Shown here piece after piece: positions 1-64,000 of a DNA stretch of 64,000 nt. Below the pieces are notes generated by a model, which was not told where the DNA came from, made no database searches, and saw only the letters and a list, made by a program, of their open reading frames with translations. The first letter of the stretch is position 1; every line of letters starts with the position of its first letter. The position numbers and the translations under genes were made by a program. This DNA is from Phlebiopsis flavidoalba (Eukaryota > Basidiomycota > Agaricomycetes > Polyporales > Phanerochaetaceae): contig JAOCPU010000052.1 of the NCBI GenBank assembly GCA_035772785.1, positions 186,001-250,000 of the forward strand, written 5' to 3'.

Positions 1-22
1 ATGTCACAAGTGTGTCACTGAA

Positions 23-131
23 GCACGAGCGCAATAGCAAAAAGAAGAAGCTCTGCGACGTCTTGAGCAGCAAGAGCTGATTGAGGTGCAGAGGCTCAAA
101 GTAGAAAGGGTGTTTGCTCACCTGTGGCTCG
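23..131 (+). pseudogene. coiled-coil gene fragment, one in-frame stop
   Basis: One forward frame gives a charged heptad-like helix (ALRRLEQQELIEVQRLKVER) that ends in WLE directly before a GTACGT splice donor at about 132. A TAG at 35-37 sits where the surrounding Q-rich sequence suggests a CAG. The exon appears to belong to an older gene whose next intron received the 183-567 transposon, and the exon at 660-905 may be its continuation. The family is not recognised. What is seen is coding bias plus a donor site; that it joins the downstream exon is inference. Confidence 0.4.
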
Positions 132-182
132 AGGTACGTTACATGATGTAAGCATGCTTATATCATCTCTAATGCCTTTCCG

Positions 183-567
183 CACTGGGTGGGGAGATCG
201 TTTTGGAAGTGACAGAAACGTGTGAAAAAATGCATGCCGAGGGTAAATTTCTGTGCAGTTTTTTGACGGATAAGAAACTTGATGGGGAATTCTGATTTCG
301 CTCTAAATTCATAGTGCGGGTCAAAACGTAATCAAAACCGGCAATATTATTACCGATCTTCCACGTTTCTTCGCGTTTTGCCCGCCAAATGGCCAAAAAA
401 CGGTTGTTGATTCCTTTCACGTTTCTGCGAATGAGCAAAATCTGACCAAGAATTTGAAAACTAATAATATTTCTTCCATGCGGGAAAAGGTTATCGAAAT
501 ATACCTTTGAGTTACGTTTTTGACCAACAGAAACTACAGCCTCCGAAAACCGATCCCCCACCCAGTG
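183..567. mobile_element. 385-bp MITE with CACTGGGTGGGG inverted ends
   Basis: The left end CACTGGGTGGGGAGATCGTT (183-202) is mirrored by a right end whose reverse complement is CACTGGGTGGGGGATCGGTT. The element is flanked on both sides by CCG (180-182 and 568-570), a plausible 3-bp target duplication. CACT(A/G) ends with a 3-bp duplication are typical of the CACTA (EnSpm/CMC) superfamily. It has no transposase; a 130-codon open frame on the minus strand fills the interior but shows no recognisable domain and is probably incidental. It appears to lie in an intron of the flanking gene. Confidence 0.75.
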
Positions 568-659
568 CCGCTAGGACGAAATGGATTCAATCCAGACGGA
601 AGTTACGGAAGGATTTAGGTGGCCCTATCTCACCTTTAGCCATACTGTTTTAGCAGACA

Positions 660-905
660 TTGGTCTTCGTTCAGATACTGCCCTTGGGAAGAGAGCCCGA
701 GGGAGCACCTCCAGTACGCTTTAAGATCTTTAACAAGGCGGAGAAAAGCTGGTACAATGTCAAAGAAGGCTACCAGCTTTTAGTCCAATCCCAAGAGCAT
801 GTCTACATTGCGGCTGCTGGCGTTGTGAAGATGCAGAACTTCGATTCCCAACTCAAGCTTGACGCTGAGATGGGCATGCTCAATCATCTTCGTCAGAACC
901 TACCC
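660..905 (+). CDS. exon of hypothetical protein
   Basis: An open forward frame of about 80 codons has good coding texture, with motifs VRFKIFNKAEKSWYNVKEGY near its start and LKLDAEMGMLNHLR near its end. It begins after a likely acceptor (TTTTAGCAG near 650) and loses coding character after about 905, where frames shift and Cys/His-rich low-quality sequence begins. The family is not recognised. It may be the downstream exon of the coiled-coil fragment at 23-131, with the MITE sitting in the intron between them. No start codon is assigned because the 5' end is probably a splice site. Confidence 0.4.
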
Positions 906-1513
906 GCGCAGTGGTGCAGCCATTCGGCAACAAGAGAACCCACCTCATGGACCATTGTGTGATACATCATGCGTGGCCGATAACCAGCCGGTGCAATACA
1001 AAGTGCATGGCCCCTGGCTACGGTCAGTGCGCGATACATTGCGCACAACTACCAGCATGCCTGGCGGCATTCCGGCACCCTTCCTTATATGGCTGCCTTT
1101 CACCATCCGCCTGCCTTTTGGTTTGCGTCTGCTTACTAAGCATGTCTACCCCCCGAAACGGGTGGTACAGGGCAGTATCAGCATTGTCGGCCCACGTGGC
1201 ATCTCCAATGCGGCGAAAATCCTATATGGACCTTTATTCCCACGCCCTGGTAGCCTGTCCGCCGTGCTTATATTACGCGCCTTCCCCCCACCGCTTTCGC
1301 GTGCGGTTCAATTCCACAGCCGTTCTCTTTCTAATCTAGTGTAGAGCTGAAGCATGGCATATATTTGTCCTCATATTTACATATAATAGCATGTCTTTGT
1401 GATGGCAGGTCATGGCATAGAGGGAAATGCGCGACGGTGCGCTGTTCACGTACGGTCCTGCTGGCAATCCCACCGCGCGTATTGTGTTGTTGTGCAGCGC
1501 GCAAATGGATGGC
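906..1513. other. no supported gene
   Basis: Several overlapping frames are open for 100-160 codons but none has a recognisable domain or consistent codon texture. A 20-bp imperfect palindrome, GTGCGCGATACATTGCGCAC, lies at 1027-1046 and recurs near 15567. Confidence 0.5.
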
Positions 1514-4357
1514 CTAAAGGGGCCGCGTTAGCATTAATGGCGTCGGGTCCGCTTCGCGGAGGGGCCAGACGAAACTGCAAGGCGGCGGCCGGTTTTTTGC
1601 GCTTCGCCGATCCTCCGCGGCGGTTGCTTTGCTCGCGCGGTGCTGTCGCGACTGGTGGTGTGGCGCATTTAATACGAGTATATCAAGAGTCTCGAGGGTA
1701 CATACCTTGCTGTGGCACTCAGCCAGGGTCTCCTGTACCGCCCACTGCACGTCGAGCATGCTTTTCCCCCACTCCTCCGGCGCCGCGGTCAACAGCCCCG
1801 TGAGGCATCCGATGATCAGGACAAAGCCATTTTGGCCGGAATGGCGCATATCTGCCCAGGAGCCGCTGCCGCCGATAATCGGGTGGTCGTCGTCGTCACG
1901 TTCGCGCCAATCGGGGTTGCATTTGTTCCACCAGCTCGTAAACCGCGCCTGGAAAGTGTCCTTCAAGGCCGAGGGTACCGCAAAACGGCCACGTCGGCCT
2001 CGTGCGATCCACATCCCGATTTCCTCTGGGCGGTCGTCCAGCCAGCCAGCACGTTTTTCTAGGCCAGATGAGCGTGGTAGCATGGGACCAAGCAAGCACT
2101 GACGCACCTCATAACTGAAATCGAGGGCAACGCTCGAGCTCGACCCAAATCGTTCAGCAGCCTCACCCACATATCGTAGTGTTCCGATGGTACCTCCTCC
2201 TCCTTGAAGCGATTGTAGAGGACTGCGATCCATGCCGCACTCTTGGGCAGATCGTCGAGCGCGGAGATCTGCTCCGTAGCAGGCGACCTTGCCGATGCAG
2301 CACTAGGGCTGGAACCCTCACGAGAGGCGTTATTGGGCTGGGGATCCTCTGCGGCGGGGCTCGTCCGTACCGGGAGCGCTGGGGCTGGAAACAGGGGAGT
2401 TGGCGCGGTTGCTCTGTGATTGTGTGTGCGCGGCGCGGGGGACTTTCGAATAGGTGGTGCCGACGGCGTAGATTCAGGTGGAGGGGGAGAGCGACGACCT
2501 GACGCAGCTGCTTGAGGATCGTTACGCTGGTTGCCGTCTTGCTCCTGCTCTACGCCGTCCAACGTGGGTAGCTCGCGTTTGAGCTCCATGTCAACAGGCC
2601 CGGGGCTACATTGAGGTTCATCTTCTGGGTCGTTCCCAAGAGGCGGCGTGGTGGTATGTGCAGCTGGGGGAGGGGGATCAACGCGTGAGGCGTGCTGGTG
2701 CGCGACTGCGGGTGGAGGGAGGAGAGCCAGGCGTGGGAACCTCATGGTCGGAGGGCGCATAATCGTCGGCGTCGTTGGGCGCTTCGGCTTCCGCCTGCCC
2801 GAGTACGGTACCAGGCATTCCAGGAAAGGTAGGTAAGAGCGCTGATGTCTACGCCATTTAACTGAAGCAGCCTCAGAGGTAGAGGCCTCGTTGTTCACCT
2901 TCATCCACCCCACAATGTCGTTCGCCTTGATCTTACGCAGGATTTCTATCTCCTTCTTTCTGTCTGCAAGCGGCATTCGTTCCAGCAACTCCCGAAGATC
3001 GTTTCCCGCGCGGGCAGGAATAGCAAGGTCGGATGGCTTGAATGGTACGTCCTTCCCCTTCGGATTGTTTCTCCCAGCGGCCCTCCCTTGGCTGGATTGC
3101 GTGGCGGCGCCCTGTGCACGTCCTTGCTGCTTTCCCCTACTGCCGTTCCTGGCCATAGCCTCGGCATCGCCTTCGGTGTCTTCGGCTTCCCTCTACCCTG
3201 ACGGCCTCAGCGTCGTGAACACGATAGCGGACACCACTGGCCTCGCCATTCGGTTGAATTAGTCGCTGCAGGAGTCCATCCGGCTGTATGTAAGGTAAGC
3301 CTATGACATCGGGCGTACATCAATAAAAACACTCACGCTTCGTAGCCTGCAGGAACCGCGAAAAGCCTGGGAATATGTGCTGGGTGAAGAGGTCGCGGTC
3401 GAATTGATGAAACTTGCGAGGTGCGGGCTCAGACGTCTTTCCAAAAACTCACAGCGGTCAGCAGGTATTCCCCCGCCTCGTCCTCATCCGCCGGAGGCGA
3501 GCCACCGATCAACGTGAATGCTTCAAGCCTGGTGTATACTGCGTGAGCAGACGCATGAGAGGCTGCAAGACTGAGCAAAGGCAATCTCTCGCCCTGTTGA
3601 ACGGTAAGTAATTCGTTTTAGACCGCCTGAAAAAGTACTCACTCCGCCTGCGCCTCAGGTGTCGTTCCCGGCTCACCATCCTCCGCATCTTCGTACGCCG
3701 GCTACCTCCTTCTTGTACTGGGCCTCGGCCCGTTGCGCCCACTCTTCCTGGACGCTCGTTGGCTTCTCGGACAAGATGTCCTTCGCAATAGAAACGCGAA
3801 CGGCGATCCCCCCTTTCCCTCCAGCACGGACGTGCTCGTTGTAGGTCCCGGCCACGGCTTCTGGGTGTGCGGAGAGGTACGTCTGTGCGGCACTAGCTGG
3901 CCTTAGGACGTTTCCCTTGCGGTTTTGACGCAGCACCCCTTCAGCATTTCTTTTGTACGGGTTGGCGCCGTTTTGCCGACACACTCTTACCCTGTAAGTA
4001 TACCAGTATCTGACGAACTGACCAAGCAAAAACGTGAGTAATGTGCCACCACCTAGGCAATTGTACTTACGGCGTTTACGGTCCGCACAGTCGTCGTCTC
4101 GTCCATCTCCTCCTCCCAGTACGTGCTCATCTCCTCCGGCGTGAACCGCTCCCAAAGGCACCCATGACGACGTCATGCCAGAACTCGTTGAACGCCTTCT
4201 GTTTTCCTTCGCCCATCTGCTGAACTCGGTGTGGCGATAACGAAAGCCTTCCAGATACTCGGCGGGCGGACCCATGAAGCCTGGGAGCAGCACCCGACGG
4301 GTTGCCACGCGCCTCCTCGCGCTCCGCCTTCGACTTTGACTTACGCTTCGCAAACAC
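1514..4357 (-). pseudogene. conserved Agaricomycete protein of unknown function
   Basis: Reading leftward from about 4357, an Arg/Lys-rich start is followed by a 'GFMGPPAEYLEGF' segment and 'KQKAFNEFWHDV' (about 4290-4180). Next come an intron, 'LLGQFVRYWYTYRVRVCRQNG' and 'ILSEKPTSVQEEWAQRAEAQ' (4030-3690), then exons with 'EAFTLIGGSPPADEDEAGEYL' and 'FDRDLFTQHIFPGFSRFL' (3560-3350). A long Pro/Ser/Thr-rich linker (3000-2250) precedes the C-terminal 'RPEEIGMWIARGRRGR', 'WWNKCNPDWRE' and 'SGQNGFVLIIGCLT' motifs (2030-1790). This order matches a large family of Agaricomycete proteins of unknown function often found among transposons. Frame changes occur near 3680 and 3440, and a 49-nt GTGCGT..TAG intron is possible at 2107-2059. 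It is probably decayed, although sequencing errors cannot be excluded. Strand and family are fairly secure; the function is unknown. Confidence 0.6.
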
Positions 4358-4870
4358 TATATCTCTCTAATCCAAAACTAGAGGCTCTAACCCATTTGCC
4401 GCTTCGGCGCTGGCTCTGCGGATCTTCGGAGGCTGCGTGTTCGGACGGACTCAGGGCTGTTTAGCCGGCGGCGTCACGTTCGACGCGTCGTCGGCACGCT
4501 GAATGTCGCCGAGCGCGGAAGGTGGACCCACAGACGGCGTGGCGTGGGCATTGTCTGCAGGTATGTTCTGGTTCTCTATTAAAGGGTTTTGGCGAGGGCT
4601 CGACGCTCATGGTGTCTTCTCCGTAGGCGGCAATGTAGGGGCGATGGCGGTTGAAGACGGGAGGCGCAGGATGCGAGTCGTAACCAACGCGCCGATATAT
4701 CGCGCGCGGGACCCCTCTGCCCAGACATCGTTATCGAGCGCCCATCAACACGCGACGCTGCCGACGCGCCATGTAGGTCTGAAAAGTCCGACATTGGGGC
4801 CAAGCCCTCGGACTTTGAACCGGAGCTCGTTCGCGTACATAAGCCACGTCAGATAGGGTGACCAGCTAGG
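4358..4870. other. spacer, no supported gene
   Basis: This lies between the divergently oriented minus-strand gene ending its 5' side near 4357 and the plus-strand gene from 4871. Open frames exist on both strands but show no domain. It could hold the promoters of both genes; no clear TATA element was seen. Confidence 0.4.
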
Positions 4871-6155
4871 ATGCCCTACTCTCCCGACCGAAGTCACTTT
4901 CCTTCAACCCCCTCCATCTCGCCCCCACCCTCTGTCTCCCTACGTCCGACGCCTCGTCCCTCCTCTGCCCGCATGCAGCAGAGGATGCACGACGCACCGA
5001 CCGTCCTCCACGGCGACAGGTTCGTGGCCATCATTAATCTCTATCGACGCTATACTAATACTACAGCGCCGTAATCCGCGTCGTCGATAACGCACATCAG
5101 CACACCCGCCATCCCAGACCCTCCCCCTGTTCAAAACATGCCAGACGAGACTTCGACCTCACCCACGTCGAGTAAGCCGCCACGTCGTCACTGTCCAACA
5201 CCACTAACTCCTGTACACGAAACAGACAGACACCCTGCCGTCGCTCCAGACACTCCTCCGGACATGCCACCCCTCGAGCCTTTGCCTGCCGATGCTACCA
5301 TCACCGAGTTGACCACCAGAACTCCGAGTTGCTGGCCATGCTGCTGACCTTGAATTCTCGACTGACTGAGTTAGAACGAGGCAGCCCCGATGCCCGACAC
5401 TGCTGCTGACCATCCGGGTCCTTTTTTCGTCGTCTCGGCCGGTATCTCATGATCGGCGTGGTTACCAATCAGTCAGTCGCTATCTCTCACCGCGCACCCT
5501 TTGCTCACGTTGCGCATAGGAGTTCTCGCAACCGCGTACACGTCCGGCGTGTCGGGCAGCGCTCAACGCAAGCACGGTACGCGACAGCACGCATGGCGCC
5601 ATTGGCGAGAAAATGTTGCCTCGACGGCATCATTTCGGGGCTCGCTCTCGTCACGATCGATTTTTTCCGATCGTCGTGTCGAGGAGGTTGCAGCGCGCCC
5701 GCCTCGAAACCAGACGCTCGATCCAAGACCCGGCTGTCGACGCCGATACCCAGGTCTCGTCGCTCAGACGACGGCTGCCCCCTCAGAACAGATTGATGCC
5801 GCCGTGTCCTCTCACACCGCCACCCTGACCTCTCTTCGCCGAATGCTGCTCAGTCCATCTCCCAGGAAACCTCTTCCGGTGGGGCCGTCTCCACCAGCAC
5901 TGACGATGATGTGTTTGCGGAGCATGAACCCCCGGCGTGGGTTGTGATTCGCTGGGGCTCAAACCCGGCGTTTACTACCATCGGTGCGTGTCATGTTAAT
6001 CTATCAGATGCCCATCTCACTGCAATATCCAGGGCCAACTACATGCTAGCACCGTGGCCACCACAAGGACTACCTGGTCCTTCCCCGCTCCCCAGCTTGT
6101 GGTCGCCGCAGATCTGATGTTCCTCGAACATCTCCGCCAGCTGCGAGTCCGCCGA
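4871..6155 (+). pseudogene. RNase H1 N-terminal/viroplasmin-like domain protein relic
   Basis: A Pro/Ser-rich start (ATG 4871) leads through introns at about 5172-5225 (GTAAGC..ACAG), 5442-5519 (GTATCT..ATAG) and 5984-6032 (GTGCGT..CCAG). After a short helical segment (ELLAMLLTLNSRLTELE) the exon ends in PFFVVSAG and resumes with VGVLATAYTSGVSGSA. A second repeat reads AWVVI then, one frame over, GLKPGVYYH. Both fit the small 'YxVxxGxxxGVF...V.G.S.A' fold of RNase H1 N-terminal/caulimovirus-viroplasmin-like domains, which bind RNA-DNA hybrids or dsRNA in characterised proteins. No RNase H catalytic domain follows. Basidiomycetes carry many such stand-alone genes among repeats. Frameshifts near 5320 and 5960 suggest decay. 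The domain call is moderately confident; its role is unknown. Confidence 0.5.
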
Positions 6156-7383
6156 CTAGCGGTATGATTCGAGGTACGCCGTCTCATTGTTGTGAGCAGT
6201 ACATCCACCAGGCTAACCGGACTTGCAACAGAATTGTCTGGCCGACGGTGGGGTGTAGATAGTGTGTGCTTGTTTGTCGTCGCGCATGTTGCCAGGTCGT
6301 GCTGTGCTGTGCACGTACGCCCACATATATAAGGCGGCTCCTCTCTTTATCGCCTCCGCTATCACTCGCTATCGTGTCGCTGTTGTGCCCTGTTGTCTCT
6401 CTGCTGTGCTGATGTCGCGCCCTTTCGCTATCAAATCCATATGCCTATGTTCCTCCCTGCCACATGTGTCGCGTTGGACCCGGCACCCTGGTACCGCGGC
6501 GTGGACCCGGCCACCTCTGTATGCCCACAACGTAGCACAACATCCCATGCGCTGACCCTCTCACAAGCGCTTAGCGTGCATTCACGCGTCCTCCAGAGCA
6601 GACGTGCATACCCATGCAGCGCTCACCGGAGGGGAGCTAGCTGTGCCCGAACGCAGGCGATCTGAGGTCTACACGGCGTAACGACGCCATGACGAGAATT
6701 CACCACTAGTGCCGCCACACACCGATTGTCCGCTCTCTGACTTGAAATTGAGCGGTAAAAGTGAATGTAGGGATATGTTAAACTGTCGGCTACCGTGAAC
6801 GTATTTATGCAACGTCGCGCACAGATCGCGTGAGGAACGTAGTGTGCGAAACCTTGTGCTCATGGCGGTGAGTATTGAAGCTCCTCTGCACTCAGACAGA
6901 TATCATAGCCTCATTGAGTGAGGTGTGGTGGGTAGCGAAGTAAAGGCTGAGCTGCAGCAGGTACAGCTCCGTCGACTGACCAACGTTGGAACGGCACCCT
7001 TTGGAATGAGATCTGGTTAGAGGGGATGCAAAGTCCGATGGGAAATGTAATTGCAATGAACGTATTTGCGGCTCGTAACGGATGCTAAATAGCATCAAGC
7101 AAGTCAGAGTGTTTACCTCCGACGTCCAACTTCATGGTACGTACAGTTACCTATGACGCGTGTTGCGTCATTACACCAGAATCGTGTGAGAAAACAAGGA
7201 TCGAACAAGGCGTGATGTTTCAGGTAACTTGTATCTGGTCGGCTGGTTCATGTTTGGCACTCGTTAGCATTCACTTCAGCTAGAAGTTACACACAACCTT
7301 TTTCGTAAGTTCGTCGCGCATCGGATCCTGGCAAGACTCAATGTTCATGGGGACCACCGCTCATAACAATACGTCAACTAACA
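6156..7383. other. no supported gene
   Basis: A TATATAAGG box at about 6335-6343 is followed by pyrimidine-rich sequence, as in a fungal core promoter. The following open frames (6393-6665) show no domain and stop quickly. From about 6870 stops are dense on both strands. Nothing else was recognised. Confidence 0.45.
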
Positions 7384-7665
7384 TCAACCTGTAACTGAAT
7401 GGTTCGCCTTGTGTTCGGTACTCTCACCCACCTTTCCACGGCGGTTCCGTTCTGGCACACAGGCTTCTTCGTACGCGAACAAGTACTCGTTGCCACCTGA
7501 CTTCATATTATCACCAAAGCAAATTACCATGAACGGCATTTGCAGTGTAACAGAAAGTCCGGCCATCGTTTGTGTAAGAAAAGTGAAAGTGAGTGTGGTG
7601 CGCTCCCCACTCAGGGCACGCGCCGCAATGCGTGGCGGGATAGCGAGTTCTACAACACTCTGCAT
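7384..7665 (-). CDS. hypothetical protein exon
   Basis: A 93-codon minus-strand frame starts MQSVVELAIPPRIAARALSG and contains FAYEEACVPERNRRGK just before a GTGGGTGAG donor-like site and a TTACAG acceptor-like site near the left end. It therefore may be an exon of a small spliced gene whose upstream part could be the frame at 7833-8117. Composition looks protein-like rather than random. No domain, signal peptide or homologue is recognised. It stands between regions with no clear gene. Whether it is a real gene or a chance frame is open. Confidence 0.25.
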   Translation of the reverse strand: MQSVVELAIPPRIAARALSGERTTLTFTFLTQTMAGLSVTLQMPFMVICFGDNMKSGGNEYLFAYEEACVPERNRRGKVGESTEHKANHSVTG

Positions 7666-7832
7666 TGCTGCAGTAGCTGCGAAGCACTTAGAGGTCCGAC
7701 AGCAAAACCACCTAGTGTGATTGAGTTTACCACAGTAAATTCACACTTACAAACACTCACAACGCTTCCAAAGGCTCAAATGTCGCGTGTGCAATGTCAA
7801 CGCTGCACGAGTTCACGTCAAGTTCACGACGC

Positions 7833-8117
7833 TCAATTCAAGGAGGAGAGAGGAGAAGGGGAGCCGTTCTGCGGATTGACCACACCTTGCCCATCCACAA
7901 GTAGCCTTGAAGCCCCCGAGTAATATAGATAGAAACCACTCACGGGATAGTTTATGAGAATAACAGAAGCAATCTTAGATGGGGGTTTTGAGAGCAAGTG
8001 TCTCGTACGGGACAATGCGAGAAGCATTGTACGGTAGCGTTTCGCACGAGTGAGGGAAGAGCAGGGTTTGGCTCCAAGGGAGATGCTGTTGTGGCTTGAG
8101 GCTTGCTCACTCAACAT
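7833..8117 (-). CDS. hypothetical protein, weakly supported
   Basis: A 94-codon minus-strand frame (MLSEQASSHNSISLGAKPCS...) contains the stretch SGASRLLVDGQGVVNPQNGS and ends near a possible junction with the downstream exon at 7384-7665. A GTGAGTGG donor-like sequence lies inside it (about 7945), so the real exon may be shorter. No family is recognised. Stops in the other five frames nearby leave this as the only protein-like reading here, but that is weak evidence. Confidence 0.2.
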   Translation of the reverse strand: MLSEQASSHNSISLGAKPCSSLTRAKRYRTMLLALSRTRHLLSKPPSKIASVILINYPVSGFYLYYSGASRLLVDGQGVVNPQNGSPSPLSSLN

Positions 8118-9696
8118 CCAGAAAGTTGTGGTTCTCTGGTGTTACGATATGTGAAAAGACAGTGCGCGCTGGAGCCTTTCCCAAATCCTAATGACTCTAA
8201 AGCACTTCTACAAATTATTTTTACCGACCCCATAGTGCGCCGTACAATGGTGTAGTCCTTCGTCAACATCATTGAGCACCGCAAGCGCATCGGTCAATCC
8301 TGTGTGCGAGACAATCGCGCAACAGCACGCTTGTAACCGACGCTCGGCAACTAAGACGAGTATCTCCAATATTTTCTAGAAGGATATGTGTTCATTCTCC
8401 ACATAACCTGGTAAACTGTGCCTGATAAAAAAAACTAGACAAGAGAGCCTCAGTTTAATTGAACGCTGCGTGGGAATAAACCCGATGCATACCTTTTTTA
8501 TGGTATGCCGACGCAGCCCCGACGCCCGACAATTCCAACCCTTTTAGGTAAAGCCGCTGCAACTGGCAATCAGCTTCTACGTCTCACGGTGGCCTTACGC
8601 GGGGGACCGAAACGAACTCGTCGTTCCTCTCTTTCACCGCTCGACTCTCTCCTAAACCACTCCATGTAGCCCCAGTCCGGTCTGCTAAGTCAGGACCTCC
8701 CATTTCCCCCTCGTCATCCAACCATTCTTAACACAGTTGGGGCGAGGGGAAATGTGCCTGCAGAGAAGTCTGTTTAATACGGAATGTACGTATGCCAGAA
8801 CTTTGCGCAGCGTCCCTCAGACCTCAGCATTACTATCTTATGTGATAAACTTCACTTTAGCGAGCGTGATAGCCTGAGGTACGTCGCAGCTATCTATCTC
8901 AAGTCTACGGTCCAACGTGGGGCAGCGTTACTCGGTTGTGCTATTACCTGCCCATTGTTCAATACTCACATCTATTCTGCTATTCTGCCAGTGCAAAGCG
9001 GATTTGCTTTTTTTGCACATGCGGATGCACTCGACGTCGCGCAGCGGAAGTAAATGTCGGACCATCTGTCAAGTATGTTTAACCCTAGGCTGGAGAAACT
9101 CACAGAGACCTGTAGCCCTGGTACATACAATGCCTACACAAACTTCTCAACGCGCTACTGATCCGCTGTAGCATCCAGTAATCAAGGCAACATGCGCTGC
9201 AGGGCGAGTGGGGTATGCGAAACGGCTACAAGCTTCGTAGTGAGATATACCCAAGACCTCGGGGGGGGGGCGGGGTGGCGCACTCGATCGTCCGGGGGCT
9301 CCATTTTATCCGACGCCAGTTTGTTGGCCGCACCAATATCTGAAATTTGAGTCCACGCATGGCCGCTGAGCCGCCTCGTCACACTTCACCAGCGACCTTT
9401 TCCTTTTCCTGCCAACTTGCGTAGCCCCTGGCGTAGGCTGCGGTCCCTCCTCCCTCCCTTATCCCCTTTTCCTCCTCCTGTATCCGTCCGCTTGGAATGT
9501 TCAGTTTCTCGATAACCACTAAAAAAAAAAAAACGACGGCGAAATAATAACGACTCCTTGACGGGTTTTCGCTCCGCCAGGATGATCTTCGTCCGACCAC
9601 AAGTCGTCCCGAAAAAATGGTTGCCCGGTTGACCGACATCTCTGAAGATGGCCAGTCGCGGTAAAAAAAAATACAAATGACTCGAGTGGAGGATGC
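8118..9696. other. no supported gene; short hairpin and poly-G run
   Basis: A small inverted repeat with GCATACC and GGTATGC arms lies at about 8488-8508. A G-run (GGGGGGGGGCGGGG) lies near 9260. Overlapping Lys/Arg/Glu-rich minus-strand frames at 9379-9956 are pyrimidine-tract shadows upstream of the KDZ gene. This stretch probably includes the 5' part and terminal region of the KDZ element that follows, but I could not find its inverted ends. Confidence 0.4.
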
Positions 9697-12600
9697 GTGT
9701 TACTTGCGCCCTTGCCCAATCCACGATATCTAACCGCCGAGTATGTTTTCGATGAGGCCGATATGGCGTGGAATCCTCCCAACTCGGACATTCCAGACGA
9801 AGAGGAGCTCGAGACAAACGGCGATTCGATACCATCGCAGTCATCTTCTTCTACGCCGCCCACAAACAAGAAGCTGGGGGAGCGGACTTTTGCCACGCTT
9901 GTAAGCATGTTTTCTACTCGAATCAGGAATGCCACTGATGCGGCAAATCCAGACACACGACCCCGTTCTCCTCGATTGGTCTACACAACGAGACACATTC
10001 CTCGACGACGATGCTGCTGCGAGGGTATGGGTTCCGTGGGCAAAAGAAGACTGTGTGCCCGAAATGTACAGAGCACTACTTCGCGCGTCCCCGAGTATCG
10101 CTGTCAAGACTGTTTCAGGGCCGCGGTGGTGTGCCAGAAATGCCGTTGCATTGACAGCCATGTCGATGAGCCGTTTCAATCGCATACAGGTACGTTGAGG
10201 CTATGGCTAAAACATACAACGTGTATTGACGCACACACGGCGGACGCTGGAACGGTCGCTATTTCGAGGCCACAACCCTACAAAGCATCGGCCATGTCAT
10301 CCAGCTCGGACATTCACTCGGCGAATACTGCCCAGCCCCTGTCCTTGCGCCCCGCGCGTTCATCGTGATGCACACCAACGGACTCCACCCTGTCACCGTC
10401 CAATACTGCCAATGCGACAATCTGGCCAAAGGCGGGCACCCGTGTCCAACAAACTACTACGGTCGGAGCTCTATCCCGCGACACTCGACGATCCGACGAC
10501 GTGTTGCACTTTCACCCTCCTCACCATGTTCCATCGCTTGACACTGCAAAGCAAAGTGACCGCCTACGACTTCTACAAGACGATGGAGAAGCTGACGGAC
10601 AGGATGGGGCTGAGGAAACACTACGTGAGTAGTTTCGTCGACTGCCGTCACGTGCGGCCGTTGTTAAACCGATACAGGAACGCCTCAAACCATTTCTTCG
10701 GATGGTTCGTTCAGAGTGGCGACATCTCGAAGATGCAAATCAAACGTGCGGGCCGAAAGGTTGCATTTCCGGATGGGTAATGGCGACATCTCCGAGAAGA
10801 ACGTGCGTGCGTCCCGCGTCGGTGGAAAGGTCCTCGCTACTCGTCCTGGGGAACTCTGCACCCGTTGCCCCGGCCTGCCCTCGCCCTGGTTTGTCAACTT
10901 GCCTGCAAATTGGGCGGAAATGTAACCGATGATTTAAAGTGCGCCCTCCCTTTGTCAGGTACCGCATCCGGTGCTGACACATCTCAGGTTTGTGTACACC
11001 ACGTTCGTCTTCTTTGCGATCGATGCAAAACTTCCGCCTAAAGCGCGCCGGGCGATCTCGAGCGAGGCTCGGGATCCCGCCATGACATCTGGCTGGGGAT
11101 ACTTTTGTACCGGGCACTGGATATCGCGAGCATCTTGTGAAGGTTCGCTGACCAAAAAGACGTACGTGCTCGCTCCGCTGTGTAGTTGCGTCTGCTGACA
11201 GGTGCATTCAGATCAGTACATGCACTGGCTTCGCCGCATTGCTGAATGCCAACAAGGGCTTCCGCGGATACGCTACAACTGGCGTTGCGATGGCGATCGA
11301 TGCCCGACATGGCTTCATCCAATGCCTGCCCAACGCGGCATCGGCGATTTGCAGAAGGTGTGAGCGGTGAGTCATGTGTGCTTACAAATCCGTTCTGGAA
11401 CCTTGGCTGATTAGGCTATTATCTCAGGTATTGCAAACATCGACTACGTGTGTGTATGTCGGCCCTGGGACATGTGCCAAGAGAGACCAGGCTAGTCCTC
11501 TCCTATGACATCATGTGCCAGTGGTCGATCCACCTGAAAGAGCGCATCGCAAGCCTACCAGAGCATCTCCAGATCGAGCTGCCCGTGATTGTGAAGACGT
11601 GCGGTATGTAATCCCCAAGTACCACCTCAACGGTCACACGGAGAAGGACCACAATCGTTACTACTCGCTCAACCTGAAGCCGGGCATGGGTAGGACGGAT
11701 GGTGAGGAGCCTGAGAGCGCGGTTGGTCGCGGTTCGACGGCACGGCATCCAGCACTCGGGAGATGGGCCCAGGCTCAAGAGAGGAGACTCTCGAAGATCA
11801 TTTCGAGTATAATAACGAAGAGAAGTTACTACGACATAGGTATGTAATCAACCCCCCCCATCAACTTCGTTACTGATCCATCTGCTATAGGGCCAGCGTT
11901 AGACAAGCGCGAGCGCAAGGCCGTAGCCGCGCTTCGTCAAGTTCGTGGTCTGCGTGAGGGTCGTCTGTTCGATATGTTCGTGCGCGGAGCTTCAGCCAGC
12001 GCACGTCGAGGAGTGAGGACGCAGAGCATCCTTGCGTACGAGGCCGATAATTGGCCTACCCGACCCATATCATTGGCAGCAGACTGGTAAGTGGATAACC
12101 ACGCAATTAGTTCAGTTCGCCAATTGACATCGACGTTTGACAGGCATGAGTGAGGCAGAAATCCGACTCCAGTTGGCTACCGAAGAAGACAACGTGGCGA
12201 ATGACGTGAGGGTGGGGCTACGTTGCATGAAATGACGCCCGCGGCCATGATCTCGACCCTCCTTGGTCTGGAGGAACAACAGTGGGTTGCCCTATCCCTT
12301 TCCATCGCATCCGTCCCTAACGTATGCTAGCGGAAGTTTCGTGCCAAATATATCCGCCAAATGCCGCTGCGACTGCCTTGCAGACGGCCGAGGTCCCTGT
12401 CCAAGCGGGCTACACTGCGTCACCGCATCAACGCCATCCGAGAGGTTTCAATATATTTACATGCCGTGTGTGGCCGCGTTACTTGCAAGGCATCGACAGA
12501 AACTCCTCACCCCGGCCTCGACAGGCCCTCGTCAGGACGATAGAGAAGGCGCCGACCTCCCCGAGATGGCAGTCCCCCTCTTCCTCCCATCCCAGCTTTC

Positions 12601-13547
12601 GCGTCCGACCGACGTTTGCGCGCAGCATGCGTCGCCGGAGTATCAACCATAGAAACACGGCTACGGGAAGGTCAACTCTGTGACAGCTTGGACAAGCTAC
12701 GGATTCATCTACACATCCGAGCTCGCCTTGTCCGCTTCAAGGATCGACAAGTGCGCCATCAGCGACCCCAAACACTCGCGCGCGGAAGAAGATTGACGAT
12801 AACGAGAACAAGATATCACGGCTCACAAAGAGAAGTACCGCGCCGCACGTAAAGCCAAACTCGCTCTCTCCCAGGCTGGTCCGTGGAGCAGCAACGATGG
12901 CAAGTCGATCCATGACTCGGACATCAAAACGCTGCGTGGAGACGATGAACTCGCCGCGGAAGAGACCCGTACTGTGTCCCAGGGGAAGAGGGCTCTGTCT
13001 TGGATTTGGATGGGCGCGGACAGCGGAGGGGATGCGAGCGGTATCAGAGGACTGAATGATGGTGAGCCTTTGCGTTATGGATGCAAACCATTGTTCTCAC
13101 CATGTCTAGCTTTGCGCGTGGAGTTTCTGAGGCCCGAGCTCGCAGGGAACGCTATCGGGAGGAGGTCGTCTTCGTTGAGGCCGAGAAGACCAACGTGCTT
13201 ATTGGTCACAACAGGTTTGGCCCTCCTGTGGGACCAACGCGAAGGCCGTGCATGGTCCCTCAAGACTGCGGCATCAAACGGCAGAAGGGGCAGCTGCGTA
13301 CAGCGCCGAACGTGCAGCCGGAGAGCGCGCTCTGAAGGCCAAGTGTGAAGAAACTTGGTCGAAGGTGACATCTATCACCCTGGACCCCGTTGTCGGCTCT
13401 AATCCACACGCGCGTACTGTGACGGACACACGGAGCGATGAAGGCGCGGAGCCCGATCGGGACGACGAGCTGTACTTCACAACAGGGGCCCACGACTCCG
13501 ACGAGGAGGAAGACCTCAATATTGACGACTCAGATGATGAGGACTAG
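9697..13547 (+). pseudogene. KDZ transposase with CxC2 cysteine cluster, decayed
   Basis: The frame opens with an acidic Ser/Pro-rich N terminus. A CxC2-type zinc cluster follows (PEYRCQDCF..VCQKC, 10092-10150), then NGRYFEATTLQSIGHVIQLG (10243-10305) and VTAYDFYKTMEKLTDRMGLR (10558-10620). Three acidic-motif blocks follow in order: FFAIDAKLPPKARR (about 11012-11050), LVLSYDIMCQWS (about 11493-11525) and GMGRTDGEEPE (11684-11715). They are the likely D-D-E residues of the KDZ nuclease. C-terminal blocks include YIYMPCVAALLARHRQKLL, LREGQLCDSLDKLRIHLHIR and a tail ending SDDED. The reading frame changes repeatedly and the second copy of several blocks lies in another frame, so it cannot encode one protein. 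KDZ elements cut and paste DNA and are greatly expanded in Agaricomycetes. The family call is strong; exact exon limits are not. Confidence 0.85.
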
Positions 13548-13632
13548 TAGTACAATGTCTGTAGTATTAGTATTAATCTATTGTCGATGAAATGTGGCAA
13601 CGGCGTGCTTGAATACCCCGGCCAAAAGTGCC

Positions 13633-13742
13633 CCAATTCACGGCGATCGTGCTCTAAGTACTAAGCGCCCAAATTGCGGTCACCGAGCTCTAAGTACGAA
13701 GCGCCCGACTGCACGTCCGCCGTTCTAAGTATGAAGCGCCCG
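13633..13742. repeat. three tandem ~36-bp repeats downstream of KDZ
   Basis: Three diverged units each end in CTAAGTA(C/T)(T/G)AAGCGCCC-like sequence (CTCTAAGTACTAAGCGCCC, CTCTAAGTACGAAGCGCCC, TTCTAAGTATGAAGCGCCC). Spacing is about 36 bp. They sit about 90 bp after the KDZ stop codon and could be subterminal transposase-binding repeats of that element; that role is inference. Confidence 0.7.
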
Positions 13743-13879
13743 TCGCCCATGGGGCGAATTGTGAGAAAAGGACGGCCCCCGCGTAGACGTAGACAGTCGA
13801 GACTTTGAGAATACTGATCTTATATCAATTAATGTAATCTCAAGGTAATCTACATGTAACGAAAAGGATTGAGCCGTGA

Positions 13880-15090
13880 GAACGTGGGAGCGGGGCAGTG
13901 CCGCCAGCGAGAGGCGGCGTGGTAGCGGAGGCGGGCGACGGCGGTGGGCGGTGGCCGTAAATGGTGCCAGCACCACCCTTTTAGTGAAGAGCAGAGGGCG
14001 CGATGCGCGAGCGAGCGCGCCGTGGGCAGAGCGGTGCCGGTGGGGGGAAGCGGCGCGGCGGGCAAGCGGGAACGGCGCGCCGCGGGAGCAGCGCGGTGAG
14101 CAGCGTGCGTGCAGAGAGCGCCGTCCGGCCAGCGCAGTGATCTGACACACAGTTGTCAGGGCAGTGGCGGTGGTGGAGGGGCGGCGCGGAGCCGCGAGCG
14201 GCGCGCGGCGGGCGCGGCGCGGCGCGGGTGCGGCGCGCGCGGTGGGCGCAGCGCGGAGCGGCGCGGCGCAGCGAGGCAGACGTGGCGCAGAGGGCGCGGT
14301 GACGCCGTAATTGAGAGCGTGGTGAGCTGGCGGAGGAGCGGCGCGGGAGCGGCGAGCGTGGCGGGGAGCGCGGCGCGGGGGCGCGCGGGCGGGGGGCGGG
14401 GGCGCGCGGCGGGCGCAACGGGCGCGACGGGCGCGGCGTGGTGAGCGCAATGACGGCGTCAGCAAAATCGCAATGGGTAGTCCGGGGGAGGGGCGGCGCG
14501 GTGCGGCGAGCGTTGGCCGGGGGCGCGTGGCCGGGGCTGCGCGCGCGGCGGGTTTGTCGAGCGCGGCGGGCGCGGAACGGCGCAGGGCGGCGTGGCGACG
14601 TAGCGCGGTGTGTGTGCGATTGGTAGGCTTGCCGAGGCGTGGCGAGGCGTGGCGAGCGTGGCGAACGTGGCCGGGCGCGCGGCGGCTGGGGCGCGCGCGG
14701 CGGGGGGCGGGGGAGCGCGGCGGGCGCGGAACGGCGCAGGGCGGTGGCGACGTAGCGCGGTGTGTGTGCGATTGGTAGGCTTGCCGAGGAGCGGCGAGGC
14801 GTGGCGAGCGTGGGCGAGCGTGGGCGAGCGTGGCCGGGCGCAGTGTTCGTGTGCGCTGCGGGGGCGGGCGGGCGGGGGCCGCGGCGGGCGCGGGGGGGGG
14901 TGTCAGCGTGACGAGCGCCGTGCGGCGGGCGCAGCGTGGCCCGATGCGTTGTGGCGAGGCAGACACGGTGGGACGCGGTGCAGAGGGCGCGGTGACGCCG
15001 TAACCGAACGCGCGAATGGTGGGCAGGCGGAGGAGCGGCACGGGGCGGCGAGCGTGGCGAATCGAGGGGCGGGTCGGGCGCACAAGCCGA
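13880..15090. repeat. G-rich strand-asymmetric low-complexity island
   Basis: About 1.2 kb of GCGGCG/GCGAGCG/GTGGCGAG-type sequence is strongly G-over-C on the plus strand. Long internal direct repeats are visible: a ~110-bp segment around 14559-14670 recurs around 14713-14826, and a segment at about 14265-14363 recurs at about 14950-15060. Quadruplex-type G runs lie at 14377-14402 and, with single-base loops, at 14860-14878. Very long stop-free frames on the minus strand (478 and 444 codons, Arg/Pro/Ala-rich) are a by-product of this composition and are not annotated as genes. Confidence 0.8.
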
Positions 15091-15913
15091 GCTGCTGCCA
15101 AATGACGAGCAACTGATGCAGCAAGCAAGGGGAGCTGGCGCACCGCTCGACATGCGTCCACGCACTGCAGGTATATGCGAGGGGGAAGCGGTTGGGGACG
15201 AAAAGCGGCGCACGGGCAGAATCATCGAAAGCGCCCATCGAGCGATACTAATTCCACGCCCGGGATTATCGTCCAATCCCCTAAATAAGTCTAGAAACGT
15301 TTGTAATAAGTACAATACATCGATTCAACTACTACATCAGGCCCCTGAATGCATAAGGGCTGTACAGAGCCCCCTTGGGACCCGCAATGCAGCATTGGTG
15401 GGTCCGAACCTACTGCCATAGACGCCATTGCCTGTTTTGGAATTGCGCCTGGTGGCGCATCGTTCGGCAATTGCCATTGAAAAGCCCACGCAAGCACTTT
15501 TTATTGGGATAAGTGCGGAGTTTGAAATGAGATCAAGCCAGGTTTGCATACCTCTGGCAGTTTGAAGTGCGCGATGTATTGCGCACAATGGCTGGCCAAT
15601 GGACCTGCGCGTTACATTGCGCCAGCTGGCATCACCCAGATGTGTGATAGATCAAACCTAAGCCAGCGGCTCGAGAACCACAGCCTTCTTGCAGCAGCTC
15701 CTCTTCCACATATTTTCTCATCCCTTGTCTCCCCAGCCATCTAAGTGTACCAAGCACAGTTCGACACCTTTGATGATTTCTCAACCTCTCTCTTGACCAC
15801 CTCCTACGCAGCGTCCTCATGGCTACAAATCCCAGTCAAAGCCTCGTACTACCTTGCCATTGCCTCCAGATCGCTATCGTTGATTCAGGACATTTACTCC
15901 GTCACCACCTTCA
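15091..15913. other. no supported gene; palindrome copies
   Basis: The palindrome seen at 1027 recurs as GTGCGCGATGTATTGCGCAC at 15567-15586 and, degenerately, as TGCGCGTTACATTGCGCCA at about 15606-15624. Short open frames are present but none has recognisable content. The 5' part of the following gene probably begins inside the last 150 bases. Confidence 0.45.
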
Positions 15914-16794
15914 GCGCGTGCTCATGTCAAGAAAGAGCACAGCGCTACTCAGATCAAGACAGGCGCAACTCCGGAGTCAGAGAAAATGGTAGTTGACCTT
16001 ACGCTGTCTCCGAGCCCTGGCCCTAGACACTGCGGTCTACCTTCCCAGGAACCCCAATTGGAGGCTCACCGATCTACATTGAGTCAGACTCTGATGATCA
16101 AGACAAGGATAGCGCACTTCGTCTCATTGGCGGCTCAGATATCTGCCCTCTAGCAAATTACCTCCACTCTCAATCCCGTTCTGGCTCCTTTTCCCAATCT
16201 CATTCTCGTCAGTCTCATTCTCATGCTCAATCTTTCAACTCGTTCTTCTCAGGCCAGTCAGGCATCCCATCCTGAGGCTCCAACACGTAGCTTCCATAGC
16301 TCTGGCTCAGTTCAAGACGCAGTCATGGACCACAGCTCAGACTACGTCAAGCATGAACATGACTCTGGCGGCAAGGATAGTGACCATGGCAGCACCAGCT
16401 CTAGTCTACCCGCTGACAGCACTGGTGAAGAGTCAGATTTACAACCTCAGTGGCCACAGGACTGGGTAACCATTGACGTTCAACGCGGATTCCGTAAATG
16501 CGCTCACCCAGCTACCCAAAGCGCGGTGTATCTGTGGCGAAGACATTCGAGGAGTGCTTTGCTGGTGTAAAGTACAAACCCTCTACATTCTACGGTCACC
16601 GCTCTCGATGGGACAATGCGCCTGCAGCTCTTCAAGAGAAGTACCTCAAGCTCAGCAGGAAAGATGAAGGTCGATGGAAATACTTCATGTGAGAAGCCCC
16701 AGATCCATGTGCAAACTTGAAGAGCGCTCAAAAGCGGCTTACTAGACAGCAAAAGCGCGAGATGAGTCTAGAGTCTGTCAAGCAGGAGCCGTAG
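15914..16794 (+). pseudogene. FYxHRxRW-module protein with SUMO-type motifs, decayed
   Basis: The N-terminal part contains VKKE (15926-15937) and MVVDLTLSPSP (15986-16018). In a shifted frame come PIYIESDSDDQD (about 16066-16104) and a Ser/His-rich stretch. The next frame has DYVKHEHDSGG (16340-16372), WPQDWVTIDV, and the conserved C-terminal module FEECFAGVKYKPSTFYGHRS followed by RW (about 16546-16611), KYLKLSRKDEGRW, and a final VKQEP. Such modules end many Agaricomycete proteins of unknown function found among transposons. VVDLTL fits a SUMO-interacting motif, and VKKE, VKHE and VKQE fit the SUMO acceptor pattern. A TGA at 16690-16692 (probably from CGA) and frameshifts near 16040, 16250 and 16510 break the gene. 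Family placement is moderate; SUMO function is inference. Confidence 0.55.
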
Positions 16795-16914
16795 TTACAG
16801 CAGCAGGCAGATATTCCATTCCAGTCATACGTCACTCTACTTGATTTGTAGTTTATTATATTTGTAACCAGCTCTACTTCACATTCAACTATTCTACTAT
16901 TCTACTGGAGGTCT

Positions 16915-17265
16915 TGAGGGTCTTGCCGCACTGGACATACTCATCCCAGCTGCCGTGGTCTTTGTAGTTGGCGCGGCGTGGACCAGTGGTCACCGTGGTC
17001 TGCGACTCTGCGTGGTGCCCACATGCAACGCGGTCGTCGCGGTCATTGTGGCTACCACGCACAATGCGGTGGTAGTGGCTGCCGTGGTCCTTGCAGTCAT
17101 TGCGGTGGCTGCGCACAACGCGGTCGTTGCGGTCGTCGTGGCTGCCGCGGTATTGGTGGTGGGCCGTGCACGCCGCGGTGGTTGCGGTGGTCGCAGTCGC
17201 CGTGGCCTTCACGGTCACCACATAGACGCAGTGGTTGTGGCCACCGTTATTCTGCGCCATTATTG
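16915..17265. repeat. low-complexity GCGGTCGT/GTGGTC-type repeat tract
   Basis: Degenerate repeats of GCGGTCGT, GTGGCTGCCGCGG and CACAACGCGGTCGT fill this stretch and give Val/Ala-rich (plus) or His/Asp/Arg-rich (minus) frames. Sequence on both sides is AT-rich, so the boundary is sharp. No gene is called. Confidence 0.65.
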
Positions 17266-17589
17266 AATGGCACAAAATAAGAACAGCCAGGAATAAGAAT
17301 AGTAAAATATATTGAGACAGGAATATAATAATACTTAAGACTCTTTATCTGTAGCCTAAAGACTATTAGTAATAAATATTAGCCTACAATAGACATCATA
17401 TGTAATAGTCATCATGTAATATAGTATAGAACAGAGTGGGCAAGGGAAATGCTTTGTAAGGCATGAACAAGAAATTTGTCAAGCCATTACTAATATTCCA
17501 CAAAGCTTACCAATCTGCTGAGTAATCAGGCTCCCATTGGCTGGCTAAAATAGCTCACCACGACTGCTTACCAAGCAGGCCAAATTCCG
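17266..17589. other. AT-rich spacer, nothing recognised
   Basis: Composition changes sharply here from GC-rich repeat to AT-rich sequence with many stops in all frames. No feature was seen. Confidence 0.5.
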
Positions 17590-18300
17590 GGTGAGGCATT
17601 TCTGCCATTGGCTAACAGGCAGTTTGAAGCAAGCACTTGTTGTTATGAGCATAGCCGAATGTCCTAAAATAATTGTTACCTCGACAACAATCGTTATGGG
17701 GCAAAAGGTTTATAAAAGGAGCTCAGACGAACTCACAATGAGCAAGACTCAGAGTTCAGAAGACCCCAGCACAGAGGCTCAGGGCACAGTATATTTGCAA
17801 CAGATAGCAACTGAGACACTCGCAAGTTATAAGTTTTATCGTATTATCCAAGCATTAGACGTAGTACCCACAAGTTTCCGAAGCATATTTAGATATATCC
17901 CTCCATTAGGCTAGGCAGCTTTTGACCTGCGAGAGGCACGAGATCTCTTGAGGCAGTGCATAGAGTTCACTGTGTTAGCAAAAGTCTTTCCGCAAAAAGC
18001 GGTAAAAGGGCTAACTTCATCACGACTGAAAGTACTTTGAGGAAGCGAATCTAGAATATTCCCGAAACAGAGGTATTGGCTTCTGCTGGTATACAGAGAC
18101 CCATACGACTTGATTTTGAATACATCTCATCTAAAACAAACACTACACACTTCAAAGAAGGAAGTAAACTTCTTATACGCGATCGACTGCGTGACAGGCA
18201 GAAATAATCAACTGGTAAAGAATTTGGTAAGTAGGAGTTACACATTCCTATCGGAAACAGCGTTAGTAGGCAATCATCACGCTCACTAGCACACGGTATC
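17590..18300 (+). pseudogene. unidentified mobile ORF, copy 1 (copy 2 inverted at 55 kb)
   Basis: Forward coding relics include AAFDLREARDLLRQCIEFTV, VFPQKAVKGLTSSRLKVL, FPKQRYWLLLVYRDPYDLIL and LKQTLHTSKKEVNFLYAIDC. A diverged copy on the opposite strand at about 54985-55610 preserves the same blocks, for example VVPTSF-like and GLTLSRLKVL-type segments. That both copies keep the same peptide order shows a former coding sequence carried by a repeat. In-frame stops follow PPLG (about 17912) and KVL (about 18037). I do not recognise the family and see no nuclease motif. It may be part of a retroelement or a captured gene. Confidence 0.5.
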
Positions 18301-18990
18301 ACTAAGAATCAAGGATTTTCCACATCCGTCCCCACGAACAACTGTGATAGCCCGGCGTAGAGGCCCGGTGAACCACAGCAGAAAACCTACCTTTGGGTCT
18401 GGTTCACTACACGAGCATTTCTAGCTCACACAAGCCCAGTAACCAAGGGTTTTATTTTCTGGCATGACACCGTGGTCTTCGGGCTGCCTCGCGGTCATCG
18501 CCGTCTTAGTGGGAGTGGTGTGGTGGTGGTGGTGGTCAAGTGGACGCAGCTGCGCGCCTACCGAGCGCCGAGAAACTCTGCTCCCTCCGCTACCACTGAC
18601 ACGTCGTCCGGGACTCGATTTGCGTCGCCGTGTCACACTGGACCCTCGAGGTGAGTACAAAACCTGCTAGTGTATAAGAGAAGCAAAACTTACTTGTTTG
18701 CCACGCGTTTTGACGTGTTTTTGACGTGTTTTGACGTGTCTCTTGAAGATTTCAATTGGGCAAGGGTGGAAAGGTGTCTTGATGCATTTTGCACGCGTAA
18801 CTCTCCTGGATTTTCTTCCTGTTGGAGGATTCAGGTGAGTCAAGCTAGATGTGTTGATAGTTCAGTGTTTGATATTTATCAAGGCCCAGCCCTGACCTTT
18901 GACTACGGAATACTGAACTGAGGACTATAAAGAAAGGTAAGCAAAATCTGCACCCTGTTCTTTGCAATTATATTCTGTTTTGTACTGTAT
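18301..18990. other. no supported gene; short GACGTGTTTT repeats
   Basis: A short tandem motif TTTTGACGTG repeats three times near 18708-18740. A GTGGTGGTGGTGG run near 18520 makes a poly-His frame on the minus strand. Nothing else was recognised. Confidence 0.45.
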
Positions 18991-19212
18991 GGAGGATGTG
19001 ACGGGCCCGCTCTCGTGTGCACGCTGCCTCTACAGAAATTCCTTTTTTTTTTTCAGCAAATACTCTGGCGCAGATCTGAATGGGCAAGGATGTGACGGGC
19101 CCGCTCTTGTATGCACGCTGCCTTACCATTCAGACTGCTGCTTGATATTAGTTTTCCATGCTCTGCACAGTGTTGAGGATGTGGACGGGCCCGCTCTTAA
19201 GTGCACGCTGCC
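18991..19212. repeat. three dispersed copies of a 37-bp motif
   Basis: The motif GAGGATGTGACGGGCCCGCT followed by CT..(T/G)..TGCACGCTGCC occurs at 18991-19028, 19088-19122 and 19175-19212, about 90 bp apart, with dissimilar sequence between copies. The core GACGGGCCCGCTCT is unchanged. They lie just upstream of the TET/JBP relic. Confidence 0.75.
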
Positions 19213-19330
19213 ACAATATTGTGTATCATGGCTTTTTAATTTGTTTTAACGTCTCATTCCATTTGGGGATAGTAAAATAGAGTGCTCACATGTCAATGTA
19301 GATGATAATCCAGATGAGGACTTTACGCCC

Positions 19331-21325
19331 TCAAATGACCACAAAGTCATTCCTGTGGCGGTAAACCTCTCTAAAAAGCCTGAGGCTGCCCTTGAGCATG
19401 AGACCAAAGACGAGAAACCCACCAGAAAAATGTCGTGCTACTTTTGGAGCAGGCATACAGCATGGGTTTGCTTGACGATCCTCCATCTCCTCCATCTCCT
19501 CCTCCCTCTTGTTCTTGTTCTCATTCACATCTTCCTTCCTCACGATCTCGCTCTCCGCTCTCCTCTTTCTCAACACACTCTCCTTTCTCAGTCTCTACGC
19601 TGTCGCTCTCCCAGCCGTACTCCCTCTCAGATGTTGACATCTAGCTCTCATACCTATGCTCCTTCAGAGTCATCTGCTAGAGGTACAAAGCGTGTTAACA
19701 ACCGTGCCGCCCTCGCCCGCTGCCTTTCAGAGGGCATTGGCAAGAGAGGACAAGGATAGCAAGCCTGCTACGTACTCCAATGCCCCCTTGAGTACAAGGC
19801 TTTCGCCCCCAAGCCTGCTACGGAGTGTAAACTCAAGTCCTGCATCTCTCTGGAATGTTTCTATGGGTGCCGCAAATCTACCTGCATGTGAGGGTGCGTG
19901 GAAGGGCAAGCTGATACTGAGGGTACGCGTGTGCGTAAACTCTGAAGGAGGCAATGGATATGGGCTTGGAAGTAATTTCCTGGGATTGGAGTGTAAGTAA
20001 AATCTAAACAGAGTGTGCTGTGAAACAACCTAACATCATTTGTAAGCCTGCTACCCAGCAGCTTACCCAATCCGTACACGGACACGCTTACGTAAGCTGT
20101 CCGTTTCCTGTTTCTTCGCTCTCGTCTACGCTCTTGCTAGTCTACCACCACCCCCCGCTCGTACCACTGTACCTGTAGTCACTCTCGTTGTCCAATCGAG
20201 CGTGGTCTCCTAACAACCTCTGTCCGAGCCCGACCACGCGACTGGCGCCAGTATTCTCTGCTCGGCCAGCAGGGTTCCAATCATTCTGAATACTAGCACT
20301 CCAATTCTTCTTGTAGACCAAGAAGGTCGCATTATTGCAGTTTTAGTTGGGCACCCCGCTGACATCCCAGGCCGAGTTCCTTGGCAAGAGACTCTGAATG
20401 ACGCTACTGCAGCTGGTGTAAAAACTGGACCAGGATCTACATTGGAGCAGGAGTGAGGTGTTACCTAAGCCCTCTTGATCTGACGGAACAAATCGTCGTG
20501 GAGCATATCACAGTGTGGATATTGGGCCATCATTTGGTGGTGGACAAACGTTTTTGTGGTTGTTTCAATTCAAGTTTCCTGAAGTCTGATGATTTTGTCT
20601 ACAGCGTCCAATGAACTTTGCACACACGCCTCACAATAAGGCTGTTCTGAAGGAGTACAAGGCTCGGAGCTCAATTGAACGCTTATCCTCCTCATTTGCA
20701 AGTGGTACGTCTTTGTTATAGTATCATTGTGAATTAGTCTGAATGTTTATGTGCGTAGCCTCATTTGCATATTATGCACCAAAGCTTTACCAGCATTACG
20801 CAAAGACAATGACAGGTATCTACAACAATGAGCCAGCTGCTATACTACCTGATCCAGGCTCTGTGTGGCCTTTGCAAACACATAATACCGAAAATGCACA
20901 GTCAGTCTTACACAAACCAACCAAACTGCAATCTTGGGTTTGGGATGTGCGCAATCCAGAGCTTGGGCAAATTTGATCCACACGGAGGTGGTCATCTAAT
21001 CCTCAAGCAGCTGGGTATTGTTGTTGAGTTTCCTCCGGGGCTCAACAATTCTTTTACCCTTTGCAGTCATCACTTATGGAAATACGCCAATAGCATCTCA
21101 CAAAACTTGCACTTCCTTGGTACATTATGCAGCAGGCAGTTTATTTCGTTGGATAGAGCATGAATACCAATCATGGGGAATCACTTCAAAAAAACAGACC
21201 CAGTCCCGCGCAACTGCTGTTTGGCATCAGCGTACTACCATTAGACTTTCCTTTGCTCTGAGTCTTTTTTCTAAAGTAGACGAGCTCATTGATGATCATA
21301 TAAATATTTTTAATAACTGATTTGT
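19331..21325 (+). pseudogene. TET/JBP-type 2OG-Fe(II) dioxygenase relic
   Basis: Recognisable blocks appear in order: PILLVDQEGRIIAVLVGHPA (about 20300-20360), RRGAYHSVDIGPSFGGGQT (20493-20550), NFAHTPHNKAVLKEYKARSS (about 20613-20672), a 54-nt intron (20705-20758), SFAYYAPKLYQHYAKTM, LGKFDPHGGGHLILKQLG (about 20957-21015), VVEFPPGSTILLPFAV (about 21022-21072, after a frame change), NTPI, and HYAAGSLFRWIEH. This matches fungal TET/JBP proteins, which oxidise 5-methylcytosine in DNA using Fe(II) and 2-oxoglutarate. Where the family has HxD the aligned residues are N-Q-P (20915-20923), and the distal His before NTPI is Tyr (TAT 21075-21077); the 2OG-binding Arg block is also lost. It is therefore a dead copy. 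The N-terminal limit (19331) is uncertain. It is convergent with the KDZ gene that starts 35-40 bp away. Confidence 0.75.
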
Positions 21326-21358
21326 CTAGCTTAGCATATACCATTATAGAATCTAATG

Positions 21359-23600
21359 CTACTCTAAGTTTGTTGCCCCCCAATATCCAGGAACCTTGCT
21401 ATCTGCCTTGAGCTTTGCTATAATACAACGATTATGTCGAATAATAAGCTCATCTAGGAAGAAATTAAATCTGTCCACAGTCCATTCTCTACAAATTGTG
21501 TTATAACCCGCAAGCCAAGCATTAGTTTGCTCAGCAATTGAAGAGTTAAAATACCAGCCGCCATCTTCACTTTGCAGCTCAGGATAAGCAGCAGGATTAC
21601 AGTGCTCTTGGCAGAAAGTGTCTGTAATACTGTGCTTTGAAGTGAAATGAAAGACGTCAACCAAAAGTTGGATTTTGAATGCCACCAGGGGTCATTCTGA
21701 ACGCATTTCTTTAGACCACAGTTGTTGTCGAACATAATGTGCTCAGGTTTATGACCCGATGTCTCAAGGTGCATCGCATAAATTCCTGTAAATATATTCA
21801 TAAGTTGATCCAAATACTATTCAGATTGGATAAATTGTCTTGAGCACATACCGCAACAGTGTGTGCAGTGCTTCTGCACCATAAAAGGTAGCACGAGCAA
21901 GTATAACCCCACAGGGAGCCACAATAATCTGCTCATTTGTGTGTTCGTTTTTTTTCAAACTGAGCACGGATGCGGTGGTTTCCAGTATCTAGCTTGTCAG
22001 AACAAACTTCAGAGCTGGTATATTCTGCAAGAATCTTGCCCTGGTCCTCAAGCAGGAACTCTACCTCTGCTAATTCCAAACTCTCCAGGTCCTCTGAATC
22101 TCCGCCAGTGGGTGCAGAAATAGCGGTTCCAGCTTTGCGTGCACGTTTCTAAGTGAGAATGCAGAGTAAACCGAGATTTTCCGCGGGCTGTGTGGTGTTT
22201 CCAAATCTCTTGATGTGTAGGGTCATTGCATGAAAGTCCACCATTAAACACTAGGCTTTCTTCACAGCCAACAATAGAGCAGATGTGATTACGTTCTTGA
22301 TGTTCGGAGCAAAAGCAATGTTGTTGGTTGGATAACAGAGTGTGGCAATTGTGTACACCACAGCAAGGATGACCAATGGTGGCGCCATCCACGACAACAC
22401 AAGAAACCTTGGCTAGATTATATATAAATAAGTTTCCACAAGATTACACTGGTAGATAGAAACGTACACAGAATGTTATCATTTTTCTGTTGGCTCATAC
22501 CATTTGGTGCAAACATCACAGAAGTGCAAGGACTCTGGCTGTCCTTCGACTTGTAACCAAGCATTACATTCTTATACGGCGCGGCGCAAACATTGGTCTT
22601 GATGTCTGCTATCAGGTACTTCAAGAGTAACTGAGCAAGAGTGTGAGTCTTCAAGCAGGCTGATAATCGTAAAGGGGCCCCAAATATGCTCAATACGAAG
22701 TTTTGAGCCAAACTGCCACTTATAGCCATGCTGTACTGTACAATTAAAAGGAGCTGTTATAGCCAAATCTTCATATGCAGCAGCACAACCAGAAGCTGAG
22801 GTCCTAATTTTTTGACAAAAGTTAGTACTATTTTGAGCTCTAATTATAATATATAATAAAACTGCACACACATACCATGATATTCCCATAAGGGTAATAA
22901 AAATGATTCACCAAACACCTTTCGATAAACTGGTGTTTTTCCAACTTGTATGGCTTCAGGAATATTCCGATAATAATATCTTTGACTACGTCACGGTTGT
23001 ACGTAGAAAATTATGATGGAAATTGGTTTTACATGCTAATAATGAGGGTTGAATTGGCATCTTGGAAACAGTAAGTTAATAATAAACTCACTGGTGCATG
23101 TTAAGTGAACATGATAAGCTGGTAGGGTGCCTTTGGATAAGGAGATAGACTACAGCCTGTTGATGACGCGCGCTTCAGAGGTGTAGAGTTGCGGCAATTA
23201 TTGAATGTGCAATATAAAAAAGGAGGATAAAAACAGTTGAGGCTATATTCAATAGGAAGAAATTATAAGCTAATAAGCTACGGATTAGTCTGAATTACGT
23301 ACTCAATCCCTTTTGTGATGCTGAGGCTCCCGAAAGTGTTTTTTGGGATTTTGGCGTAATTCTTCAACATAATCATCACTCCAAACCATCTCGCGCAAAA
23401 CCGCCCAGCACTCCTGAATCAGATACAGCTCTATATTTGAGCAACTGGCCAAGGTATGCTTGAATGGCAGGAGGAAGAAAAGCCGGAGGAAAAGCTGGAT
23501 TATGCTTGGTATGTTGTGTTAAGTAGAATTCATTCTTGAGTAAAGTGGCATGCATAATAAACTTCCAAATTTGACTTAGTGAGAGCTTGCTCACGGAGCA
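21359..23600 (-). pseudogene. KDZ transposase with CxC5/CxC6 clusters, decayed
   Basis: Read leftward: LSLSQIWKFIMHATLLKNEF (near 23580-23520), QECWAVLREMVWSDDYVEEL (about 23415-23356), IEHIWGPFTIISLLED and VEGQPESLHFCDVCTKW (about 22690-22500). Then VDGATIGHPCCGVHNCHT, FCSEHQERNHICSIVGC, CNDPTHQEIWKHHTARGKSR (22395-22165), NEQIIVAPCGVILARATFYG (about 21940-21880), MFDNNCGLKK, VDVFHFTSKHS and NSSIAEQTNAW. The Cys/His cluster is that of CxC5/CxC6-KDZ proteins. The D of FDNNC, the D of VDVFHF and the E of IAEQTN are the likely nuclease triad. Frameshifts near 23420 and 21690 and a TAA near 22572 inactivate it. Short GT-AG introns remain visible. The 3' end lies tail-to-tail with the TET/JBP relic, suggesting one composite element. 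Confidence 0.85.
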
Positions 23601-23783
23601 TCCCCGATAAGGCTGAAGTGCAACCCGACTGGGTTACAACCCAATTTGGATGCTTACATAATCACACATCGACCTTCCACGAACCTTGTTTTTTACTCAG
23701 ATTTTTTCTTTAGTTCTTTCATGTACCGCTCTCTGAGAACCGTCGCACAACAGAGCTTGTACTAGTTTTGTTGCGCGACGCGT

Positions 23784-24332
23784 GTGCCGATGCTCTTCCC
23801 CCTCCGCTTAGTGTTGCCTGCCCCGACACGGCGGGCTTCCAGAAGCTTGACGAGCAGCTGGCTGAAGTTATCTATTGGCCAAGGTATACAGTATTTAGAG
23901 CTGAGGTTATGTAAAAGAACTATTGAATTCAGAGCGACAGCAACGAATACAGCAGCTGTCCACAGTAAGGTTAAGGTAGTGACGCGGATGATGCGTAGTG
24001 TGACATGTCACGCCTGGAACAGTCGGAAGGCGCAGACGGCGTGGAAGGGACAAAAAGTCCCGCCTCCGGACGTTCTTGGGACAAGGGAGATAAAGCCCAA
24101 CCAAACCGCCTGCCTTTTTTGGGAGGATACACGTGAATTCCCGACAAAACGGCGCGCACACGAGCAAATTATCAAAGCGTGCAATGATGTCATTGTGTCT
24201 TCGGTGTCAGCGTGCACCATCGCTGTATGTCTAAGTCCTTCAGCCCGCCGTCTGCGTTCTGCTGGTCTGCTCATCGCGATCACTAGCCGTCTTTGTATAC
24301 AAGTAAATACATTGAGTAGAAGTGGTCTATGA
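23784..24332 (+). CDS. hypothetical protein
   Basis: A 182-codon forward frame is open from MLFPLRLVLP to LSRSGL and includes the protein-like stretches KAQTAWKGQKVPPPDVLGTR and TREFPTKRRAHEQIIKACND. The upstream part reads better in another frame (ACPDTAGFQKLDEQLAEVIY then WPR before a GTATAC donor near 23882), so the true gene probably splices there and this start codon is doubtful. Downstream, QYHSDVDAVSDQLVDACVRI (about 24465-24525) may be a further exon ending before GTGTGA near 24580. The family is not recognised. It starts about 180 bp beyond the KDZ gene and points away from it. Confidence 0.4.
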   Translation: MPMLFPLRLVLPAPTRRASRSLTSSWLKLSIGQGIQYLELRLCKRTIEFRATATNTAAVHSKVKVVTRMMRSVTCHAWNSRKAQTAWKGQKVPPPDVLGTREIKPNQTACLFWEDTREFPTKRRAHEQIIKACNDVIVSSVSACTIAVCLSPSARRLRSAGLLIAITSRLCIQVNTLSRSGL

Positions 24333-24639
24333 TGCTCATTGAGGGTTGCCACTCTAGAATCGTGGGCAAGTAGCATATATGTGTGTGAATACACAGAGTA
24401 TTTTTCGGTACTATCACTGCAACTGCATCGAGGGGGCATGCCCTGACTGATGTGTTTAGGCGTGACTCGACAATACCACTCTGATGTAGACGCGGTGTCT
24501 GATCAGCTCGTCGATGCTTGTGTTAGAATAGATGCATGCAGTGGTGCAATACAGGAGCATGAATTGACATTCTGGATGCAGGTGTGATTAGAAAGTAGTG
24601 TTTTAGGGTCTGGTGTCTCAGTAAAGCCTAGCACAAGTG

Positions 24640-25085
24640 TGTGAGTCACTCATGAGTACTTTTTGAGTAGACTCATTGAAAAACCCATGAGTTTTGGGAT
24701 CCATGAGTCTGAGTCACTCATGGCTATGAGTCAGTGGTGGAATTGAGTCAAGGGTTGAAGAAAATAAAAACTCATGGGTAATAAGTTATATTGCTGTACC
24801 TTAGTTGTATATATTCATAATGCATAAAGAGGCTATAAGTCAGGATTGTAGAAATATATAAAGGATGTTTCACACTTTATATATGACAGCATGGCCTTTT
24901 AATATATCACTTTTAGTGAGTAGACCTGTAGCCCAGACTTATAAGACTCAGATCATGGGTTATAGGTGATCTGTTGGGCAGGAACTCATGTGGATCTGAG
25001 TTAGGCCTTTAAAAAGCTATTGACTCATGGGTATAGATCTGAGTCAAACTCATGAGTTAACTCATGCTGAGTTTTAGATCTCAGG
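24640..25085. repeat. cluster of CTCATGAGT/GAGTC palindromic motifs
   Basis: Many copies of ACTCATGAGT, GAGTCACTCATG, CATGAGT and TCTGAGTC in both orientations are packed at 24640-24780 and 24950-25080, with AT-rich sequence between. Dense short palindromes of this kind are usual in the subterminal regions of hAT elements. A non-autonomous hAT copy is a reasonable reading, but no terminal repeats or target duplication were identified. Confidence 0.6.
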
Positions 25086-25094
25086 ATTTCCGCC

Positions 25095-25270
25095 TTAGGA
25101 CCGGAACTCAGACTGAGACTGGACTGCCTAGGATCGCTTGCCAGTCCTGGTCCAAGGTAGTCCAGTCACAGTCTAGGTCCTAGTCCTGTCTAATGTGTCT
25201 GATTGGACTAAGACCGGCAAGACTGGTCCTTGACATGGTCATGGACTCGGGTCCTTATTCAGCTACCTGG
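25095..25270. repeat. cluster of AGTCC/GGACT motifs
   Basis: Repeated AGTCCTGGTCC, GGACTAAGACCGG, TCCAGTCACAGTC and similar segments in both orientations adjoin the CATGAG cluster. A comparable GGACC/ACCAG-rich cluster occurs at about 26940-27190, so the two may be the ends or copies of one hAT-like element. Confidence 0.5.
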
Positions 25271-25409
25271 AACTGCTTATAACATGGCATAACCAGCTTT
25301 TCCTGAGTAGAAAGACCTCCTTTCTGATGACTTGGGGCCTTTTAAAACACAAATTTCACATGTTGTAGGATTATTGATATGTATTACCATTGGGCCACTC
25401 TTCTACATA

Positions 25410-25826
25410 CTGTAGTTTTTTGACCAAAGCGGACATCATGCATCACAGGGACCCCCTCGGGGCACCAATCTGTGCACAGTGTTACAGATCACAAAGGGTG
25501 CTGGTCCAGATATGACACTCCCTTTTTGGTGCACATTCAATTTTTGGGCGCCTGCGGCTCAGTGAAAGAAGAAATGCATGAAATATACAATGCTTGTTAA
25601 CGAAAGCAAACAGACGGCTCGTTTTTTTGACATTTGTGATGCGGGGTAAACCTACAAATCGTACATGAAATTGCCATTTTGGGAGTGCAAAACTCGTCAC
25701 GTTTTGGTACACAGTCTGGTCACTGTCACACGGGGGTCACACCTTTCCGCTGGGACGGTCCGTCCGCTTCAGTTCGTTTGCATCACGGTCACACCCTTGT
25801 CTGCTTTGGTCAACAAAAAACTACAA
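25410..25826. mobile_element. ~417-bp MITE with TGTAGTTTTTTG inverted ends
   Basis: The left end TGTAGTTTTTTGACCAAAGC (25411-25430) is mirrored at the right end, whose reverse complement reads TGTAGTTTTTTGTTGACCAA. TA lies next to both ends (25408-25409 and 25827-25828), consistent with the TA duplication of Tc1/mariner-type elements. No transposase is present. Some minus-strand frames inside are short and featureless. Confidence 0.65.
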
Positions 25827-25828
25827 TA

Positions 25829-26939
25829 ACTAAGCTGCTTATAAGATATGATGCCAGTTCTCTTTTGTCTATCATTATAGCTGATACATATGCCTGCTGT
25901 CATGTTATAATTGTATATGTCCATGTACTAATAGTATGCTGGTCCACATTGTACAATAATTCACCGCCGCGCAATAAATTTGGAGTTCCGCTATAATAAA
26001 AATTGAGATGATATAGGCCCGACGTGTGTACCTTCTCGATTTTTTTTTTGGTGATTCGGTAGTAAGTAGACTGAGGCACTTACCAGTGATATGTAGACTG
26101 TGTGCTATCACTTAAATACGAGCGGCGACGATACGTATAGGCTCAGAAATGGCTTGGAGGCTCTTGGAGTGGGACAAGCGAAAGGCCATTCAAATAGCAC
26201 GCTAGGCATAAAGCTTAGACATCACACCGAACCTCTTGTCCGCAACTTTAATGGGGTAAAAAAGGATAAACTGTACCAGTACTCGTACCGGCTGTACCGG
26301 GTTTCGGGGGATCATAACGGTCTTCTCAGAAATGTGAGTATTGGCAGTGATTTCATTGACAGCAGGTTTGAGAGCTCACTGAGGGCACAAGGTAGCGAGT
26401 ACTTATTGCACCCTTCTGGAAGTAGGTGCCTAACTCCGACATTCCTTGTGTTGACATGGTTTTATGGGTTCGGTACAAGGTACATTGGAGGAATAACAAT
26501 ACACATTATAGGATGCTATATCCCCATCTAGTGAGAAGACTTTCTTCAATCTTGAGTGGCCCGGACGACATAATCTTTGGCCTTGGAGCTGAGTCTGCGG
26601 CGCCTTGGCCATTGACAGTCCCCATGGACTCTTAGATGCCTTGTGCATGTCCTCAAAAGACCGGTGTCGCACCCACATGCTTGTGGAACATGTCTGATAT
26701 GTCAGACCAGTCTCAAGCTCTAGGTCAAAGTGGACTAGGCGCATAGAGATTCACAAAGATATGACTTTGTTACCCATGTGTATTTGCGGTGGTCGACGGC
26801 TTCTAGATATTTATTGGCGCAGGGGATCATTTTTGGTACATAATTGCGACACGTCATATAATAGCAATTCTTTTGAGGGAAAAAACAACATCTCTTTTGT
26901 ATGCTTGCAAACAGTGAGATACCCTGGTGGATGGTAACA
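25829..26939. other. no supported gene; one unassigned open frame
   Basis: A 143-codon plus-strand frame at 26100-26531 (with LYQYSYRLYRVSGDHNGLLR) has no recognisable domain and lies among dense stops; I do not call it a gene. The rest is AT-rich without visible structure. Confidence 0.35.
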
Positions 26940-27190
26940 AAGAATCATGGTCTGAAACCAGGCCACAGATCCAGATCTGGGACGACACAGCAGTTTCTAT
27001 AGACCAGTCTCGAACCAGTGCAGAACTGCTCCGTTATCTAAGGACCATATAAGGACCAGGACTGCAGTTTTGGTCCGGTCCTGAGCATGTTCATAGCTGG
27101 TCCCAGTGCACAGGCAAGGCAATCTTGACTCTCAGTCGCTGGGTCCTAGCAAAATGGGTCAAAAGGACCGGGGACTGGATCAGACTCTAA
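26940..27190. repeat. cluster of GGACC/ACCAG motifs
   Basis: Segments such as CTGAAACCAGG, GACCAGTCTCGAACCAG, AAGGACCAGGACTG, TTTTGGTCCGGTCC and GGACCGGGGACTGG recur in both orientations. It resembles the 25095-25270 cluster and the hAT subterminal regions near 56.15 and 59.5 kb. Confidence 0.45.
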
Positions 27191-27489
27191 GAAACACTAA
27201 TTACAAGTATTTGAGCCCGAATTGACTAGCATGGACTGGAATCAGCATCCACAACGTGTATATCAAACATCTGTCTAGCCGGGCTTCCCATTAGGCATGA
27301 GTAGAGATACTACAGCTGTGCTAAGACATGTGCCTGGAGTCTGAGGATTTTCTTCGCTCATATTGCACACTCACTCATCTGCACGCACTTCAAGGACTGT
27401 CGTCAATTTGTTTAACTTCTCTAGACTGCACACTTGTGCTGTCATCCACTATCCCCGTCTCTGCTGCAGTTCATAACACTCAATCCATC

Positions 27490-27935
27490 ACCGTTGGCAT
27501 CATACAATGAATTTTGAGAATGTAAAGCTGAAGTGGACTAAGCAGAATAAGGTGCATTGGCTAGCCATTCTACTCTTACATGCACTAATGTTGCCCTGGA
27601 TTTGGATAGTATGGGTACCAGCAACAGCTTGAGCCATGCTGGTGTGAGGAGTGTAAAGGAGCACATCCATCAGTATTTTGACAAGGCATCTGACATTGCC
27701 TAATACGTCTGAAGCATCTTGATGGTCTGATGTAGAATGGGCGCCAACGCCTTCAGAGCGAACTCAGAGCTCTTAGTACAAAATCCAGATGAAGTGTTGT
27801 ATTTTCAGAGTCTGTCACAGATGCTTCAATAGCATGAGAATTATTTGCACTCAACAACCAGCACCTAAGACTTCAACGCAACAAGCTTGGGATGCACTCA
27901 GTGCTCTTTTTGTCTGCGTCTGCTTGGTTGATATT
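27490..27935 (+). pseudogene. unrecognised coding relic beside mariner-like element
   Basis: Forward fragments KLKWTKQNKVHWLAILLLHA, VRSVKEHIHQYFDKASDIA and NAFRANSELLVQNPDEVLYF follow one another with stops between them, ending just before the 27939 element. The texture is that of a decayed gene, but the family is not recognised. The sequence resuming beyond the element at 28850 is not obviously the same gene. Confidence 0.3.
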
Positions 27936-27938
27936 CTA

Positions 27939-28846
27939 CAGTGACTGACAAAAGTGTGTCACATTTAGATATTAAGCACTCATCAAAGAATTTTGAGTAA
28001 GATATTCATAAAAAAGAGCTGTTGCATAACTATAATAAGGATTGTATAGAATAGCATGGAGGGTTTTTCTTTGAGATATATACACACATATACCATAAGT
28101 AGTAATAGCCATTGGACAATGAGCAAAATGTACTAAATTTGCTCTTACTCAGATATTCTTTTATTAGACAGCAATAAAAATGTTGGTTTTGCATTTAAAA
28201 ACTAATATTGAAAAATACCTTAATATCATCTCTATACTGTATATATGGTACATTAAAGCTTACCATAGCTAGCTACATATTATAGCCACAATCATTTAGA
28301 GCCAGCAAGGTCAAAATGGAATTTTAGTTCTCACCTGCCACACTTGACAATAGAAAGTAACCTGCCCCCTTTTTTCCACCACACATTCTGTGTTCAATTT
28401 CTTATAGCTGACGGCAACAAAAATCAGATATTACTACATACTCTATTACAGCTAATATATAATTTCAATGGTATTTCACATATAGCTGCGACAGAAAGAT
28501 CAATATTCATTCACTAATGATTCATCATCAATACATACTATGCATGCTTTTTATACAATTACCCATTTAATCAAGCTATTTTATCAATAGTATATATAAT
28601 GCATATCTTTTTCTTTGTTGGTGTAATAAAGGAATCTTTCATCAGTGCAGTTTTAATACTATTTGTTTATTATACAATCATAGCTGCCATATATGGTATA
28701 TATTGCCCGGAGTATTGAAAATGATGTTCATTATCATAGTATCCCACAAAAAGAATTGCTTTCAGTAGTTGCGCTATGAATATCTTAAAATATATTCTTT
28801 AAAAATGCTGAATATCCAAGTGTGACACATTTTTTGTCAGCCACTG
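27939..28846. mobile_element. 908-bp mariner-like non-autonomous element, copy 1
   Basis: The left end CAGTGACTGACAAAAGTGTG and the reverse complement of the right end CAGTGGCTGACAAAAAATGT are inverted over about 40 bp, and TA flanks both sides (27937-27938, 28847-28848). CAGTG ends with a TA duplication are characteristic of Tc1/mariner. The interior is AT-rich with no open frame of useful length. A homologous copy lies at 60454-61315 with collinear internal sequence. Confidence 0.85.
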
Positions 28847-28949
28847 TATATATGGTCTTAAAGGGCATTTTTCGGTCGCTGTTGTTTGTTCTCTACCTTT
28901 CATCATCTCACTCGCCATCTTCAACTCCTTGCTCACCATGGCGTCCTCG

Positions 28950-29130
28950 CTAAAGCTCTTCACAAGGTCCACCCGCAGGTCAACCCGTATCTGCACCTGC
29001 GGGTTTTCCAATTCACAAAAAAGGCAACCATTGCTGCCGGACCACAGGTGATGCTGCACAGGTAACCTGTACCAACAGGTCATGGTATCTATTGCCATAG
29101 GTTACCTGATAGGTAAACTGGTCGCATATT
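28950..29130. repeat. ACCTGCGGGT hairpin and AGGT/ACCT motif cluster
   Basis: ACCCGCAGGT (28971-28980) and ACCTGCGGGT (28995-29004) form a perfect 10-bp inverted repeat with a 14-nt loop. Further CAGGTAACCTG, ACAGGT and AGGTTACCTG segments follow to 29120. This is another motif-specific palindrome cluster of hAT subterminal style. Confidence 0.6.
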
Positions 29131-30672
29131 TGAAAGAGGATCTTTTTAGACATAATCATATTGTAATTGTAGATATATACATTTCCTCATCTCATTGTAT
29201 GCATATACATGCCCGACGAGGCTCAAGAGTCAACAGTGCTCAATTCTTGAGCCGGCAAGTCTCAAAGCCGGCATGTGTGCTATCTTCGAACTCAAAGTTG
29301 ATGCCCTTTGACAACATGTCATTGGACACCTCACTTCTGTCGTCACCGTCGAGAACGTGATCAAAAATCACGCTGCTGGTCTGGATAGGTTGCAGTCGAG
29401 GTGGGATCATCAACTTGACTATCCAGCTCAGCCAGCTATCAATAATACATCAGTATCGCATTTCGGACAGCATTGTATGTGATTGAGACTTATTGCTCAA
29501 GGGATTGTGATATTGGTGACGGTCACACAGGTTGGCCATTGAGCTGGCAAGGAGCTTGCGTGGCTGTACGTCAAGCAGATCCTCAAGAACAGGGTCATTG
29601 AGGAGGGTCATAGTTGATGCCCATCACGCCGCGTAATATCTTTGCTTTTGTTCCTCAGGGTCATAGCCTAAGAGAATCTGATGTGAGTAAGGTGTAAGCA
29701 GCAACACAGACTGCTTGAGGATGCAGGGGACTTACTTTGCGTGTATGCAGACAGTATGCTTCCCCCACTCCTTTATCGCCAGCCCTTCCATCACGATCTG
29801 CATTCCATCCGGTGCAGTCCGTATATCGTACTAGAGCGATAGGATAGGTCCAGGTTACCGTTTGCAGCCTGTGTCTTGAACTGTAGGCCAAGCAACAGTC
29901 CAGCAGGCCACATGGCTGCTGGCTGCGTTTGCATTCTCAGGAATAGGTATGGATTTCACGGACGCTAGGTGTGAAGGTGATAGTGGTGCAGGATGCGAGC
30001 TTGCAGCAGCAACGAGGCTAGTGCCTTCAAGTTATGCAGACATTTGCACATTTGCACCCAGTGAGTGCTGTGGTGCATGTCATCTGCTTAGCTCGAGGGT
30101 GCAGTGCATGCGGTAACATAACCCTGGTATGTTTTTGCCATTGGTCTGTGTGGTAGATGGACACATTCAAAGATGTGGATTGATCGAGAGCACAAGGTTT
30201 GAACCTATAATGGAAGCAGCGCGCAGAGTTTGAAAGGCGCCTTGTATATCTCCGCGCTTGAAACTCGACCAAGTTTCACAGCCTCTTCTCCCTCTCATCA
30301 GTCCACTAGACTAGCCATATACCCTCACTCTTACAGATCATTGTACATATATATATTCCCCATACTATTCCTTCAAGATGTGAGAAGTGCAAACAATGAA
30401 GCTCTCGCTCTGCAATTGAGTGGCGGCCAGCACAACATTTGGGGTAGCGAGCGGAAGCAAATCCTTGTCGGATTTTTGGTACACAATTTCTCTTAGCTTG
30501 CACTGAGTCATCGAGATCCCGTTTTAAAAGCCCATGCAAGTACAAATTCTGATGGGTTCCATTGCGTATCTTCAGACTTACCCGTGATTCTTACATGAAC
30601 CCCCACCTATCTCTACCCTTTTCCCACGTCCTGGCCTTGCAGCAGTCCTGCTTGCTCTAGTTACCTATCGAT
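29131..30672. other. no supported gene; weak exon-like segments
   Basis: A forward stretch near 29322-29450 reads GHLTSVVTVENVIKNHAAGL followed by DRLQSRWDHQLDYPAQP, which looks protein-like but is short and unassigned. Sequence from about 30290 to 30670 lies directly upstream of the hAT gene and may include its promoter and terminal region; a TATATATAT run is at about 30347. Confidence 0.35.
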
Positions 30673-33275
30673 ATGGCTCCAGCAAAGAGCAAAAGCCAGC
30701 AGCTTCAGAAAGCGCAAATAGACTCGTCAAAAAAGCCAGTCCTGAGACAACGAGACAGCGGCGACCAGTGACAATGAGTGGGAATCATTGCCCGAAATTG
30801 TTGAGAGGGTAACTCCGTCGCAGGCCAATTGTGATAAAAAGGCTGCATTCAAAGAACAGTGGGAAACGGCGACTCAAATGCCCGAAGAAGTCCTCAGTAA
30901 GTATCGTTATAAACTGTGCAATTGACTTGTCTAACCCTACTACACCAAAACTTCAACAAAAAGCAATGGACCTCGCCGTACTACAAGCACTTTCACGACC
31001 CAATCATTGAGACATTAAAAGATGGGACCATCTGGTACAAATTCGTATATAAACATGACACATATGTCACATTAGCCTGAACACAGATGCACGCATACTT
31101 GTGCATTACTCAGCACAATTGCAGTACATCAGGTCTGCTGGGACACTGGTACTGGAAATCTTGCGAAACATGCCAAAGGCTGCGCTGCGGAGAAGGTGCC
31201 AGAGGCGCAGCAAATTAGCAGCTTCGCGCCACGGCTTGACGTATAGCAAAGCATGCCTGCGCTACTGGCTCGCCCTCGTATGGATTGCTCGTCGCCACCA
31301 CCCACATGTGATCGTCAAGAACCCCAAACTGCTCACTGTCTTCCGCATGCTCTATGCAAAGGTAGAGGTGCCCAGCCTAACCACGGTGTCTCAGAACATC
31401 CGTGAGATCTTCCAGATCTCACAGATAGAACTGGAAAAGTTTTTTCAGGTATGTCTCATTTTCTCTTCCATTCAATCAGCACTGACCATTTGTTTTAGGC
31501 TTACGAGGGCCACATCCATCTATGTATCGATGGCTGGACTTCCTCCAACATGATTTCCTTCTTGGGGATCATCGTTCAGTGGGTTCACGAGGCCAATATA
31601 CAAACATGTATCTCGGGACTTCATCAAGTAAATAACTACACTACAACCTAAGTAACCATCTCTAATGCTCTTGACAGATTGACGAAATCACACGCTGGTG
31701 TGTACCTGGCACAGCAACTTCGACAATGTCTTGAGGAGTACAAAATTGAAAAGAAGGTTTGTAATCAATCCATCACACATAATAGCATACTAATGGCAAT
31801 GATAGATCCTTGGTATTGCAGCCGACAACGCAACTAACAACGACACGCTGGTGGCCGAGCTTGAATCACTCCACGGCGCGAATTCTGTCCGCATATGGAT
31901 TTTGTTGCTGGGCCCACGTATGGAATCTGATTGTAAAGGTGAGATTCAATACATGCTGATTAGCCCATTCTGACTAAACCCTACCCAAGGCTATGATTAT
32001 GCCATTCATTTGCAAACACAAGGCTGGTTCTGTTGGTGTTGGGGAAAGCGAAGACAATGACGAGTGGGATTTTGACGACAACGTCGAAATTGAAGTCACC
32101 ATTTGCAAGAGAGGAGACAGCTCCGACGCAGACAGCAATGAGGACGACGAAGACAATGAAGAATTTGACAGCGCATCACCAGGCCTGTGACGAGAAAGAC
32201 ATCGAAGCCATCATTGCAGAAGTCCAGCGTTGTGAGTACGACCTCACCTCGGCTGAGATAAAGGCTGCATGATTGGACCCGTAACAAAGGTTTGGCATCT
32301 TTTCTATCAGTGCTACCATAATCGCTGACTTCTGCTTAGATTGTTGAGCTGGCAAAGCGCATTTTCCATTTGCCAACACTGCGTGAGGATCTTTTGCAGT
32401 GCTGTAATCCGTGTCAAGATCACACCAAAGAAAATGGTCCGATTGGTTGCCACATGGTGGGACTTGCTGGCACTCGCTATTCAGTGTGCCCTTGAGCTTT
32501 GCAAGGCACTCGAAGCTTCTGTTTGCCCTTGCCAAATACGACAAACCGGGCAAGGCGGGACTTCATTGTTACCGCCTCTCACATGAGGAGTGGCTCATAC
32601 TAGAGCAATTAGGGCTGCTTTTGTGGGTACGTTCTTACTCGTTAATGCAACATGGCATACTAATATGTTACCTTCCACTTAGTTCTTCCTGATGGCTACC
32701 GAGTGCATGTCAAAATCTGGCACTGTGCTCATTCACCAGGTAATACCCTTAATTGACAAACTCACTGCCTGTCTCGAAGATGCCATCGCAAAACATGGCC
32801 CTCGTCACTGCCGTTTGCGCCGCCGCTATGCGCGGCATCCAGATGCTGCACAAGTACTACAGCCAAACAGATGAGGCCATCATGTACCGTATTGCTATAA
32901 GTACATCTGCGCTAATTGATTCATCTAGTACACTTACTCATTATCACTTTGCAAAGAGTACTTTATCAAGAACAAACTGGGGTGCGGACTGGGTTGATGA
33001 GGTGGAACGGCTCGCATGCAAACAATGGGACCTGTACTACAAGCCAGCTGACATTGCCGATGCGGAGGAGGTTACTACAAATGTGGCCACAACAATGGTG
33101 AGTCACTCTTGGAAGCTTGATCATTTGGGTGCGCTAACTGTCTTCTGTTTAGTATGATGACTTCTTTGACGACATCGATGGCTTCGGCACCACCAACAAC
33201 AAGGACAATACATTCACTATCTACATGTTGACACCAACAATCCTGCAAGTTATTGATCCTATCTCTTACTAGTGC
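30673..33275 (+). pseudogene. hAT transposase truncated by foldback element
   Basis: After ATG 30673 (MAPAKSKSQQLQKAQ) and frame changes, a BED-finger-like segment reads WTSPYYKHFHDPIIETLKDG then TIWYKFV. The catalytic region follows: LALVWIARRHHPHVIVKNPK, VFRMLYAKVEVPSLTTVSQN, CIDGWTSSNMISFLGIIVQW, SHAGVYLAQQLRQCLEEYKI and ILGIAADNATNNDTLVAELE. The Asp of DGW and of ADN are the first two acidic residues of hAT. Introns are intact (for example 31449-31498 GTATGT..TTTAG; 31628-31678). C-terminal blocks LHKYYSQTDEAIMYRIA and ADWVDEVERLACKQWDLYYK precede IYMLTPTI. The hAT dimerisation domain with its SER motif is missing, because the 33276 element begins there. This copy is less mutated than the other hATs. 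Confidence 0.85.
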
Positions 33276-34639
33276 CAGTAGTGGCAGCCAGGAATGTCAA
33301 ACATTGGCCATAAGAGTGGCTTAACATTAATCAGACTTGGGAGGCATGTTATCAATGAATGATATTGGGCTTATAATGTCAATGTAGCCTATTGAAAAAC
33401 ATGGTCTAAAATGTTGTTCAATTGATGACAATGCTATTTATAATGTCATATCTTTTAACATCATGGTCTGAAATGTTGTTAGGATTGTAACATTATGGTC
33501 TGGAATGTTGTTAGGGTTATAACACTGTTGTCCACAATGTTATAGCTTTTGAAAAATATGGTCTGGAATGTTGTTTACTTAATAACATCACTGACCATGA
33601 TATTATAAACTTTGACAATTTGGTCTGGAATATTATTCAGTCTACAACATTTGAGTTCACAATGTTGTAGCTTTTAACAAGATGGTCTGAAATATCATTG
33701 GGTTCCCCGATTAACAATGTGGTCTGGAATATTGTTGGCCTTATTAAACAATGCTGTCTACAATGTTATAGACTTCAACAATGTGGTCTGGAATGTTGTT
33801 GGCCTTATTAACAACACTGTCCACAATGTTATAGCCTTCAAAAAATATGGTCTGGAATGTTATTGAGTTGATTAACAACGTGGTCTGGAATGTCATTGGG
33901 ATGATTAATAATATTGCCTATAATATTGTTACTTTTGAAAGTATAACCTGGAATATCATTATTTTATGACATTATTGGCCATATTGTTATGAATTATAAA
34001 AATATAATCCCAAATGTTATTCAAAATGAAAAAATGCAATTATATATATATATATCATATAACAATGATATATTTTGGTTTTGGAAAAAAATGAAATAAA
34101 CCAAATTGCCAGTAAATAAAAGATTGACGTAGAAATATTTTTATTTTATACAACATAAGCGTCTATATTTTTTACATTTATTTGGTTGCTAATATCAATA
34201 GACAATAATTCTATAATGAATATATAGCACATTTTGTGGTTTGTATATTTTGGAAACCTCTCTAAAGTTTAAACCCTAAATCCAAGTTCTAAATCCATTC
34301 AAATAGAACTTAGTATATAGCTATGAGAAAATATTATAGACTAGCTCAGCAATGTCATAAAAAGAGGTATATGTACAGATAGAATGCAAAGACAATAGGA
34401 AAGAAAGATTTCTATATTGTGAAGTCCTAATACATTACATCATAGGCTATGCAATCGTTTCTTTGTTCTTTCATTCTCTTAAACTGTTGTAGTTAAGATG
34501 TCTTTAGGAAGTGTCACAGATTATGCCCTAATAGTCAATTTCCTTTATTTTCATTCATATTCAACACCAAGTCTCAAGCGCTCATTTAAGTGCAATCCTG
34601 CGCCACAAAGCTTGCGTCACAACGTCTGCATCAACCAAG

Positions 34640-35045
34640 GGTCTGGATGGGTAATGGATGCATCACATGTACTTAGGTCCAGGTAGGAACTAGAACAAGG
34701 TCTATGGACTGAGGTGGATAGTATGATATTATGAACTGAGGTAGAAGGATGGAGTATGGATCTGAGTCAAAGAATCCGTCATAGTTACCTCGGGCAGGCT
34801 GTAGAATAAACATCGCTAGCAGGTCACTCTGTTTAGCTGTCGCTGAGCTGGCACTCTTTGACGTGTATGACTCACACTGCCAGCTCATCAATGACATTGT
34901 TAGAGACTGGCTCACATGTATATAAAGAGGTACGCTTGTGGCCTTGAGCTCCAAGCTTAACAACATTGTTAAGATTCTCATATCTTTGTCACTCGTACTC
35001 TATCTAGCGTCTCACACTTCTCCTCTTAAGCAACACACACAGGTA
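34640..35045 (+). repeat. LTR-like segment in foldback centre
   Basis: A stretch with CTCATCAATGACATTGTTAG, TGTATATAAAGAGG (TATA-like) and TGTGGCCTTGAGCTCCAAGC resembles the segment at about 51360-51500 (CTCATCAATGACATCATCAT, TGTGGCCTTGAAGCTTCAAG). The order TATA box then polypyrimidine run to about 35040 is that of a retroelement promoter. It may be an LTR captured by the foldback element. Exact ends are unresolved. Confidence 0.45.
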
Positions 35046-35771
35046 AGTAAGGGTTTCGTAATAGAAAGCAAATGTATACTGCATATCATATAAGAGTGGA
35101 TCAGATCGGGATACACTTTTCTGTATGTGGCTAAGGATATGTTGGTCTCAGAGCTTTCTATCCAAGGATATTGTATTTCTGTTGATTTGAAAGCAGTACA
35201 TATGTATCTTTGTTGTAGTTTAAAAACATTCTATATATGCTATCCTTATATAAACCTTGTATAAACATAAATTTGAACATTTTCCAATATAATTTGCTAA
35301 ATCCTATTAGAATGGATTTAGGATTTAAAATACAAATGATGTTTTTAAAGGGTTCAAAAGACAAAAGATGCTGAATCATTATGATTAAAATATTATGAGC
35401 TTATATTAGTAGCTAAATAAATGTAAATAATATGAGCGCTTATTTTGTATAAAATAAAAATATTCCTACATCAGTCTTTTATTTATTGGCAATTTGGTTT
35501 AATTTTTTTCTTTTTACCAAAACCAAAGTATCATCATTATTACATGATATATATAATATAATTGCAATCGTTTCATTTTGAATAACATTTGGGGTTATAT
35601 TTTTATAATTCATAATAATGTGGCCAATAATGTCGTAAAAATAATGACATTCTAGGTTATGCTTTCAAAAATAACAATATTATAGGCAATATTATTAATT
35701 ATCCCAATGACATTCTAGACCACGTTGTTAATCAACCCAATAGCATTCCAGACCATATTCTTGAAGGCTAT

Positions 35772-36280
35772 TGTCACGGAGGCAATGGCTCGACGCGCTT
35801 GCACTGGGCAAAGTACAAAAGAGAATGTAAAACTAATCGAATTCAATGTCGGCAGGCAGTGAGGGCCGCGCACGATAGGTCTCAGTCAGGGCTAGCGGCA
35901 CACAGGTTGAGCTAAGTCCAATGACCAAGTTAGTATTGTGTGTGTATGTACAGACATTAGAGCTTATCTAAGTCCAATCACCCAGAGGTCAAGATGAGGA
36001 CTTAGGCAGCGATAGGCTACACTTAAATACTAGTTCACCGGAACAATTACTAAGTCCATGGAAACAAATGGAAACAAATAGAAAGTCTAAGTCATACCTG
36101 AGTCAGCGACTGAGTAAGCATGTCAGCATGTACGACTAAGCGGAGCTAGACTCCAAAGAGTCATCTATTGTGACTACGTGCTGCTGTGCCTTTGGACTGA
36201 AGGGGCCACTCTAGTCTCTAGGTTGTGCAGGGTGTTACACTAAGTCGAAAAATTGGTAGGTGTCTGCACATGCTGCGACA
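35772..36280 (+). mobile_element. solo LTR (509 bp) with GCTAT target duplication
   Basis: The element starts TGTCACGGAGGCAATGGCTC and ends TGCTGCGACA, giving TGTC..GACA inverted ends. GCTAT precedes it (35767-35771) and follows it (36281-36285). Removing it restores the foldback arm across the junction (GGCTATAACATTGT-like sequence seen in other copies). The related copy at 53209-53616 has its own, different duplication. Strand is given arbitrarily because no coding part remains. Confidence 0.85.
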
Positions 36281-36833
36281 GCTATAACATTGTAGACAGC
36301 GTTGTAAATAAGGCCAATAATATTCCAGACCATATTGTTGAAGACTACAACATTGTGGGCAGCATTATTAATGTGGCCAATAACATTCCAGACTACATTG
36401 TTAATCAGCCCAATGATATTTCAGGCCATCTTGTTAAAAGCTACAACATTGTGGACTCAAATGTTGTAGACTGAATAACATTCCAGACCAAATTGTCAAA
36501 GTTTATAATATCATGGTCAGTGATGTTATTAAGTAAACAACATTCCAGACCATATTTTCAAAAGCTATAACATTGTGGACAACAGTGTTATAACCCTAAC
36601 AACATTCCAGACCATAATGTTACAATCCTAACAACATTTCAGACCATGATGTTAAAAGATATGACATTATAAATAGCATTGTCATCAATTGAACAACATT
36701 TTAGACCATTTTTTCAATAGGCTACATTGACATGATAAGCCCAATATCATTCATTGATAACATGTCTCTCAAGTCTGATTAATGTTAAGCCACTCTTATG
36801 GCCAATGTTTGACATTCCTGGCTACCACTTCTG

Positions 36834-37482
36834 GGAAAACACCTTTCCAAACATGGCAGGTCTCTTCACTGACCACTCTAGGGTAGGTTTCCATTTGAGT
36901 TCTTGCATTTCTGAGTATTGACTTGCTTTGAAAAGGCCAGTTTATTCTTTTCCGCAGAATCTTTGCAGAGAACTACTAGACTTGTTTTGTGACATCTATG
37001 CATTATGATTCTGGCTTGGATCATTCCTCTGACATACCTCCGTGCTCAAACTGGCCAAGTGAGCATGATCTGGAATGCTCAAAGGACAAGCCTTGGGAGT
37101 ACATGATGGAGATGAGGCAAATGGGGAATATTTCTGTCCATAGCAGAGAAAAGCAGCTGGCCATTGCTGCTAGTCATGTGTGTCTTCATTGCCTCTTCCT
37201 TTGCACAGTGTGCTCAATTTTGACCAGCACTGCATGGTCATCTGCTTTGGACTGGAGGGAAATATCCTTGAAGTTTCTCTTGAAGAGCTTGCTGAGATCA
37301 CTGCGGTGGATGCTGAAGGTGTACACAAAGAAGGAGAGATTTCACACATTATGCGCAGCTTCATACTCCCAACAAAATTTAACCATCCTCAGTCCCGCAA
37401 GTCCCAGAGTGCGAGGACTATTGGTGTTTTCTTTGCACTGGTCACCAAGCGGTCAACATGGATTGTGACAGATTTTGCCTGA
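36834..37482 (+). pseudogene. unrecognised coding relic right of foldback element
   Basis: Two overlapping forward frames have protein-like stretches: SSDIPPCSNWPSEHDLECSK with DKPWEYMMEMRQMG (about 37025-37120), and CMVICFGLEGNILEVSLEEL (about 37227-37286) followed by AEITAVDAEGVHKEGEISHI. The second ends TKRSTWIVTDFA at 37482. The frame switch between them implies an intron or a frameshift. No family is recognised and it does not continue the hAT gene that lies left of the foldback element, so it belongs to another locus or element. Confidence 0.35.
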
Positions 37483-37599
37483 TTAATTTCTTTTTATCTC
37501 ATTTCGTGCGACTAACCATGGACATTGTAAGATCTTCTCCCTGGATCCGAGGCAAGTGCTTGCAAATGTTGTAAACTCTATTCTCATATGTGCTAGTCA

Positions 37600-38105
37600 T
37601 GGCAGAGTATTCTCTGGGACCAATCGAAGTACGGACCAGATTTAGTCTGGGAAGAAAAAGAAGCTTACGCCAAAATTAAATCTTGGGTAAATTCTGTCCA
37701 GAATGGTGAAGACAAATCTGGATACAATTGCCCAATTGTTCAGATCCTTGCCACCTTTGGTCACATTTTCAATAGCTATGGGCAATACACTTCTAACAAT
37801 CTCTGTCATAAATTTGGTATTTTTCCTCTTATACCTTATTCTATTCTGTGTCGGGATATCAATCTTATAGGTCCCTTTATTCAATTTCTATTCAACTATT
37901 GTGTTAGGTGGATTTCTAAAGAGTTCTCCTGTTCATTTGCCATTTCTACTAATTCCCCATTTTGCCTTGCTTATAATTACACTTCCAGTGATTATCATCT
38001 TACTACGGCCGTACACATTTATTGTTGACGCAAGGTTAGAGTCAATATTGGACACTGTTTCAATTTTTGGTGCAAGGGTCTTCTTGATCCTAAACATATT
38101 ATAGG
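37600..38105 (+). pseudogene. unrecognised coding relic
   Basis: One forward frame is open from about 37632 to 38015 and reads YGPDLVWEEKEAYAKIKSWV, then DKSGYNCPIVQILATFGHIF, NLCHKFGIFPLIPYSIL and GPFIQFLFNYCVRWISKEFS. It ends near VNIGHCFNFWCKGLLDPKHI after one internal stop, before a GTATGT donor at about 38104. Aromatic- and Cys-rich texture over more than 120 codons is unlikely by chance in such AT-rich DNA. It probably continues the relic at 36834-37482, with the exon boundary near 37490-37600. The family is unknown to me. Confidence 0.4.
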
Positions 38106-39130
38106 TATGTAATATGCACTGCTTAATATAATGACACTGACCTTGATTGAGGCGAGAATATAATGGCCAATCAGGTGGCTATAATATTTACCAAAAGTTC
38201 AAGTTTTTTCCAGTCTATTGCTACAAGTGTGAGTCGGGTCACTACCTACTCAGTCATACAAGCAAGGCCTCCTGTGCAGTGGGCAATTTGGCACCTATAC
38301 CAAGGTGATAATAGAGCACTAGAACTCTTCTTATCCTATCCTACATCATGTCAAACTTCAGTGATCAAGGACGTCACAACAAGAAGGGCTCAAGACCACC
38401 TTGGGGCTTGCAGACTTTCATGACACTGTTTTGAAACAGATGGGCCCATCTGGCAGACCATTCTGCTGCGATGTGGTCGACGGACAATTGTAAATAATTA
38501 CACATCATGTGATCTCTGGCTAGTATATACTTATCACTGTTTACCCCCAGTTTTGAACAGGTCAACCAGGTCAATCTCACAAGGAGTCTACGATTAAGAA
38601 GCAGTGAAACTCTGCAAAGGAGCCAAGCCACGGCTAAGGAAGTACTTCGAGACTGCAAACAAGGAACTAGTTCAAATATTTTCAAGCACCAGGCCCCACC
38701 CAAGCAGCTGCTGCGGTTCAACATGTATCTACTTGATCTTTCATACCACATTTAATTTGCAACCTGCTCATTATTCTACAGGAGCAGAACAGAGCAAGAA
38801 AAACTAGGCTCAATAGACAATACATTAAACTACACTTGGAGCTTCACTCAAGATTATATAGTATGCTCCAAAGGGTATGCTGATCCATAGGACATATTTC
38901 CTAACCTTTATCTCATTATGTTCTGCACACTACAGCTCTATTTGCACCGCCAAAGCTGAAAGGCAAGTGCAAAGCAAAGAAAGACACCAGCTGCAGATGT
39001 ACTGCAGCCTGCAGCCAAGAGGAATCGGAATTCCAAAGACAATGAGTGGCAGCTGGAGGCTGCTGACAGACCTCAGAAGAGGCGTCATGCATATACTTAC
39101 AATATTCCCATTATAATCTTGATCATTTGC
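38106..39130 (+). pseudogene. 3' part of an unrecognised relic
   Basis: Forward fragments include QVNQVNLTRSLRLRSSETLQ (about 38557-38616), KQLLRFNMYLLDLSYHI (about 38700-38752) and, near the end, NRNSKDNEWQLEAADRPQKR with RHAYTYN (about 39027-39110). The last looks like a basic C-terminal tail. They lie downstream of, and in the same direction as, the 37.6 kb relic and could be its terminal exons. Stops and frame changes are frequent. No function is proposed. Confidence 0.3.
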
Positions 39131-39784
39131 AGTAGAATAGAAACTTCTCATTCTCAGACACAACACTTCTTGCTCTAGACTTTCTTTAAATACACTACAC
39201 CACATTAATATTACTCTCTTGGACAGTAGATATATAGTGACTTGCTACATAATATATAATGACTTGCTACGCTATTCTGGTATGCTTTCACATATAATTT
39301 CCTTAGGGCACACAACTATCCAGGACGTCCTCATAAGTCCCCATTCCAGTGCGTGACTTGCTCAAAAATGCCGGCAGCCTCTTGCCACTGTCCGAGGTGT
39401 CGCCCCGCCACACATTCTGTATTTTGCACTGCAAAGGGCAACAGCAACAACAAGAGTTGCAACCGTGGGCGAGAGAGGCCAGTTTGTGTGCCGTAATATT
39501 GCCTATGGCCCGCAATCTTTCCTAGCACTCCTGCTACGGCCCTGGCTTGCTTTGACCCATTCTGCTGCTGTTGATTGCAGCACAGTGCATATGACAGCAC
39601 ATGGCTATAGTTGTGTCGCACGTCTAGCGCAAAACGCTTGGCAAACATGAGTGAGGTCTTTCCGTAGCAAATATGTGCAGTTATTTACCTCGTGCATTAG
39701 TCCTAGCTGCTAGCGGTGCTGCCACCTTTGACTCTCCATGGTTACGTCCTGACCACTTCCCCAGGCATGTGTGTAGTCTTTATA
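39131..39784. other. no supported gene
   Basis: A forward stretch near 39352-39480 contains CPRCRPATHSVFC, a possible Cys-pair motif, but stops surround it and no family is recognised. Overlapping 60-105-codon frames on both strands are featureless. Confidence 0.35.
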
Positions 39785-41540
39785 TATTATGGGTCTATCC
39801 CTAAAGCGCCCCATAATGCGTTTTGGGGCTATCTCATAGCACCCACTGTAGCCCAGCCTCCCTCATCTTAAAATAGAGAACCAAAAATGTCGAAGATATT
39901 CTGGGTGGTGAGCCATCAAAACAAACTGTATGTTAATCAAATACTTTTGGCATATGTTTTTTGATAGGAGAGAGCTGTGAGGCAAAATGGAATTTTCTAC
40001 AATATGCAACCCATGGAATTGCAAAGAAAAAAGCACTCAAGAAGTGCCAGAAACTGGTTCACATCAAAACCTTTGTGGCACTGATAGTGCCTGCTTCCAG
40101 ATAAAATTTTGCTTCCATTCAAATTAAATTAGATCTTGATGAGCCAGCTCCCAGCATGATATTTTGCGTTTTTTTTTTCCTACCCATTTCTGCTGCTATT
40201 TCTGCCCTATCCTTTTCGTTTCCCTCCATTTCTTCATGTAGCTTACATAGATATACATCTGTAGAGCTCAGATATATCAATTTTCGAGAGGTTCCATGAT
40301 GTGCAGGGGCCCATAGGAATATAAATACTATTATAAATATAAAAAGCGGTCAAGTAACATATTGGAAGTAATACCCTGGGGAAATGGGGGCCCACAAATG
40401 GGCAATATGCTTGCCATTATATAGGCATACATTGGGGCAATAGAGAAATGAAGTTTGAAAGCTATCGAAGCACATGGGAACAATAGGGATATATATTATT
40501 CTGGGGAAAGCGGAAAAATGATATTTGGGCAGCATCCCTTGGGGGTACTTTTTGGTCTGGGGGTTCGTTTATAACTATCCAGGATATTTATAAGGCATTG
40601 GGATGATGTACATACAAGGCTGGAACACCAGGGGATCAATACAGCACATGTTACACCCTGATATATACCCCAAAATGGGGATACTAGCATTAAAGCAAAA
40701 ATGCGCATTTGCCCCTGGGCTCTACAGCGGTGGGAGACCTTCTGGCTGTTGTTTATATACTCTTTATATGTAGGGAAAGGTGTGGAATTAGTTTGGGAGC
40801 TTTAGAACAACTTCCCAGGTGCTGCAGAAGGTCCTTAAACCCAAAAAAAGCGTCATTTAGAGTTTTAAAAAAGTGAAAACATGTGCACCTATTCACACAC
40901 AGAGCAGTATAATTCTATTCTAGCTGTAGAACACATCCTACATACCTCCCACACATGCTACAACTTAGTTTTTTACATCAATCCCCAAGTGTAGTGGAAA
41001 GATGTTTGCTAGTGTTACAAGAGCAATGCATGGGGTTAACATGAATCTCGTACAATTACACAACTTTCTGTCTGTTTCAATATAGAATACAATGGAGATA
41101 TCAGCTAAGCTTCATTTGTACTGCAATAGCATGCTTTGGGCTTAACTCAAAAACTGAAAATAAGCGCCAGGATCATCGACCAAGATCTGGGGAATCGCAC
41201 AAGATCTGGGGAATCCACTAGCTACAGCCATTCCCTTGCCTCCACAATTCATTTGCATGTACTAAACACCTATAGTATAGGTACTTTTCCATCCACTCAG
41301 TATAGCAGATTATTGATTTGGTGAGGGTTATAGCGAGGGAGTAGCCATCAATTCCGCAAAATATGTTCCCTAAACATGCATATCATGTTAATATTCCTTA
41401 ATCTACATGGTGAAGTAATACTCTAATATAGTGTATCTGCATAGGGGAAATGCTTAAACAATCTCCAATCAGAGCCAATTCAGTGAACCAAATTGAAAAT
41501 CAGCGTTGAAGTGGACACCAGATATTACAATATCCGCAGC
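39785..41540 (-). mobile_element. partial inverted copy of the 42.1-44.5 kb TIR element
   Basis: From TATGGGTCTATCCCTAAAGC onward the sequence is the reverse complement of the right-hand 1.7 kb of the element at 42107-44484. It includes the CATGATATTTTGCG, ACATGTTACACCCTGATATA and GGGGAATCGCACAAGATCTG landmarks. Homology ends near 41520-41540 (after AAATTGAAAATCAGCG). A tandem repeat of CAAGATCTGGGGAATC appears in both copies. Only one terminus is present, so this copy is truncated. Strand is relative to the second copy. Confidence 0.75.
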
Positions 41541-42106
41541 ATGCGCCCAGAAAATCATTGAATACTTCTATTATCTATTTGTAGAGATAAAAAGTAAAAC
41601 AATAAAGTTTTTGTTTTGCGGGCGGCTGAATCTCAAATAATACCCAAAAACATTGAGTCAATAGTTAGACATCAGATCCGCAACTTAGAAAGCAAGACAC
41701 AGAGCATTAACCACTTGGCTCACGCGCGGGGTGGAAATACTCGCTAGGTTAAGGCATTGTGTATATTTCTAACGTTTGCAAAACACGCTCTCCGGGTGAT
41801 ATCAATAAGTGGGCGCGTAATATTCAAATATCATAGATAATCTATTCAAATGTCACCACTAATCTTATTACCACCCCTAGCGTCTGTGCATGCCTCTCGT
41901 GTGGCCCGCCGTGTGGTCTATGTGACCTCACTGACGCTTGCCCCCTCCCTGCCGTGATGCTGCTCTCAGCCCCTCCGTGCCATCAACAGCCCTCTCCTTA
42001 CACACATTCCTATAACCGCCGTCTGCCGCCATTCCCCTCTGCCTATTTCGCTCCTCTCTCCACTTGCCACATACCAGAGCATGTAGCCTTTGTACAATAC
42101 AAAGGT
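41541..42106. other. spacer between inverted element copies
   Basis: This sequence is not shared by the two copies. From about 41880 it is C/T-rich (GCATGCCTCTCGTGTGGCCC, CCGCCATTCCCC), unlike the AT-rich elements on both sides. No gene was recognised. Confidence 0.5.
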
Positions 42107-44484
42107 TATGATTGTCACAGCCTGCGTTTGCATTATGGGGCTATGCATCATGCCTGCTAAAAACACCCCATATTCTAGAATAGGGAATGAGAACCAAAGT
42201 TGTAGCCATCACATATAGGGTACCAAAATGGTATGTTTTGATGGGAAAACTGGAGGAGCTATTTGCAAAATACATTTTCGGAGCCGCCTCTCTTTTCGCA
42301 AAATAAGCGCCCCAAATGGGAAAAAAGTGCGGCTGGTTACCTGGACCAGGACCCAGAGGCTGCCACTTGACTGATTTGGCTCAGAATTGATGGCAATCTG
42401 CTTCCCATCAATTCCGCTTTTGGGCTGCATTTGGGGTTGCTCCCTAGCTTCTCCCTGACTTATTTAAGGCGCTGTATTGTAGTTTTGAGTACCTATGTAT
42501 GTTTCAAACATGCTCACTAAACAGAATTTCCATATTTGGCCTGCCAGGGGTGCTACCAATATAATCCGATTTTATTTGCCTTTTTTTGTGATTTTCAATA
42601 GGGTACCTGGGTTTTCCTGCATTCCCTGACCTTGCTGCTTCTCGTTTAAGCTTCTATATGTTCTCACTGAGTATGCCCATAACGTAATAGGAACATCATC
42701 TGTCACATTTCCATTATCCTAGCTGGGAATTGTTTTCGAATTTCTGGGTATTTTTCGAAATCTGAGGGTCTGGACATTGCTTCCTATTGATTGGGGAAAT
42801 TGTTCTGGGCATTTCACCCCATGTAGACACACGGTTAATGAAGTATTTCCATTGTGTAGATCAAAGGTTTTAACATGATATGCATCTTTTGGGAACATAT
42901 TTTTGCGGAATTGATGGCTACTCCCCTCTATACCCTCCAAATCAATAATCTGCTATAACTGAGTGGCATAGAAAGTTACGATCGTAATAGGTGTTTAGTA
43001 CATGCTCAATGAATTGTGGAGGCAAGGGAATGGCTTGTAGCTAGTGCGATTCCCCCAGATCTTGTGCGATTCCCCAGATCTTGTCGATTATCCTGGCGCT
43101 TATTTTCAGTTTTTTAGAGTTTAAGCCCAAAGCATTGCTATTGCAGTACAAATGAAAGCTTAGCTGATATCGTTTCTCCACCCTTGTATTTTTCTATACA
43201 TTGGTCAAACAGACAGAAAGTTGTGTAATTGTACAGAGATTCATGTTAACCCCATGCATTCTCTTTGTAACATAGCAACATCTTTCCACTCACATTGGGG
43301 ATTGATGTAAACTAAGTTTGTAGCATGTGTGGGAGGTAATGTAGGATGTGTTCTACAGCTAGAATAGAATTATACTAGCTCTGTGTGTGAATAGGTGCAC
43401 ATGTTTTCACGCTTTTTTTAAAACTCTAAATGACGCTTTTTTGGGTTTAAGGACTGCAGCACCTGGGAAAGTTGTTCTAAAGCTCCCAAACTAATTCCAC
43501 ACCGTTCCCTACATATAAAGAGTATATAAACAACAGCCAGAAGGTCTCCCACCCGCTGTAGAGCCCAGGGGCAAATGCGCATTTTGCTTTAATGCTAGGT
43601 ATCCCCATTTTGGGGTATATATCAGGGTGTAACATGTGCTGTATTGATCCCTGGTGTTCCAGCCTTGTATGTACATCATCCCAATGCCTTATAAATATCC
43701 TGGATAGTCTTATAACGACCCCCCAGACCAAAAGTACCCCCAAGGGATGCTGCCCAAATATCATTTTTCCGCTTTTCCCCAGAATAATATATATCCCTAT
43801 TGTTCCCATGTGCTTCGATAGCTTTCAAACTTCATTTCTCTATTGCCCCAATGTATGCCTATATAATGGCAAGCATATTGCCCATTTGTGGGCCCCCATT
43901 TCCCCAGGGTATACCCTCCAATATGTTACTGACCGCTTTTTTATTATTTATAATAGTATTTATATTCCTATGGGCCCTGCACACCATGGAACCTCTCGAA
44001 AATTGATATCTGAGCTCTACAGATGTATATCTATGTAAGCTACATGAAGGAATGGAGGGAAACGAAAGGATAGGGCAGAAATAGCAGCAGAAATGGGTAG
44101 GAAAAGCAAAATATCATGCTGGGAGCTGGCTCATCAAGATCTAATTTAATTTGATGGAAGCAAAATTTTATCTGGAAGCAGGCACTATCAGTGCCACAAA
44201 GGTTTTGATGTGAACCAGTTTCTGGCACTTCTGAGTGCTTTTTTCTTTGCAATTCCATGGGGTTGCATATTGTAGAAAATTCCATTTTGCCTCACAGCTC
44301 TCTCCTATCAAAACATATGCCAAAAAGTATTTGATTAACATACAGTTTGTTTTGATGGCTCTACCACCCAGAATATCCTCGACATTTTTCAACAAAATGC
44401 CCCTTCCTCCATTTTAGAATGTGGATACTGTTGCTATGGCATAGCCCCACAATGCAACGCGGGCAGTGATAATCATAGCCCTAT
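42107..44484 (+). mobile_element. ~2.4-kb unclassified TIR element
   Basis: The left end GTTATGATTGTCACAGCCTG continues CGTTTGCATTATGGGGCTATGC. The reverse complement of the right end reads GGCTATGATTATCACTGCCC then GCGTTGCATTGTGGGGCTATGC. Imperfect inversion continues for some 45 bp. Minus-strand frames inside (43477-43809, containing GQHPLGVLLVWGVVIRLSRI) and their counterparts in the partial copy show no transposase motif. Two tandem GTGCGATTCCCC(C)AGATCTT units lie at about 43048-43086. The superfamily is not assigned and no target duplication was confirmed. Confidence 0.65.
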
Positions 44485-46049
44485 AATCTAAAAATGCTAC
44501 ATGCACGCCTGCGCCACAAACCAACATCGGCATCCACTAGGCACTGGTCTAACTACCAACCCACCACGGCCACCAGGCACTAGCCTTCCACCGTCATCGC
44601 GCCGTCGTCACGGCCTGGCCCTTTTCTTGCAAGTCTTGTGATGCCCTAGAGTCCGAACGAGAACAAGATCCAATAGGACAAAATGGGAGGAGTGACAAGT
44701 TAGAAGCTGAACGAAAACGGGCCAGAAGTAGAACAAACGGGGAGAGGGGCAGGTACGTGGCCTATCTTGTCTCGTGTAGCTCTTCTCACCTAGTTTGAAA
44801 CCCCACAGTATTGAGGCTACATGCTTGGTGAGTCCTCTCCTTTTGCTTGTCTTCTTCGCCGCACCTCCTCGTTCCCGTCTCTCCTGCTTTTTCTCTGTTT
44901 GCGTCACTGCCACCTTTTTGGCCCTCTCCCTCGTCATACCACTGCTGTGCCTTCTCTTCTTGCTGCCTTCCCTTGCGTAATCCTTCACACCGCCGCGTAC
45001 GCTGCCCTGCGCGCGGTCCTTCACACATCCGGCTTTTGCCCTTGTCCATTTGGGTCCACTTGCCCCTATCCGTTTGCCTTCTGTTCTTCTGCCCTACCCA
45101 TCTCGCCCTCGTTGCCAGAGTCTTGCACCCTCCGTTGCTCAGGCTGCCAAGCTAAGACGCAAGTAAAAAGTGAAGTACATTCGATTCCTTGCCATTCTCT
45201 ATCCGGCCCACGCTGATTGCAGGAGTCCATGTACCTAGGCACAGACGTGACATGGCAAAGTTTACTGTGATGCTGGGTGGGTACTTTGCAGTAGGTGCAA
45301 AGGGGGTAGTGAGAGAGAAGCCCGTGCCCAACCTGTATGTGCAGCCGCTGCGCACTATTAAAGCTAGTCAGCAGCAATGGCTGCCGTTCTTGTAAATTAC
45401 CTGACCACAGTAGACACTTTGTGAATTGGATTCAATTTAAACCCACCAAACGCATGAAACACTACCCTACTAAGCCCACAGCCCGAGACTGAAACATGTG
45501 TATTCAAAGGCACAAACAAAAACCGTCCTATGAAAATAACATTCGCCTACCTACACTACACCTAGTCCCGCTGTCACCAAGGAGTATCTGGCACGAAGAT
45601 AGTTGCGGTTTGCCAAATCCGTTGGTTGGGTCTGGTGGATGGTGCACCGCACCCAACTTGTACTCACCTCATTCATTCTATCCCACGCCTCAGTCCTGCC
45701 ATCACGAAGATAGCATTGGGCATAATCAAATGCATGGTTTCTAATGGAATCACCACCTGAAGCTTGTTGTTTGCGCCAATTGTGGGGGGGTGGCAGGCAA
45801 AGCAGATAGTATTTACGCAGAGCCACACGAGGTACTGGCAGTTCATAGTATGTAATCTCAAATGTTCTCTCGCAGTAGGATCTGAGGTTTTTGCAGTGTC
45901 CGAAAGAAGAAGCCAACAGCAATAGTACAAGACAACAATGATCCGAATGCAAAATTATATAAATGCCGCATACACTATCCAAAGCAGACAGGTCCCCAGG
46001 GAGACCTGCTCTAAAGGATCAACGAGTACTGGGCAAGGCAAGATCGTGG
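44485..46049. other. no firmly supported gene
   Basis: A polypyrimidine-rich stretch (44820-45140) gives a Lys/Glu/Arg-rich minus-strand frame and a Ser/Pro/Leu-rich plus-strand frame; neither is convincing. On the minus strand near 45780-45670, QQASGGDSIRNHAFDYAQCY then LRDGRTEAWDRMNE runs into a GTGAGT donor and looks like a genuine exon of an unrecognised gene. Confidence 0.35.
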
Positions 46050-46089
46050 AAAATTGACACATGTTGTGGGCGGAAGATGTTCCGTAAAA

Positions 46090-46649
46090 TGCAAGCACAA
46101 TGAAAAAGGACAAAGCACAGAAAACTTTGCTAGATTGAAAAAGAGGCGGTCCAACAAGGAGGTAGAGCCAGGTAAATATTCAGCTCGCCTAGATGATGTA
46201 GACCGCAAAGCGCAAAGGGCGAGTTAGGCGGCTGTAGACAAAAGGCTAACGCTCAAGGCGCAAGAGGCACAGCAGTGGATAGTTGAGAAGGCGGTCGTCG
46301 ATTGCAAAAAGACAATACTCAATATGAAGACTGCGAAGAGGATATTGAGAGACATTCGAAAGAAGGTACGTCCACATATGTTGAGCATAGGAACTGGGCT
46401 AATCCATGTGCAGATCAAATAGAAAACGGGCTTTGCTGAGGACTTGGGTGTGGACACAGCGCAAAAGAAGAAAGGAGGCGGTGCCAGTAAGCCCGTTGAC
46501 CAAAATTTGTCAGACAGTGAGGACAAGGGATCCGTAGGTAATGGCCCGTTTGGAGAATCAAAGAGAATTGTCAACGATATTCAGAAGACGGTATGTAATG
46601 GAATACAGTCACGAGCGTCACTAATAAAAGCGCAGTTGAAAGACTAAAC
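46090..46649 (+). pseudogene. Lys-rich hypothetical protein relic with two stops
   Basis: One frame reads FARLKKRRSNKEVEPGKYSA, DKRLTLKAQEAQQWIVEKAV and ILNMKTAKRILRDIRKK, then GTACGT at about 46369. After an acceptor (GTGCAG at 46408-46413) it continues FAEDLGVDTAQKKKGGGASK, SDSEDKGSVGNGPFGESK and VNDIQKT before GTATGT. Two interruptions, TAG 46225-46227 and TAG 46420-46422, are each one C-to-T change from CAG, and the flanking frame is preserved. Intact splice signals imply recent decay. Predicted helical, basic and acidic blocks suggest a coiled-coil protein; no family is recognised. Confidence 0.45.
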
Positions 46650-46673
46650 CCGCAAGCAAAAGGGCTCAGATAT

Positions 46674-46970
46674 CAGTAGTGGTAGCCAGGAATGTCAAAC
46701 ATTGGCCATAAGAGTGGCTTAACATTAATCAGACTTGGGGGCATATTGTCAATGAATGACATTGGGCTCATAGTGTCCATGTAGCCTATTGAAAAACATG
46801 GTCCTAAAATGTTGTTCAATTGATGACAATGCTATTTATAATGTCATATCTTTTAACATCACGGTCTGGAATGTTGTTAGGGTTATAACACTGCTGTTCA
46901 CAATGTTATAGCTTTTGAAAATATGGTCTGGAATGTTGTTTACTTAATAACATCACTGACCATGATATTA
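46674..46970. mobile_element. partial copy of the 33.3-36.8 kb foldback arm
   Basis: It starts CAGTAGTGGTAGCCAGGAAT and matches the left arm collinearly through GTCAAACATTGGCCATAAGA and the TGGTCTGGAATGTTGTT repeats, lacking one short internal repeat unit. It breaks off at CACTGACCATGATATTA. Only one terminus is present. Confidence 0.85.
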
Positions 46971-48229
46971 CATAGCTGAGGCTGACAAAGCATGTCTGAG
47001 ACTGAATTATTGGACACTTAAGGCTGAGTAACCCACTGACTGATGAGTCACATGCTTAATAATATCTTAGTTCTTAAATCTTCCAGTCCCTTCCATGTCA
47101 TGTGACCTATCTGGCTAATATTGCAAAGAAGCTTTGGGAAATTAAACGTTGTTCATGGCATAATAACTGCACTCAATGTAAGATGTTCCTAACTGTCTGA
47201 GCGCTATTCTTCTAGCAAACTTGGGACAAAAATAGTAATTCAGATTCTTTTCATGTGATATAAGTTACATTACATAATAAAATCAGTTAACAAATATTTT
47301 TTATCAGCTGTTTTATTGTGATAAAATTATAAAGTTAAATTTTGCACCTACCATACTGGATCTAAATTGCATTCCAAAATATTTATAGGATAGCAATTTT
47401 ATAAATAAAGATGATACAGTATTGTCTAGCCTCTATTAATGTTTTAATAAAGTTGAGACAAATTGGATTTCGTTATAGTATGCAATTATTTTGTTTTAGC
47501 TTTGTGCACAAAAATTGCAAAAATGTGACTTCATAATTTTTTCATCATAAAACTATCTTCATTAGCAAAGAATATTTCTGAAGTAATAAGTGATATAAGT
47601 ACATAATATAAATTTCTACAGATCACCAATTCAATCACTCTTTTAAATTAACTTATAGAAATCATTTTTTTATTTTGCATATACTTAATTTAATTCACTA
47701 GCACTTAAACTTTACAGATCATTGCTTTCTACAATGATAGTAGTAAGAATGATATCGGTAAAGATCCAATGCAATCTGTAATATCAAGAAAATAAATTGT
47801 GCAAAATTGAACTCAGGAAAAAAGTTATTGCTAAGCATACGAATCAAAACTCCAGCCTTGCACACAACTATTATGCTCTCAAAAGCTGGTTATCTGCCTT
47901 TGCTTTAGGAAAAGGTCTTAACTCAACCCTGTATTCACTGGGATAACACCTTTTGAAATTTTTCTATGAGCAGAAAACCATAGATGTTGCGTTTGGGCAT
48001 GCAGAGATCTTGAGCACATATGCATATTCAAAACGACAAGCATAATGCTTTAATCTCTCATATGGAAGACCATATGCATACAAGGGCTGCAAGTACTGCA
48101 GTCTCAATAATAATCTTCGTTTCTCGGTTACATGTAATGTCACATGCTTCTCTGCGTCAATATGGCCTCACATGACTCTTATGAGTCTGCCACATTTTTC
48201 TGGACTTCATTTGCTCACTCCAGCCTTCA
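46971..48229. other. AT-rich stretch with no recognisable feature
   Basis: Stops are dense in every frame over about 1.2 kb. No inverted ends, tandem repeat or coding texture was found. It may be an old element remnant. Confidence 0.5.
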
Positions 48230-48420
48230 TCCAGGTCAGTATGCTATATTATTGCTGTATAATGCATTCAGTTGCTCACTTCAGCCTTCATTTTCGTGGT
48301 GTAGCACTTCACTGGTCGAGTTTTGACTCCGAGTTGAGGGACGCTGAGCTTTGGTACAGTTACTGCACTGATATCAACACATCTTCGAGGTGGAATTGCA
48401 CTAAGCGGTAGTGCCAAAAA
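48230..48420 (+). repeat. dispersed repeat, copy 1 (copy 2 at 50325)
   Basis: AGGTCAGTATGCTATATTAT and AATGCATTCAGTTGCTCACT, then a CACTTCACTGGT segment, match AGGTCAGTATGCTGTGTCCT, AATGCATTCAGTTGCTCACT and CACTCCACTGGT at 50333-50415 in the same orientation. The family is unknown. Confidence 0.6.
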
Positions 48421-49689
48421 TGAGAGTAGAAGTAGAGCTGTGGTAGAGAAGAGCTGAGCAGATTCAAAAGTGGGCCAAACAGTTGCATGCATCAATTGTA
48501 GCAGACAATGGTGTAGTGATGTCACAATCCAAGTTTATGCGGTCAGACTGGATGTGAATGTTGAAACAATAGCATCAAGTAGGATAGAAGGGATAGGGAA
48601 TAGAATTGTCCAAGGGCAGAAACATGCATGACTGCTAGAAATGCAACACCCGCGCAAACTCCCCTCCCACTGCTGGTGCAAGTACAACTGATTACTGGAA
48701 CTATTGGTGCAAAACTTGGGTAAAGGTGGCAGCCTGGGATATCAAAGCAAGGAGCCCAAAGTGGAAGGCTAAGTAGTAGGACAAGAGCGGAGGAATTCCT
48801 TGCTGATGAACACACTCTAGGGTATATCTAGTTGTGTGCCCTTACTCATTTTTTCATGGGGTTCGGCTCTGATTATAGTTCTTCTAGCTATCCAACCTCA
48901 TCTAGTCCATGGAGTATAGAGCAGGAAGGCTACTGTGGATTCCCACGAGTCCGGACACCCCAGGATCTCGGACAGTGAATTATCATGAGCTCCACACTGT
49001 ACCTCTGCAAGCAAGATATATACCATATCATTACCTATGCATACTGCAATGCATAAGCACTTTTTTTGAAGAATTTTAGCCTTCTCAATAAATTGCAACA
49101 GGGGTTTTCTATATCAAAAAACCGGGGAATTTCCCAAAATGGTAAGTGTCCGATGGCCTGCTTTGCAATGACACACATGCTGTTGCTGGAGACGAGCTCG
49201 GAATGACTCGAAAAGTATAGGAGCTGATAGAAAAACCACTCCCTTAACATGATGATACCACAATGACAAATTAAGATATTGTATACCTTCCTATATTTTG
49301 CTCAGACTGGGAGGTGATCTGATCAACACCAGGAACCTGTCCGCCGTCTAGAGAATCTAACTAACCCAATACCAGTGAAAGAATTGCCCTCCTTCACTTG
49401 ATACCAAATACTCGATATGGGGCAGTATCTCATGAGTGAAAGTATATAATTTAGGGTATATAGAATTAATATTACATGTTAATACCTCCTCAGTACTTGC
49501 CCAAGTGGTACAGAGGTCGTCAGTGGTCCCACCAAAGCCATCAAAAAAGTTCTGTGGTCCTTTGAGAGAACTGTGTACAGAAGCTATACACTAACTATAT
49601 AATATATTCATATTCACTCCATCATACCATATCAAGCTTTGAGCTCCTGTCTGTTTGCCTTGATTGAGCAACAATACACAAAATACTGC
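48421..49689. other. no supported gene; isolated GTCCGGACAC motifs
   Basis: A GAGTCCGGACACCCC..GATCTCGGACAGTG segment at 48947-48979 resembles, in the opposite orientation, parts of the small MITE at 49690. Other sequence is AT-rich with short frames only. Confidence 0.4.
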
Positions 49690-49806
49690 TGGGGAGGGTG
49701 TCCGGACGCTCAGATTGATCTCATAGGCGCCTAAAAGCTGCCATTTTTGGCCGGTAATCAGCACTGTCCGAGATCTTGGTAATCCATCAAACCGGACACT
49801 CCCCGC
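49690..49806. mobile_element. ~117-bp miniature element with GTGTCCGG ends
   Basis: The left end TGGGGAGGGTGTCCGGAC and the reverse complement of the right end CGGGGAGTGTCCGGTT form imperfect 16-bp inverted repeats. Internal CACTGTCCGAGATCTTGG recurs in inverted form near 48960. No target duplication could be fixed. Confidence 0.5.
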
Positions 49807-49940
49807 GAAAATATTAGCAGCTCCCATTTACACACCTAAAAAAATACAATGACTAGCTAGAAATACAAAATACATGCTCGAACACTGATGCATTTGGTTT
49901 TTAAGTGGTTTGGGACAGAGCGGAAGGCTGAAATTGAGGA

Positions 49941-50230
49941 TTACTCGTAGGTGTCACGAGTTCCTGATAAGCGACAGTACAGGTACCTGACCTTTATCTT
50001 AACAGCATCAATTTGCGAACTCATTCTGAACCATAGCCATTTGTTTTGGAGAAGAATTTGCGCAACATGGGATGCCAGGTTTTTTTGGTATGTATAAAAG
50101 CTACCGCATATTGTCCAAACCTTGTGGCGCATATCAACAAAACCTTGACCACATTGTCAGGAATTTGACTTGTCATATTGCTCCCTATTTGTCTTAGCTC
50201 TAGTTCCGGACTTGTACACTGTCTGAGTTA
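49941..50230 (-). pseudogene. unrecognised coding fragment
   Basis: A minus-strand frame reads KTNREQYDKSNS, a stop, then QCGQGFVDMRHKVWTICGSF and HVAQILLQNKWLWFRMSSQI before a GTAAGG-like donor. The frame remains open to 49941. The sequence looks like part of a protein but is too short to place. It partly adjoins the small MITE at 49690, which may have disrupted it. Confidence 0.25.
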
Positions 50231-50324
50231 CGGCGCAATGCTTTTCCAGTGAGCGGAAAATCAAGCACCCAGGTGCATCTTATCCCTGAGGGCATGGCTT
50301 GGGCTCCTCTTCACTTGCTCACCC

Positions 50325-50520
50325 TAGGCACTAGGTCAGTATGCTGTGTCCTGACTATGCAATGCATTCAGTTGCTCACTCTAACACTCAGTCTGGTGTT
50401 CTTGCACTCCACTGGTAGTATCTCAGTTCAGTTCCATTTTAATAAGGGTGGCAGTAGTCCTAGGACAAACTGTAGTAGAGGTGCAGCAGCGCAAAATTAT
50501 TCATTGAGCTGAATCAGGCG
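50325..50520 (+). repeat. dispersed repeat, copy 2
   Basis: This is the counterpart of 48230-48420, sharing the exact block AATGCATTCAGTTGCTCACT and flanking similarity over roughly 100 bp in the same orientation. Confidence 0.6.
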
Positions 50521-51189
50521 CTTGTCAGAGCAAATCGGTCTGGTTGTGTACTGCGGAGCTCTATTCATATTACTCCAGAATAGATTATTAAATACAATGA
50601 CGTCATGGACTGGATGCAGAGTCACTCTCCATTGGCCCGATTCCAGCCTGGAAAACCTTTGAGCATCTGAACAAATGTTGCTACCACAATCTGGATGGCT
50701 GTTCCAACATTGCCATCTATGGTCTGAGCTGCAGGTGAAGCATGGTATATATATACTGCGAGAACTGTTATGTTTGACTTACACGCTGAGCAATATGTCT
50801 TGTTGATAAACGTGAAAATTATCCACTAACCTGCAAAGCTCTGAAAGGTTGCAAATTGAGCTTGTGAGAATGATCAAAAGACATGGCACAGTTTCACATA
50901 TTGTCCAGTTCCTTTTGCACAAGTTTCAATATACCTCTCCAACTTCTGCATATATCCTGTTTGCTCATATCCCGCTCAATCCTTGACGCTCTCTAGCAAT
51001 GCGGAAGTTAGGAACTTTCTAAATGAGGTGCTGTTGGTCTGTGCGACTCCCCCAGATAATATACCAACCAGCTGTGTCCTGTAATTTCTATTGTGGCTGT
51101 CGTGGGTAGCTTCCTTTTTGAACTTAGCTTCGTCAAAACTTCAACAATCAAATCACAAAAATAATGGTGTATCGGACATTGTATGAGTG
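50521..51189. other. no supported gene
   Basis: Frames are short on both strands. CCCCCAGATAATATACC near 51050 and weak repeats only; nothing recognised. Confidence 0.45.
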
Positions 51190-51500
51190 ATGAATATTTA
51201 AAGTGAGATTACACACTGTTGGTACTGGCATCCATGGTATCTGGAGTGCCGATCATGGCAGTTACTACAATAAGTGGCTTCCACAATGGGTTTACTCAAC
51301 TCATAGACACCTTCGCACGTGCTGTAGACCAGATATTGCTATCAGATCACTTTGGTCAGCTATTGCTAAGCTGACACTTCAATGTGTACGACTTAGACTC
51401 CCATCTCATCAATGACATCATCATAGACAAGGCTCACCATAAATAATGGATAGAAAGATATACACATGTGGCCTTGAAGCTTCAAGCTTAACACCATTGT
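51190..51500 (+). repeat. LTR-like segment related to foldback centre
   Basis: The segment TGTTGGTACTGGCATCCATG (51219) to CCTTGAAGCTTCAAGCTTAA shares several blocks with 34640-35045, notably CTCATCAATGACATC and ACATGTGGCCTTGA. A TG start and the promoter-like counterpart favour an LTR remnant. No matching partner LTR or internal retroelement gene was seen. Confidence 0.45.
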
Positions 51501-51899
51501 GGATGTTCCCCTGTTAGTTCATTACTCATTACAAATATGGTGTTCTTTGCTCCCCTGGCTTGTCATGCCCCTCTTGCCTTCCGCATCCAACATGTTGTTC
51601 ATGCCACATACATCACCTGTGTGCCTGGCATGCTATCCTTGTCTGTACGTCAAATGTGTAATATGCGCCCAGCCAATTGTCTTTTCTCTCCATGCCCAAC
51701 ATTGGAGGCAAACTATGCTTTCATTGGGCCCGGGGATAATATATCCCTTGTATGATTGGCATTTTGGTAACATGTCCTTCTAGAGCTAGCACGCTTCAGT
51801 TTGATCCTGCTCTTGTGCACATATACACACATACACAGACCAAAACTCCCAATGTCCGCCTCCAACCAACTGGTCGTTGATGCACATTCTCACTACCGT

Positions 51900-52192
51900 G
51901 ACCTTCACTTTGGTATTTGCCTCCATCATTGTGCGGAAAAAACCGTGTATTTGTCATTAGAAGCTTTGAAACCAAACAAGTTAGGACAGATCAAACTAGC
52001 AAACCCCCCCAGAGTCTGCAATCTTCACAGTGCATTAATTGCGCTTCCAACTCAACTCCAGGTGCGTTTGAGCAACAGAAGCTTTGCAGAGGAGAGAGGC
52101 CTGGACGATTGCAGCGTGCCTGCGAACGTTGCGGTCTTAACATTGCTTCATGCGTGCGTGCACTCCATGTTGCAGAGTGGCTATTTACAACA
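51900..52192 (+). pseudogene. Cys-pair protein fragment
   Basis: A forward frame reads LCGKNRVFVIRSFETKQVRT, then SSQCINCASNSTPGAFEQQK, LCRGERPGRLQRACERCGLN and IASCVRALHVAEWLFTT before a GTGAGT donor at about 52193. Two CxxC pairs (CINC, CERC) about 30 residues apart could bind zinc. The fragment looks like one exon of a larger protein. Family not recognised; no neighbouring exon was found. Confidence 0.3.
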
Positions 52193-53208
52193 GTGAGTTT
52201 ATCCATTTGATGATAGAGGTGTATGCTGTTTTGCTTACTGATTTTACCTATTGGTAGTGCTAGTTATAATGCATCACTGCGGGCCCTTGCGCACAGAACA
52301 TCTGGTTATCAGACATTGCACCCAAGCTTTGCAAGATAAAGGCATAGTGGTCTCGTTTGCCTGGTGTAGCAAGCTTTAATCATGGTGTGGTCATGTATTC
52401 AAGCGTCACAGCGGAAGAACGAGTTGTGGTGTGCGGATGTGTGTGCTGCAGATAAACATTTCTTGTCCGCATGTGTAATGTTGCGCAACTAACTATGAGG
52501 ATCACTACTTCAGTATAGTCTCATCCTGCTCTATTTTATTTGCTTTTGATCCTCTTGAAGACCATCTTTCCAACTGTGTAATCCTCTCACGCATCATCCT
52601 GTATTACCTCGACAAAATGCACTGCGCAACTGCTCGCGCTTGCAACTGTATTGAAAACTCTCAGTTGACACTCATCAGGTATTGACACTTGAGGCACAAC
52701 TTATCGTAGGGGCGGCTTTCAACAGTTGTGTCATGAAAAGATATCGGTAAGCCGCTGCAGACCGATATAGAGATCTCAGCCAGACGTAGAGCTTGTGGAC
52801 TCAGGATATGTATACCTAGATACATTTTCTCCAACTCTGGCTTCGCACATTTTCAAGACCTATCTATGCTACCTGCTTTGCACCATCCAGTGGAGAGCTG
52901 CCATCACCGCATATTGGGGAGAAATCCTTTTAGCATGCATGTGCAACTATGCCGATGGCTATAGGTATGCCCCTCCCCTCGGTCATAGCCTTGACTCTTG
53001 GCTGCCCCTAGCATCTGTTTGAACCTATTCTTCATTATTCACGAGAATTCCATACTAGTGTCGCAAGGAGAAACCTTGATGAATAGGTGAAAATAGTGTG
53101 CAGGGCAGGGGACCGCCGCTGTGTGGAAAAGCGCTAAGAGAGGTACAGGCAGTGAAGGGCACAGTTCCACATGAGGGGGGTGGTAGCAAGCTGTTCCGTG
53201 CTATTGTG
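52193..53208. other. no supported gene
   Basis: Only short frames; a forward stretch at 52795-53022 (DSGYVYLDTFSPTLASHIFK) is open but unassigned. The solo LTR starts at the right edge. Confidence 0.4.
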
Positions 53209-53616
53209 TGTTGCGAAGACAACGGCTCGACGCGTACACAGGGCAAAGTACAAACAACAGTGATGTGAACCAAAATGAAGTCAATGTTGGCAGGCAGCAA
53301 AGGTTGTGCATGACGAGTCTTGGTCAGATTGTTGAGCTAAGTCCAAGGGTCATAAGAGTATGGGAAGCTACATGAGGGCAGAGAAAGGCGTGGCATCACA
53401 TACAATAGAGAAACGAACAGAGATTTGAGTCATGCCTGAGGTAGAGAATGAATAAGCCTGTCAGGATGTTTGACCAAAAGCAGGGCTGGACTCCGAGGAG
53501 TCATCTCCTGCAACTGTATGATATGATCTGCTTTCGGACCAAAGGGGCCCACTCTGGGTTGTGCAGAGTATTACACCTAGTTGAAAGAATGGTGGGCATC
53601 TGTGCAAATTGCAACA
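53209..53616 (+). mobile_element. solo LTR (408 bp) with TTGTG target duplication
   Basis: The element starts TGTTGCGAAGACAACGGCTC and ends TTGCAACA, with TGTTGC..GCAACA inverted ends. TTGTG flanks both sides (53204-53208, 53617-53621). It shares GGCTCGACGCG, GGGCAAAGTACAAA, GGCAGGCAG and GGTTGTGCAG blocks in the same order with the LTR at 35772-36280, so they are one family. It is about 100 bp shorter than that copy. Confidence 0.85.
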
Positions 53617-53621
53617 TTGTG

Positions 53622-54130
53622 TATTGTGCCTTGTGGCAAAGATGGTTTCTGGCCCGTAAGGAGGGTGGGTGAGGGCTAGCATAGCTAGAGGCAAGCAGAA
53701 TCAAGGCACATGTAATCAAGGGCAAATGTTGTTGTAGGTGCCGTGAGCTGTGTCCAGAGTTTGTGAGATCAATTGTAACCTCAAGCGATCAGTCGTAACC
53801 TTAAGCAGGCGTCCTGTGGGTGACCTTTATGTCTCTTTTGACCTACCCCAAACAACTTTCACTGCTTAACATCCTTTTGCGCTATTTGTCCCGCCTTCCT
53901 GGAAAGTTTCCTCCAATGAATTTGTGGATCCATCTTGATGGAAAACAAGGGTATATATGTGTGTTTGCGCCTTAACAATTGTGCTCTTCTTTCAATATCC
54001 AGTAGCTTGAGTGTGAAGCTCTGTACAATGTTTCAAAGTAAGAAAAGTCAGAAACGTTAGTATAGAATTATAAAGTCAAAGGTGTCAGGATGAATTACAA
54101 TGTGGTCAACTGATGTTTTCTGTCATTTGT
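53622..54130. other. no supported gene; possible promoter
   Basis: A TATATATGTG element near 53952 is followed by a pyrimidine-rich stretch. No gene reads rightward from it, so its relevance is uncertain. Confidence 0.35.
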
Positions 54131-54132
54131 CC

Positions 54133-54600
54133 TCATTTTCTCCTCTTTTTGAATGGTATATGTGCTACCTTCCTGTCAACTCCCGGATAAATGTATGAAG
54201 GGTCCACATTGGTGACTGTTTGCCAACAATGGTGCGTGCTCTGATGATTTATGCACCCTCTTAGTAAGCACTTGAAGTGTCTGCACTCATGGCTTCTTTG
54301 AAAGTCGACTGTTGGGTCAACTACACTCACTGACTCAAATGAAAGGGATACAAACCTGATTGTGAGGGCGTGAGCTTTTTTGTCAGTAATACACAGACAT
54401 GCATACCTGCGTTTGAAGGCATGGGCTGAGAGTCAACAACAAATGCTGCGGAGCCATATCTGAAGATGATCAAATATGACGCAAGAAATGCTGCAATGAG
54501 CGCCATGTAACCTAGCATGGTTACCCTCCGCTTCACCAAAAGAACTGCCTCACTTTCCAACCTCCATATCTTTTTGCCTCTGCGCCAACAAGCCTGACTA
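54133..54600 (-). pseudogene. hypothetical single-span membrane protein fragment
   Basis: The minus-strand frame contains VTMLGYMALIAAFLASYLII then FRYGSAAFVV, a clear hydrophobic span of about 20 residues preceded by basic residues. It ends DSQPMPSNA at a GTATGC donor near 54414. After a likely TCAG acceptor the following frame (VDPTVDFQRSHECRHFKCLL) may be the next exon, to 54133. No signal-peptide cleavage site was evident. The family is unknown and the two exons do not join in a confirmed frame. Confidence 0.3.
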
Positions 54601-54984
54601 GTTCCCTGTGTATCACCCTCTGTTACCAGTCACCATAAGCCTCTAAATTCACTTCCTCTATCAAGGAATCCTTTCACCTCGCTCAGGGCCATAGCCTTGT
54701 CACTGGAAAAGGAACTGCCATTTTCGATCTTGTCTATGGCTGGTCAATAATTATCTTAGCCAGCCACTCTTCCTGCCCATCTTCTATCAACATTTGTCTA
54801 GGCTAAGCATACTTGCGAGAGGGGATCAAGCCGGAGTCAATCCGCACTGAAGGCCGGTAATGTTAATGTGTAAACCAGACCCAAACATGGGTTTTCTGCT
54901 ATTCATTGGGTTTCTACGCCAGGTTATCATGGTTATTGGTGGGGACAGATACCGAGAATCCTCGGTTTTGAGTCATACTTTGTG

Positions 54985-55610
54985 CAAGTGAGCAAGGTGG
55001 CTGCCTACTAATGCTATTCACAAACAGGGAAATATATTTCCGCCTGCCATGCAGCTGATTTTGTGTAAAAATTTGACTCCTCCTTACAAGTGTGTAGTGT
55101 TTGTTGAGATGAGATATATTCAAAACCAAGTAGTATGGGCGTCTGTATATCATCAGAAGCCAATACCTCTGTTTCAGGAATGTTCTAGATTTGCTTCCTC
55201 AAAGTACTTTTGATCAGGATAAAGTTAGCCCTTTGACTGCCTCTTGCGGGAAAACTTTTGCTGGCAGTGAGCTCCATGCACCTGCCTCAAGAGATCTCGT
55301 GCCTCTCACCAGTCAGCAGCTGCTTCTAGCCTATTGCCCGGATGGAATCTAAAAATGCTGCAGAAACTTGTGGGTACTACACCTCATGCTCGAAACACAA
55401 ACTCATAACTTGTGAGTGTATCAGTTGCTGTCTGTGGCAAAATGCCATTTTCTGAGCCTCTGTGCTCGGATCTTCTAAGTTTTGTCTTGCTCACTGTGAG
55501 TAGTGTTGCCATCGGCTCGATCCAGCTTGCTTCTTGCTCTGGCTTGATGGTTTTATCCAGATTGGGTGAGCTGCGCCGCACCAAATCATCAATCATGAAG
55601 CCGGCTTGAG
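54985..55610 (-). pseudogene. unidentified mobile ORF, copy 2 (inverted relative to 17.6 kb)
   Basis: Read on the minus strand, the sequence aligns with 17.7-18.28 kb in order: the MSKTQ-like start (SKTKLRRSEHRGSENG), TATDTLTSYEF, ARDLL-type, KQRYWLL-type and LNKHYTLVRRSQ-type segments. Nucleotide identity is patchy, with many single-base and small indel differences, yet the peptide blocks recur. That supports a real ancestral protein. Frames are broken in several places (for example after VFRA). Identity of the family is unknown. Confidence 0.5.
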
Positions 55611-56136
55611 CCGTCCAATTATCTACTTTGCACTCTCTCTACTAATTTACACCTGCAACTCTTTGTCAGAGAGCATTATAGACTCAATAGAATTTTCATA
55701 TGTGTCCTCAAGCAAGCTTTAACTCCTTCAAATGATGTTTTTTGTCTCTCCTCATCAAGTTCCATCAAATAGTGACTCTCAGCGTTAACTTGGTTAGCAA
55801 TGGAAAGATGCTGGAAGTGAGTGCTTGAATGTTGGCAGCATGTTTTGTACCACATTGGATACTGTTCAGCCCATCAACGATTACCTTCATGGGGTATTCT
55901 GGGATGAAAGCAACATATGGGCTACACCAGGCCATTCTCCCCACCATACCTGTCTCGAAGACTCTTCGCACCTTGCACAGAGGTAGCAGTGTGGCTCATG
56001 GTTAAACGATTTATGGGTGGACACACTGCAGCACAGCGATTTGGCAATGTGTTTTTTTGTCGCCTGTGTCGCATTTCTTCTTTGTTTTGGCAATGAGAAG
56101 CAGAGCTGGGACGCCAAAAAAGTTTGCAGTTGTGGA
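55611..56136. other. no supported gene
   Basis: Short frames on both strands without domains lie between the unidentified ORF copy and the left end of the hAT element. Confidence 0.4.
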
Positions 56137-59100
56137 CGGTGTTGTCATTGACCCCCGTCTGACCGGTCAAAGATTGCTGGTCAGTCCGACAGTTACGGGG
56201 GTCAGCCTGACTCTGATTCCGGTCAACCGGAGAAGAATTCCCCGAGGCCATGATTGATGCATGTAATTACGTTGACGTGCTACAATACATTTTCGGGCTG
56301 CGAGACTTGTGACAATCGACAAACCAACTCATACCTTGCACACTCGTCACGAAGATTTTTTGACATCTCCTCCGTGCCAGTAAAAAATCAAGTTTCTCAG
56401 CTGGTGTAGAGTCGGTGGGATAGTGAGAATAGAGTCTCGAGAGGGAGTGCTGGTGGGGGTGGTACAGAGGCGATTTGCGGCCTGGCAGACGTGCGTGAAT
56501 TGGGAGCCAAAAGTTATGGTATAGCGGCCTCGGCGAGGTTTTTACTCTGCGGTACCCTGAGGGTATAGATTGATCTACGCTCAATGGCGTCACGGGTTGT
56601 GTCTTCAGATGCAAGTGTGGCATCCTCTATGAGCTGACGGCCAATCTACGAGAACTCTGTTTCATCCTCTTCGCACGTCATCAAAACACTGTATCGGGTT
56701 CTGGCTCAGATGCCGTGAGAGGGCCCGTGAGTACTTGGTCCGGCACTAACTAGAACTAGTGAGTTCCAAAGAGAGCGCTTGAACCGACCAGTAGTCAACC
56801 CGGCTGCCGCAATTCTCGCGGGTGAATGTGAATGTCCGATCTGACAAGAGACGTCTTGTGGACGTTCTTCGGCAACAAACGGTTGCGCCTCTTGGTATGT
56901 CAAGATCCCGAAAATCACTAAACGCGCGTTCGCTTCCGGCAGCATTTGCAATTACGCTCAACACCCGGAGAGCGAGATGCACAAGACCAGAGCGCCCTGT
57001 CGTGACTTTGGTGCGTCGTGTATAGTTCATTCCCTTCCAAGATTAGGACCAGATCAATATCCTGTTATTGTAGCTTCGTGGCAGAGTGTGTCCTCAACTT
57101 TGCATGACAATTTTATATCAGAGTTGTTATAAACTCACCTTCTGATTACGTTCTCCAGTTTTGCTTCCAGTCATCAGTAAGATGCATGGCTGTATCTGAG
57201 TACTCTGCTGCCTTTTCCGCATAATCCATGACAGCTTCGGAAAATTCTGGGGGAGGGATTTGTGGAAAAAAAGCGCAAAAAGGCCTTCTTTGACATGCGG
57301 ATGATGTCATTGGTTGAGAGTGCCTCTCCGTTGAAGCGACGGTACACGGATGTACGGATTGAAAAACACAGCCAGAATGTAGACATCTTGGTCTGCATTC
57401 TTCCATCACTTCTCTAAACTTGCGATGGATGACTAAGCGGACATGAGGTGCCACATCGGACGACCTATAAAATCCGGTAGAGATTTGCGAGGGTAAGAAG
57501 GACATGGTCAAGGCGGGTGTCAGGAGCCTGCGTAACATTTGCTGCAATCGCAAGTGGCTCAAGGTGTGACTGGATTCTGATAGATGCTATTTAGTAGGTG
57601 CCTGGTCAACAGAGATAATAGAAATAGCGCACATTGGTAAGCTCGGACCAAAAAATGTCTCGTCACTTACTATGGCGAGGATCTCCTCAGCTTTCAAATA
57701 CTGCTCCTGGGTTTCTTGCCGCAAGCCTCCAGAAGCTTCGACCATCGACGACGACAGCCAATCAATCATCGCATCTGATAGAGTAAGGAGCCGGTCAACG
57801 AGAGATAATGAGCTGTCCAGCGTGCGATCACCAGAAGAATAAGTGTAAGAGCGCGTGTGAAGCTGTCCTCGTATGTGAATTCTTGTTTCTTTTTTTGAAA
57901 AGATCTAATGCTTTCGAGTGATTGATGAACCACTTTATGACTTCTAGTGCACGGTTTATGGTGTCGAGGCTGCCGGAACCCTTTTAGATAGTCGCCAACA
58001 ATCAGGTTGATCTGGTGTGCCCAACAGACAGACACGATCAGGTGTGGAAGTCAATCGCAAGAAGGACGGCGTGCTTTCTTGCCGTCTGGACCATCATCGG
58101 TCACCCATGCAATAACTTGAACACCGTATTCTGTCAACATGTGCTTAATCTCCGCCAGAATGAGGACTGGTCGGAGCCTCTCACCCGTCTTTGACTCTCC
58201 ACTCATATCATGGGTGCGTACAAGATATGGCTGTATTTGTCTCATCAGTGATGTTCTCAGGCTGTCAGACGTGTGAGAGATTTCTTACCATGCGCTGAAC
58301 CATCATCAATGAAGTTATAACCGACATTCGAGCTACATTCTTCCAGCCGTCACACTGGCCTGTGGCCACCTTTCCCTTCACCCTCTCAATAATGCTCGTT
58401 TTGGCTTTCTGAGCAGCCGCGTCCAGAAAGGCGCCGAAAGTTTCCGTCAATCGGGCACCCGTGCTCCTGGAACTATCGCGCAAAAAAACGGTGAGTTTCT
58501 GGATTGTCTGCGGCATTCCAAGCAAATCCACACGCTGCGAATAGCCTGCAGAGGTCGTCTCCAAACTCCTGCTGACGTTCCGCTGTCCATGCTGAGTTTG
58601 GTCCATCATTCCAATTTGCCATGGACTCCGACTCTGAGTCCCAAACCTCATACACAACACGTGGTCGCTTTCGTGAATGTGATGGCGCAGACGTGGGGTA
58701 TTCTGCTGGATGAGGTGTTGTGAATAGCCGAAGGGGATTGAATGGGGTTGGTGTCGGAAAAATGTAAGGGTAAGTTCTCATAGCTTTGCATGACACGAAG
58801 CTGAGTGTTGCTCTGCTTTAGCCTGCTCCAGAAGAGTCTCCCGGTCATGCTGGGTTGGGACATACACACAACACTTGATGTGTGTCAGCATTGTATCCCG
58901 CTTTCCGGCCACAGGTATGACTCCAGTCTCTGTGACATTGTGCTGAATAAGTCCACGGGCTCTGCCTGTCCTAGGTTCAACACAGCCAGGCTTGGAACAA
59001 GGGGCTAATGAGTGAAACTGTGAGCTTTAACTTACTTGTATGATCTGTAGGATGTGTGCTTACCAGCTTCCCATAGTGCTGCCTCTTTTTGTGGCTCCAG

Positions 59101-59581
59101 TAAGATGCACCGAGAGCTGATTATACTTCATCTAGCTCTCTCTGCTGCCTGACCCACTCCTGAACACACCCATTACACCATGCCACACAGGTGGGTTTGA
59201 TTATTGCGATATTTGACTCCTTTTCTGTGACTGAATGCCGACCACAGGAAACTTCTCTGAGACGCAAGAAATGGTCTGATTATATTGCGCGGAGGGTGCT
59301 GCTGAGCGGAAATTGGCACTTCGAGACTCTGGGACATGGCGGGATAGCTCGAAGATATATAATATTAATCTACAATATTCTACGCTATGTTGTGTACGCC
59401 CTTGCGGCCGTTCCACACTTATCGTGGCTCTCTCTCCGCCCTCTCGCATATGCCGACTGGCGCTCACAGTGCTGCGTGGGCGCCTGACCCCTTGACAGGT
59501 TAGCTGACCAGTCCGACCGTCTGACCAGTCAAGGAGGCTTGACCTCATTCTTGACCAGTCAGCCTAATCTTAACAACACCG
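56137..59581 (-). mobile_element. complete-length hAT element, decayed
   Basis: Both ends carry clusters of TGACC(A/G)GTC-type motifs: at 56145-56230 (CTGACCGGTCAAAG, CTGGTCAGTCCG, CCGGTCAACCGG) and at 59490-59570 (CTGACCAGTCCGAC, GTCTGACCAGTCAAGG, CTTGACCAGTCAGCC). The outermost GGTGTTGT at 56138 is mirrored by ACAACACC at 59573-59580. The hAT transposase relic lies between them on the minus strand. Boundaries are approximate because no 8-bp duplication could be confirmed. Confidence 0.65.
56706..59190 (-). pseudogene. hAT transposase relic with N-terminal zinc finger
   Basis: Read leftward from about 59190: WCNGCVQEWVRQQRELDEV (zinc-finger start), CPLVPSLAVLNLG-type linker, EFGDDLCRLFAACGFAWNAA, KVATGQCDGWKNVARMSVIT (about 58380-58320), YLVRTHDMSGESKTGERLRP, VIAWVTDDGPDGKKARR (about 58110-58060), CWAHQINLIVGDYLKGF, ARWTAHYLSL, DVFILAVFLNPY-type segments near 57390, and VHLALRVLSVIANAAGSERA then FSDFR (about 56970-56911). 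The Asp of CDGWKN, the Asp of TDDG and the Glu of SERAFS are the expected hAT triad. Blocks lie in three frames with stops between them, so no protein is made. It sits between two motif clusters that mark the element ends. Confidence 0.85.
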
Positions 59582-59859
59582 GTCGTAGATAGTCACCTTC
59601 TCCGAGTTGAGAGGGCTATACAACAGCTGCCTCATGTCAGGTTTGATCCACTGAGGGACATCGCATTGGTGAGCACACATGAGTCATGTCATCAGTAAAA
59701 AGTCCTTTCAGTGATTCAGATGACTGATAGCAAACTTCTGGGCTCTGGCTGCCTGCAAGAAGTGGCCACACACAAAGTATGTCAACAAGAGCAAGGGTAG
59801 TGTGGGCCTAGTTTCTGCATAGCAAGTCAGCATTCCATCACTGACAGAGAAATATCACT

Positions 59860-60248
59860 CAACAGGGGATGGTAAAGGATACAAAGTTCCCAAAGACGAC
59901 CTCATTGAATACAAGATCTAAAACCTCAGGTTGATTGTCTCCACCTGCCCCTTCGCTTCCTTCTTCTCCCTTCTTCCTCTTCGCCTTTGTTGTATCATGA
60001 ACAAGTGTGAACACCCTGAGGCTGGGGCAATGAGAGCATATCTTTGTATAACTCCGAGTGCTTGATGAGGTGAGTATAATGAAGCCGAAAGAGAATTCCA
60101 TTGGTGCTCTGCAAAATGTCATGCTGTAAGTTAAGCTTCTCCCAGTGAACAATTGCACCATACATTCAAAATAATTATTTCCATCATTGTAGTGATATTT
60201 CTCGTGCTTTCTAGCCTTGGAAAGCATGGCATTCATGTTCAAAAGCAA
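59860..60248 (-). pseudogene. BTB/POZ-domain protein fragment
   Basis: Minus-strand exons read HEKYHYNDGNNYFEC (about 60200-60160), then after a likely intron STNGILFRLHYTHLIKHSEL and YKDMLSLPQPQ (about 60109-60017). After another likely intron comes GEEGSEGAGGDNQPEVLDLV then FNEVVFGNFVSF (to about 59870). The L-F-R-x-H...S...DM-x-SLPQP signature followed by an acidic E-G-S-E block is that of the large BTB family of mushroom-forming fungi, thought to mediate protein-protein contacts. The fragment stops at C-terminal strands of the domain and lacks the rest. Shifts between frames are explained by introns or decay. It is the only non-transposon protein fragment placed with fair confidence. Confidence 0.6.
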
Positions 60249-60309
60249 TGGCAGATATCAAGGGAGAGCAACCAACCAAGGTGAGAGAGTGTAGCGACTT
60301 CAAGGATGG

Positions 60310-60380
60310 AACTTGCCAAGTTGCAAGTTCGTGAGTCACAAGTCACAAGTTGTATTGCAACTCGTGATTTGGACTCTTGG
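60310..60380. repeat. CAAGTT/ACAAGT motif cluster
   Basis: ACTTGCCAAGTTGCAAGTTC, GAGTCACAAGTCACAAGTTG and GCAACTCGTG segments alternate in both orientations over about 70 bp. This is one more motif-specific cluster of the hAT-subterminal type. Confidence 0.5.
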
Positions 60381-60453
60381 CATGCCACAATATGCCAAGC
60401 TAAACATCGCATATTTCAATAGCTTCCCTATAGGCTTTCACTCTGGCTTGCTA

Positions 60454-61315
60454 CAGTGACTGACAAAAGTGTGTCACACTTGGATATTGGGCACTCAAAG
60501 AATTTTGAATAAGATATCCATAAAGGGAGCTTTTGCATAACAATAATGAAGATTGTATCAAATAGCATGAAGAGCTATTTTTGATATATACACTTATATT
60601 GTAAGTAGTGATAGCCATTGGATAATGAGCAAATACATTAAATTTGCTCTTATTAGAGATTCTTTTATTATACAACAATAAAAATGTTTTGCATTTGAAG
60701 GTTAATAATAAAAAATACCTTGATACCATATCTATACTGTATATATAGTGCATTACAGCTTACTATGGCTAGCTACATGATATAGTCATGATAATTTAGA
60801 GCCAGCAATATAAAAATAATATTTTATTTGTAATTTGCCACACCTTACAAAAATATAACTGTCTTTTTAACACATTTAGTATTCCATTTTTTATAACTGA
60901 CAAAAATTTGATATTACCATATACTCCATTATAGCCAATATAAATGAAATAGTACTTCACATATAGCTGTAACAGAAATAATCAATATTCATTCAATAAT
61001 GATATTAGATACATATTATATATGCTTTTTATATGATGACTTATGAATTGAGATATTTTAACAATAGTATGTTAAATGCATTTTTTTTTAGTTGTGTAAT
61101 AAAGAAAACTTCTATTAGTATAATTTTAATGTAGTTGTTCATTATATCATTATAGTTGCTATATATAGCATATATGTAAATCTTAAGAATGATATTTATT
61201 ACTTTTGTATTCATCCACAAAAAAATTGCTTTTCTGTAGTTGCTCATTTAAATATCTTATAGCATATTCTTTAAATGCTCAATATCCAAATGTGACACAT
61301 TTTTGCCAGTCACTG
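60454..61315. mobile_element. 862-bp mariner-like non-autonomous element, copy 2
   Basis: The left end CAGTGACTGACAAAAGTGTG and the reverse complement of the right end CAGTGACTGGCAAAAATGTG are flanked by TA (60452-60453, 61316-61317). The interior aligns with copy 1 (27939-28846) throughout, including TAATTTAGAGCCAGCAA- and GCTAGCTACAT-type landmarks. Both copies are in the same orientation. No transposase frame is present. Confidence 0.85.
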
Positions 61316-61323
61316 TATATTAC

Positions 61324-62617
61324 AATGCTGCCTGCTTATAACTTTGCACAGCTTCCAGAGCTCCCACAAGATCTTCATAGGGTGGTCTGGCAATATACAA
61401 CAGGCTCATCAGGCTCTTGCTTCATTACACAACTGGGTAACTATTTTGCTTCGATAGGAAGAAAACAACCCAATTTGCCTAAATATTCTTTGGCAGCAAA
61501 TCTTTAATTTTGCCGTGCCTATTCTAGAGTCCTATATTCAGGAGAACCTTCTAACAGAGTAGATAGCCAAAATGGTCCATCTGTTTGATCAATTGGCTAT
61601 AATCTTGAGAGACATCGCTTAGATTTAGATGGCATGTGAGTTACTTTTTTTTACTAGCCTCAAATATGCTCTGCTCAGTTTTGAATACTTTGTATGTAGA
61701 GAGCAGTCAAGAGTAGAGAAGCTAGCTCTCATTTGTGTGGTAAAGCATCGGAGACAAGGTCGGCCAAAGATAAAAACAAATCAACAAAGCGTACCTTTAG
61801 GAGGCCTTGGCCTCAAACTAAAGCATATCCTTATTGAGGTCACTTGGAGTCCACCAAAACACACTCCAGCGCCAGATTAAGTATCATAAACTTAGCAAGG
61901 CATATATCCGCATTACAGACAAGCATTTAGATGCAATTTTCCGGGTCTATAAAATCTACAAGCCAAAGTTGGGCATGCAGTATGCAACCGGTTTTTCTGT
62001 GAGTAGTTGGTCTCCGTATTCAGCAAAAACGTATCTGAAGATCGTTACGGTGTATTGATGGTCTGGGCCAGATATTTTGATGACGTGAGGCTATTTAGTA
62101 GTGAACTTACTTTGTATCATGGTTTAATGCTCTCTCGCATTGCAATGAATACTATAAACTGATCTGGTGAGGCATTGTTATTCATGAAATTATTGATAGC
62201 AGGGATCGTATTGTAAGTTCTTATTTATGTCGTTCATGCTTTTTGCTCCCTGATGCAAAAATGTCTTCAGATTACCGGAATGCACGCCAACACCAACAAT
62301 TGAGCATGGACAGTTTTTAAAACTGTTTCTGAAGGCAATCATAAAAATAGCAAATACCTTCCCATGTAAGAGGTAATTGTGGCGATGAAAATGTCCTTAT
62401 CTGTGTCTGGATGGTCATGTTTTAAGGTCCTGACTGCGTGTTATTTATATGGGGATTGTAAGTCCAAGTCTTTCAATATGTGCATGATTTGAAGCTTATC
62501 TCAACTTTTCTACACAAGGTCAACTGAAACCCTCACATTGAATGACTCTGGTCAAAGTTGAAAGCCAGTTTTGCCCACCAATGGAGAGCATTTTTTACTT
62601 GACTAGGCTATCTTCAT
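61324..62617 (+). pseudogene. DDE integrase-type transposase relic, cut by hAT
   Basis: Forward fragments follow the order of a widespread Agaricomycete integrase-core transposase: VPILESYIQENLLTE and MVHLFDQLAIILRDIA (61515-61625), RQGRPKI, a helix-turn-helix-like GVHQNTLQRQIKYHKLSKAY (61843-61902), ITDKHLDAIFRVYKIYKPKL, SHCNEYYKLIW (62134-62167), GIVIHEIIDSRDRI, PSHVRGNCGDENVLICVWM (about 62360-62411) and NPHIE-stop-LWSKL with FAHQWRAFF (62529-62600). Where the family has D the first block has N and the second has N; the Glu of HIE remains. TGA at 62168-62170 (W) and 62544-62546 (R) are single transitions. The sequence stops at 62617, where the next hAT begins, so it was interrupted by that insertion. 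Confidence 0.7.
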
Positions 62618-62790
62618 TAGCGTTGGGTATGGCTTGGCTGGCTTGTGGCTAGCCATCCTGAGCTATGTAGCAGCCAAGTCAAGCTGTGGAAATCAATCAC
62701 AGCTTTACGCGGCTTAACTTAACTAGCTGGCGGCTCAACTGCAGCTGTGAGCTGTGGCAGTTATCCCAAATAGGAAACTCTCCCGCGCAA
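62618..62790 (+). promoter_or_regulatory. 5' terminal region of hAT element with GGCTAGCC/AGCTGTG cluster
   Basis: The end TAGCGTTGGGTATGGCTTGG begins at 62618 and is followed by GGCTGGCTTGTGGCTAGCC, CAAGCTGTGGAAATCAATCA, AACTAGCTGGCGGCT and GCAGCTGTGAGCTGTGGC in both orientations. It lies directly upstream of the transposase start at 62811. The integrase relic on the left stops here. The target duplication cannot be checked because the other end is outside the window. Confidence 0.6.
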
Positions 62791-62810
62791 TCTCTCGAGC
62801 TTGATCTACC

Positions 62811-64000
62811 ATGGCGTCCCACATGAGAACACATTTGCAGACCTCTGGGGCATACAAGTATGCTGCTGAGACTCTTAAAAGGACGCCCAAGCATAGGAGA
62901 TAGTTTGCAAAGTACAAGGAGTTTGAGAATGGCGCTGTGAGGTCACAATTTTGGCGTGATAGTGAGTAATCAGCAGCTTCAGTGTGATCTATTGCTAATG
63001 CCAGAAAATTGAATGCTCCTATGCACACAGATGGCACAGCATTTTCCTCTGAGCAGCTTTCTGCTGATGGATCTTTGTCAAAAAGGAAGTTCAAGGGAAA
63101 AAAAGCTGCTGCAGAGCCAGTCATTGAAGAATACAAAGAGACATTTTTCCACCTACTTGCCAAGGTTGAGGTGGGTATCAGGGCCCTCCGACTGTCAGGT
63201 ATGTTTTTTAATAATTAAATTGTCTTAGGTTTGACCAAACCAAAAGTGCAAATGTTTCTGTTCGGTCTTGGAGTGGAGCAGGTATAAACAACCTTTGTAA
63301 GCATTTTATAGAGATACACATGGCTGAATGGGTCAAGTGCTAGGACAAGCTCGGCATTCAGATTACTGCAAAGGCTGCAGTTGGTCATTGTTGCTGAGTT
63401 TCAAGCCAACTCTGAAGTTCTGTTTTCTGCTGATGAACAGAAGATTCCACAAACTCCTTTCTCCAAGGAAGCTTTTATTGACGCCCCCATAGATTGGATT
63501 ATGTCTAACAATCAGATGCGCATTTTATTATTATTTAATTTTTTAAAAAATTATAGTCAGTCGCTTAATGTTGCCAAAAATGCGCAATTACGAGCCATTT
63601 TCATGATGTTATGAGAACAGCTAATAGATGACAACATTCCAAGGCATAACACTATTAGGAGGCAAGTTGAGGACATTTTTGAAGACCATCTCAAGGGCCT
63701 CGCAAGCAAGATGCAGGAAAGTAATTTCGTTTAATTTATATGTTTAATCAGCTAAATATTCATTTTTTATATTAGGACTTTGTGAGAAAAATTTCCACTA
63801 CCATGGATATATGAACAGATCCTGCCATGTGGCCATACATGGCTGTAACTGCACATTGGCTCTGGGCCATTATGCAAGATACACCTGCTAGTCCCCTAGA
63901 CACACAGGTGCACATCTGGCAATTGCATTTGTGTGGATCTTGGACCGAGTTGGAATCACATTAGAGGTGATTAAAGTAATAAATCTTTTATCAAGCAGTA
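62811..64000 (+). pseudogene. hAT transposase, 5' part, runs off the right edge
   Basis: ATG 62811 opens MASHMRTHLQTSGAYKYAAE. The same frame continues through three stops, TAG 62901, TAA 62967 and TGA 62985, each one C-to-T from CAG, CAA and CGA. It then reads KRKFKGKKAAAEPVIEEYKE and TFFHLLAKVE up to a GTGGGT donor at about 63172. A BED-like NLCKHF segment follows near 63290. Then come FSKEAFIDAPIDWIMSNNQ, an apparent intron to about 63556, SLNVAKNAQLRAIFMML, DDNIPRHNTIRRQVEDIFED and ISTTMDI-stop-TDPAMWPYMAVTAHW (63790-63860). The D of TMDI is the first acidic residue of hAT. The TGA at 63812 replaces the Trp of the conserved DIWTDP. The catalytic and dimerisation parts lie beyond the window. 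Confidence 0.75.

Follow-up and report, generated by a model that had tools for sequence, protein, structure and literature searches.

Linkage of TET and KDZ genes in basidiomycetes, together with an accessory divergent HMG-domain protein, was reportedly described by Iyer et al. in PNAS in 2014. In Agaricomycetes, TET/JBP genes (AG-type TET) ride Kyakuja and Zisupton (KDZ) transposons (Kojima 2025, PMC12730594); fungal DNA transposons with TET genes are thus a known class, and a proposed case of mobile DNA that carries its own counter-silencing enzyme. According to the available part of that paper, Kyakuja has 5'-CA..TG-3' termini and a 7-bp duplication and lacks TIRs, the TET-bearing elements of Polyporales are Kyakuja only, and the words CxC and HMG are absent from the main text. 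In a further close system, poMSH4 of Pleurotus ostreatus holds an insert of 6,792 bp that occurs in multiple copies; it contains a CxC5/CxC6 ORF of 739 aa, three direct repeats of 46 bp, and a microsatellite cluster, and has no KDZ-type transposon next to it (PMC7641404). The authors doubted a KDZ link of the CxC5/CxC6 ORF. The part of that article available to us mentions no TET gene, unlike the window studied here and a related locus in the same genome, C126.

The window, a stretch of 64,000 nucleotides from Phlebiopsis flavidoalba, likely holds a decayed basidiomycete-type DNA transposon that encoded a DDE-type transposase with CxC5/CxC6 zinc clusters, an HMG-like protein, and a 2-oxoglutarate dioxygenase of the TET/JBP family. 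An earlier note on this DNA had proposed one composite element made of a dioxygenase and a KDZ transposase. That idea probably holds in broad terms, with limits wider than first proposed: the left limit of the element should lie at the HMG-like gene at 16.4 kb or beyond it. Possibly new are a CxC5/CxC6 clade that carries TET together with an HMG-like gene, the inverted-array ends, and a conserved repeat upstream of TET; among the matches listed, no title or abstract opening dealt with elements that combine CxC5/CxC6, TET, and HMG genes. The locus would add a second transposase clade with a TET partnership in one genome, plus a conserved cis array. The window copy is dead, and relatives in the same genome show the layout of such an element.

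On the plus strand, homology to TET/JBP-like genes and proteins extends from 19863 to 21314, and a TGA stop at 21318-21320 ends the relic (19863..21320). The call of a TET/JBP-type dioxygenase was borne out by protein-to-window alignment of four TET-like queries, which match 20304-21314 (+) in collinear fashion with summed E-values of 9.9e-33 (P0113), 6.8e-32 (P0125), 8.6e-32 (P0128), and 4.1e-22 (P0022). Because the same queries reversed gave best E-values of 8.5, 2.9, 1.4, and 8.0, respectively, and two further reversed queries 1.2 (P0124) and 0.18 (P0122), the forward matches are not due to chance. N-terminal homology is weak and sets in at 19863; none was found at the start given earlier, 19331. 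The catalytic exon (20758-21146, +), a single frame in C126 and in another related locus, C111, is split across three frames in the window. The HxD motif is lost at a frameshift near 20890-20930, the distal His codon reads TAT (Tyr; 21075-21077), and the Arg codon reads TGC (Cys; 21108-21110). C126 and C111 have the HxD...H metal triad and the Arg that binds 2OG; the window relic does not, and this homologous but dead copy cannot act.

Family identity was assessed on relatives. A structure model of P0022, from Phanerochaete sordida, matches the fold of CcTet first (E = 1.3e-12), then NgTET1 (8.2e-9), CMD1, and TET2 (1.2e-6), so that a TET-type double-stranded beta-helix fold is predicted for this relative rather than for the relic. 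CcTet of Coprinopsis cinerea (8jkk, 7w5p, 7vpn), the top match, is 13-16% identical to P0022. Among 25 aligned sequences, HxD and one Arg are invariant and the distal His nearly so; we take HxD and the distal His to be the metal ligands and the Arg to be the 2OG ligand. Profile matches are sparse. The scanned TET ORF pieces of the window gave no Tet_JBP (PF12851) match in Pfam, and relatives in C126, C111, C49, and C1 score 12.8-20.5 bits, short of the curated cut-off of 34.9 bits. At E<=0.01, PF12851 matches 12 of 42 TET family members. The C49 relative as query retrieved 327 proteins, with PF12851 in 4 among the 120 matches listed, and the C126 relative 684, with 10 among the 120 listed. PF20515, used as a TET probe, gave 0 matches and was equally silent in controls. 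Sequence searches of solved structures with the TET pieces returned nothing relevant, and neither the TET core of a relative nor a TET profile matched a solved chain at E<=1. Likeness to the TET-bearing Kyakuja and Zisupton elements, as presented in the available part of PMC12730594, lies in a TET/JBP gene on an Agaricomycetes DNA transposon, here with a fold nearest CcTet; the metal triad of TET is given there as well.

The minus strand carries a CxC5/CxC6 transposase-like protein relic (21359..23591). Over 23461-21365 (-), this relic aligns with four long CxC5/CxC6 homologues of 648-699 aa, the best E-values per query being 2.4e-56, 1.98e-43, 1.49e-42, and 2.54e-39; homology to the C126 copy extends to 23591, and a TAG stop lies at 21359-21361 (-). 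The copy is frameshifted between the FDNNC and VDVFHF motifs. The frame of the CxC6 domain is open (22192..22395, -), and the ORF at 22048-22443 (-) matches PF18721 with E = 7.1e-22 and 77.9 bits (cut-off 27.5). The CxC5 profile had no match in the window itself, and both CxC5 and CxC6 are present in 40/40 relatives. CxC-type zinc clusters are thus a feature of the minus-strand protein, seen as CxC6 in the window.

Naming this relic a KDZ transposase calls for qualification: it has CxC5/CxC6 features and keeps the D, D, and E motifs, but its relatives are without the KDZ domain PF18758 (0/40 at E<=1). CxC6 loci and PF18758 matches nowhere coincide in the genome, the nearest being 10.4 kb apart, in this window, and hhalign of CxC5/CxC6 proteins against pieces of 13 KDZ loci gave a probability of 0.3%. 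A structure model of a CxC5/CxC6 relative resembles integrase-type cores, and with the three motifs of the relic it predicts an RNase-H core of the DDE transposase type. Contrary to the doubt voiced for Pleurotus in the available part of PMC7641404, where these proteins were questioned as KDZ partners, the model suggests that CxC5/CxC6 proteins are themselves integrase-fold transposases. A KDZ-domain (PF18758) relic at 11426-11816 (+), with the TET relic ~8 kb to its right, is a separate transposon piece.

The two stop codons are 38 bp apart (gap at 21321..21358), and the relics do end tail to tail within ~40 bp, as had been noticed. As a signature of the element this order did not hold up. 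In C126, the sole other CxC6 locus with a detected TET, the TET and CxC5/CxC6 genes are divergent, and 7 of 9 CxC6 loci are without detected TET. Where TET lies near a KDZ-domain gene (five cases), both genes read in the same direction, with TET upstream. Tail-to-tail order is not a conserved hallmark of the composite element.

Left of TET, a decayed HMG-like gene relic (16444..16773, +) has 40-51% identity to pieces in C126 and another locus, C59, and contains internal stops (2 TGA and 1 TAA). Since the protein has no match in Pfam or NCBIfam and only chance-level matches among solved structures, the name HMG-like is presumptive and follows the literature. The gene was detected at four genome places (C126, C59, C5, and the window), in 4/4 cases with a CxC6 domain no more than 6 kb away; in two of the pairs the distance is up to 6.0 kb. 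TET linkage plus an accessory HMG-domain protein is also the likeness to the KDZ/TET elements reportedly described by Iyer et al. 2014. A dispersed repeat at 17731..18407, between the HMG-like gene and TET, is 74% identical to 54870-55501 (inverted). The interval 14001-15000, left of the HMG-like relic, is 80% GC and rich in tandem repeats.

Upstream of TET, we found three plus-strand copies of a ~35-bp cis repeat, at 18993..19029 (core GGGCCCGCTCTYGWGTGCMCGCTRCC), 19087..19123, and 19177..19213. Because successive copies, at spacings of 94 and 90, fall in different frames, a coding role is ruled out. A whole-genome scan (<=2 mismatches) gave 10 matches (window 3, C111 3, C4 1, C59 1, C1 2), and a backwards control gave 2. 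In C4 a second copy is offset by one base, and two diverged copies are present in C126; the array lies 5' of TET in 4/4 genes of the TET subfamily (window, C126, C111, and C4). At C1:1511201 (1 mismatch) the surrounding 1.5 kb held no convincing TET or HMG-like match, and the match at C1:3100128 (2 mismatches) is no better than those of the backwards control.

Across the 36.3 Mb assembly, TET-like genes occur at at least 11 places. Two of the 11 (window and C126) are near CxC5/CxC6 genes and five are near PF18758 KDZ matches (C2, C18, C40, C49, and C55; about 1.5-5.2 kb); at C111, C4, C1, and C12, neither was found in the parts searched. The nine CxC6 loci have TET at 2 and the HMG-like gene at 4. 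These linkage counts are lower bounds because scoring in the genome searches is confined to the top candidates. C126 also carries tandem arrays upstream and downstream of its CxC5/CxC6 gene (6437-6920 and 10053-10633), which recall the microsatellite cluster described for the Pleurotus insert in the available part of PMC7641404.

The relative C59 is an element that spans ~8.2 kb, and its inverted ends enclose a CxC5/CxC6 gene together with an HMG-like gene. It starts with GAGAGC, and its right and left ends, with TCTGTGCC arrays, match each other in inverted orientation. The pair CTTCGATC/CTTAGATC flanks it as a candidate imperfect 8-bp duplication, at a level reached by chance in 6.7% of trials. 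C5 is 92.5-97% identical to C59 in aligned parts and has the same abrupt left end; the two are recent copies. Set against Kyakuja as outlined in the available part of PMC12730594, the relative C59 showed neither CA..TG ends nor a 7-bp duplication nor a lack of inverted repeats; it has inverted array ends, the GAGAGC start, and at best the imperfect 8-bp duplication.

The window order, HMG-like (+), TET (+), and CxC5/CxC6 (-), corresponds to C59 plus an interposed TET, and C126 repeats the three genes in the same order. This favors one composite element, but C59 and C5 carry their two genes without TET, and no element ends were found in the window; inverted terminal repeats sought at 18.3-19.4 and 23.6-24.0 kb gave nothing convincing. 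The earlier note would have abandoned the idea if other copies never carried the dioxygenase. TET is present at 1/8 other CxC6 loci, which is thin support.

The TET-free C59 and C5 would also fit nested elements, in which TET, together with cis repeats of its own, was put as a cassette into or beside a CxC5/CxC6 and HMG-like element and the 38-bp spacing is chance. C111 and C4 agree with this, since their TET genes with cis repeats, which match at 96% across 2050 bp, are without CxC5/CxC6 or HMG-like genes in the stretches read. Nevertheless, C59 retains one cis repeat copy between its two genes with no TET there, and because that repeat remains, a loss of TET is more plausible than an insertion that never took place. 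C111/C4 showed no terminal structure; there the shared stretch fades on the left and reaches the C4 contig end on the right, and Kojima argued that TET genes are not transposons in themselves (PMC12730594, available part). We regard nesting as unlikely, and still more improbable that unrelated relics were brought together in a transposon-rich stretch. For such chance neighbors speak other relics in the window (the KDZ-domain piece at 11426-11816 and dispersed repeats) and the unconserved orientation of TET and CxC5/CxC6; yet the three-gene order recurs in C126, the HMG-like gene was detected near CxC5/CxC6 genes only (4/4), and the TET subfamily (window, C126, C111, and C4) shares its cis repeat with a CxC5/CxC6 element. 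We infer that TET belongs to the composite element rather than being inserted into it. Separately, C4 has a 1.7 kb stretch (5898-7589) directly downstream of TET that is absent from the otherwise matching C111.

In intact copies of the composite element, the transposase would drive transposition; the TET enzyme would oxidize 5-methylcytosine (perhaps 6mA) on the element, which may loosen methylation-based silencing. This demethylation role is presumed from TET family membership, and the window copy cannot perform it. More tentatively, CxC5/CxC6 elements may form a transposon lineage of their own, in which the ends are inverted TCTGTGCC arrays and the transposase falls outside Pfam KDZ, and may have acquired TET independently of Kyakuja; the iteron-like ~35-bp array upstream of TET might then be bound by the zinc-cluster or HMG-like protein that the element itself encodes.

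CpG observed/expected is 0.47-0.54 in the window, lower than the 0.69-0.91 of relatives. Transition bias is slight in TET (GC to AT 21/158, AT to GC 22/197) and in the transposase C-terminus (15/157 and 15/206), with some bias in the CxC6 part (20/115 and 10/97). C to T changes at CpG versus non-CpG sites in three pairs were 3/12 versus 9/78, 2/10 versus 6/78, and 3/12 versus 9/56. Methylation-driven decay is not claimed; the counts are too small, and transitions are little biased in TET and the transposase C-terminus. Elsewhere in the window, 27936-28851 and 60451-61320 form a direct repeat of ~0.9 kb, 77% identical, perhaps a small transposon family; the copy at 27936-28851 has inverted ends of ~74 bp that are 80% alike.
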